A stretch of DNA of 38,465 bases, taken from contig SVQN01000022.1 in NCBI GenBank assembly GCA_015065295.1, positions 1-38,465 on the forward strand, written 5' to 3'. The stretch is from Oscillospiraceae bacterium (GTDB lineage Bacteria > Bacillota > Clostridia > Oscillospirales > CAG-272). Shown here in pieces: positions 1 to 38,465 of the stretch. Position 1 is the first letter of the stretch. Every line of letters starts with the position of its first letter. The notes under the pieces were generated by a model. It saw nothing but the letters and a program-made list of their open reading frames with translations, did not search any database and had not been told where the DNA came from. The position numbers and the translations under genes were made by a program.

Positions 1-3
1 TCC

Positions 4-1101
4 ATGAACGATTATAGCACAATTCAAAGAATAATACAAGAGGTAATCAGCGAAAAAGAAGTTCGTGAAATTACAGAAATGTGTGGCTATAAAGATACCG
101 GACGAAAATTGACGGTATATCATTTCTTTCAGTACCTTCTTGGAGCAGCGATCATGGAAGTGAGCAGCTATCGGGAACTCTGCTGCCTGAAAAACCTCCT
201 CGGTCTGCCCGAAATCAATTACTCCACGTTCAGCAAAAAAGCAGCGGAAATTCCGTTTGAAATCTATGCCGAAGTCTGCCGACGGGTTCTGTCACGCCTG
301 AACCGTCAAAAACGGAGGGCTCTGAATCCCCAATTCCAGCGGATTCTTTCTGTCGTGGATTCGACACGAATCATTGAAAAAGACAATCGGTTCCAATGGG
401 CAATGTATCGGGAGGACCAGAGCGGTGTGAAGTTCCATGTCTCCTTTCAGCCGGATACCGGAATGCCGACGATGGTAATTCCGACGGAGATCAACACCGG
501 AGATTCCACGATGCTGGAAAAACATTATGACCGTGAAGTCTGTCTTCTTGCAGACCGTGGGTATCTCAATGTTGCGAAAATGTGCCTTATGGACGAAACG
601 GGACAGGAATTTGCGATCCGTATCCGAAATGATATGAAATTGAACAAATGCATCCCATTTCCGAATCTGTTTCCGGAGGAAAGCAAGGAGTATACGGATG
701 TTCTATGCTGTATCGGAAACGACCATTCGATTCCCGCACACTGCCGGAAACATCAGTTCCGTGTTGTGTCTTTTCAGGATACCAAAGGAGAAGGAGTGCG
801 GATTTGCACCAACATTCAGGATCTTTCCGGACGGGAAATTGCTGCTTTGTATAAACTCCGCTGGAAAATCGAAACATTTTTCAGAGAACTGAAGCAGAAT
901 TTTACAATCAAGAAGATGTTCGGTTCCTCGAAAAACGCTGTTTTTTCACAGGGACTTATTGCGTTTATCGCTTACGCTTTTCTGTATGATTGCTATACAT
1001 CGAAGAAGGTTATTTTTTCTGAGAAAACATGCAGGTACTATACTTTTCTTCATTTCCTGCGCTCTTTACGCTACTTTTGTCCGGGTGTTCGACTTTTTTA
1101 A
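4..1101 (+). CDS. IS4-type DDE transposase
   Basis: The 365-residue protein is a transposase of the IS4 group, which cuts and joins the ends of its insertion sequence. The RNase H-like catalytic core is visible: first Asp in VVDST (D119), second Asp in LADRGY (D184), and Glu in the signature Y283-x2-R286-x3-E290-x6-K297, which has the exact spacing of the IS4 YREK motif. The length fits the family (about 350-450). The frame opens three bases into the window, so the ribosome binding site and the left inverted repeat lie outside and completeness of the N-terminus cannot be proved. The stop is at 1099-1101. No matching terminal inverted repeat can be assigned on the right, because its partner is not visible. 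The gene is intact by reading frame; whether the element is active is unknown. Confidence 0.9.
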   Translation: MNDYSTIQRIIQEVISEKEVREITEMCGYKDTGRKLTVYHFFQYLLGAAIMEVSSYRELCCLKNLLGLPEINYSTFSKKAAEIPFEIYAEVCRRVLSRLNRQKRRALNPQFQRILSVVDSTRIIEKDNRFQWAMYREDQSGVKFHVSFQPDTGMPTMVIPTEINTGDSTMLEKHYDREVCLLADRGYLNVAKMCLMDETGQEFAIRIRNDMKLNKCIPFPNLFPEESKEYTDVLCCIGNDHSIPAHCRKHQFRVVSFQDTKGEGVRICTNIQDLSGREIAALYKLRWKIETFFRELKQNFTIKKMFGSSKNAVFSQGLIAFIAYAFLYDCYTSKKVIFSEKTCRYYTFLHFLRSLRYFCPGVRLF

Positions 1102-1126
1102 CTTTTTGTGAATATTCAACACACAT

Positions 1127-1147
1127 GACGGGGGCGCCGCTCCCTAC
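1127..1147 (+). repeat. Half of a GTAGGG/CCCTAC hairpin element
   Basis: These 21 bases are identical to the right inner arm of the hairpin element at 24426-24632 (24577-24597). No complementary left arm lies upstream; instead the IS4 transposase gene ends 26 bases before it. It is probably a remnant left by insertion or deletion. The rest of 1102-1246 holds nothing I recognise. Confidence 0.6.
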
Positions 1148-1246
1148 GAGTACAGCTTTCCCTTTTGTTCATCCATCGGACTTACGTTTTTATTGCCGCA
1201 CTTCCAAAATATAAGCCTCACTACACCCCGCCGTTGAACTGCTCTC

Positions 1247-1275
1247 TTGCAATTCCCGCAAAAATCCGGTATACT
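1247..1275 (+). promoter_or_regulatory. Promoter of the HTH regulator gene
   Basis: TTGCAA (1247-1252) and TATACT (1270-1275) are separated by 17 bases, a good sigma-A type promoter 48 bases before the ATG at 1324. Confidence 0.6.
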
Positions 1276-1323
1276 GTTCCCAACAGAACCGGTTTTGAAT
1301 CTTACAAAAACGAGGTATCCCCC

Positions 1324-2418
1324 ATGACGATCGGTCAGCGCATCAAACAGCTCCGCCGCGAACGCGACATCACGCAGGAACAGCTCGCCGAATACCTGAA
1401 TCTCTCCGCATCCGCCGTTTCCCAGTGGGAATGCGGGCGCGTTCTTCCCGATATTTCCCAGCTTCCGCTGCTCGCCAATCTGTTCGAAGTCAGCGCGGAT
1501 GTTCTTCTCGGCATCGACGTGGACAGCAAGGCGCAGAAAATTGACGAAATCTATCAGAATGCTCTCATAATCTCGCAGGAAGGCCGCCGGTACGAAGCAA
1601 TCGACCTCCTCCGCGACGGTCTGCGGCAGTTCCCCGACAGCTTCAAGCTGATGGAATTTCTCGTCGCCGAACTCCGCGCACGTCCGCCGAAGGACGGCGA
1701 AGGTGCGGAAGAACTCGCCGCATACCGCCGCCAGATGGAGACGTATCTCGACAAAATCCTCGCCGGATGTACCGACGACGCCATCCGCGCGAGAGCTGTC
1801 GAAGCAGCGTGCTTTCTCTATCCCGAAATCGGACGGTACGACGATGCCGTGAAGCTCGCCGAAAGTATCCCCGAAGGATTCACGCGCCGGGAAATGCTGT
1901 GCATTCTCTATTCCGGGACGAAGCAGTACGAAACCAAGCGGGACGACATTCTCTCCAAATTCACCAACTCGATCGGTGATCTTACCGACCTCGCCGAAAG
2001 CAGGCACGACGACGGGACGGATGTCTTCACGGACGACGAAAAACTGCGGATCTACGAAAAGCAGATCGCTATGTTCGCGCTGTACTTCGACGACGGACGG
2101 TATCTCTATCACGCGCAGTACCCGAAAATCGCCCATCTCGCCTCCGCGGACATTTACGCGAAACGCGGCGACCATGAACAGACCCTCTCTCACCTCGAAA
2201 AAGCGGCAGAATTTGCGGTCGAATTCGTCACAATGAAGGAGGACGACGTTCTCACGTCCCTTCTCGCGCGCGGCATTCCGGACGGCGGCGCATGGCAGGA
2301 AGAACACAATCAGGCGCAGTGGATGCTGGAAACCTGCGCGCATCCCCGCTATGATTTCGTCCGCGGCGACGAACGCTTCCGGCATCTCGTGGAAAAGTTA
2401 AAACTTTACGCCAAATAA
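1324..2418 (+). CDS. XRE-family regulator with helical repeat C-terminal region
   Basis: The 364-residue cytosolic protein starts with a Cro/C1-type helix-turn-helix (residues about 4-60) of the usual plan, with the recognition helix around ASAVSQWECG and the dimer-side segment PLLANLFEVSADVLLG. The remaining 300 residues are alpha-helical with repeated paired helices that look TPR-like (for example the segments beginning YEAIDLLRDGLRQFP and HEQTLSHLEKAAEF). Such fusions are common in Firmicutes as regulators whose helical part senses a partner or peptide; that role is an inference here. ATG 1324 was chosen because GAGG lies upstream at about 1310 and a promoter at 1247-1275. The in-frame extension back to 1165 is intergenic sequence overlapping that promoter. 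The gene ends 60 bases before the NUDIX gene and is separated from it by a terminator that also contains a promoter. Confidence 0.85.
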   Translation: MTIGQRIKQLRRERDITQEQLAEYLNLSASAVSQWECGRVLPDISQLPLLANLFEVSADVLLGIDVDSKAQKIDEIYQNALIISQEGRRYEAIDLLRDGLRQFPDSFKLMEFLVAELRARPPKDGEGAEELAAYRRQMETYLDKILAGCTDDAIRARAVEAACFLYPEIGRYDDAVKLAESIPEGFTRREMLCILYSGTKQYETKRDDILSKFTNSIGDLTDLAESRHDDGTDVFTDDEKLRIYEKQIAMFALYFDDGRYLYHAQYPKIAHLASADIYAKRGDHEQTLSHLEKAAEFAVEFVTMKEDDVLTSLLARGIPDGGAWQEEHNQAQWMLETCAHPRYDFVRGDERFRHLVEKLKLYAK

Positions 2419-2421
2419 AAA

Positions 2422-2450
2422 TTGACAAAGGCTCCGTTTCGTTTTATAAT
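2422..2450 (+). promoter_or_regulatory. Consensus promoter of the NUDIX gene
   Basis: TTGACA (2422-2427), a 17-base spacer and TATAAT (2445-2450) match the sigma-A consensus perfectly. The -10 hexamer lies inside the loop of the hairpin at 2431-2471. Confidence 0.85.
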
Positions 2451-2476
2451 GAAGAAAAAACGAAACGGAGCTTTTC
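2431..2476 (+). terminator. Terminator hairpin enclosing a promoter
   Basis: GCTCCGTTTCG (2431-2441) is perfectly complementary to CGAAACGGAGC (2461-2471), and TTTTCT follows. On transcripts arriving from the HTH gene this forms a hairpin with a T-tract. Transcripts that begin at the promoter in the loop lack the left arm and keep GGAG free as ribosome binding site. Confidence 0.65.
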
Positions 2477-2478
2477 TC

Positions 2479-3018
2479 ATGAACCTGATCGAAAAACAGA
2501 CCGCATCCGACCTCCTCTACGACGGCAAGGTCGTCACGCTGTACAAGGACACTGTCGAACTTCCCGACGGCGCGTCCGCCATCCGCGAATATGTCAAACA
2601 CATCGGCGCGGTATGCGTCGTTCCCGTAACCGACGACGGCGAGGTAATCCTCGAACGCCAGTACCGCTACGCCGTCGGTGAAATTTTAGTGGAAATCCCC
2701 GCCGGAAAGCTCGATTTTCCGGGTGAAAACTGGGAATCCGCCGCCCGCCGCGAACTCCGGGAAGAAACCGGCGCGGAAGCACGCGAACTGATCGACCTCG
2801 GCGACTACTACGGCTCCCCCGCGATCATGGGCGAGCGCATCCGGATGTTCCTCGCGCGCGGACTGACGTTCACAAACCAGCACCTCGACGACGACGAATT
2901 TCTGGAAGTCTTCCGTCTTCCGCTGGACGAAGCGGTACGGCAGATCATGGCGGGCGAAATCCCGGACGGAAAAACGCAGGCAGGGATTCTCCGCGCAGCG
3001 ATGATGCTGAAGAAATAA
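2479..3018 (+). CDS. NUDIX hydrolase, ADP-ribose pyrophosphatase type
   Basis: The 179-residue enzyme probably hydrolyses ADP-ribose or related nucleoside diphosphate compounds to a nucleoside monophosphate and a phosphorylated sugar. The NUDIX box is clear in the middle of the protein: AGKLDFPGE followed by the exact RELREETG core, the Mg2+-binding helix. One extra residue (F) sits between the conserved Gly and the first conserved Glu compared with the strict G-x5-E spacing. The N-terminal strand pairs and the segment EFLEVFRLPLDEA near the C-terminus fit the ADP-ribose pyrophosphatase branch. ATG 2479 is chosen because CGGAG precedes it at 2466-2470 and a consensus promoter lies upstream; the open frame to 2422 overlaps that promoter. 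The sugar isomerase-like gene follows after 22 bases and probably shares the transcript. The precise substrate is not determined. Confidence 0.88.
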   Translation: MNLIEKQTASDLLYDGKVVTLYKDTVELPDGASAIREYVKHIGAVCVVPVTDDGEVILERQYRYAVGEILVEIPAGKLDFPGENWESAARRELREETGAEARELIDLGDYYGSPAIMGERIRMFLARGLTFTNQHLDDDEFLEVFRLPLDEAVRQIMAGEIPDGKTQAGILRAAMMLKK

Positions 3019-3040
3019 CCATACAGAAAGGATACACGTC

Positions 3041-3886
3041 ATGAAAATCGGAATCACCAGCGGCTCATTCGGCTATCTTCCCCTTGAAAAACGCTATCTC
3101 CGCATCCGCGAACTGGGCTACGACGCGGTCGATCAGGATCTTGCCGACACGAAGGCACCGTATTATCGGGATGCCGCCGCGATGGAAGAACACTGCAAAG
3201 CCGTCCGCGCGGCCGCTGAAGCCGCAGGTCTGGAAATATCGCAGGTTCACGGGCCGTGGCCGACGGACGACACGACCGCCGAAAACCGTGCGGAAACGCT
3301 CGGCAATATGCGTCTTGCGGTCTACGGCTGTCACTGTCTGGGATCGCCGTATCTCATCATCCACCCGCAGATGCCCTACGGCTGGGGTCAGGAAGAAGAC
3401 GCAGACTTTGCCCTCTCGCTGACCGTCGAACTCATGAAAGCCCTCATGCCGGACTGCGAGAAGTACGGCGTGACGCTCTGTCTCGAAAACATGCCGATGA
3501 CGGCGCACCGCATCTCGACGATGGACAGAATCGCGGAAGCGGTCGCGCTGGTCAATCACCCGAACGCGGGCATCTGTCTGGACACCGGTCACACAAACGT
3601 CTACGGTCACGATCTCGGCGACGCCGTCCGCACTGCCGGAACGTATCTCCGCACCCTGCACGTTCACGACAACGACGGGCGCGCCGACCGTCACCAGCTC
3701 CCCTATCTCGGCACGTCCGACTGGTCTTCGTTTACTGCTGCTCTCGCGGAAACGGGCTTCGGCGGTGTACTGTCCCTCGAAACCGGCGGTGTATCCAACA
3801 GACGGATGCCCGTCTCTGTCCGCGATGCTGCCGACCGGCTGACTGCTGCCGTGGCGAAGGCTTTGGCAGAACAGGCTACAAAATAA
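3041..3886 (+). CDS. Sugar phosphate isomerase/epimerase-like TIM barrel protein
   Basis: The 281-residue protein belongs to the xylose isomerase-like TIM barrel superfamily, which interconverts ketoses, inosose-type compounds or related sugars using a divalent metal. Metal-ligand positions typical of the fold are visible: Glu in CLENMP, Asp-x-x-His in CLDTGH, His-x-His in LHVHDN, and Glu in LSLETGG near the C-terminus. The start MKIGITSGSFG is typical and AGAAAGGAT lies just upstream. It follows the NUDIX gene by 22 bases in the same direction, so the two are likely co-transcribed. Superfamily membership is firm, but the substrate cannot be inferred because neighbours give no clear sugar pathway. 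No terminator is seen before the palindromic element at 3900. Confidence 0.8.
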   Translation: MKIGITSGSFGYLPLEKRYLRIRELGYDAVDQDLADTKAPYYRDAAAMEEHCKAVRAAAEAAGLEISQVHGPWPTDDTTAENRAETLGNMRLAVYGCHCLGSPYLIIHPQMPYGWGQEEDADFALSLTVELMKALMPDCEKYGVTLCLENMPMTAHRISTMDRIAEAVALVNHPNAGICLDTGHTNVYGHDLGDAVRTAGTYLRTLHVHDNDGRADRHQLPYLGTSDWSSFTAALAETGFGGVLSLETGGVSNRRMPVSVRDAADRLTAAVAKALAEQATK

Positions 3887-3899
3887 ATAGCGTGCGGAT

Positions 3900-4581
3900 T
3901 TCTTGGGGAGAACCTTTTTGAGGAAAAGGTTCTCCCCAAACCCCTCTCCAAAACCTTTTTAGGCGGTTGTAGCCGGTTTGTTTGGCTGATAGGATGGGGA
4001 GGGGGAAATGGAAAAACTCCGTGGAGTACGGTTTAAGAGTGTTCGGCCCGTTGACGTGGGGCTGGTTTGAATCTCTTCGAAAATCGTTCTGGGGAAGTCA
4101 GGCTCCGCCAAGACCCTGACTTCCCGCGCCATGCAGAAACTGCATGATACAATACGCCACTTTTGAATTCAGCTACATTTTATTGGTTTTCCGCGCGTCT
4201 TGGCTCGCCCGCCGTCCGCGCTTTGCGTTCGTTTGGTTGGCTGACATACAGTTTTCTTCGAAAAGCACGAACGGCGTCAGCCAAGGAGTGCGGGAGATTC
4301 CTTTATGTAGCTGAATTTTGACGCGACGCACCTCATCACCGTATCCCTTCCGGCAACGGAAGTCAGGGTCTTGGCGGAGCCTGACTTCCCCGTTATAATT
4401 TTCATGGAATTTCAAACCAACATCATGTCAGCGGATGGGATCAACTATATGTCAGCGCAGGCACCCAAGAAAATCCCCCCATAAAACAAAAAATCTGCTG
4501 TACCAAACCGGCTACCGCAGTCCAAAAAGGTTTTGGAAGGGGTTTGGGGAAACCTTTTCCTCAAAAAGGTTTCCCCAAGAA
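3900..4581. mobile_element. Nested palindromic element without cargo (copy 1)
   Basis: About 682 bases are bounded by an inverted repeat: TTCTTGGGGA...ACC hairpin plus tail at 3900-3980 and its complement at 4500-4581. Each end is itself a hairpin (GGGGAGAACC/GGTTCTCCCC at left, GGGGAAACC/GGTTTCCCC at right). Inside lies a second pair of arms (about 4065-4190 and 4300-4425), each carrying a hairpin GGGAAGTCAGG/CCTGACTTCCC (4092-4125 and 4357-4391). The centre is a loop of about 33 bases near 4230-4265. No credible gene lies inside. The element is homologous, in opposite orientation, to 29735-30955, which carries two genes in the loop. No target duplication is obvious. This accounts for the whole gap between the isomerase gene and the next promoter. 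Confidence 0.75.
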
Positions 4582-4593
4582 CCAAACCTCCCC

Positions 4594-4622
4594 TTGAATC
4601 CCCGCGCATTGTGTGCTATAAT
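4594..4622 (+). promoter_or_regulatory. Promoter of the DUF1385-prmC-leuA-cimA-ddl operon
   Basis: TTGAAT (4594-4599), a 17-base spacer and TATAAT (4617-4622) lie 43 bases before the DUF1385 start, just outside the palindromic element. The next plausible promoter in this direction is at 13335. Confidence 0.75.
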
Positions 4623-4664
4623 GTAAGCGGCAAATTATGCACATAGAATCAAGAAGGAAACAAA

Positions 4665-5687
4665 ATGGCAAAAAACAAAGAAAACAAAATCCCGGCGGAT
4701 CCCCGGTGCGGCATCGTCGGCGGACAGGCCGTGCTGGAAGGCGTTATGATGAAGTCCCATGAGCGGTGCAGTCTTGCTGTGCGGATGCCCGACGGGAAGA
4801 TCGCCGTTGACAATTCGATTTTTGTCTCTCTCCGGAAGAAGCATAAGGTCTGCGACCTGCCCATCATCCGCGGATGCGTCAGCATGGTCGAACAGCTCAA
4901 ACTCAGTATGGATATGCTCACCAAGTCCGCCGAAATGCAGGGCGTTGACCTCGACGAGCCCGAAACCAAATTCGAAAAGTGGCTCCTCGAAAAGTGCGGC
5001 GATAAGCTCATGCCCATCATTTCCGCCATCGGCATGGTGCTCGGTCTTGCGCTCGGCGTCGGACTCTTCCTCCTGCTCCCCACCTTCGGCGCAAAGGGTC
5101 TCGACTTCCTCACCGGCGGCTTCATCGGCAAGTATGCCCTGCTCCGCTCCTTCGTGGAAGGCCTCATCCGCATGGCTCTCTTCGTCGGCTACGTCTGGGG
5201 CGTATCGTTCATGCCCGATATCCGGCGTACCTACGAGTACCACGGCGCGGAACATAAATCCGTCGCCTGCTTTGAAGCCGGAATGGAGCTGACCCCCGAA
5301 AACGCGCGGAAATGCACCAGATTCCATCCCCGCTGCGGTACCAGCTTCATTTTCGTCATGCTCATTCTCTCCATCGTCATCAACTCGTTCCTGACATGGG
5401 ACAACGTCTGGATCCGCTTCGGCTCCAAAATTCTGATCCTTCCCCTCATCGTCGGCCTCGGCTACGAATTCATCCGCTACGCCGGCGGTCATTCCAATCC
5501 CTTTACCAAAATCGTCTCCGCTCCCGGCCTGTGGATGCAGCGCATCACCACCCGTGAACCCGACGACAGCCAGCTCGAAGTGGCACTTCTTGCGCTGAAA
5601 ACCGCCATCCCCGACGAATTCGGCAGCCTCTGGAACGAATCCGCTGCCAATGCCGAATCCGACAAAACCGAGGACAAGCCGGAATGA
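4665..5687 (+). CDS. DUF1385 family membrane protein
   Basis: The 340-residue protein matches the DUF1385 family, predicted metal-dependent-looking membrane proteins of unknown function that commonly sit next to prmC in Firmicutes. Visible family features are the N-terminal GIVGGQAVLEGVMM segment, the EYHGAEHK motif (H193, E196, H197), and the FHPRCGTSF segment. At least four hydrophobic stretches are seen: around residues 115-145 (ISAIGMVLGLALGVGLFLLL), 165-185, 225-245 and 250-270. The C-terminal tail is acidic and hydrophilic. ATG 4665 follows AGAAGGAA. The stop overlaps the prmC start by four bases (ATGA), which suggests translational coupling. It is the first gene of the operon behind the promoter at 4594. 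The biochemical role is unknown. Confidence 0.85.
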   Translation: MAKNKENKIPADPRCGIVGGQAVLEGVMMKSHERCSLAVRMPDGKIAVDNSIFVSLRKKHKVCDLPIIRGCVSMVEQLKLSMDMLTKSAEMQGVDLDEPETKFEKWLLEKCGDKLMPIISAIGMVLGLALGVGLFLLLPTFGAKGLDFLTGGFIGKYALLRSFVEGLIRMALFVGYVWGVSFMPDIRRTYEYHGAEHKSVACFEAGMELTPENARKCTRFHPRCGTSFIFVMLILSIVINSFLTWDNVWIRFGSKILILPLIVGLGYEFIRYAGGHSNPFTKIVSAPGLWMQRITTREPDDSQLEVALLALKTAIPDEFGSLWNESAANAESDKTEDKPE

Positions 5688-6520
5688 CCGTCCTCGATAT
5701 TACCCGCCGTCTAACCGACGCGGGCATTGACCCCGCCGATGCACGGTCGGAAGCCCGCCTTCTCGTTTCGTACGTCACCGGAAAACCCGCGTCGTATCTG
5801 CTGGCCAATCCCATGGAGGATTTCGATTCCCCCGCCCTTGCGGAAGCGGTCGGAAAACGTGCGGAACGCTATCCTCTTCAATATATCATCGGAAAGTGGG
5901 AGTTCTACGGACTCCCCTTTGCCGTAAACGAGCATACCCTCATCCCCCGCCCCGACACCGAGCTGATCGCCGAAGCCGCCATCCGTCATACCCCCGCAAA
6001 CGGCAGGATTCTTGATCTCTGCACCGGCTCCGGCTGCATCGCGGCGGCTATCCTCGCAAACCGGACATCCGCCAACGGCATTGCCGTGGATCTGTACCCC
6101 GAAACGCTCCGTGCGGCAGAGGACAATCTGACCGCGCTCGGTCTGAACGACCGCTGTACATTCGTCTGCGGCGACGCAACCACCGACCTGTTCGACCCGT
6201 CCGTCACCTTCGACGTAATCGTCTCGAACCCGCCATACATAACCGCGGATGAGATGACCGTCCTCGAACCGGAGCTGGCGTACGAACCGGAACACGCTCT
6301 CACCGACGGCGGCGACGGTCTGTCCATCCTCGAAAAAATCATCGAACTTTATAAAAATCACCTCGCGCCGGACGGAGTCATGATTCTCGAACACGGCTGG
6401 AAACAGTCGGACGCCGTCCGCGAAATCGCCGCAAACAACGGCATGACCCACGAAAAAATCATGGACTACGGCAATAACACACGCGGAGCGGTGTTAAAAA
6501 GGCTAATGGCTAAGAACTAA
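5684..6520 (+). CDS. prmC: Peptide chain release factor N5-glutamine methyltransferase
   Basis: The 278-residue enzyme methylates the Gln of the GGQ motif of release factors RF1 and RF2 with S-adenosylmethionine. The N-terminal helical domain is followed by the SAM-binding segment ILDLCTGSGCIA and the catalytic NPPY motif (N182-Y185) that binds the glutamine amide. Length and order fit PrmC well. The start overlaps the DUF1385 stop by four bases. The last codons (KRLMAKN) are encoded by the heptad repeat that begins at 6501, so the natural C-terminus has probably been rewritten by the repeat. No terminator follows; leuA is 101 bases downstream behind the palindrome. Confidence 0.93.
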   Translation: MTVLDITRRLTDAGIDPADARSEARLLVSYVTGKPASYLLANPMEDFDSPALAEAVGKRAERYPLQYIIGKWEFYGLPFAVNEHTLIPRPDTELIAEAAIRHTPANGRILDLCTGSGCIAAAILANRTSANGIAVDLYPETLRAAEDNLTALGLNDRCTFVCGDATTDLFDPSVTFDVIVSNPPYITADEMTVLEPELAYEPEHALTDGGDGLSILEKIIELYKNHLAPDGVMILEHGWKQSDAVREIAANNGMTHEKIMDYGNNTRGAVLKRLMAKN

Positions 6521-6609
6521 TGGTGAATGACTATGCCAGATCGCCCGTCAGCCGACAAACCCCAAATCCAGCCATAGTCATTCACCCTTCACCATTCGTC
6601 CTTAGTCCT
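6501..6609. repeat. Heptad-repeat intergenic palindrome, copy 1
   Basis: The left arm is a run of degenerate 7-mers (GGCTAAT, GGCTAAG, AACTAAT, GGTGAAT, GACTATG) and the right arm is the complementary run (TAGTCAT, TCACCCT, TCACCAT, TCGTCCT, TAGTCCT). The centre carries GTCAGCCGACAAAC (6547-6560). The left arm covers the prmC stop codon. The copies at 8164, 9846 and 11030 share the plan and the central motif. Confidence 0.85.
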
Positions 6610-6621
6610 AAAGGAGTTTTT

Positions 6622-8178
6622 ATGGATCGAACCATTAAATTCTGTGACGTAACCCTGCGCGACGGCGAACAGACACCCGGCGTGCATTTTACCCCGTCCC
6701 AGAAGCTCGACATCGCCAAACGGCTCCGCCGGATGGGAATCGACATCATCGAAGCCGGGTTCCCCGCGTCGTCTGCCGGCGATTTTGACGCCGTTTCCGC
6801 CGTCGCACAGGATATGGCGGACGACGATGCCTGCACGGTCTCCGCGCTTGCCCGCATGACCACCGGCGATATCGACGCCGCCCTCTCCGCCATCGAAACG
6901 GCAAAACGGAAGCGGCTCCATGTCTTCATCGCCACCAGCGACATCCATCTCGAAAACAAGCTCCACATGACCCGCGAACAGGTGCTTGCGCGGATTTATC
7001 AGTGCGTCACCTACGCAAAAAGCAAAAATATCGCCGATGAAATCGAGTTTTCCGCCGAAGATGCCACCCGCACCGACCTCGGATTCCTCTGTCAGGCGGT
7101 CGAATGCGCGGTAAACGCGGGCGCATCAATTATCAATATTCCCGATACCGTCGGCTATACCACCCCGGATGAGTTCACGGATATCCTCCGCGCCATCCGT
7201 CAGGCGGTCAAGGGACGGTACGAACTGTCCGTTCACTGCCACAACGACCTCGGTCTCGCCGCCGCCAACAGCATTGCCGCCGTTCAGGCAGGCGCGACCC
7301 AGATCGAATGCACGATCAACGGCCTCGGCGAACGCGCAGGCAACGCCCCGTTTGAGGAAGTCGTCATGGCACTGACCGTCCGGCACGACGTGATCGGCGC
7401 GTTCCACCGCATCCATACCCGCGAAATCACCGAAACCAGCCGCCTTGTCGCGTCCATTTCGGGCATCCCGATCTCGCCGAACAAAGCCGTCGTCGGTGCA
7501 AACGCCTTCTCCCACGCAAGCGGCATCCACCAGCACGGCGTGATGAACGCCCGCACGACCTACGAAATCATGGACCCCGCCTCCATCGGTCTGAACAGCG
7601 CGGACACCATCGTCCTCGGCAAACTCAGCGGCCGCCATGCCTTCGCGGAACGGGTCAAAGCGATGGGTTATTCCCTCACTCCCGAAGGAATCGACGCGGC
7701 GTTCACCCGATTCAAGGAAATCGCGGACAAAAAGTCCGTCATCACCGACGAAGACGTGCGCGCCATCGTCGGCGAATACCTCGACTCGCTGGAAGGACGG
7801 TATTACCTCTCCACGTTCCAGATTCAGTCGGGCAACCACATCAAGGCGATGGCACTCGTCACGCTGAAAGTCACCGTCGGCGACAGCGAACCGTATGAAG
7901 TCACGGAAGCCGCTCCCGGCGAAGGTCCGATCGACGCGGCGTTCAACGCCATCAAACGCATTGCCGGTGCGGAAAACACGGTTCTCATTTCCTACGGAAT
8001 CACTGCCGTAACGGAAGGCACAGACGCGCTCGGCGAAGCAAGAGTCCGGCTGAAAGCGGAAGATAATTCCGTCTACACCGGCCGCGGCGTATCGACCGAC
8101 GTTATCAAAGCATCCATCAAAGCGTATCTTAATGCAGTAAATAAGTGGACGAACGCAAATAAGAAGACTAAGGACTAA
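6622..8178 (+). CDS. leuA: 2-isopropylmalate synthase
   Basis: The 518-residue enzyme condenses acetyl-CoA with 2-oxoisovalerate, the first step of leucine synthesis. The N-terminal TIM barrel carries the catalytic/metal residues in TLRDGEQTPG (R13, D14) and the metal His pair in HCHND (H205, H207), followed by the GLGERAGNAP loop. The linker contains the HASGIHQHG motif. Residues from about 385 on resemble the C-terminal regulatory domain (LKVTVGDSEP, GEGPIDAAFNAI), so leucine feedback is likely. ATG 6622 is chosen for the AAAGGAG at 6610-6616; the open frame upstream is only translation of the repeat. The tail NKKTKD is encoded by the next repeat. No leuBCD genes are in the window, so the remaining steps are encoded elsewhere. 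The neighbouring paralogue is cimA-like. Confidence 0.9.
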   Translation: MDRTIKFCDVTLRDGEQTPGVHFTPSQKLDIAKRLRRMGIDIIEAGFPASSAGDFDAVSAVAQDMADDDACTVSALARMTTGDIDAALSAIETAKRKRLHVFIATSDIHLENKLHMTREQVLARIYQCVTYAKSKNIADEIEFSAEDATRTDLGFLCQAVECAVNAGASIINIPDTVGYTTPDEFTDILRAIRQAVKGRYELSVHCHNDLGLAAANSIAAVQAGATQIECTINGLGERAGNAPFEEVVMALTVRHDVIGAFHRIHTREITETSRLVASISGIPISPNKAVVGANAFSHASGIHQHGVMNARTTYEIMDPASIGLNSADTIVLGKLSGRHAFAERVKAMGYSLTPEGIDAAFTRFKEIADKKSVITDEDVRAIVGEYLDSLEGRYYLSTFQIQSGNHIKAMALVTLKVTVGDSEPYEVTEAAPGEGPIDAAFNAIKRIAGAENTVLISYGITAVTEGTDALGEARVRLKAEDNSVYTGRGVSTDVIKASIKAYLNAVNKWTNANKKTKD

Positions 8179-8274
8179 GGGTGAATGGTGAAGGACTATA
8201 TCCGAACTTACCGTCAGCCGACAGACTTGAAATTCAGCCCAGTCATTCACCATTCACCTTTAGCCATTAGCCCG
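8164..8274. repeat. Heptad-repeat intergenic palindrome, copy 2
   Basis: Left 7-mers are AAGACTA, AGGACTA, AGGGTGA, ATGGTGA; right 7-mers are TCATTCA, CCATTCA, CCTTTAG, CCATTAG. The central motif GTCAGCCGACAGAC is at 8213-8226. The left arm covers the end and stop codon of leuA, and the right arm reaches to 16 bases before the cimA start. Confidence 0.85.
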
Positions 8275-8289
8275 TATTTTTTTATTGAT

Positions 8290-9858
8290 ATGAAAATCGA
8301 AATCTTTGACACGACCCTGCGCGACGGGGAACAGGGCGCGGGCGTGGAGTTCTCCACGGACGACAAGCTCCGCGTCATTCACGCGCTCGACAAACTGGGC
8401 GTATCCTATATTGAAGCCGGCATGATGACCGATGATCCCGCGAAACACGCATTTTTTGATACCCTCGCGGACATATCTCTTGAAAATGCGAAGCTCGCCG
8501 TCTTCGGGCAGACCTGCCGTACCGGCGAATGTGCCGCCGACAATCCCGCGCTCCGTGCCATCGCCGAATGCCGGGTTCCCGCCGCCGTCCTGTACGGCAA
8601 GGCATGGGACTATCAGGTCACGGATGTTCTCAAAACTACCGGCGGCGAAAATCTCCGCATGATCTACGACAGCATCTCCTTCGTGAAATCGTCCGGGAAG
8701 GAAGTTATCTTCGACGCGGAGCATTTCTTTGACGGCTACGCCGACAATCCCGTTTACGCCATGAGCGTCGTTGATACTGCGTTTCTGGCAGGAGCTTCGC
8801 GCGTCGTTCTCTGCGACACCAACGGCGGTATGCTCCCCGATGTCATCGGCATGGTCTGCGCCGCCGTTACGAAAAAACATAAAAACATCGGCATCCACTG
8901 CCACAACGACCTCGGCATGGCGGTTTCCGGCTCCGTTGCGGCGGTTCTGTCCGGCGTGACGCAGGTGCAGGGGACGATCTCCGGCATCGGTGAACGCTGC
9001 GGCAATGCCAACCTCAATACCATCATCCCCGTTCTCCAGCTCAAGCTCGGCTTCGACTGCATCGGCGAGAACCTCAAAAATCTCTCCCGCACCGCGCGAA
9101 GCGTCAACGAAGCCGGAAATCTCCTGTTCGACGAAAACGAACCGTTCGTCGGCGGATACGCCTTCACCCATAAGGCGGGCGCACACATCGACGGTGTGTC
9201 GAAAGCACCGCGCGCGTTCGAACATATCACCCCCGAAGCGGTCGGCAACCGGCGGAACATCGTCGTCAGCGGCCTCTCCGGACGTGCGGCGGTCATCGAC
9301 AAAATGCGCGCATATATGCCCGACCGCGATTTCCGTAAGGACGACGACGGCGTGATCCGTACCGCCGCGCTCATCCGCGAACGGGAAGCCGCCGGGTTTG
9401 CCTACGAGGACGCAGGCGCATCCCTCGTTCTGCTGATCGACGAAGCCCTCGGACAGCGGAAGCGGTATTTCAACCTCATCAGCCTGAAAGTCATCGTGGA
9501 TTCGCAGAACAATGCGGACATGGGCGCGTCGGCAGTCATCAAAATCTCGGTCGGAGGCCGGGACGAACTCACCGCAGGCGAAGGAAACGGTCCGGTCAAC
9601 GCCATCGACGAAGCCCTGCGCCGCGCACTTCTCCGTTTCTATCCGGAAATCGCGGATATGCGGCTGACGGACTACCGCGTCCGCGTGCTGGACTCCAACG
9701 CAACCGCGTCGGCGGTACGCGTATCCATCGAATCCACGGACGGCGTGTCCGTCTGGCGCACCATCGGCGTGTCAAGCGACGTCATCAACGCGAGCTGGCA
9801 GGCGATGCGCGACTCGGTCGAATACATGCTCCGCATGAATTCGACAGCTAATAACTAA
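8290..9858 (+). CDS. cimA: (R)-citramalate synthase
   Basis: The 522-residue enzyme is a DRE-TIM metallolyase homologous to LeuA. Several segments place it in the citramalate synthase branch, which joins pyruvate and acetyl-CoA to open a threonine-independent route to isoleucine: HFFDGYADNPVYA, LCDTNGG, and GTISGIGERCGNANL. Metal and catalytic residues are present in DTTLRDGEQG (R11, D12) and HCHND (H203, H205). A C-terminal regulatory domain follows from about residue 390. The start MKIEIFDTTLRDGE is typical for the family, yet no Shine-Dalgarno sequence lies before ATG 8290; the preceding bases are the repeat end and a T-rich run. Translation may depend on coupling or on another start. The C-terminal NSTANN is encoded by the following repeat. 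Confidence 0.88.
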   Translation: MKIEIFDTTLRDGEQGAGVEFSTDDKLRVIHALDKLGVSYIEAGMMTDDPAKHAFFDTLADISLENAKLAVFGQTCRTGECAADNPALRAIAECRVPAAVLYGKAWDYQVTDVLKTTGGENLRMIYDSISFVKSSGKEVIFDAEHFFDGYADNPVYAMSVVDTAFLAGASRVVLCDTNGGMLPDVIGMVCAAVTKKHKNIGIHCHNDLGMAVSGSVAAVLSGVTQVQGTISGIGERCGNANLNTIIPVLQLKLGFDCIGENLKNLSRTARSVNEAGNLLFDENEPFVGGYAFTHKAGAHIDGVSKAPRAFEHITPEAVGNRRNIVVSGLSGRAAVIDKMRAYMPDRDFRKDDDGVIRTAALIREREAAGFAYEDAGASLVLLIDEALGQRKRYFNLISLKVIVDSQNNADMGASAVIKISVGGRDELTAGEGNGPVNAIDEALRRALLRFYPEIADMRLTDYRVRVLDSNATASAVRVSIESTDGVSVWRTIGVSSDVINASWQAMRDSVEYMLRMNSTANN

Positions 9859-9954
9859 GAACTAAGAGTGAATAGCTATTATCCAAACCTCCCGTCAGCC
9901 GACAGACATAAAATTTCACCTTAGTCCTTCACCATTCACCATTAGCCATTAGTC
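9846..9954. repeat. Heptad-repeat intergenic palindrome, copy 3
   Basis: Left 7-mers are AGCTAAT, AACTAAG, AACTAAG, AGTGAAT, AGCTATT; right 7-mers are TTAGTCC, TTCACCA, TTCACCA, TTAGCCA, TTAGTCT. The central motif GTCAGCCGACAGAC is at 9894-9907. The cimA stop codon lies in the left arm. Confidence 0.85.
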
Positions 9955-9973
9955 TTTTTTGAAAGGTATTATC

Positions 9974-11035
9974 ATGAAAACTGTTGCTGTTCTCTTCGGC
10001 GGCAAGTCCTCCGAATATGAAGTCTCCCTCTCCTCCGCGTACGGCGCGCTCACCAATATCAATACCGAAAAATACAACATCGTCAAGCTCGGCATCACCC
10101 GTGAAGGCCAGTTCTGGTATTACTGCGATACCAATGAAAAAATTGCGGACGGCACCTGGATCGACGGCGAAAAATATCCCGTATCCCTCGACCTCACCGG
10201 CGGCGGACTGATCGTTTTCCGGAACGGTGAAATCGAACGCATCCACGTTGACCGCGTTCTCCCGATGATCCACGGCAAATTCTGCGAAGACGGTACCATG
10301 CAGGGGATGTTCGCCGTTGCGGGCATTTCCGTTGCGGGATGCGACTGCGCTTCCTCCGCCGTCTGCATGGACAAAGCCATCACCAAGGCAATCGTGGACG
10401 CGGAAACCGGCATCCGTCAGGCATGGACCATCGTTGCGGACGCGGCAGACTGTCCCGTGAAGGAAAACGAAGAAACGCCCGAAATCGCCGACCTCCGCCG
10501 CCGCTGCGAACGCAAATTCGGCTATCCGATGTTCGTCAAGCCCTCCCGCGCGGGTTCTTCCGTCGGTGCATCCAAGGTAAAAACCGCGGCTGCGTTCAAC
10601 AAAGCCATGTTCGTTGCCTTCGCGGAAGACACGAAAGTTCTCGTGGAAGAATGTATCGGCGGTCCCGAACTGGAAGTCGCCGTCCTCGAAGAAAACGGTA
10701 AGTACACCGTCGCAGGCCCGGCCGAAATCGACGTCGGCTCCAGCGAATTCTACGACTACGAAACCAAGTACGTCAGCGACGCGTCGTCCTACTATCTCCC
10801 GGCACGCCTTTCCGAAGAAAAGCAGCAGGAAGTCCGCGACAAAGCCCTCGCCATTTTCAAGGCACTCGACTGCCGCGGCTACTCCCGCGTAGACTTCTTC
10901 CTCCGCAAGAACGGCGAATTCGTTTTCAACGAAATCAACACACTTCCCGGCTTCACGCCCATCTCCATGTACCCGAAAATGATGATCCATCACGGCATTT
11001 CGTACGCCGAAATCATTGACAGATTAATTGGCTAA
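9974..11035 (+). CDS. ddl: D-alanine--D-alanine ligase
   Basis: The 353-residue ATP-grasp enzyme makes D-Ala-D-Ala for peptidoglycan. Visible landmarks are the N-terminal FGGKSSEYEVSLSS (catalytic Glu 16), the AVCMDKAITK segment, the ATP-binding loop KPSRAGSSVG (189-198), the omega-loop YETKY (262-266), and the metal/substrate loop NEINTLPGFT (319-328). The Tyr in the omega loop fits a D-Ala-specific ligase rather than a D-lactate-type resistance ligase; this is inference from family knowledge. ATG 9974 follows GAAAGGT. The gene is the fifth of the operon and has no other cell-wall gene beside it. Its stop codon lies at the start of the fourth heptad repeat. Confidence 0.92.
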   Translation: MKTVAVLFGGKSSEYEVSLSSAYGALTNINTEKYNIVKLGITREGQFWYYCDTNEKIADGTWIDGEKYPVSLDLTGGGLIVFRNGEIERIHVDRVLPMIHGKFCEDGTMQGMFAVAGISVAGCDCASSAVCMDKAITKAIVDAETGIRQAWTIVADAADCPVKENEETPEIADLRRRCERKFGYPMFVKPSRAGSSVGASKVKTAAAFNKAMFVAFAEDTKVLVEECIGGPELEVAVLEENGKYTVAGPAEIDVGSSEFYDYETKYVSDASSYYLPARLSEEKQQEVRDKALAIFKALDCRGYSRVDFFLRKNGEFVFNEINTLPGFTPISMYPKMMIHHGISYAEIIDRLIG

Positions 11036-11139
11036 TGGCGAAAGGTGAATGGTGAATGACTATGTCCTGACCAAATGTCAGCCGACAGACCTAAAATTTT
11101 GTCTAAGTCATTCACCATTAGCCCTTAGTCCTTAGCCCG
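11030..11139. repeat. Heptad-repeat intergenic palindrome, copy 4
   Basis: Left 7-mers are GGCTAAT, GGCGAAA, GGTGAAT, GGTGAAT, GACTATG; right 7-mers are AAGTCAT, TCACCAT, TAGCCCT, TAGTCCT, TAGCCCG. The central motif GTCAGCCGACAGAC is at 11077-11090. It covers the ddl stop codon and ends 22 bases before the DUF4091 gene. Confidence 0.85.
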
Positions 11140-11161
11140 AATATATTTCCGGAGGTTTATT

Positions 11162-12829
11162 ATGCCTATCTTGATGAAACCCATCTCCGCGATGGAAAAG
11201 TGCTTCATGGACGAATCGTATGACTCCAAGAACGCGATTTCCTGCGGCTCCGCTCTGCGCGGGGAAGAATTCTGCTTCGAGATCGCCTATACGTCCGACG
11301 ATCCCGGACATCATCCGAAAGCGGTCTGCTCCCTCGCGGTGGACTCACCTCTTGCGGAGTATGTGACCGTTGCCAAGGTCGAACAGGTTCCCGTCCGTGT
11401 TCCCTGCTACCGTTGGGCGGACGACAACTATCTCCGCAAGGAACCCGGGATGTTCCCCGACCTGCTCATCCCCGCAAAGCCCGGCGCACCCGTATTTGTC
11501 ACCTACGGCGAGCTGAAATCCCTGTTCGTCACCGTCAAGGTTCCCGCTGACCTCGCCGGCGGCGATTATCCGATCACCATCAAGTTCATGTCCGGCGCGG
11601 ATACGGCTGCCGAAGCGACGCTGACCCTCCACGTCATCGCGGCGGAACTCCCGGCACAGAACTTCATCGTGACCCAGTGGTTCCACTGCGACTGCATCGC
11701 AGTTTACTACGATCTGGAAACCTTCTCGGACAAGCACTGGGACTACATCGCAAACTTCATGAAGACCGCCGTTGACAACGGCATCAACACGATTCTCATG
11801 CCCGTTTTCACTCCTCCGCTCGACACGGCAGTCGGCGGCGAACGTCCGACCACACAGCTTGTGGAAGTCCGCAAGACGGCTGACGGCTGGGAATTCAGCA
11901 TGGACGGCGTGGAACGCTGGGTAAAGACCGCCCGTGAATGCGGCGTTGAAAACTATGAAGTTGCCCATCTCTATACCCAGTGGGGTGCCGGTCACGCGCC
12001 GAAGGTCATGGGTTATGATGAAAACGGCGAATACAAGCGTCTGTTCGGCTGGGAAACCGACTCCCTCTCCGACGAATACCGGACGTTCCTCCGCGCCTTC
12101 CTGACCGCATTCTGCGCGAAGATGGAAGAACTCGGCGTAGACAAGAAGAACATCCTGTTCCACATCTCCGACGAACCGTCCATCGACCATCTGGAACCCT
12201 ATCGTGCGGCACGCGAACAGATCGCCGACCTTCTCGAAGGCTACGTTGTCATGGACGCACTGTCGAACTTTGAATTCTACAAGACCGGTGCGGTGCAGAA
12301 TCCGATCCCGGCGAACAACCATATCGATCCCTTCCTGGAAGCGAATGTTCCGAATCTGTGGACATACTACTGCTGCGGACAGGGCAACGATGTTTCGAAC
12401 CGGTTCCTTGCCATGCCGACGGCAAGAACCCGCGTAATCGGCACGCAGTTCTGGAAGTACAGGATTGCAGGCTTCCTGCAGTGGGGCTACAACTTCTGGT
12501 ACGCGCAGGGCTCGACCCACGCGATTGATCCGTATGCGATCACGGACGGCGACTATTTCGTACCGGCGGGCGACTGCTTCTCGGTCTACCCGGGACCGAA
12601 GGGACAGCCGTACGAAACCCTGCACCTGAAGGGTTTCACGATGGCATTGGCAGATATGCGCGCGATGTATCTCGCGGAAGAAAAATGCGGCCGCGAAGCG
12701 GTGATGGCAGCTCTTGAAGGCGAGCTTGGCGAAGGCTACGAACGCGGGATCACGTTCTCGCAGTATCCGCACGATGCGGCATGGCTGGAAGGCGTTCGCG
12801 CGAAGGTGAATGCACTTATCGAAGGATAA
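11162..12829 (+). CDS. DUF4091 domain protein, glycoside hydrolase-like
   Basis: The 555-residue protein has the plan of DUF4091-containing proteins: an N-terminal beta-sandwich (about 1-160), then a TIM-barrel-like domain with HISDEP (H334-P339) as the probable acidic active-site strand, and a C-terminal part with WTYYCCGQG, SNRFLAMP and GFLQWGYNFW. Relatives include proteins related to GH123-type hexosaminidases, so a role in glycan breakdown is plausible; the substrate is unknown. No signal peptide is seen, so it should be cytosolic. The GGAGG at about 11150 supports ATG 11162. It is the last gene of the operon and ends at a strong terminator (12859-12886). Its link to leuA, cimA and ddl is not obvious. 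Confidence 0.75.
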   Translation: MPILMKPISAMEKCFMDESYDSKNAISCGSALRGEEFCFEIAYTSDDPGHHPKAVCSLAVDSPLAEYVTVAKVEQVPVRVPCYRWADDNYLRKEPGMFPDLLIPAKPGAPVFVTYGELKSLFVTVKVPADLAGGDYPITIKFMSGADTAAEATLTLHVIAAELPAQNFIVTQWFHCDCIAVYYDLETFSDKHWDYIANFMKTAVDNGINTILMPVFTPPLDTAVGGERPTTQLVEVRKTADGWEFSMDGVERWVKTARECGVENYEVAHLYTQWGAGHAPKVMGYDENGEYKRLFGWETDSLSDEYRTFLRAFLTAFCAKMEELGVDKKNILFHISDEPSIDHLEPYRAAREQIADLLEGYVVMDALSNFEFYKTGAVQNPIPANNHIDPFLEANVPNLWTYYCCGQGNDVSNRFLAMPTARTRVIGTQFWKYRIAGFLQWGYNFWYAQGSTHAIDPYAITDGDYFVPAGDCFSVYPGPKGQPYETLHLKGFTMALADMRAMYLAEEKCGREAVMAALEGELGEGYERGITFSQYPHDAAWLEGVRAKVNALIEG

Positions 12830-12858
12830 GTTTCGGCTAAAGTTATCTTATAAGGTAG

Positions 12859-12886
12859 AAAAAAGTACCCTGACGGGTACTTTTTT
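12859..12886 (+). terminator. Terminator of the operon
   Basis: The stem GTACCC/GGGTAC (12865-12870 and 12875-12880) with a TGAC loop is flanked by A6 and followed by T6, a classic intrinsic terminator 30 bases after the DUF4091 stop. Confidence 0.9.
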
Positions 12887-12896
12887 CAATTTTATG

Positions 12897-13290
12897 CCAC
12901 TACGCGTGGCGGCGCACAAGAGGACTTCCGGAGCGAAGCCCTCTTGTGAATCACCCCGCTCTATAAATCGTTCGGGGGACTCGCCCTTAAGGGCTCAGAC
13001 ATACAGCAGTTTGCACTCAGCAAATCGCACGGAAGAACAGGGATTTTGTTTTACTGAAAAGTGGAACTGATATTTCAAGTATTCCTCACGGCTGTTTGTA
13101 GTGAACTTACGATTTGGACAGATTTACACTGTATCTTGTCTCTTCCTAACGATATGAATGCGGGCAAACCGCTGTATGTCTGAGGCCTCAAGGCCGAGTC
13201 CCACGAACGCTAAGCCAGGAATTCACAAAGGGGCGGCGACTGACGGAGTTCACTCCGTGAACTCCATTTGTGCGCCGTCCCGCGTAGGGA
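12897..13290. repeat. Large imperfect palindrome (~394 bp)
   Basis: The left arm (12897-13014) pairs with the right arm (13164-13290). Matching blocks include ACGCG/CGCGT at the ends, GGCGGCGCACAA, GGGACTCG/GGACTCGG and CAGACATACAGC with its complement. Sub-palindromes occur within the arms (GCCCTTAAGGGC, GGCCTCAAGGCC, GGAGTTCACTCC). The 149-base centre has no open frame with a ribosome binding site and no promoter I can defend. The element fills the space between two terminators. Confidence 0.75.
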
Positions 13291-13301
13291 CATAAAATTT
13301 G

Positions 13302-13326
13302 AAAAAATGTCCAACGGACATTTTTT
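13302..13326. terminator. Second terminator hairpin after the large palindrome
   Basis: AAAAAATGTCC and GGACATTTTTT form an 11-bp stem with an AAC loop. No gene ends immediately before it on either strand, so its substrate transcript would have to start within the palindrome or be read-through. Confidence 0.75.
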
Positions 13327-13334
13327 CTTACCTA

Positions 13335-13364
13335 TTGATTTCCCTATGGAAAGTATGTTATAAT
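13335..13364 (+). promoter_or_regulatory. Promoter of the LytM-like gene
   Basis: TTGATT (13335-13340), an 18-base spacer and TATAAT (13359-13364) lie 49 bases before the GTG start. Confidence 0.7.
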
Positions 13365-13413
13365 AATTCTGTATCGAAATGTATCATTGAATGAAAAAGA
13401 AAGGTGAAAAGCC

Positions 13414-15060
13414 GTGAAAAATAAAATTATCCTCCTCTTCCTCATCGTCGCGTGCTTTATTCCCTCCGTGGTAGCGTACGCCAGCTACAACAACACCCAG
13501 AACGCCCCCGTTGACGATAAAACCGCTGTCTCGATCTCCATCGACGATATCAACGGAAAAAATTTCCGCTATACCCGCGAAGCCGAAGGCGATACCGCCG
13601 ATACGCTCATTGATTTCTTTATCACGGCTAAGAAAAACGCCACTGCCCTCGCCTCTCTCCCCGAAACCCTGCAGACCGAGGACTACTACAAGGTAACGAT
13701 CTCCTCCAACGTCCGTGACGAAACTTATCACTACTACTTCTCCTCCGATCCCACCACCAACTACTTCCGCGATCCCAACGGTCAGGCGTACAAAATGGCC
13801 GAAGCGGACGCCGAAGTCTTCATCAAGACCGAGTATGCCGAAAGCCTTTACGAAATGTCCGCGATGCCCAATCTCACCCTTTCCGGTACCTACTCCGTCA
13901 CGCCCGACACCGCCGTATGGCAGTACAAAAACTACACCGGCGAATATGTGGACAGCGATGTGACCGGTCTCGTGGCGGACACCGCCGAACGCTATGAACT
14001 CGAAGGCGGTCTAGATCTCAAGTTCGACATGGAACCCGACTACTGCCGTGTCTATGTCACCGGCGCGGACGGCTCCGTCATCTTCGACGATATGTACGGC
14101 AACATGGGCGACTTCCGTTTCGACGGTCTCGGTCAGGTAACGGTTGACGTGGTAGCAAAATGGTACGAAGACTCCTCCCGCACCTTCTGCGGCGAGCTGG
14201 ATTATTCCTTCCTCTCCTATGTCACCGCGCCTGCGGAATTCTATCTCGGCATGAACACCGTGGATGCGGGACGGTTTGTCACGATCACGGCGACGAACGT
14301 TTCCATCCCCGAAAATATCACCTATACCTCCACGATGGCAAGCACCTACAAGCCGACCTTCTACATGGAAGGCGATTACGCCGTCGCGCTTCTCCCGATT
14401 GATGCGGAAACCGCTGCGGGTCTGTACACCGTCACCCTCTCCTACGGTGCAGTGACCAAGGAACTGACGCTCGCCATCGAAAACGACGGCATCAAGTCTT
14501 CCTATTACTCCATCCCGGCAGCGACGGTAGCCTCCACCCGCAACGACACGACGCTCGAAGCCTTTGAAAAGGCGGTCGGAGAAATCGGTGCGAAGGCATC
14601 GTCCACCCGGATGTTCTCCGGCTCCTTCGCCGAACCGGTGAACGGCTGGTTCCAGCTTCTGCGCGGCTTCGGACGTGACATTTACGTCAACGACGCGACC
14701 TCGCCGACCTACCGCAACAACGGCATTGACTACAACGCCGGCGACGGTACGGACATCATCGCATCCAACGCAGGCGAAGTCGTCTACGCCGGATGGCTCG
14801 ACTACACCGGCAACATCGTCGTCATCGAACACGGCTACGGTCTGAAAACGTGGTACTACAACCTCGGTTCCGTCAGCGCGTCCGTCGGCGACAAGGTCGA
14901 ACGCGGCACCGTCATCGGCAAGGCCGGCTCCACCGGCTTCACGGGCATCTCCGGTGTCCACTTCGCCATGTCCGTCGGCGACCGCTTCGTCTCACCCTAC
15001 GACACCTTCGACTGGACCGACAGCACCGGCAAGGTCGTTATTGCGAAGATTGATGAATAA
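13414..15060 (+). CDS. Exported protein with degenerate LytM/M23 domain
   Basis: The 548-residue protein starts with GTG behind AGAAAGGTG and has a signal peptide or membrane anchor (residues about 4-22, IILLFLIVACFIPSVVAYA). The middle part (30-410) is beta-rich and unrecognised. Residues about 418-540 are an M23 peptidase (LytM) fold, recognisable from NNGIDYNAGDGTDI, GEVVYAGW, IVVIEHGYGLKTWY and SVGDKVERGTVIGKAG. Key residues are missing: the first zinc His of H-x-x-x-D is N435 (D439 is kept), the YxH His is N483, and the first His of H-x-H is G514 (H516 is kept). The domain is therefore unlikely to cut peptidoglycan and may act as a binding or scaffold module, as EnvC-type and some SpoIIQ-type LytM domains do. 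It is monocistronic, with its own promoter and a hairpin element downstream. Confidence 0.82.
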   Translation: MKNKIILLFLIVACFIPSVVAYASYNNTQNAPVDDKTAVSISIDDINGKNFRYTREAEGDTADTLIDFFITAKKNATALASLPETLQTEDYYKVTISSNVRDETYHYYFSSDPTTNYFRDPNGQAYKMAEADAEVFIKTEYAESLYEMSAMPNLTLSGTYSVTPDTAVWQYKNYTGEYVDSDVTGLVADTAERYELEGGLDLKFDMEPDYCRVYVTGADGSVIFDDMYGNMGDFRFDGLGQVTVDVVAKWYEDSSRTFCGELDYSFLSYVTAPAEFYLGMNTVDAGRFVTITATNVSIPENITYTSTMASTYKPTFYMEGDYAVALLPIDAETAAGLYTVTLSYGAVTKELTLAIENDGIKSSYYSIPAATVASTRNDTTLEAFEKAVGEIGAKASSTRMFSGSFAEPVNGWFQLLRGFGRDIYVNDATSPTYRNNGIDYNAGDGTDIIASNAGEVVYAGWLDYTGNIVVIEHGYGLKTWYYNLGSVSASVGDKVERGTVIGKAGSTGFTGISGVHFAMSVGDRFVSPYDTFDWTDSTGKVVIAKIDE

Positions 15061-15066
15061 GATTTT

Positions 15067-15293
15067 GCGGGGAGAAACTTTTTTGAAAAAGTTTCTCCCC
15101 GCCCCCCTCTTCAAAAACTTTCAAACAAATGGATTGGCAAGGTTGGGTGCAAATCCGAAATACCTGAAATTTCTGTACGCTGCACAGCCGGTTGGGTATT
15201 CCCAAATCCGCACTGCACGTTGTTATCCCATTCTGTTTGAAGTTTTTTGAAAGGGGTGCGGGGAAAACTTTTTTCCAAAAAAGTTTTCCCCGC
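15067..15293. repeat. Short palindromic element between two hairpin ends
   Basis: The left end is the hairpin GGGGAGAAAC/GTTTCTCCCC followed by a C-rich tail and CTTTCAAAC (15067-15124). The right end is its inverted counterpart GTTTGAAG... with the hairpin GGGGAAAAC/GTTTTCCCC (15236-15293). The ends resemble those of the elements at 3900 and 29735, but the interior of about 110 bases is unrelated and contains no gene. Confidence 0.7.
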
Positions 15294-15322
15294 TTATTAT
15301 TAACATAAAACAGGTACAAAAA

Positions 15323-18300
15323 ATGCTCAATTATATTACCGGACGCAGCGGGACGGGGAAATCCACCGCTGTTGTCGAACGGATCAAACGGACAGCGGCG
15401 GAGACCGAGCGCGATATTGTGCTGATCGTTCCCGAACAGCAGACCGTGGTCTGGGAAACGCGCATTGCCGAGGCTCTCCCGGAATCCGCGTATTTACGGC
15501 TCGAGATCACCAACTTCACCCGTCTCGCCAACTCCGTTTTCCGCGAATTCGGAGGGCTTGCCGACACCGTCGTGGACGAAGGCAGCCGGATGCTCATCGT
15601 CTGGCGTGCCATGCTTTCCGTCTGGGGCGGCATGACTGTCTACAACAAAACCGCCGGAGGACGTGAGGACCGCAACATCTCCCACCTTCTCCGTGCACTC
15701 GACGAACTCAAGGGAAGCGGCATCTCTCCGTCCGACGCGGAAGCCGCGCTGGAAAAGCTGGAGACGACCGACGCTTCCCTGACCGCCCGTCTGCGCGATG
15801 CCGTTCTCGTTTACGCCGCTTACAACACGCTCCTCCATGAAGAATACATCGACCGCGGCGACCTGCTCGACAATCTCGCCGTGACTTTGCGCGATCATCC
15901 CTATTTTCGTGGAAAATCCGTCTTTATCGACTCGTTTTTCTCCCTCACCCGCGCCGAAGAACGCATCCTCGAACAGATCATCCGTCAGACCGACGACGTG
16001 ACCGTTACATTCGCCTGCCCCGGTACGCCGTCCGACGACGAACTCCAGTTTGCCGAGGTACGCGAATTTTATAAGACTGCGCTCCGCATCGCCGCACGCG
16101 CCGGACGCGAAGTCAACCGAATCTCCCTCGAAACCGACCTGCGCCACAGACCCGGCTCCGCGCTTGCCGCCGTCGAACGGTATCTGTTCGATTACGGTAC
16201 CGGAACAACGCCGCCCGATCCGGCGGAACTTGACGGCATCGGAAATGTCGAAATCATCCGCTGCGCCGACCGGTTTGACGAAGCCGAAGCCTGCGCTTCC
16301 CTGATCGACCGTCTTCTGCGCGAGGGCTATCGGTGCAGCGACATTGCCGTTGTGGCGCGCGATATCAAAAAACTGGAAGGCATCACCGACGCGGCTCTCC
16401 GCGCACACGGCATCCGCTGTTTCATCTCCGAACCCGGCAGCGTGTCCTCCTCTCCCGCCGTCCGGCTGATTCTGTCCGCGCTCGGCGTGCAGTCGTCCGG
16501 ATGGATGCGCCGCGACCTCATCCGCATGATAAAAACCGGTCTGACCCCGCTCGACGAATATGAAAGCGACGTTTTCGAGCTGTACACCGAAACGTGGAAC
16601 ATCCGCGGCAAACGGATGTACACGAGCGAGGAAGGCTGGTCGATGAACCCCGACGGGTACAAAACCGAGCGTACGCTGCGCGCCGAACGGATGCTGGAAA
16701 TCGCCAACCGCGCACGCGCCAAGCTGATTCCGCCGCTCGCCGATTTTCTCTCCGTCTTTGAAAAGGACGGAAAAAATACCCCCGCCGATGTCCGCACGAT
16801 CTGCGAAGCCATTGTATATTTCGCGGAAGCCATCGGTCTGGAGGCCGCGCTTGAACGAACCGCCGACGAATACCGCGCTCACGGAATGCCCGCCGAAGCG
16901 GAAAAAATCGGCGCGGGATGGCAGTCCGTCTGCGAAATCCTCGACCGGATGGTAACGATGCTCGACGGCGTGACCCTCGACGCGGGACGGTTTTCCGGCC
17001 TGTTCCAGCGCGTCGCCGCCTCCATGGACGTCGGCACGATTCCGACCGGCATCGACGAAGTGGTTCTCGGCAGTGCCGCAGGTGTACGCTTCGACGAAGT
17101 CCGATGTGTGATTCTGCTCGGCTCCACCGAAGGGGAATTCCCCGGAAATCCCACCGACGACGGCACGTTTTTCTCGGACAGCGACCGCGTCCGGCTGGAA
17201 ACCATCGGTCTTGACATCGCCACGCCCGACCTCAAACTCCGCACCGCAAGAGAATATTTCATGTATTACCGCACCGCCGCCGCCGCAACCGAAAAACTCT
17301 ACATCCTCGCTCCCGTCACCGGCGACACGGCGTTGTCGGAAGGCGCGTCCCGCGTTGCAACGATTCTCGGCAGTGACCGCGTGACCTCGTTCGGCGCGAA
17401 ACCTCTCTCGGATGTGCTTTATCATCCGTCGTCCGCCGATTATCTTCTGTCCCGCCGTCACGGCGGCGGAAAAGAACACGATCTTCTCGAACGTCTTGCC
17501 CGCGAAACGGAAACACAGCTCCATGACGTTCCGCTGACCGCCGCCCGGGAACTGGTTCGCCTTGCCGACGAAACCGAAGCAAATCTGGATGAAGCCTTCC
17601 CGGAATCTGCGGAAACGGAAAATCATCCTGTGGAAAACTCCAAAGATTTCCCCAGACGGCGCATCAATCTCACGCAGGCGCGGATCGAAACCTTCATCGA
17701 CTGCCCGTTCCTGTACTGGTGCAAATATAAAATGAAGCTGAAGGACACCGCCAAAGCGGACATTTCCACCCCCGACGTCGGCGTGTTCATCCATGAAATT
17801 CTTGAAAAATTCTTCCGCGATCTTCCGCCGGACGCTGATCTGCCTTCGATGTCCCGCGAGGAAATCGAACAGCGTGCGGACCGCTGCATCGGGGATTACC
17901 TCCGCCGTCTCGCAAAACAGTCGGGGATGTGGGATCTCGTCCGGCTGCAAACGGAGGAACCGGACAGCGGCGTTCCCTCGGACGAGCTGAAAACGATCGT
18001 TCCCGACGATGTGCGGCTCGACGCACGGCTGGAATATCTGTTCATCCGTCTACGCCGCTCGGTGCTGGTGTTCCTTGAAGCGATCCTCCGCGAAATCGCC
18101 CAGAGCGGATTCACGCCTGCCGCGTACGAACTCCCGATCGGCGTGGATTCCGGAGACGGACAGCGCGCCGTTGCGCCGGTGAAATTCGTCACGGAAGACG
18201 GATTCGAGGTCGTTCTGCGCGGGATCGCCGACCGCGTGGACGTGTACCGTGCCGCCGACGGACAGTCCTATGTCCGGATTGTGGACTATAAGACCGGTTC

Positions 18301-18802
18301 CAAGACCTTCTCCCTCGACGATGTGAAGCAGGGGATCGGCGTGCAGCTTCTGATTTATCTGTTCTCCGTCTGGAAATCGGGCATTCCCGGCATTGCGAAA
18401 CCGGGCGAACTTCTCCCCGGCGGCGCGGTTTACTTCTCGGCACGTCCGGGCAGCGGACTGTCGGACAACTGGCTGACCGCCGACGAAGCCCGCGAACTTG
18501 TCATCAAAACCATCGGACGGAGCGGAATTTTCCTCGCCGACGAGGAAATCCTCGACGCGATGGATCACGGTCTGACCGGCGAATACATCCCCGTGAAGAA
18601 AACCAAAGCCGGCGAAATCCGATCCACGGCGGCACTTGCCACGCTGGAGGAATTCGGCCAGCTCTACCGCGAACTCTCCGACACCATCTCCGGCATTGCC
18701 ACGGCAATCACGTCCGGCATCGCTCATGCGGTACCGAGAATGCGCGGCGGACGCCTGCCGTGCGAATTCTGCAGCAATCAGATGATCTGTCGGGTAAAAT
18801 AG
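15323..18802 (+). CDS. addB: ATP-dependent helicase/deoxyribonuclease subunit B
   Basis: The 1159-residue protein is AddB of the AddAB complex, which resects double-strand breaks and recognises Chi for RecA loading. The N-terminal Walker A loop is GRSGTGKS (7-14). The C-terminal nuclease shows ADRVDVY and VDYKTGSK (D988, K990). The iron-sulfur ligands match AddB exactly: C794 in IDCPFLYWC and the terminal C1147-x2-C1150-x5-C1156. Length is normal. ATG 15323 follows a modest AGGT; TATTAACATAAAA is the only AT-rich region upstream and no clear promoter was found. addA follows after 248 bases, the usual addB-addA order. Confidence 0.95.
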   Translation: MLNYITGRSGTGKSTAVVERIKRTAAETERDIVLIVPEQQTVVWETRIAEALPESAYLRLEITNFTRLANSVFREFGGLADTVVDEGSRMLIVWRAMLSVWGGMTVYNKTAGGREDRNISHLLRALDELKGSGISPSDAEAALEKLETTDASLTARLRDAVLVYAAYNTLLHEEYIDRGDLLDNLAVTLRDHPYFRGKSVFIDSFFSLTRAEERILEQIIRQTDDVTVTFACPGTPSDDELQFAEVREFYKTALRIAARAGREVNRISLETDLRHRPGSALAAVERYLFDYGTGTTPPDPAELDGIGNVEIIRCADRFDEAEACASLIDRLLREGYRCSDIAVVARDIKKLEGITDAALRAHGIRCFISEPGSVSSSPAVRLILSALGVQSSGWMRRDLIRMIKTGLTPLDEYESDVFELYTETWNIRGKRMYTSEEGWSMNPDGYKTERTLRAERMLEIANRARAKLIPPLADFLSVFEKDGKNTPADVRTICEAIVYFAEAIGLEAALERTADEYRAHGMPAEAEKIGAGWQSVCEILDRMVTMLDGVTLDAGRFSGLFQRVAASMDVGTIPTGIDEVVLGSAAGVRFDEVRCVILLGSTEGEFPGNPTDDGTFFSDSDRVRLETIGLDIATPDLKLRTAREYFMYYRTAAAATEKLYILAPVTGDTALSEGASRVATILGSDRVTSFGAKPLSDVLYHPSSADYLLSRRHGGGKEHDLLERLARETETQLHDVPLTAARELVRLADETEANLDEAFPESAETENHPVENSKDFPRRRINLTQARIETFIDCPFLYWCKYKMKLKDTAKADISTPDVGVFIHEILEKFFRDLPPDADLPSMSREEIEQRADRCIGDYLRRLAKQSGMWDLVRLQTEEPDSGVPSDELKTIVPDDVRLDARLEYLFIRLRRSVLVFLEAILREIAQSGFTPAAYELPIGVDSGDGQRAVAPVKFVTEDGFEVVLRGIADRVDVYRAADGQSYVRIVDYKTGSKTFSLDDVKQGIGVQLLIYLFSVWKSGIPGIAKPGELLPGGAVYFSARPGSGLSDNWLTADEARELVIKTIGRSGIFLADEEILDAMDHGLTGEYIPVKKTKAGEIRSTAALATLEEFGQLYRELSDTISGIATAITSGIAHAVPRMRGGRLPCEFCSNQMICRVK

Positions 18803-18912
18803 AGAGAAGAGTGAAGAGAGAAAAGTGAAAAGAAATGGAAGATTTCCGTTCCCTGCGGGAACAGAAATCAAATAATTGTATTTTTGAAGCGGATTTTCTC
18901 TCTTTGCTTTTT

Positions 18913-18924
18913 GAACATTTGTTC
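18913..18924. promoter_or_regulatory. LexA box upstream of addA (perfect)
   Basis: GAAC-ATTT-GTTC matches the Firmicutes LexA (DinR) operator consensus GAAC-N4-GTTC without mismatch. It lies 127 bases before the addA start in the 248-base addB-addA gap. Confidence 0.65.
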
Positions 18925-18980
18925 TTTTTAGATTGTTTTTTATGCACCCGCATATACACCCATCGCATTTTTGAATGCAC

Positions 18981-18992
18981 AAACATTTGTTC
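18981..18992. promoter_or_regulatory. Second LexA-like box upstream of addA
   Basis: AAAC-ATTT-GTTC differs from the LexA consensus by one base and has the same spacer as the box 68 bases upstream. Between and after the two sites lie repeated TGCACCC/GGGTG motifs (about 18942-19026) that may be a further operator. Confidence 0.45.
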
Positions 18993-19050
18993 TTATTGTT
19001 TCAGGGTGTATGCACTCATGCACCCATTTATTGTATTACGGAGTTTTTTC

Positions 19051-22000
19051 ATGAAATATACGCCCGCACAGGAACGAGCCGTCTTTTTCGGGGACGGAAA
19101 CCTCCTGTTATCCGCCGCTGCCGGGAGCGGTAAGACCGCCGCGCTCACCGGACGCATCGCCGAACTGCTCATTTCCGACCGCGCCGAGCTGTCCGAGATG
19201 CTGATTGTTACCTATACCCGTGCTGCCGCCGCCGAAATGCGGTCGCGCATCTCCAGACGTCTGCGTGAACTGTCCGCCGAAGGACATCGCGTCGGCCGTC
19301 ATCTTGCCGCGCTTCCCTCCGCAGACATTTCAACGATTCATTCCTTCTTATATAAGTCGCTGCGCCCCTATTTTCCGTCGCTGGGGCTGTCTCCGGATTA
19401 CCGGATTGCCGACGTTTCCACCATCCGTGCGCTGAAAACCGCCGCCATGCGGGATGTCGTGGATGATTTTTTCTCACGAAACGAAGGATTCTCACAAAAA
19501 GACAGACACTCACAAAATGAAAGTGAAGAAAAAGCCGCCGTATCCTTCGCGGAACTGGCGGATGTTATCGGTCAGGCGCGGGACAGTGCCGCACTGGACG
19601 AGGAACTGCTCCGGATCGCGGAATCGCTCGTGGCGGCAGCGGAGGACGAGTCCTCTCTCGAACGTTACGCCGACGAACTGGATGCAGCCGCCGACAACGT
19701 CATGGATTCTCCCCACGGCGCGGTTCTGCGCGGATTGCTGGAAAATCTAACCAAACATTATTTCAAAATCTTTTCGGAGTGCGCGGAGGAATTCCCAGCT
19801 TATCCCAAAGTTGAGAAAGCCTACGCACCTGTCCTGCATTACACAATCGAGTGGCTCGAACGGGTGGCTTCCGCCCTCGTTTCCGCGCCGTATGACGAAC
19901 TCCGCGCCGTGTTTGCATCGTATGCGCCGCCCTCGCTCGGCCGCTTATTATCCAAGGATGCCTGTGAATCCTCCGACCGGTTCAAGTTCCACCGCGATCG
20001 TCTGAAAGCCGACATCGAACGGCTGTCCGGCGACTTTTTCGCCTTCACGGACGACGAGATCCGCCTCTCCGCGCACCGTACCGCCGCCGTTCTGCGCTGT
20101 GCAAAGGACGTGATCGGCGCGTACTTCCGCGAGCTGGAACGCCGCAAACGCGCCGCGTCCGCTCTGGAATACAGCGACCTCGAAACCCTCGCCATCCGGC
20201 TCTTCATCGCCCCCGACGGCACGCCGACCAACGCCGCACGCGAAGTCGGAAGCCGCTACAAATACCTCTTCATCGACGAATACCAGGACACCAACCGCGT
20301 GCAGGACCGCATTTTCCGCGCGCTTTCGGAGTCGAGCGTCCGCTTCATGGTCGGCGATATCAAGCAGTCGATCTACCGTTTCCGCGGTGCCGAACCCGCC
20401 GTTTTCTCGGAATACCGCCGTGCATGGCCGGTTCTCGATCCCGCGTCCCCGGCAGAAGCACCGGAATTTTCGCCCGACGCCGGAAACGCCCTCTTCATGA
20501 GCGAAAATTTCCGCTGTGACAATCCCGTCGTACGCTTTGTCAACATGGTATCCGACTACACGCTCCCCCACGGCGGCATCCCCTACGATACCGGCGACGC
20601 GCTCATTCACGCCAAGACCGAACCGGCGGCGGAGCCCGTCGAAGTCTGTCTGATCGGCTGTCCGCGAAAAAAAGCCGGGGACGACGATGCCGACGACGAT
20701 CCCCGTACCCGCAAGATCAACCCCGAAGCGGTGTACATCGCCCGCCGCATCCGCGACATGATCGGGAAATACTCTCCCGACGGTTCGGCGGTTCTGCGGG
20801 CATCCGATATTGCGATCATTCTCCGCAGTCCGTCGCCGCGCAGTGCGATGTCTGCCGCCGCCGATTATGAATCCGCCCTCGCGGAATACGGCATCCCCGT
20901 CCGCATGAAGACCGCCCGTCCGGTCACATCCTACGCATCCGTACAGCTTCTGATGTGCCTTCTGAACATCGTGGACAACCCGCTCCGCGACATTCCGGCG
21001 GCAGGTGCGATGCGATCCCCCGTGTTCGGCTTCACCGTGAGCGACCTCGTGGAGCTGCGGAAGCTCTCCGCCGTGTCCGAGGACTCGGATATGCCCCTCT
21101 ACATGGCGTGCGAAGCGGCGGCTGCGGACCCCGAACATCCCCTTTCCAAAAAATGTGCAGCGTTTCTCGGCTGGATCGCGCGGCACAAAACCGCCTCCCG
21201 CGGAATGCCGTCCGACCGGTACATCGAATTTCTCATCCATGACGTGCGCCTGTTCGCCGTCGACGGCATCCGCGGAAATGCCTCCGAACGGGATGCCGTG
21301 AACCAGTTCTGTCTTCTCGCACGGACCTACGAAGGCTCCGGCGAAACCGGCCCGACACGCTTCGGCGGCATCTCCGGATTTCTCGCGTACCTCGCGGACA
21401 CGGACGGCATGAACGACGAACTGTCCGTCCCCGCCGATACCGACGCGGTGTCGATCATGAGCATTCACACGTCCAAGGGGCTGGAATTCCCCGTCTGCTT
21501 CCTCGCGGAATGCTCCAAACGCCGCAACACCGCCGATGAACGCGGCAGCGTCCTCATCGACCGGGAACTCGGTCTGGGGATGTATCTGCCCGACGAAGGG
21601 GGACTTGTCCGGTGCGGCAACTTCCTCCGGTGCGCGATCGCGGAAAAAATGCGCGAAGAATCCGTCGCGGAGGAAATGCGGATGCTCTACGTTGCGCTGA
21701 CCCGCGCCAGAAACCGCCTGATCGTCACGGCAAAGGTTCCCGACGCGGACAAGCTCCTCGACGAAGCGGAGAAAACGCGCGGCGACGCGGACGGATATTT
21801 CGTCACCGGTCAGGGAACGTACATCCACTGGATCATCGGAGCGGCGGCGAAGTACGGAAACGCGGATTTTTATAAAATCACGCAGACCGCCGAAGCCGAA
21901 ATCCTCGGCGAAACAGCGGAAATTGCCGCAGATTCTCCGGAACTTCTCCCGGAAACCGCGGAACATTCCGAAGACCTTCCGCCGGACGAATCCGTTTTAC

Positions 22001-22818
22001 GGGAACGCTTCGCCTTTGTCTACCCGCACGAACACCTCGCCGCGATCCCGTCGAAGCTGTCCGTCTCGGGCTTATATCCCGAAATTCTCGACGAAGGCCG
22101 GCCTGCCGATACGGTCTACACCGTCACGGAGAGCGGATTTGCGCCCGTTTCCGAAGAAATTCCGGAGGAAGAAGAACGTCCCGCAGAACCGAAACAGGGC
22201 CTCCGTCCGCGCTTTATGACGGGCGAGAGCGACATCAAAGCCGCCGACCGGGGAAGTGCCACGCACGTTTTCCTCCAGTTCGCGGATTTCGAACGCCTCG
22301 CCGAAGACGGTGCGGAAGCCGAACTGGAACGCCTTGTCCAAAGCCGTCATCTCACGCGGAAACTTGCGGAATCCGTTCATCTCAGCCAGCTCCGCCGCTT
22401 TGTCCGGAGCGATCTGCTGGACAAGATCCGCCGCTCCCCGATGGTACGGCGCGAGTTCCGGTTCAATACGCGGATGCCCGCCGAACAGTTCACCGCCGAC
22501 GAAACCCTCCGCGGACAGCTCCGCGCCGACGGGGTCAGAATCACCGTACAGGGGGTCGTGGACTGCGTATTCCGCGATCCGGACAGCGGTCATCTTGTCC
22601 TCGTGGACTACAAAACGGACAGTCTGTCCGCAGAAGAATGGCAGAACCGCGCGCTGGCGCATAAAAAACTGATCGCCCGTCACCGGAACCAGCTCCTGTA
22701 CTACCGGGACATCTGCGGAAAAATGTTCGGCGAAGAAATCGAAAAAACGGTCATTTATTCGACAGTTCTCGGGGAATGCGTCGAAATTCCGCAGAAAGAG
22801 TCCGGACATTGTTCTTGA
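19051..22818 (+). CDS. addA: ATP-dependent helicase/nuclease subunit A
   Basis: The 1255-residue protein is the UvrD-like helicase and nuclease subunit of AddAB. Landmarks in order: Walker A AAAGSGKT (about 22-29), TYTRAAAAEM, the DEYQD box (409-413), GDIKQSIYRFRGAEP, HTSKGLEFPVCF, LYVALTRARNRL, and the C-terminal RecB-family nuclease with D1171, D1186 and K1188 in VDYKTD. ATG 19051 is chosen because GGAG lies at 19040-19043 and the family normally begins KYTPAQ. The open frame continues back to 18835, but that stretch holds the LexA boxes and AT-rich DNA. The gene probably has its own SOS-responsive promoter, besides read-through from addB. Confidence 0.95.
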   Translation: MKYTPAQERAVFFGDGNLLLSAAAGSGKTAALTGRIAELLISDRAELSEMLIVTYTRAAAAEMRSRISRRLRELSAEGHRVGRHLAALPSADISTIHSFLYKSLRPYFPSLGLSPDYRIADVSTIRALKTAAMRDVVDDFFSRNEGFSQKDRHSQNESEEKAAVSFAELADVIGQARDSAALDEELLRIAESLVAAAEDESSLERYADELDAAADNVMDSPHGAVLRGLLENLTKHYFKIFSECAEEFPAYPKVEKAYAPVLHYTIEWLERVASALVSAPYDELRAVFASYAPPSLGRLLSKDACESSDRFKFHRDRLKADIERLSGDFFAFTDDEIRLSAHRTAAVLRCAKDVIGAYFRELERRKRAASALEYSDLETLAIRLFIAPDGTPTNAAREVGSRYKYLFIDEYQDTNRVQDRIFRALSESSVRFMVGDIKQSIYRFRGAEPAVFSEYRRAWPVLDPASPAEAPEFSPDAGNALFMSENFRCDNPVVRFVNMVSDYTLPHGGIPYDTGDALIHAKTEPAAEPVEVCLIGCPRKKAGDDDADDDPRTRKINPEAVYIARRIRDMIGKYSPDGSAVLRASDIAIILRSPSPRSAMSAAADYESALAEYGIPVRMKTARPVTSYASVQLLMCLLNIVDNPLRDIPAAGAMRSPVFGFTVSDLVELRKLSAVSEDSDMPLYMACEAAAADPEHPLSKKCAAFLGWIARHKTASRGMPSDRYIEFLIHDVRLFAVDGIRGNASERDAVNQFCLLARTYEGSGETGPTRFGGISGFLAYLADTDGMNDELSVPADTDAVSIMSIHTSKGLEFPVCFLAECSKRRNTADERGSVLIDRELGLGMYLPDEGGLVRCGNFLRCAIAEKMREESVAEEMRMLYVALTRARNRLIVTAKVPDADKLLDEAEKTRGDADGYFVTGQGTYIHWIIGAAAKYGNADFYKITQTAEAEILGETAEIAADSPELLPETAEHSEDLPPDESVLRERFAFVYPHEHLAAIPSKLSVSGLYPEILDEGRPADTVYTVTESGFAPVSEEIPEEEERPAEPKQGLRPRFMTGESDIKAADRGSATHVFLQFADFERLAEDGAEAELERLVQSRHLTRKLAESVHLSQLRRFVRSDLLDKIRRSPMVRREFRFNTRMPAEQFTADETLRGQLRADGVRITVQGVVDCVFRDPDSGHLVLVDYKTDSLSAEEWQNRALAHKKLIARHRNQLLYYRDICGKMFGEEIEKTVIYSTVLGECVEIPQKESGHCS

Positions 22819-22843
22819 CATTTCAGGAAAAATTATGTACAAT
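22815..22843 (+). promoter_or_regulatory. Promoter of solute-binding lipoprotein 1
   Basis: TTGACA (22815-22820) overlaps the addA stop codon; TACAAT (22838-22843) follows after 17 bases, 73 bases before the ATG. Confidence 0.75.
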
Positions 22844-22916
22844 GAACCTACGGAATAAAATCCGCGTTTTGCATACATAGTATAGGTAAATAAAAAACAA
22901 AGAAAGGTGCGTAATC

Positions 22917-24410
22917 ATGAAAAAACTTCTCGCTCTTCTCCTGTGTGCCCTCATGCTCGCTCCGACGTTTGTCTCCTGTGCTGACAACGCCGATTCCGAC
23001 GATTCCAATGGCGGCACCGCATCCACCCCTGCGGTCGATTCCGGCGATACCTCCGAGGAAACCGAAATCACCCGCGCAACCACCCCGGACAATCTCCCCG
23101 ACGACCTCAACTTCAACGGAATGTCCCTGAACGTCTACCATTTCGGCAACGAAAACACCATCAAGTATGACTGTGCAGGCGAACTCAGCGGCGACATCGT
23201 CATGGATGCCGTCTACAACCGCAATCTCTCCGTGGAAGAACGCCTGAACGTCAAGTTCAACTGGATCGCCGGCGACGCAACGTGGGACGGCTTCCCGAAC
23301 GAAGTTTCCCTCGCGCTTCAGGCGGGTACGGGCGACTACGACCTCATCGTTGAAGAAAGCTCCCGTCTGTGGCAGCAGTCCATCCGCGGCTACTACCACG
23401 ACCTCATGACCCTCTCCGAATACATCGACCTCGACCAGCCGTGGTGGTACACCGAAATGATGGAACAGGGTTCCATTGACAACACGAAGCGGTACTTCCT
23501 CAACGGCGACCTGTTCCTGACCTGTATGTTCGGCGCGTCCGCGATGTACTTCAACAAGGGAATGTTCACCGACTACATCGGCGACATCCAGCAGCTTTAC
23601 ACGCACGTTCTTGACGGAACGTGGACGTACGACGTATTCGCAGACTACTGCCGCACCGTTCACACCGACGTCAACGGTGACGGCGCGAACGACGCGGGCG
23701 ACATTTTCGGCTTCCGCTTTGAACAGTGGGGCATTCCGAACTATCTGTCCATGTCCACCGGTCTGACCTTCTCCTCCCGCGACGCGGACGGGTATCCGGT
23801 TCTCGAAATCATGACGGAAGACGGCATCAAGTGGGGCGAGACCCTGTACCGTCTGCTGTACACCGACAACATTTCCATGGAAGGCAGCAAGCAGGAAACC
23901 TTCATCAACCAGACATCTCTGTTCTACCCCGGTCAGTTCTCCACGGCGCACGAACTCCGCAACGTAAACTTTGACTACGGCATGGTACCGTATCCGAAGC
24001 TCTCCGAAGACCTCGACTATATGTCTGCGGCGGCAACGGTCAACGGCAACGGCGGCGCGGTTCCGGTATCGGCTCCCGCGGACAAGCTCGACGCGGTATG
24101 CGCGGCAATGGAAGCACTCTCTGCACAGTCCTACCGCACGGTTGTTCCGGCATGGTACGACACGGCTCTGAAGGTCAAGTATTCCGACGGCCGCGAGGAT
24201 GCACAGATGGTTGACATTATTTACGAACACATCAGCACGTCCTTCATCATGATGGCGGACAAGGAGCTCGGCATCGGTTCGATCTTCACGAACGCGGTTT
24301 ATAATGCGGCGAACGACGGCGCGTTTGCGTCCTACTATCAGGGACAGAGCAAGGCGATCGAAAAGAAGCTCGAACGCTGCATTGAAGACTACAAGAAGCT
24401 CGGCGACTAA
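22917..24410 (+). CDS. ABC transporter solute-binding lipoprotein 1
   Basis: The 497-residue protein is an extracellular solute-binding protein anchored by lipid: a signal peptide with hydrophobic core LLALLLCALMLA and a lipobox FVSC (Cys 21), then a low-complexity acidic linker (22-60) rich in D, S and T. The body has the type of sugar-binding proteins (family 1-like), with VYNRNLSVEERLNVKF, DLIVEE, PWWY and a calcium-loop-like TDVNGDGAND (D251-). Such proteins deliver sugars or oligosaccharides to an ABC permease, but none is adjacent; permease genes must lie elsewhere or the protein has another role. RBS AAAGGTG precedes ATG 22917. The protein has a paralogue of identical length at 33075-34568. 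Confidence 0.88.
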   Translation: MKKLLALLLCALMLAPTFVSCADNADSDDSNGGTASTPAVDSGDTSEETEITRATTPDNLPDDLNFNGMSLNVYHFGNENTIKYDCAGELSGDIVMDAVYNRNLSVEERLNVKFNWIAGDATWDGFPNEVSLALQAGTGDYDLIVEESSRLWQQSIRGYYHDLMTLSEYIDLDQPWWYTEMMEQGSIDNTKRYFLNGDLFLTCMFGASAMYFNKGMFTDYIGDIQQLYTHVLDGTWTYDVFADYCRTVHTDVNGDGANDAGDIFGFRFEQWGIPNYLSMSTGLTFSSRDADGYPVLEIMTEDGIKWGETLYRLLYTDNISMEGSKQETFINQTSLFYPGQFSTAHELRNVNFDYGMVPYPKLSEDLDYMSAAATVNGNGGAVPVSAPADKLDAVCAAMEALSAQSYRTVVPAWYDTALKVKYSDGREDAQMVDIIYEHISTSFIMMADKELGIGSIFTNAVYNAANDGAFASYYQGQSKAIEKKLERCIEDYKKLGD

Positions 24411-24425
24411 ACAATTATAAAAAAA

Positions 24426-24632
24426 GAGTTCGGAGGATTTCTGTATCAACGGCTGAACCCGTAGGGAGCGGCGCCCTCGTCGCTCCGTCTAACGATTTGA
24501 ATTTCATAAACTGGCTGTAAACCAAAGATAAAGGTCTGTTTACAGCCATGTATTGATCCAAATTGTTTCACGGAGCGACGGGGGCGCCGCTCCCTACAGG
24601 TTCAGCTGTTGATATGGAATACCATCGAACTC
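24426..24632. repeat. GTAGGG/CCCTAC hairpin element A
   Basis: A 207-base palindrome. Outer arms GAGTTCG (24426-) and CGAACTC (-24632), TATCAACGGCTGAACC and its near complement, then the core arm GTAGGGAGCGGCGCC...CTCCGT against ACGGAG...CTCCCTAC with one mismatch, and a central GGCTGTAAAC/GTTTACAGCC stem. It fills the gap between two convergent genes (lipoprotein 1 and the helicase) and could act as a transcription barrier. No gene lies inside. Confidence 0.8.
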
Positions 24633-24664
24633 ACGTCAATTAATCCCCGCTGAACTATTCTTTT

Positions 24665-27574
24665 TTACACTTCTACCGGAGGATCGATTTTGTCGAAGAC
24701 ATCCGTCAGAGCCGCTTCTTTGCTGGAAAACGGCATCGAATAAGTGTTCTGATAGACCGATTTATAATAGCCTTCTTTATACTTATCCCGCAGGATTGTG
24801 ATGATTTCGCCCTTATATTTGATATATTCGTTTCCGTTTCGGCTTCGCTTCAGCGGGGTACGCAGGAACGTTTCCAGGCGCGACTGGCGGTTCTTGAACG
24901 CGTTTTCGCGCTGTCTTGCACGTTCCGCGTCGCCTTCCATCCGTCCCGCACAGACACAGCCCGCGCCGATGGCTCTCGGATACGCCGGATGGCGCATCAC
25001 ATGGACGTACCGGATGATCTGGTGTCCGCACATCCGGCAGATGCCGACCGGTTCGCCGAGGTCGTAGATCGCTTCGCACGTCCAGCCTTCGTGCGGGACA
25101 TCGCTCCGCTTCCAGAGATTTTCTTCCCCTTCATCCACGGTATTCAGCCATTCCGCATTCCGGTATTTCTCCGGTACCGCCTGTTTTTTCAGTTTCGGCG
25201 GTTCAGGAAGGTCTTCGGCGATCTCCGTGGAAGGAACTTCCACAGTAATCGGAAGCTGTTCGGACGGCAGATTGCCTTTTGACACATTTTCCGGTTCCGG
25301 CATCGGCAGTCCGATTTCCTCCGTCTGCGGAACGGGAATCCCGATCGTCACCGGTTCCTCCGGCTTCTGCGTTTCCGTTTCGCGTTTGGCATTTTCCAGC
25401 GCGTTCTGCCGCATCGCCGCAAGGTCTTTCCATGCGTCAAAGTCGTAATCCATCCCGACCGGCTTGACGGTATTCGTTTTTTCAAATAATATGCTGTAGA
25501 TTCTGCGGTCGTTATCCACGGCAGTGATCGTCCCTTTGCCGAAGACCGGATGTTCGACCGTACTGCCGATTTCGCGCGCGCCGGTCTGCACGGGAGGATT
25601 CATTTCCGCCGTTCCCGTTTCGGACAGTTCCTTCGGGATCGTGCCGATACGGACATAGTTCTGCTCGCCGATTTCGAAAATAAACCGGGACGGACGTTTC
25701 TGACGGGGCGACTGCCCGTTCCCTGCGGACGACGTTCCTTCGGATTCCGTCAGGTACAGCCGCCGCATGGCACGGGTCAGCGCGACAAAGCACAGGCGGC
25801 GTTCTTCCTCAAGCCCCGCGTCCTTGCGTTCTTCGAGCGTTCGTCCGGACGGGAAAATCCCTTCCGAGAAGCCGCAGACAAAGCAGACGGGGAATTCCAG
25901 CCCCTTGGAGGCGTGAATGGTCATGAGCTTGACTTTGTCCGTATTTTCCTCGGATTCGTCGTTTTTCGCCTGCAATGCCGCCTGACTGAGGAATTCCTCG
26001 AGAGGGTAGAATTCACCCCAGCTCCGTTCGGCTTCGAGTGCCGTCCGCTTGAATTCGGCAAGGTTATCGAGGCGTTCCATGCTGCCGTTTTCACGGATAT
26101 ACTGTTCGTACCCCGACTGCGACAGCACGGATTCGATCACATCCGAGAGGGGCATTTCACGGTAATGCTTCCGCATGGTTTCGATTACTTCGACAAACTG
26201 TGCCGCGCCGGAACGCGCAAAGTCCGGGAGATCAACGTATTTCACAAGGGTTTCATAATATGACAGATCCTCACGCATGGCAAGGTCGCGGAGAACGGCC
26301 ATTTTCCGCTTGCCGAACATCCGCTTGGGGGTATTGATGACGCGTTCAAACGCATTGTTGTCATTATAAACGATCAGTTTCAGGTACGCCAGCGCGTCGC
26401 GGATTTCCATGCGTTCATAGAAGCGTACGCTTCCGTACAGTTCATACGGAATCCCCGCCGCCATGAGCGACTGTTCTACAAACCGCGACAGGAATCCCGA
26501 CCGGTACAGAACGGCGATATCGCGGTAGGCGTGACCGTCCTTTGCAACGAGCTTTTTGATTTCGTCCGCCAGAAACCGTCCCTCGTCCCCTTCGGATTTC
26601 GCGTGGAGGTGGATAACGTCCGCCCCGCGGTCGCCGGTGGTGAACAGATTTTTCGGGATGCGGTTTTTGTTGTGCGCGATCAGCGTATTGGCGGTATTCA
26701 GGATATTCCCCGTGGAACGGTAGTTCCGGTTGAGGAGAATGGTCTGCGTACCGGGGAAGGTCTCATCGAATTTGACGAGATGCTCCATGGCGGCACCGCG
26801 CCATTCGTAGATGTTCTGGTCGGGGTCGCCGACGACGAACAGGTTTTTATGTTCGGCGGACAGCATCTGGATGAGCCGCAGTTCGCGGAAGGAGGAATCC
26901 TGAAATTCGTCCACCTGAATATAATGCAGGCGTTCCTGCCATTTCCGGAGGACTTCGGGATAGCGTTCGAAGATTTCAAACGTGAAGGAAATCAGATCGT
27001 CGAAGTCCAGCCCGAAGGTTTTCTTCTGCTTTTCCATGTACATCCGGATAATACGCTTTTCGAGGGATTCGTCCTGTTCGGGGGAGCCGAAATTGCCGGT
27101 GACAAACCTGTTCACATACGGTTCGTGCGCCTTGATGTAGTGGATGCTGTCGAGGATTTTCTCGAAGCTGGCGCGGTCGAGCTTGATTTCGAGTTCGGCG
27201 TAAATTTCCTCCAGGATTTTCTTCTGGTCGGACTCGTCGAGGATGGGAAAGCTCTGCGGATAGAACAGCCGCCCGATGTCCTCGCGCAGAACGCGGACGC
27301 AGAAACCGTGGTAGGTCGTAATCAGCGAGGTATCGTAGCCGTCGCCGACAAGGGAACGGACGCGGCGTTTCATCTCCCCGGCCGCCTTGTTGGTGAAGGT
27401 CACGCAGAGGACGTTTCCGGGATGAATCCCGGCGGCCTTCACGAGATAGGCATAACGGTGGGTCAGGGTTTTGGTCTTGCCGGAACCCGCGCCGGCGATA
27501 ATGCGCACATAGCCCTCGGTCGCGGCAACCGCTTCGATCTGCTGTTCATTAAGTTTATCAAACAAGTCCATCAT
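24665..27574 (-). CDS. UvrD/PcrA-type DNA helicase with extra Cys-rich C-terminal domain
   Basis: The 969-residue SF1A helicase has all core motifs: Walker A GAGSGKT (28-34), FTNKAAGEM, DEFQD (222-226), GDPDQNIYEWRGA, HASKGLEFPVCF and FVALTRAMRRL. After about residue 650 comes the PcrA-like tudor segment (EHPVFGKGTI). Residues about 730-800 are an acidic, Pro-rich linker. The last ~170 residues are unusual for PcrA: CRMCGHQIIRYVHVMRHP (C846, C849), GCVCAGRM (C873, C875), then a basic helix (RQRENAFKNRQSR) and NGNEYIKYKGE. This looks like a zinc-binding domain, also known to me as a separate small domain in phage-type and hypothetical proteins; its role is unknown. ATG at 27574 or the next codon; GGAG lies 12 bases upstream. 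A helicase role in repair is likely, but it may not be the housekeeping pcrA. Confidence 0.88.
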   Translation of the reverse strand: MMDLFDKLNEQQIEAVAATEGYVRIIAGAGSGKTKTLTHRYAYLVKAAGIHPGNVLCVTFTNKAAGEMKRRVRSLVGDGYDTSLITTYHGFCVRVLREDIGRLFYPQSFPILDESDQKKILEEIYAELEIKLDRASFEKILDSIHYIKAHEPYVNRFVTGNFGSPEQDESLEKRIIRMYMEKQKKTFGLDFDDLISFTFEIFERYPEVLRKWQERLHYIQVDEFQDSSFRELRLIQMLSAEHKNLFVVGDPDQNIYEWRGAAMEHLVKFDETFPGTQTILLNRNYRSTGNILNTANTLIAHNKNRIPKNLFTTGDRGADVIHLHAKSEGDEGRFLADEIKKLVAKDGHAYRDIAVLYRSGFLSRFVEQSLMAAGIPYELYGSVRFYERMEIRDALAYLKLIVYNDNNAFERVINTPKRMFGKRKMAVLRDLAMREDLSYYETLVKYVDLPDFARSGAAQFVEVIETMRKHYREMPLSDVIESVLSQSGYEQYIRENGSMERLDNLAEFKRTALEAERSWGEFYPLEEFLSQAALQAKNDESEENTDKVKLMTIHASKGLEFPVCFVCGFSEGIFPSGRTLEERKDAGLEEERRLCFVALTRAMRRLYLTESEGTSSAGNGQSPRQKRPSRFIFEIGEQNYVRIGTIPKELSETGTAEMNPPVQTGAREIGSTVEHPVFGKGTITAVDNDRRIYSILFEKTNTVKPVGMDYDFDAWKDLAAMRQNALENAKRETETQKPEEPVTIGIPVPQTEEIGLPMPEPENVSKGNLPSEQLPITVEVPSTEIAEDLPEPPKLKKQAVPEKYRNAEWLNTVDEGEENLWKRSDVPHEGWTCEAIYDLGEPVGICRMCGHQIIRYVHVMRHPAYPRAIGAGCVCAGRMEGDAERARQRENAFKNRQSRLETFLRTPLKRSRNGNEYIKYKGEIITILRDKYKEGYYKSVYQNTYSMPFSSKEAALTDVFDKIDPPVEV

Positions 27575-27613
27575 AGTCGTACAATTCTCCGGATATCACC
27601 CGATTTTGCATTT

Positions 27614-27642
27614 ATTATACCTCATATCGGGTGGGATTGCAA
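27614..27642 (-). promoter_or_regulatory. Promoter of the helicase gene
   Basis: On the minus strand TTGCAA (27642-27637) and TATAAT (27619-27614) are 17 bases apart. It is back to back with the promoter at 27648-27676. Confidence 0.75.
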
Positions 27643-27647
27643 GGGGT

Positions 27648-27676
27648 TTGATTTTTCTCCGTTCCTGTGCTATACT
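27648..27676 (+). promoter_or_regulatory. Promoter of the metallophosphoesterase gene
   Basis: TTGATT (27648-27653), 17-base spacer, TATACT (27671-27676), 52 bases before the ATG. It is divergent from the helicase promoter with only five bases between the two -35 boxes. Confidence 0.75.
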
Positions 27677-27727
27677 GTATTCATCGAAAAGACCGAACAC
27701 CATATTTTTTGAAAAGGAGAACTCCCT

Positions 27728-28441
27728 ATGAAACTCGGTTTATTCAGCGATCCCCATTTCTGTCCGAAGGACGTAACCTGCGGCACCCGCCGTCCGGCTC
27801 TCTCGTTCGGAAAAATCCGCGAAGCCATGGAAGTATTCCGCGCGGAAACGGTCGATCTTGTCGTCTGTCTCGGCGATCTCGCGGACGAATGCGGGACGAC
27901 GGAAGAAAACATCGCGGCGGCGGAAGAACTGTCGGCGATGATCCGTTCGTTCGGGCTGCCGGTGTTCTGCGTCCCGGGGAATCACGATTATCAGAATTTC
28001 ACCCGCGAGGAATTCGCCCGGCACACCGGCGGACTGAACGCGCCGCCGTCATACCGTACCGGAGAGGGGAAAACGCTGATTTTCCTTGACGCCAACTGTG
28101 CGGACGACGGAACGGTCTACCGCCGGAACGCGCTCGACTGGACAAACGCTTATCTGACGGAGGAACAGCGGGACATTCTGCGGAATGCCCTGACCTCGGA
28201 AGAAACGAAAGAAGCGTACGTTTTTGTTCACCAGAATCTCGATCCGACCGTGGAAAGCCACCACATCATCCGGAACGCGGCGGACATCCGGGAAATGATC
28301 CGCACGTCCGGCAAAGTGAAGGCGGTCTTTCAGGGACATTATCACCCCGGCAAGGAATCCGTGATCGACGGAATCCCGTATCACACGCTCCCCGCGATGT
28401 GCGAGGGAGAGGAAAACCGGTTTTTCGTTATGGAGATATAG
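27728..28441 (+). CDS. Metallophosphoesterase of the calcineurin-like family
   Basis: The 237-residue protein has the full set of calcineurin-like metal motifs: D-x-H (D8, H10), GDLAD (D50), GNHD (N85, H86, D87), a single His in VFVHQN and GHYHPG near the C-terminus. The family hydrolyses phosphomono- or diesters with two metals. It is much shorter than the nuclease SbcD and has no SbcC partner, so it is not called SbcD despite the nearby addAB. No signal peptide is seen. AAAAGGAG precedes ATG 27728. The substrate cannot be told. Confidence 0.85.
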   Translation: MKLGLFSDPHFCPKDVTCGTRRPALSFGKIREAMEVFRAETVDLVVCLGDLADECGTTEENIAAAEELSAMIRSFGLPVFCVPGNHDYQNFTREEFARHTGGLNAPPSYRTGEGKTLIFLDANCADDGTVYRRNALDWTNAYLTEEQRDILRNALTSEETKEAYVFVHQNLDPTVESHHIIRNAADIREMIRTSGKVKAVFQGHYHPGKESVIDGIPYHTLPAMCEGEENRFFVMEI

Positions 28442-28484
28442 GGAATTTCACGCAAGTTTTCCGAGTAAAAATTCCTTAACGGTA

Positions 28485-28513
28485 TTGACAAATGCGGTTA
28501 TCGGGGGTACGAT
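28485..28513 (+). promoter_or_regulatory. Promoter of the PLP enzyme gene
   Basis: TTGACA (28485-28490), 17-base spacer and TACGAT (28508-28513), 51 bases before the ATG. Confidence 0.65.
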
Positions 28514-28563
28514 ATCGTTGAACAACCCTTGTACGAAATTCACCACGAAAAGGAGAACCTGCC

Positions 28564-29712
28564 ATGGCATTTTTAACCGAACACGACCGTACTTACAAGA
28601 CCCCGGAGGATATCTGCGCCCATCTCGGCGACGATTACGCACGTTTTGAAGGTGCCATCGTTCCGCCGCTGTTCCAGAATTCCCTGTTCGTCCATCCCAC
28701 CGAAGCGAACGGTGTGACCGATACGGAATTCGACTACTCCCGTATGGGCAACCCCACCCTCGACATCGCGGAACGCAAGATCGCGGCTCTCGAAGGCGGG
28801 GACGGCGCGCTCTGCTTCTCGACCGGCATGGCGGCCATCGGCGCGGCGATCATTCATTTTGTCCGCACGGGCAGCCATATCGTCATGGTCAACACCGTAT
28901 ACGGCGGCGCGACCGGCGTTGCCAACTATGTGAAGGACAAGTTCAACGTGGAAGTCACGCTGGTAGACGGCCGCGACCTTGAGGAAATCCGGAACGCGAT
29001 TCAGCCGAACACCACGCTGATCTACGTCGAAAGCCCGTCGAGTCTTGTCTTCCGGATGCAGGACATCGCCGAAATCGCAAAGATGGCGAAGGAACGCGGC
29101 ATCACGACAATGATGGACAACACCTACTCCACGCCGATTCTCCAGCAGCCGCTGAAGCACGGTATTGACGTGGTGGTTCATTCCGTCACCAAATACATGG
29201 GCGGCCACAGCGACCTGATGGGCGGCGCGGTCGTCTCGAACCGTGACATCATCATGGGCATCCGGAACAGCGAACGTGCGATTCTCTGCGGCACGATGGA
29301 CCCGCATCAGGCATGGCTGCTGACACGCGGTCTGCGTACCCTGCCGCTCCGTCTGAAGCAGCACGCGGCAAACGCGGCGAAGGTGGTTGAGTTCCTCGAA
29401 AACCACCCGAAGGTGGAAAAGGTCTACTACCCCGGCTCGAAGACGTACGAACAGCCGGAACTGTTTGCGAAGTATATGACCGGCACGAACGGTCTTCTCA
29501 GCATCGTCCCGAAGGGCACGGCGGAAGAAGCGCAGAAGTTCGTGGGACGGCTGCATTTCTTCCAGAACGGCTGCAGCTGGGGCGGCTTCGAAAGCCTTGC
29601 GATCTACCTCGGCGGCCCGGTACCGAAGCTGGTCCGTCTGCACGTCGGTCTGGAAGACCCGGCGACGCTCATCGCCGATCTGGATCAGGCATTGAACCGG
29701 ATTGAGGAGTGA
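28564..29712 (+). CDS. PLP-dependent Cys/Met metabolism enzyme (trans-sulfuration family)
   Basis: The 382-residue protein belongs to the cystathionine gamma-synthase/beta-lyase family of PLP enzymes. Visible: the Tyr-Arg segment FDYSRMGNPT, ALCFSTGMAAI (PLP phosphate), YVESPSS, the Asp in MMDNTYSTP, the PLP Lys in SVTKYMGGHSD (K210), and the C-terminal VRLHVGLED. Family members add or remove sulfide, cysteine or methanethiol from homoserine or cysteine derivatives. Candidates are methionine gamma-lyase, O-acetylhomoserine sulfhydrylase or cystathionine lyase; sequence alone does not decide. The gene is monocistronic with an AAAAGGAG ribosome site. A palindromic element begins 23 bases after the stop. 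Confidence 0.88.
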   Translation: MAFLTEHDRTYKTPEDICAHLGDDYARFEGAIVPPLFQNSLFVHPTEANGVTDTEFDYSRMGNPTLDIAERKIAALEGGDGALCFSTGMAAIGAAIIHFVRTGSHIVMVNTVYGGATGVANYVKDKFNVEVTLVDGRDLEEIRNAIQPNTTLIYVESPSSLVFRMQDIAEIAKMAKERGITTMMDNTYSTPILQQPLKHGIDVVVHSVTKYMGGHSDLMGGAVVSNRDIIMGIRNSERAILCGTMDPHQAWLLTRGLRTLPLRLKQHAANAAKVVEFLENHPKVEKVYYPGSKTYEQPELFAKYMTGTNGLLSIVPKGTAEEAQKFVGRLHFFQNGCSWGGFESLAIYLGGPVPKLVRLHVGLEDPATLIADLDQALNRIEE

Positions 29713-30064
29713 CAGAGCAATATTGTGAACGGGAGTTCTTGGGGGAACCTTTTAAGGAAAGGTTCCCCCAAACCCCTTCCAAACCTTTTTAATCTGCTAT
29801 CAAATTTAGGATATGCGGATTTTTTCTTTTTTAAGGGGATTTTCTTGGGTACCTGCGTAGCCATATCGTTGCCCCCATCCGCTGACATTTGGTTAGTTTG
29901 AATCTCTACGAAAATTGTTTTGGGGAAGTCAGGCTCCGCCAAGACCCTGACTTCCCACGCCATATGGAAATACATTGAATAAAATGCGTTGCGATCAAAT
30001 TCATCTACATATTGGCATCTTCCGCACTCCTTGGCTGCCGCCGTTCGTGCTTTGCGATAGAAAT

Positions 30065-30100
30065 ACCTGTGGATGTTTGAGGAACCACAGGTGCTTTTCT
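30065..30100. terminator. Hairpin at the end of the cargo XRE gene
   Basis: ACCTGTGG (30065-30072) pairs with CCACAGGT (30085-30092). It lies just after the stop of the minus-strand XRE gene, with ATTTCTAT on that side and GCTTTTCT on the other, so it may act on both strands. Confidence 0.6.
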
Positions 30101-30101
30101 G

Positions 30102-30308
30102 TCATTTATAGGGGATGGGATTATCGGTACGACAGAGAATATAGTCTGTAGAAGTTTGGTACAAATCAGCAAGCTGAATAAGAAGTTCAATCGGAAGCTG
30201 ACGTTTTCCTGTTTCATATTGAGAATAGGTGTTTTGGCGGATGTTTAATTTGGATGCCACATATTCCTGAGTGTAATCATGGTCTTCCCGCAGATCGCGT
30301 ATACGCAT
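30102..30308 (-). CDS. Small XRE-family repressor (element cargo)
   Basis: The 68-residue protein is almost entirely a Cro/C1-type helix-turn-helix: RDLREDHDYTQEYVASKLNI, then the recognition helix NTYSQYETGKR and the dimer-side helix LADLYQTSTDYIL. It closely resembles the two tandem regulators at 35145 and 35369, including the RTDNP-x-PY tail. The ATG at 30308 is chosen because GAGGA lies 9 bases upstream and because the alternative start at 30374 would run through the promoter region. It lies in the loop of the palindromic element and is divergent from the small peptide gene at 30480, with operator-like half-sites between. It probably represses both promoters; that is inference from layout. 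Confidence 0.82.
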   Translation of the reverse strand: MRIRDLREDHDYTQEYVASKLNIRQNTYSQYETGKRQLPIELLIQLADLYQTSTDYILCRTDNPIPYK

Positions 30309-30349
30309 ATAAGATTCCTCACATTCTGAAAAGATGTGGTCAGTATAAA

Positions 30350-30381
30350 ATATCTCCGATTGAGATATTGACATTTATCTC
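30350..30381. promoter_or_regulatory. Operator half-site cluster of the cargo module
   Basis: Three half-sites alternate in orientation: TATCTC (30351-30356), GAGATA (30362-30367) and TATCTC (30376-30381). They form two overlapping palindromes, ATATCTC-N5-GAGATAT and GAGATA-N8-TATCTC, and enclose the -35 of the rightward promoter. A leftward -10 TATACT sits at 30347-30342. Confidence 0.6.
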
Positions 30382-30396
30382 AAAATGTGATAAAAT
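30368..30396 (+). promoter_or_regulatory. Promoter of the small peptide gene
   Basis: TTGACA (30368-30373), 17-base spacer, TAAAAT (30391-30396), a near-perfect promoter. Its -35 lies between two operator half-sites. The predicted leader is about 75 bases. Confidence 0.75.
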
Positions 30397-30479
30397 CAAA
30401 ATGTAAGGAAAATAATTGTCCTAATAATGATGAAATAATCGAAAGGTTATTTATAAAATTTATCGAAAGGAGATTGCAT

Positions 30480-30560
30480 ATGTGGATCGCAGCTGGTTGG
30501 ATTGTTAATTGCGGATTAGCATTCCTTGATTATTCGCTGGCATGGTACATTCTGCACTGA
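30480..30560 (+). CDS. 26-residue hydrophobic peptide (element cargo)
   Basis: ATG 30480 is preceded by a strong ribosome site (AAAGGAG, 30476-minus 7 region, spacing 7-8). The frame encodes 26 residues, MWIAAGWIVNCGLAFLDYSL then AWYILH, with one likely transmembrane stretch, three Trp and one Cys. It has its own promoter (30368-30396) and terminator (30574-30612), so the whole 27-codon frame is packaged as a transcription unit. It lies divergent to a small XRE repressor inside the palindromic element. I know no family for it. It could be a small membrane toxin-like or signalling peptide, or a leader whose RNA is the functional product. None of these is proved. It is too short for routine gene finding. 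Confidence 0.6.
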   Translation: MWIAAGWIVNCGLAFLDYSLAWYILH

Positions 30561-30573
30561 ATTTATGCAGATA

Positions 30574-30612
30574 AGAAGACGGTTCAGCCTCAAAGGGGTT
30601 GAACCGTTTTCT
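30574..30612 (+). terminator. Terminator of the small peptide gene
   Basis: ACGGTTCA (30579-30586) pairs with TGAACCGT (30600-30607), extended by AAGAA/TTCTT, followed by TTTTCTTATTT. Confidence 0.85.
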
Positions 30613-30981
30613 TATTTCTATAAATATACAAACGCAAAGCGCGGACGGCGACCGAGCCAAGACGCGCGGCAAACCAATAAAACGTAGCTGAATTCTAAAT
30701 TGACGTACTACATTATGCAATCGTAATATGGCGTGGGAAATCAGGGTCTCGGCGGCCCCTGATTTCCATTTAACGATTTTCGTAGAGATTCAAACCAGCA
30801 TTACGTCAACAGGTCTAACAAATTTCAGCCGAACTCCACGGTATATTTCAAAAAGTCCCCTCCCCATCATATCAACTATCTCCACGGCAACCGCAGTCTA
30901 AAAAGGTTTTGGAAGGGGTTTGGGGAAACCTTTTCCTCAAAAAGGTTTCCCCAACAAATCCGCACCCACAAGATTTTGTAG

Positions 30982-31010
30982 TTGCATCTGCCCCGCATCC
31001 GTGCTATAAT
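30982..31010 (+). promoter_or_regulatory. Promoter of the glycyl radical enzyme gene
   Basis: TTGCAT (30982-30987), 17-base spacer and TATAAT (31005-31010), 33 bases before the ATG and just outside the palindromic element. Confidence 0.75.
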
Positions 31011-31043
31011 AATCCCAACAACTCTCCCCCAACGGAGGTACAC

Positions 31044-33032
31044 ATGAACGAACTTTATTCCGCCCTGCGCGAATCCGGCGAATACTACGCCGCCGAGCTG
31101 GTCGTCAACCTCGACCGCAGCCCCCTCTACCGCTACTCCCGCGCCGCCGCCGCTTACTTTGAACACGCCGTTCTCACCCCCTACGACGGCGGCCGGCTCT
31201 ATCCCTGCGGACATTCCATCAACCGCAACGCCGGCAACGCGTCCGTCTGCGTCAAGCCGGAATTCTCCTACACCTATTCCGCCAACCTCGGCAGACTCGC
31301 CGGAAAATCCCCCGAGGCCGCTGAAATGCTCGGGAAGGAATTCGCGCAGGTCGCCCCCATCCGTACACCTCACACTGTCGGCGGTGCGGGTTATACGCAT
31401 TCCTTCATCAACTACCGCCGCATCCTCAAAGACGGGCTGAACGGCTACCGTACCCGCGTGGAACGCCTGCCGGACGGCGATTTCCGTGACGCAATGCTCG
31501 TCCTCCTTGACGGAATCGAATGCTACCGTCTGCGCTGCATCGCTCTTCTGGAAGAAGCAAATGCGCCCGAAGACCTCATCGCCGCGCTCCGCAAAGTGCC
31601 GAACGAATCCCCCTCCAACATCTACGAAGCCCTCGTCGCGTGGAATTTCGTCTACTATGTGGACGGATGCGACGACATCGGCGGACTGGACCGCGGCCTG
31701 TATCCCTACTGGAACGGCGAGGACATCCGTGACCTTCTCCGCGAACTCTACCGCCACATCGACGGCAACGACGGCTGGTCCATGCCCCTCGGCCCGACGT
31801 ACAACGAACTCACCGTCCAGTGCATCGACGCGTCCCACAGCATCCGCCGCCCGAATATCCAGCTTCTCGTCACCGACGATATGCCCGACGAGGTCTGGAA
31901 CGCTGCTTACGGCTCCATCGGTTCGAGCTGCGGTCAGCCGTCCTTCTACAACTGGAACGGCTACAAGAAGGAACTCAACAGCCGCCTCCCGCAGGTCACG
32001 GATGCCGATCTTATGTACATCGCGTTCGGCGGATGCACCGAAACCATGATCGAAGGCCTCTCCAACGTCGGTTCGGATGACGCGGGCATCAATACCGCGC
32101 TGGTGTTCGACCGCTTCCTGCGCGAAAACCTCGGCAAAATTGACACGTTCGAGGAATTCATGGAACGCTATACCGTCGAGGCGGAACGCGCCGTTGCGGA
32201 AACCTGCGATATCCTCGAGGAACACCGCAAGACCCGTGCGAAATTCCGTCCCCAGCCGGTGCGTACGCTGTTCATCGACGACTGTATCGACCGTATGACC
32301 GACTTCAACGCGGGCGGCGCACGTTACAACTGGAGCGTCATGAACGTCGCGGGGCTGATTAATGTTATTGACTCGATGGTGGTCATCAAGAACCTCGTCT
32401 ATGGCGAAAAGCGGTACACCGCAGAGGAATTCCTCGAAAAACTCGACGCACGCGACCCGCTCTTCCTCGCGGACTGTGCCCGTCAGCCGAAGCACGGCAA
32501 CGACATCGCCGAAGTCAACGAAATCGCCAATACCCTTTCCGGCCGCATTTATTCCGAATTCGAGCGGCACACCTGCACCCCGGGCGGCAGATACTTCCCC
32601 GTATCGAACCAGTTCACGACCTACGAATCCGCAGGCCACGGCATCGGCGCGACTCCGGACGGACGTGCGGCAAACGATCCGCTGTGCGACTCCTGCGGCG
32701 CAATCCACGGCCGCGACACGGAAGGTCCGACGGCACTTCTGTCGAGCGTAGCGGCACTCCGGCTTGACCTTGTACTGGGTACGCCGATCACGAATATCCG
32801 CATCTCGAAGCCGAATCTGCCGACGCTTCTGAAGCCGCTGGTACAGGCGTTCTTCCAGAAGGGCGGTATGCAGCTTCAGGTGACGTGCGCGTCGCGTGAA
32901 GAGCTTCTGGACGCACTGGATCATCCGGAAAAGCACGAAAGCCTTGTGGTGCGTATCGGCGGCTTTGCGGAATACTTCAACCGGCTGAGTCCCGTCCTGA
33001 AGCAGACCGTTATCGACCGTACGGAATACTGA
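31044..33032 (+). CDS. Glycyl radical enzyme of the pyruvate formate-lyase family
   Basis: The 662-residue protein has the hallmarks of glycyl radical enzymes: the active-site Cys/Glu motif GGCTE (C331, E333) in the middle, and the C-terminal glycyl radical loop RIGGFAEYF (R637-F641, radical Gly probably G640) matching the family pattern RVxGY, followed by VIDRTEY. It is shorter than typical members (about 760-850). Such enzymes need a radical SAM activase; none is in the window, so activation in trans is required if it is active. The substrate cannot be assigned: it is not a standard pyruvate formate-lyase, whose active site has two adjacent Cys. GGAGG precedes ATG 31044. It is monocistronic and ends at a shared terminator. 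Confidence 0.85.
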   Translation: MNELYSALRESGEYYAAELVVNLDRSPLYRYSRAAAAYFEHAVLTPYDGGRLYPCGHSINRNAGNASVCVKPEFSYTYSANLGRLAGKSPEAAEMLGKEFAQVAPIRTPHTVGGAGYTHSFINYRRILKDGLNGYRTRVERLPDGDFRDAMLVLLDGIECYRLRCIALLEEANAPEDLIAALRKVPNESPSNIYEALVAWNFVYYVDGCDDIGGLDRGLYPYWNGEDIRDLLRELYRHIDGNDGWSMPLGPTYNELTVQCIDASHSIRRPNIQLLVTDDMPDEVWNAAYGSIGSSCGQPSFYNWNGYKKELNSRLPQVTDADLMYIAFGGCTETMIEGLSNVGSDDAGINTALVFDRFLRENLGKIDTFEEFMERYTVEAERAVAETCDILEEHRKTRAKFRPQPVRTLFIDDCIDRMTDFNAGGARYNWSVMNVAGLINVIDSMVVIKNLVYGEKRYTAEEFLEKLDARDPLFLADCARQPKHGNDIAEVNEIANTLSGRIYSEFERHTCTPGGRYFPVSNQFTTYESAGHGIGATPDGRAANDPLCDSCGAIHGRDTEGPTALLSSVAALRLDLVLGTPITNIRISKPNLPTLLKPLVQAFFQKGGMQLQVTCASREELLDALDHPEKHESLVVRIGGFAEYFNRLSPVLKQTVIDRTEY

Positions 33033-33038
33033 GAACAA

Positions 33039-33066
33039 CAAAAAACCGCCTGACGGCGGTTTTTTC
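33039..33066. terminator. Bidirectional terminator between convergent genes
   Basis: ACCGCC/GGCGGT (33045-33050, 33055-33060) with TGAC loop, A6 before and T6 after. It serves the glycyl radical enzyme gene (+) and the lipoprotein gene (-). Confidence 0.9.
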
Positions 33067-33074
33067 AGTTTTGT

Positions 33075-34568
33075 TTAATCCGCAAGCCCCATGTCTTTGA
33101 GGGTACGGTCCATCATTTTCTGCATAACCTTGCTTTTGGAAGCATACTGCGACGCCAGCGTACTGGTCGTATCGTTTGCCATGTTTTCGATAATCATACG
33201 CATATCGCCCCAGTTATACAGTGCGCCGAGATCATAATAGATCGAATCATGGATCAGCTGAAGCATTTCCACGGATTCCTCGTCACGCGCCAGTTTGGTG
33301 TTCAGGTAGTTGTCATAGAAGATCGGAAGAACGTTGTAGTAGGAATAGTAGCTCATCGCTTCCAGAAGGAACGCTACCGTATCCGGATCGCTTGCGGAAA
33401 TCGGAACCCCCGTGGTCGGGCTGTTGCCGAGGCTCGCGTCATGATAATAGCGGCTCTGGGTCTCGTCATACTTGGGAGAGGGCAGAACACCGTAGTCGTC
33501 TTCCATTTCACGCATACCGCCGCCGAGACTGCCGATACTGAACAGCCAGCATCCGCTGGTCGTACGCATTTTGCTGAGCGTGCTCCATACGTCGTCCACA
33601 CCGGTCATACGCTGTGCAAAAATGGTGGTTTCACGGTTGCCTGCCAGTTCCATGACCTTTTCCAGAATATTCACATTCTGTTCCGACCCGAATGTGATTA
33701 CCGGAATGTCCTTGTCATCCTTTTCGGCACAGCGGAAACCGGCTCCCAGTGCCATGGTCCAGGTCACATAATTTTCCCCGATCAGACCCCACCGGTCGTT
33801 GGTATCGTACACACCGTCCCCGTTGAGGTCGGTCTTGACGACCTTGGCGTAAGCGATCATTTCGTCCAGCGTCCACTTGCCGTCACGGACAAGACCGTAC
33901 AGTTCCTGAGGATCAATTCCGTGGTCGGTGGCAATATTCTTGTTGAACAGAACGTGGTAGATATTCTGACGTGCGGTCGTCATATACGCGCCGAGGGTGA
34001 AGTACAGCTTCCCGCCGATGGTGATCCCGTCGTTGAATTCCTGATTCCACCACGGCTTCTCGAAGTCAAAATAGGACAGTTCTTTGAGATTGTGGTAATT
34101 TTTTGAAGAATTGGCGATAAACTGACCGCCGTCCAGCAGGACATCGACGGTATCGTCCCCGCTCATGACGTATTGCGCGACATCGGTGGACGGATGCTGA
34201 CTTTCGCTCGGCAGCAGTTCGATGTCACAGTTATAGGTTTCCTCCAGAAGCAGATTGCGTTCGTAGATGGCGTCCGGCACGGGGTCGCCCGTCAGTTCCT
34301 CCGTATATACACCCTGTTCGATGAAATAACTTCTGGAACGCAGAAGGGTCAGTACAAATCCGTCCAGATCCGTTTCCGGCAGACCGGACGCGAGGGTTTC
34401 CGGCGCGGGTTCGGTTTCCTCTTCCGTCACAGCCGCCGCTTCTCCGGCAGAATCCGCTGCGGAACCGTCCGCGGGAGCAGAATCCTGTGCGGCGTTCCCG
34501 CATCCGTTCAGCAGAAGGGACAGCAGAAGCAGACAGCACAGCATTCCTTCCAGTTTCTTTTTCAGCAT
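33075..34568 (-). CDS. ABC transporter solute-binding lipoprotein 2
   Basis: The 497-residue lipoprotein has a signal peptide (LCCLLLLSLLL) with lipobox LNGC (Cys 23), an Ala/Asp/Glu-rich linker (24-65), and a body that matches lipoprotein 1 in order: DAIYERNLLLEETYN, DVLLDGG, KPWWNQ, VLFNKN, and the loop TDLNGDGVYD near residue 246. Both proteins have 497 residues, so they are paralogues, although sequence similarity is moderate. ATG 34568 is chosen for AAAGGAGG ten bases upstream; an in-frame extension upstream overlaps the promoter. No permease or ATPase gene is adjacent. The probable ligand is a sugar or glycan fragment, by family analogy only. Confidence 0.88.
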   Translation of the reverse strand: MLKKKLEGMLCCLLLLSLLLNGCGNAAQDSAPADGSAADSAGEAAAVTEEETEPAPETLASGLPETDLDGFVLTLLRSRSYFIEQGVYTEELTGDPVPDAIYERNLLLEETYNCDIELLPSESQHPSTDVAQYVMSGDDTVDVLLDGGQFIANSSKNYHNLKELSYFDFEKPWWNQEFNDGITIGGKLYFTLGAYMTTARQNIYHVLFNKNIATDHGIDPQELYGLVRDGKWTLDEMIAYAKVVKTDLNGDGVYDTNDRWGLIGENYVTWTMALGAGFRCAEKDDKDIPVITFGSEQNVNILEKVMELAGNRETTIFAQRMTGVDDVWSTLSKMRTTSGCWLFSIGSLGGGMREMEDDYGVLPSPKYDETQSRYYHDASLGNSPTTGVPISASDPDTVAFLLEAMSYYSYYNVLPIFYDNYLNTKLARDEESVEMLQLIHDSIYYDLGALYNWGDMRMIIENMANDTTSTLASQYASKSKVMQKMMDRTLKDMGLAD

Positions 34569-34650
34569 CACAACAATTCCTCCTTTATTTTTTGACGAAT
34601 ACAAAGGGAGTTTCCACTCCGTTTTTCGGCACATCGAATAAATTCAATCT

Positions 34651-34679
34651 ATTATACCATGGTTTTCCAATGGTGTATA
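34651..34679 (-). promoter_or_regulatory. Promoter of solute-binding lipoprotein 2
   Basis: On the minus strand TATACA (34679-34674) and TATAAT (34656-34651) are 17 bases apart, 83 bases before the start. An ACCAT...ATGGT palindrome lies in the spacer and could be an operator. Confidence 0.55.
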
Positions 34680-34733
34680 TGGATAAAACATGAATATTAT
34701 ATGAAATTTTCCGCGCAATTTTTTTCGCGGCAT

Positions 34734-34760
34734 TAAAAAAACGACGCTGAAGCGTCGTTT
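34734..34760 (-). terminator. Terminator of the DUF6809-like gene
   Basis: ACGACGCT/AGCGTCGT (34741-34758 with a GA loop) flanked by A7 on the left, which is a T-tract on the minus strand. The hairpin immediately follows the stop codon. Confidence 0.85.
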
Positions 34761-35042
34761 TTACGTTTGTGCCGGGGACGATTCGGAGAGAACTTCGAGC
34801 ATCAGGCGCGCACCGATGCGGAAACCGAGCGTGAAGGAGTCGAGGGCTTCCTCCGCGTGATGGCGGGACGCGCTGTCATAGTATGCCTGATACTTCTGCC
34901 GCTGTTCGTCGGTCATGCCGTCGAGGAGAGCGTCTTCGGCTGCCGTAACCTGACGGATGAGATCGCGCCATTTGTCGGGATTGAGCGGCGGATGTGCGGC
35001 CGGGATGAGGTCACCGTAATAAAGCTGTTCGATCAGGGTCAT
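34761..35042 (-). CDS. DUF6809-like small protein
   Basis: The 93-residue alpha-helical protein begins MTLIEQLYYGDL and has a C-terminal FTLGFRIGARLMLEV segment, a pattern I associate with the DUF6809 family of small Clostridia proteins often found next to XRE regulators. Function is unknown. ATG 35042 is chosen because AAAGGAG is 7 bases upstream; the longer frame to 35084 crosses an operator. The gene is divergent from two XRE genes and shares with them a regulatory region with two operators. The central helix has many charged residues (EQRQKYQAYYDSASRHHAEE). It has a consensus promoter (35085-35113) and its own terminator. Confidence 0.72.
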   Translation of the reverse strand: MTLIEQLYYGDLIPAAHPPLNPDKWRDLIRQVTAAEDALLDGMTDEQRQKYQAYYDSASRHHAEEALDSFTLGFRIGARLMLEVLSESSPAQT

Positions 35043-35055
35043 GGGATTTCTCCTT

Positions 35056-35075
35056 TTAATACATTTTTGTATTAA
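35056..35075. promoter_or_regulatory. Operator 1 of the XRE/DUF6809 region
   Basis: TTAATACA-TTTT-TGTATTAA is a 20-bp palindrome between the leftward -10 and the DUF6809 ribosome site. Its centre is 54 bases from that of operator 2. Confidence 0.7.
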
Positions 35076-35084
35076 GATAAGCAT

Positions 35085-35113
35085 ATTATAGCGAAGTTAT
35101 ATTAAAATGTCAA
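35085..35113 (-). promoter_or_regulatory. Consensus promoter of the DUF6809-like gene
   Basis: On the minus strand TTGACA (35113-35108) and TATAAT (35090-35085) are 17 bases apart, a perfect consensus. The -35 overlaps operator 2. A rightward promoter for the XRE genes is less clear; TATATT at 35098-35103 is a candidate -10. Confidence 0.85.
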
Positions 35114-35127
35114 TACATATTTGTATT
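35112..35127. promoter_or_regulatory. Operator 2 of the XRE/DUF6809 region
   Basis: AATACA-TATT-TGTATT repeats the core of operator 1 with one base changed in the centre. It overlaps the leftward -35 and lies 18 bases before the first XRE start. Confidence 0.7.
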
Positions 35128-35144
35128 AAAGTCAAGGAGAAACC

Positions 35145-35372
35145 ATGAGTTATTATCGCAGATTACGGGACTTACGGGAAGATCACGATCTCAACCAGCA
35201 GCAGATTGCCGATTTTCTCGGAATCCACCAGACACAATACAGCCGGTATGAACGCGGCAGCTATGATATTCCGACGGACTTTTTGATCCGGCTGGCAGAC
35301 TTATACAAAACATCGACAGACTATATCCTCGGGCGCACGGACAATCCGAAACCGTATAATTGTAAACCATGA
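35145..35372 (+). CDS. XRE-family regulator, tandem copy 1
   Basis: The 75-residue protein is a Cro/C1-type helix-turn-helix (LRDLREDHDLNQQQIADFLG, recognition helix TQYSRYERG) with the conserved tail LADLYKTSTDYILGRTDNP. CAAGGAGA precedes ATG 35145. Its stop overlaps the start of the second XRE gene by four bases (ATGA), so the two are translated together. It probably binds the two AATACA/TGTATT palindromes upstream and controls itself and the divergent DUF6809-like gene; this is inferred from position. The last 56 bases before its end region (35302-35357) are identical to those of copy 2. Confidence 0.88.
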   Translation: MSYYRRLRDLREDHDLNQQQIADFLGIHQTQYSRYERGSYDIPTDFLIRLADLYKTSTDYILGRTDNPKPYNCKP

Positions 35373-35608
35373 GATATTATCACAGACTGCGTGAACTGCG
35401 GGAAGATCACGACCTGACACAGAAACAGGTAGCAGACTATTTAGGAACCTATCAGCCGCATTACGGGAAATACGAACGCGGGGAACGGGACATTCCGACG
35501 GACTATCTGATCCGGCTGGCGGACCTATACAAAACATCGACAGACTATATCCTCGGGCGCACGGACAATCCGAAACCGTATGGTAATACCATAGAACACA
35601 AAATTTGA
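35369..35608 (+). CDS. XRE-family regulator, tandem copy 2
   Basis: The 79-residue paralogue of copy 1 has the same helix-turn-helix layout (LRELREDHDLTQKQVADYLG), but a different recognition helix (QPHYGKYERGER in place of TQYSRYERGSY), so it may read another operator. The C-terminal half is almost the same as copy 1, and 35526-35581 is identical at DNA level to 35302-35357. ATG overlaps the stop of copy 1. Its last codons, AAA-ATT-TGA, belong to the terminal repeat of the palindromic element at 35601. No separate terminator is seen. Confidence 0.87.
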   Translation: MRYYHRLRELREDHDLTQKQVADYLGTYQPHYGKYERGERDIPTDYLIRLADLYKTSTDYILGRTDNPKPYGNTIEHKI

Positions 35609-36208
35609 TAGAATTCTATACCCTTCCGCTTCTCTTTGTCATTCCGAGGACTTATCTCTTGAAATTATAGCTGAAGTTTTTGTCCGAGGAATCTTTGCAC
35701 TCCCCTGTGTCAGCCGTAAAAAATGTCCGTGGTTGTGAAAAAATTGCAGCTTCAGAGGTTCAACTTTGTCCTTACAAACGTTGTGTACCAATATAGGAAT
35801 AACGTGAGTTCGATAGAAATTCCAACAGGTTGACGAACACACCGTAGGGCGGGGGCTTGTCTCCCGCCGTGAAGAAATTCAAACTGTTCGTTCCGGCGGG
35901 AGACAAGCCCCCGCCCTATGATTTTGATAGTTTTCCTATCAAATTTTATTTCATCGAACTCACGTTAGGAATAGCAAACTATTTGTTATAACAAAGTGTA
36001 ACCTCTGAAGTTGAAACTGTATGATAACCACGGACATTCCTTACGGCTGACACAGGGGAGTGCAAAGATTCCTCGGACAAAAACTTCAGCTATAGTTTCA
36101 AGAGATAAGTCCTCGGAATGACAATGTTGGGTGCGAGGAGGATGTTTGGTTTATCTTCCGTTCGTTACGACAACGGGAAGCCGAAGGTTATAGAATTCTG
36201 TCAAATTT
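35601..36208. mobile_element. Three-layer nested palindromic element
   Basis: Outer arms AAATTTGAYAGAATTCTATA at 35601-35635 and 36176-36208; middle arms of 125 bases, over 90 percent matching, at 35636-35760 and 36000-36124; inner arms ACGTGAGTTCGAT (35802-35814) and ATCGAACTCACGT (35953-35965); and a core hairpin (35844-35919). About 50 unpaired bases lie in the right arm near 36125-36175. No gene is inside. The outer arms contain the stop codons of both flanking convergent genes. No transposase is present; the mobile label is inferred from structure. Confidence 0.75.
35844..35919. repeat. GTAGGG/CCCTAT hairpin element B (nested core)
   Basis: GTAGGGCGGGGGCTTGTCTC against GAGACAAGCCCCCGCCCTAT, a long GC-rich stem. 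Its inner flank ATCGAACTCACGT (35953-35965) is shared with hairpin element A (24626-24636). Confidence 0.85.
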
Positions 36209-37055
36209 CACACCCCAGAAATTCCATAATCCGTTCCATTTCCCTCTCGGCATACGCCTGTCCGATGCCGTATACCTCGCGCAGCTTCGCCGGATCGCGT
36301 TCGACCCGCTCGATCGGGAGTTTTTCGTCCGGACACAGGATCAGCGTGTTCCCGCGGCGTTCCTCTTCCCGGAGGTATTCGAGCGTCTCGTTGTACATCT
36401 CATGCCGCCGCGCAATCGCGTCGAGCAGATGCGGGTACTTCCGGTAGACCACCCGCATCACGGGGAGAAGGCTGTTTTTCGATTTCGTGTACCCTCTCGG
36501 CTGGGTCAGAATCACGATATTTTTCTCGTACCCGAGCTCCTGAAACTGCCGGAGAGGGATGGAATCCGCGATCCCGCCGTCGAGCATCCGGAATCCGTCC
36601 ACCTCCACGATCCGTGAGACGAGCGGCATGGACGACGACGCACGGATCCACTCCAGACCGTCGTAATCGGCGCGGTCGAGGCGGTGATAGACGGCGTTCC
36701 CGCTGTCAATATCCGTACAGACGACGTAAAACGCAGTCGGCGAGGCGGCAAACGTATCGGCATCGAACAAATCGAGGCGGTCGGGCAGCTCATGGTAGCA
36801 GAAGTCCGCGCCGTAGAGGTCGCCGGTGGTCAGAAGCGAACGGACGCTGCAGTAGCGCGGATCGCGGGCATAGGCGGTATTGTAGCGGAGCGCGCGTCCG
36901 GGCTGGTTCGACTTGATATTGCAGCCGAACGCCGCCCCCGCCGACACGCCGATGATCCCGTCGAACACAATCCCGTGCGCCATCATCGCGTCGGTAATTC
37001 CGGCGGTAAACAGACCGCGCATCGCGCCGCCTTCAAGAACAAGACCTGTTTTCAA
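36201..37055 (-). CDS. Patatin-like phospholipase
   Basis: The 284-residue protein is a patatin-like serine lipid acyl hydrolase with the Ser-Asp dyad: oxyanion loop LEGGAMRG (7-14), nucleophile GVSAG (S38) and DGG (D159-G161). No signal peptide is seen; the protein resembles the bacterial YjjU/RssA-like group. Natural substrates may be membrane phospholipids or acyl chains. The start codon is TTG (37055) because MKTGLVLEGG is the family start and no ATG lies close; the ribosome site (AGCAGGT) is weak. The final codons GAA-ATT-TGA lie in the outer arm of the palindromic element, so the C-terminus may have been altered. It is convergent with the XRE pair. Confidence 0.88.
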   Translation of the reverse strand: MKTGLVLEGGAMRGLFTAGITDAMMAHGIVFDGIIGVSAGAAFGCNIKSNQPGRALRYNTAYARDPRYCSVRSLLTTGDLYGADFCYHELPDRLDLFDADTFAASPTAFYVVCTDIDSGNAVYHRLDRADYDGLEWIRASSSMPLVSRIVEVDGFRMLDGGIADSIPLRQFQELGYEKNIVILTQPRGYTKSKNSLLPVMRVVYRKYPHLLDAIARRHEMYNETLEYLREEERRGNTLILCPDEKLPIERVERDPAKLREVYGIGQAYAEREMERIMEFLGCEI

Positions 37056-37092
37056 TGGGGGTACCTGCTTTCTGTTGGAATGGGGGAGAACG

Positions 37093-37165
37093 TTGGGGAA
37101 ACTTTTTGAAAAAAGTTTCCTGTAGTTACGCTTTGCGTAACTACGACCCCATTCAAAAACTTTTC
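37093..37165. repeat. Solitary hairpin end with inserted short palindrome
   Basis: TTGGGGAAACTTTTT...AAAGTTTCC and a CCCC...CAAAAACTTTT tail match the ends of the elements at 3900, 15067 and 29735. The hairpin is interrupted by GTAGTTACGC/GCGTAACTAC (37122-37144). No partner end is seen nearby. It lies upstream of the patatin-like gene. Confidence 0.55.
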
Positions 37166-37228
37166 ATCTGGGTTGATTATGGATTTACAGCAATTCCATA
37201 AAAATATGCAATACCAAGCGAATCCTTC

Positions 37229-37367
37229 GTAGGGACACGGCGCGCCGTGTCCGCCAAAGGGTCTGAACATAGCATATTTCGTAAATTAACCGTCCGATTT
37301 TGATGGATTTCCGACAAAATATCGTTTTTCCAAATTGCTCGACGGACACGGCACGCCGTGTCCCTAC
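37229..37367. repeat. GTAGGG/CCCTAC hairpin element C
   Basis: GTAGGGACACGGCGCGCCGT (37229-) pairs with ACGGCACGCCGTGTCCCTAC (-37367) with one mismatch; the loop between the stems is about 85 bases. It occupies most of the gap between the patatin-like gene and the URO-D gene. Nothing else is seen in 37056-37420. Confidence 0.8.
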
Positions 37368-37420
37368 AAATTGCTTTTTGCATTCTTTTCCGGAATTATC
37401 TTGGATTTTCGGAAAGAGAT

Positions 37421-38345
37421 TTACCGTTCCGTATAGTCCATGCACGCCTGAATGTAAGCGACGACATTTTCGACCGGGACTTCCGGTTCCAGCAGGTGCG
37501 TCGGGCAGACGTACAGACCGCCGTTCGGTCCGGCGATATCGAGGTTCTCGAATACCTTCTGCCGTACTTCTTCCGGCGTGCCGAACGGCATGACGGACTG
37601 CGTACCGATCGTCCCGTGGAAGGACAGGCGGTCGCCGTAGGTATCGCAGATTTTCTTGAAGTCCATGCATTCCGGCTGAACGGGGTTGAGAACGTCCACT
37701 CCGGCTTCGATGAGCTGGGGAATCAGCTCCGTCACATGGCCGCAGGAATGGTAGAAGATCAGCACGTCCGGATTGACCGCGCGGGCGGCATCAATGACGC
37801 GCTTCAGACGGGGTTTCAGCCATTCTCCGTACAGGCCTTCGCTCATCATGATCGTGTGCTGCATCCCGACATCGTCGCCGAGAAAGATCGCGTCCGCACC
37901 GGCTTTCGCAAAGCTGACAGCCCGCTGAACGGCGCGGTCGGTCACGAGGTCGAGAAGCACTTCGGCCATGGGGTCTTCGGAGATCATATCGCACATGAGG
38001 TTTTCCATCCCGCGCATATACCATGCAGTCTCCCAGATGGTACACTGCATCTGTCCGCGTGCGGCACGTCCGGCGTCGTGGAGAGCTTTGACGGCGGCGG
38101 TCTGCGCGGCGAGTCCGGTTCCGTCGGGGTCAAACTGCGGGAGAGGGTACGCAAGAATCTGTTCGACGGAGTCGAAATTTTCCATGGGATGGTGCATATA
38201 GGTCATGTGGAACGCGGCGGCGGAACCGGGTTCGTTGGCAACGCCCCAGCCGTCGATATGGGTGCCGGGTTTGAAGGATTTTCCGGCGTAATAGGGCAGG
38301 AACTCCTCGCGGGACGCACATTTTGCGGGAAGATCGGGGTCTAAA
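37421..38345 (-). pseudogene. URO-D family protein, 5' end cut by transposon end
   Basis: Reading leftward from 38345 gives about 308 residues of a uroporphyrinogen decarboxylase (URO-D) superfamily protein, of the type related to methyltransferases rather than heme enzymes. Seen are THIDGWGVANEPGS, FLGDDVGMQ, IFYHSCGHV (likely zinc ligands H-x-C), NPVQPECMDF, HGTIGTQ and a C-terminal VVAYIQACMD. Family members are about 340-350 residues, so roughly 35-45 N-terminal residues are missing. The frame meets a stop at 38350-38348, inside a transposon-like end that starts at 38346. An internal ATG at 38206 would leave out conserved sequence. The missing start and TIM-barrel strand 1 make the gene probably non-functional. 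Loss of the region by assembly error cannot be excluded. Confidence 0.75.
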
Positions 38346-38465
38346 TGTCAACGAAAAAGTGAGCCACATGCGCATGAATTTTTGAGCCACGTGTGATCAC
38401 GAAAAAGTGAGCCATGTGCTCACCAATATTTGAGCCACCTAAACGGCAGCATCCTCCAATCCCTA
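38346..38465. mobile_element. Probable IS21-type transposon end
   Basis: A TG-starting terminus, TGTCAACGAAAAAGTGAGCC (38346-38365), is followed by iterated GAGCCA sites at 38361, 38384, 38409 and 38432, that is 23, 25 and 23 bases apart. The flanking words are GAAAAAGTGAGCCA (twice) and TTTGAGCCACGTG-like. Regularly spaced repeats behind TG are typical of IS21-family ends, where the transposase binds. The transposase genes would lie right of the window, so the family call is provisional. Confidence 0.65.

Follow-up and report, generated by a model that had tools for sequence, protein, structure and literature searches.

A predicted XRE repressor–operator module with exchangeable divergent partners in Clostridia, and its compact form between the arms of a palindromic element

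The window (the whole 38,465-base stretch of DNA analysed here) carries a 565-base segment at 30057–30621 that opens with ATAGAAATA, found once on the + strand (30057), and closes with TATTTCTAT, also found once on that strand (30613), in agreement with the original prediction. All of the parts that had been listed for it are present: an XRE gene on the minus strand, a TTGACA-17-TAAAAT promoter, a ribosome site, a 26-codon hydrophobic frame and a terminator (Table 1). Operators are likewise present, but what had been described as overlapping half-sites turn out to be two complete operators, O1 and O2. The module adjoins a gene that, from its sequence, we take to encode a Cys/Met-metabolism enzyme, and the other neighbour in the window is presumably a glycyl-radical-type enzyme.

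Table 1 Features of the XRE module and of the palindromic element around it (positions in the window)
Feature	Position	Strand	Evidence
Left arm of palindromic element (approximate limits), bounded outwards by a terminator-like hairpin	29736–30053	.	92 left-arm-query matches in own genome
Hairpin of XRE gene, candidate terminator: ACCTGTGG/CCACAGGT, tail ATTTCTAT	30065–30092	-	fold z -4.0
XRE/Cro-type repressor, 68 aa + stop, helix-turn-helix only	30102–30308	-	HTH_3 PF01381, 56.9 bits (cut-off 23)
TATACT, probable -10 of XRE gene, immediately outside O1	30342–30347	-	sequence; TATA nearby in relatives
Operator O1 (predicted) ATCTCCGATTGAGAT	30352–30366	.	O1 with at most 1 mismatch in 77/79 distinct related segments
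Divergent promoter: -35 TTGACA (30368–30373), 17-bp spacer, -10 TAAAAT (30391–30396), extended -10 TG	30368–30396	+	
Operator O2 (predicted) ATCTCAAAATGTGAT, between -35 and -10	30377–30391	.	
Shine-Dalgarno GAAAGGAG, ATG 7 nt on	30465–30472	+	
26-codon hydrophobic frame MWIAAGWIVNCGLAFLDYSLAWYILH; ATG 30480, TGA 30558–30560	30480–30560	+	
Dedicated intrinsic terminator, 20 pairs counted in stem	30572–30614	+	
Right arm of palindromic element (limits approximate)	30630–30961	.	arms and centres read in 31 sequences

Because the region 29700–31060 holds five promoter-like sites, against 3.2 in shuffled sequences, the sigma-70 consensus match of the divergent promoter (11 of 12 positions) is weak evidence when taken alone. 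Terminator-like sites number one, against 1.6 expected from shuffles; such matches alone are thus not unusual here, and the weight for promoter and terminator comes from the relatives. The hairpin at 30065–30092, which was missed by the consensus terminator scan, is probably the terminator of the XRE gene. An inverted repeat of 9 bp between the 45-base end stretches of the segment exceeds chance expectation (9 bp is reached in 5 of 500 dinucleotide shuffles), but its two halves are the T-rich tails behind this hairpin and behind the peptide terminator, so that no boundary or recombination role is needed to account for it.

The window XRE carries a QNTYS motif (IRQNTYSQYE), and its Pfam HTH matches span residues 2–58 of 68; it has no sensor domain. 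NCBIfam antitoxin models matched below their cut-offs only, and the best scores against PADLOC HTH models (HTH_VI, 34.2 bits; capH, 27.7 bits; models without cut-offs) look like generic HTH similarity. The only PDB sequence at E ≤ 1e-5 is the ICEBs1-type Xre regulator 7t8i (66 aa, E = 3.5e-9), and neither an ImmA-like protease partner nor conjugation genes were recognised by eye beside the window XRE in the list of open reading frames. Inovirus or RstR-type repressors are likewise small, HTH-only and divergent from an output gene, with a palindrome around the -35 (by eye), but the window XRE differs from them in scoring 47.7 bits against the NCBIfam RstR model NF041951, below its cut-off of 80, and no phage genes were recognised by eye near it in the same list.

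The first set of XRE relatives was gathered by protein similarity only. At E ≤ 1e-15, 8 of 25 genus genomes have relatives, at 18 places in all, four of these in the genome of the window itself. The family search found 38 places, spread over 35 of 196 genomes, and added 28 new loci; a search of viral contigs gave four loci at 37–52% identity, which were left out of the comparisons. The XRE tree was built on 69 columns, with 53 of 122 inner branches open and the bootstrap unsettled, and was used only for the starred pair formed by the window XRE and that of genome G012, and for the separate position of genome G195. By eye, the window XRE has a Cys after TSTDYIL where most relatives show Gly or Glu.

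The relatives were compared for the presence of an operator. Among 46 loci, ATC(T/A)C-N4/5-G(A/T)GAT lies within 150 bp upstream of 21 of the 26 QNTYS-bearing XREs and of 1 of the 20 others (Fisher p = 2e-7, a value that is indicative only because the loci are not mutually independent), and the sole operator-bearing exception reads QSTYS. With one mis-picked XRE (locus L134) reassigned by hand, the counts become 22/27 and 1/19 (p = 4e-7). Five of the 26 QNTYS XREs lack the operator, and the non-QNTYS XREs mostly show different palindromes around a similar TTGACA promoter (by eye). Helix motif and operator thus co-vary, as expected of a true repressor–operator pair.

The promoter layout of the subfamily is ATCTC-N5-GAGAT, TTGACA, ATCTC-N4-TGTGATAtaaT, with an operator consensus of TATA..ATCTCA...TGAGATATTGACattTATCTCAa.tTGTGATAtaaT over 79 distinct segments that adjoin an XRE. 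The pattern GATATTGACNNNTATCTCNNNNTGTGATA occurs at 80 or more loci of 118 stretches, from MAGs named as Clostridia or as taxa within Clostridia, many of them from ruminant, deer and rabbit gut. A looser pattern, TTGACNNNTATCTCNNNNTGTGATA, was found in 35 of 395 family genomes and its reversed control in none of the 395. An XRE stands beside the operator in 28 of 30 fetched family loci; one of the other two (L304) is cut by a contig end, and the match in the other (L301, genome G728), with no recognised XRE, is probably due to chance. Of the 79 distinct segments, 77 have O1, whose ATCTC half was part of no search pattern, 75 have a partner -10 of the form TAnnnT (TA was in the search pattern), and 67 have a TATA box for the XRE gene immediately beyond O1. 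The conservation of operator and promoter next to related XREs supports the earlier proposal of a repressor-controlled divergent switch, as far as sequence comparison goes.

Each of the 35 family genomes has exactly one match to the looser pattern, but only about two doubles would be expected at 9% prevalence (an estimate) and many genomes are incomplete (70.8% for that of the window), so this count does not establish the exclusion of second copies. In the genome of the window, the half-pattern ATCTCNNNNTGTGATA is matched exactly by O2 alone, and O1 and two other places match with one mismatch, against two for the control, which gives no sign of a regulon beyond the locus itself. One 13-kb viral contig (L306) contains the operator pattern at 5923–5947, with no recognised XRE, upstream of an ATPase-like ORF that we take to resemble a phi29-type packaging ATPase, and it carries another ORF presumably resembling a protein-primed DNA polymerase. 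This match was set aside since 18 fixed bases come near the chance rate in so large a collection (rough estimate); it could be chance or a borrowed host operator.

The gene behind the divergent promoter is far less constant. From 111 operator loci, 97 had a recognised XRE, and in 86 of these the promoter also leads into an ORF of 45 aa or more, the partner being the first such ORF with a ribosome site, picked automatically, and shorter outputs being judged by eye. These 86 partners fall into 42 single-linkage clusters, and the number stays at 42 in a recount on 69 distinct XREs, which was made as several genomes belong to both collections; some of the picks that lie over 200 bp away (L152, L154, L188) are open to doubt, so that 42 may be a slight overcount. 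A partner cluster is common to 16 of 68 XRE pairs at 80–90% identity and to 4 of 5 at 90–100%. Among partners of at least 100 aa beside distinct XREs, 47 of 54 contain a hydrophobic 19-residue stretch (hydropathy threshold 1.6 for the best stretch), compared with 135 of 387 background ORFs from the same loci, and with one partner per cluster the proportion is 31 of 36. The variable partner is therefore mostly hydrophobic, and so probably a membrane or exported protein. At the level of sequence, module, operators, promoter and the exchange of partners are all documented in these comparisons, and repressor and promoter appear as the constant part, and the controlled gene as the variable part, of a module present in numerous Clostridia MAGs from gut and rumen.

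The two largest partner clusters resemble zinc-ribbon/TM2-type proteins and DUF6809 (Pfam, one example of each). The window has a DUF6809 locus of its own (34761–35608), in which the DUF6809 gene on the minus strand (34761–35084) is divergent from two tandem XRE genes (35145, 35369) that belong to the same XRE family and have a palindromic, AATACAAATATGTATT-like operator on both sides of the promoter. XRE–DUF6809 pairs (PF20648), one of them in the window (34761–35372) and one on a Paenibacillus plasmid, share with the module the XRE family, a divergent TTGACA promoter and an opposite-strand partner. They differ in that the partner is a protein of about 90 aa and not a 26-residue frame, and in that the operators of the window and plasmid pairs are other palindromes; some QNTYS-type XREs with the ATCTC operator have a DUF6809 partner too. 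In a limited search of the open-licence literature, we found no description of an exchangeable-output XRE arrangement, and no paper on DUF6809 or on an XRE with a small hydrophobic peptide, TM2 protein, lipoprotein or divergent promoter.

In XREs of the KQNTYQQYE type (L152, L154, L160, L188, L206 and partly L200), the promoter is followed by a hairpin of about 75 nt that is alike between genomes (by eye). In L152, L160 and L206 there is room in it for a 13–15-codon frame with FGFVWF; this frame is not preserved in L154 and L188, which favours an RNA for that hairpin.

The frame in the window is the shortest clear protein-like output among the modules (frames below 45 aa judged by eye). Its peptide matches nothing in Pfam, DUF6809 included, nor in NCBIfam, PHROGs or PADLOC, which bears out the earlier statement that no described family was known for it. 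At E ≤ 0.01, its own genome is the only one among 394 order genomes with a match. A looser search (E ≤ 1; 59 relatives including the own genome) gave one further match (G048, E = 0.108), which was dropped because it lies antisense to a 337-aa ORF. With no homologue in the 394 order genomes, the coding status of the frame is only probable, and with 1.38 for its most hydrophobic 19 residues it stays under the threshold of 1.6 passed by most partners; we hold with moderate confidence that it is a real small membrane peptide.

The nearest parallel is in G195, where an XRE 63% identical to that of the window is accompanied by O2, the promoter, a ribosome site, a 28-aa hydrophobic frame (MGVIECMVLVGFMIDITVFMLHYCLGGI; best hydropathy 2.29) and a 12-pair terminator, with one operator and no clear O1. 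The two XREs are not sisters in the tree, and 225 of 2000 shuffles align as well as the window and G195 peptides do, so that this is a likeness of plan and homology is not demonstrated. In 395 genomes, the G195 peptide found itself and one weak match (58% over 19 residues, E = 0.04), which lies inside a 103-aa frame and was taken as chance.

The module could instead be degenerating, its original partner lost, the 26-codon frame fortuitous and autoregulation of the XRE all that is left. The missing homologues of the peptide fit this reading, as do several relatives with no convincing partner (e.g., L177, L181 and L225) and the state of the sister module in G012. The G012 XRE pairs with that of the window in the tree (98/91; 70% identity) and 20 bases across O2 are identical between the two (ATTTATCTCAAAATGTGATA), but O1 and the -35 have been lost, neither a partner nor a window-like peptide frame is present, and the XRE frame (L083, 1645–2727) has no stop of its own and reads into the next gene to form a 360-aa open frame; the locus may therefore be decaying. 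In the window, however, there is no damage to O1, O2, the -35, the extended -10, the ribosome site, the start, the stop or the 20-pair terminator, and their spacing is good; G195 repeats the layout with a hydrophobic frame and a terminator of its own. We regard degeneration as unlikely, although it deserves to be kept in view.

A small regulatory RNA of about 210 nt is a still less probable output. The transcript region folds well (z = -5.05), and the KQNTYQQYE-type group has a hairpin with no long ORF directly after the operator (by eye), but the long terminator stem probably explains much of the fold energy, a strong ribosome site precedes an ATG by 7 nt, and the divergent product is protein-like in most relatives read.

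The account that we favour, with somewhat more confidence than doubt, is that of a self-contained autorepressed switch, in which the XRE would repress both itself and the peptide gene and its loss would release a membrane-active peptide. The 68-aa XRE, probably a dimer, would bind two operators that lie 25 bp apart from centre to centre. Occupancy of O1, within the promoter of the XRE gene, would block transcription of the XRE, and occupancy of O2, which overlaps the spacer and the -10 element of the divergent promoter, would block the divergent gene; with an operator in each of the two promoters, both genes would be held low. When the XRE drops, the near-consensus promoter would fire an mRNA of about 210 nt that has a strong ribosome site and ends at a terminator of its own, and from which the 26-residue peptide could be translated, most likely to act at the membrane. 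The likeliest identity of the predicted product is a membrane-active peptide, either toxin-like or regulatory.

Were the peptide a membrane-depolarising toxin and the XRE its transcriptional antitoxin, the small size and hydrophobicity of the peptide and the apparently tight control would be expected. There is also precedent for the pairing: Makarova et al. 2009 (PMC2701414) describe three conserved pairs of an Xre repressor and a membrane protein, which were left off the list of type II toxin–antitoxin candidates for the reason that no type II system with a membrane component was then known. Xre and a membrane protein are likewise paired here, but those pairs are specific and conserved (PMC2701414), whereas in the present case the partner changes beside a constant XRE and operator. 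In addition, the XRE subfamily is mostly partnered with longer hydrophobic proteins, for which the tests made gave no hint of toxin character, and the peptide matches no toxin model. A toxin–antitoxin function is accordingly, in our estimate, an outside candidate, about as probable as degeneration of the module.

The autorepressed switch can also be set beside peptide signalling. In the Rgg–SHP and ComRS quorum switches, an XRE regulator is combined with a short hydrophobic peptide gene, and Rgg and ComR regulators carry a peptide-binding C-terminal domain. The window module has the same combination of XRE and short hydrophobic peptide gene; it differs in that its 68-aa XRE is HTH only, and a C-terminal domain of this type is absent from it (Pfam).

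XRE autorepressors with a divergent neighbour are common; what distinguishes the present module is that the repressor and a 45-bp operator–promoter are nearly fixed and the controlled gene varies. We tentatively propose, as a generalisation that falls a little short of an even call, that a single-copy repressor with a double operator serves as a regulatory chassis with swappable outputs, repeatedly re-wired in gut and rumen Clostridia to drive unrelated genes for membrane or exported products, the smallest of them single-helix peptides of 26–28 residues, with the module in the window as the most stripped-down form seen, possibly in an invertible palindromic loop. If this is confirmed, an inducing signal identified in one species might hold for all of these membrane or exported genes, unrelated as they are, and a DNA handle to locate them is offered by the operator pattern, including peptides too short for gene callers.

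The segment lies between the arms of an interspersed palindromic element of about 680 bp, with arms of about 320 bp each and terminator-like hairpins at both ends, of which the window has two copies (3896–4590 and 29736–30961). No Rfam family reached its gathering score anywhere in the window, the element included. A 341-base left-arm query has 92 matches in the own genome when both arms are counted, and about 40 of these are left-arm matches at least 200 bases long (counted by hand), which corresponds to about 40 element copies. The left arms of fetched copies are 79–88% identical to that in the window, and the longest copies are 85–91% identical to the copy at 3900. At least one match to the 3890–4590 copy is found in 8 of 25 genus genomes; among the matches listed, G012 and G022 account for most of those outside the own genome, with arms that are 66–81% identical and a 62-base outer end that reaches 97%, and at least 22 short matches come from G023.

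The copy at 3900–4581 had been noted for its short centre, and it indeed has 56 bases where the copy studied here has 601, at the same arm positions. Centres were examined in 31 sequences, two of which are unreadable (L039, L058) and one of which is the window's own (601 bases); the other 28 all have a centre of 56 or 57 bases, and the filled loop at 30057–30621 is therefore an exception. The original prediction took the module for cargo that the element had gained and maintains, and its place exactly midway between the two arms speaks for this, but none of the 28 other readable copies is filled. The peptide was not found beside any other XRE, and related XREs have many unrelated partners. Moreover, modules with similar XREs seldom have flanking DNA in common. 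For XRE pairs at 80–90% identity, flanks are shared in 6 of 104 cases on the XRE side and in 1 of 116 on the partner side, and at 90–99.9% in 0 of 12 and 5 of 11, respectively (nucleotide-level comparison, which would miss diverged synteny).

The same conclusion is reached from the neighbourhood in G012, which is the nearest related genome by its Cys/Met-metabolism enzyme (89% identity; matches at E ≤ 1e-120 in 4 of 25 genus genomes). There, the sister XRE lies directly behind the Cys/Met-metabolism gene, in the opposite orientation to that gene as compared with the window, and no element arms surround it, which argues against element-borne cargo. The glycyl-radical-type enzyme gene also adjoins the Cys/Met-metabolism gene in G012, and in G022 the gene that comes after the latter is again the one found next in G012, and no XRE separates the two. 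The simplest inference from this gene order is that the XRE stood beside the Cys/Met-metabolism enzyme before the lineages of the window and G012 split, and that the window copy owes its present arrangement to the element arms and to local inversions; separate arrivals of an XRE at the same place in the two lineages are a conceivable alternative. That the module is cargo of the element appears to us very improbable, the least probable of the readings weighed here.

A minor observation concerns the edges of the loop. Read as its reverse complement, the left edge in the window, GCTTTGCGATAG (30049–30060), equals the right loop edge of element copy L034, CTATCGCAAAGC, which is what inversion of the centre, or its recombination between the arms, might leave behind.
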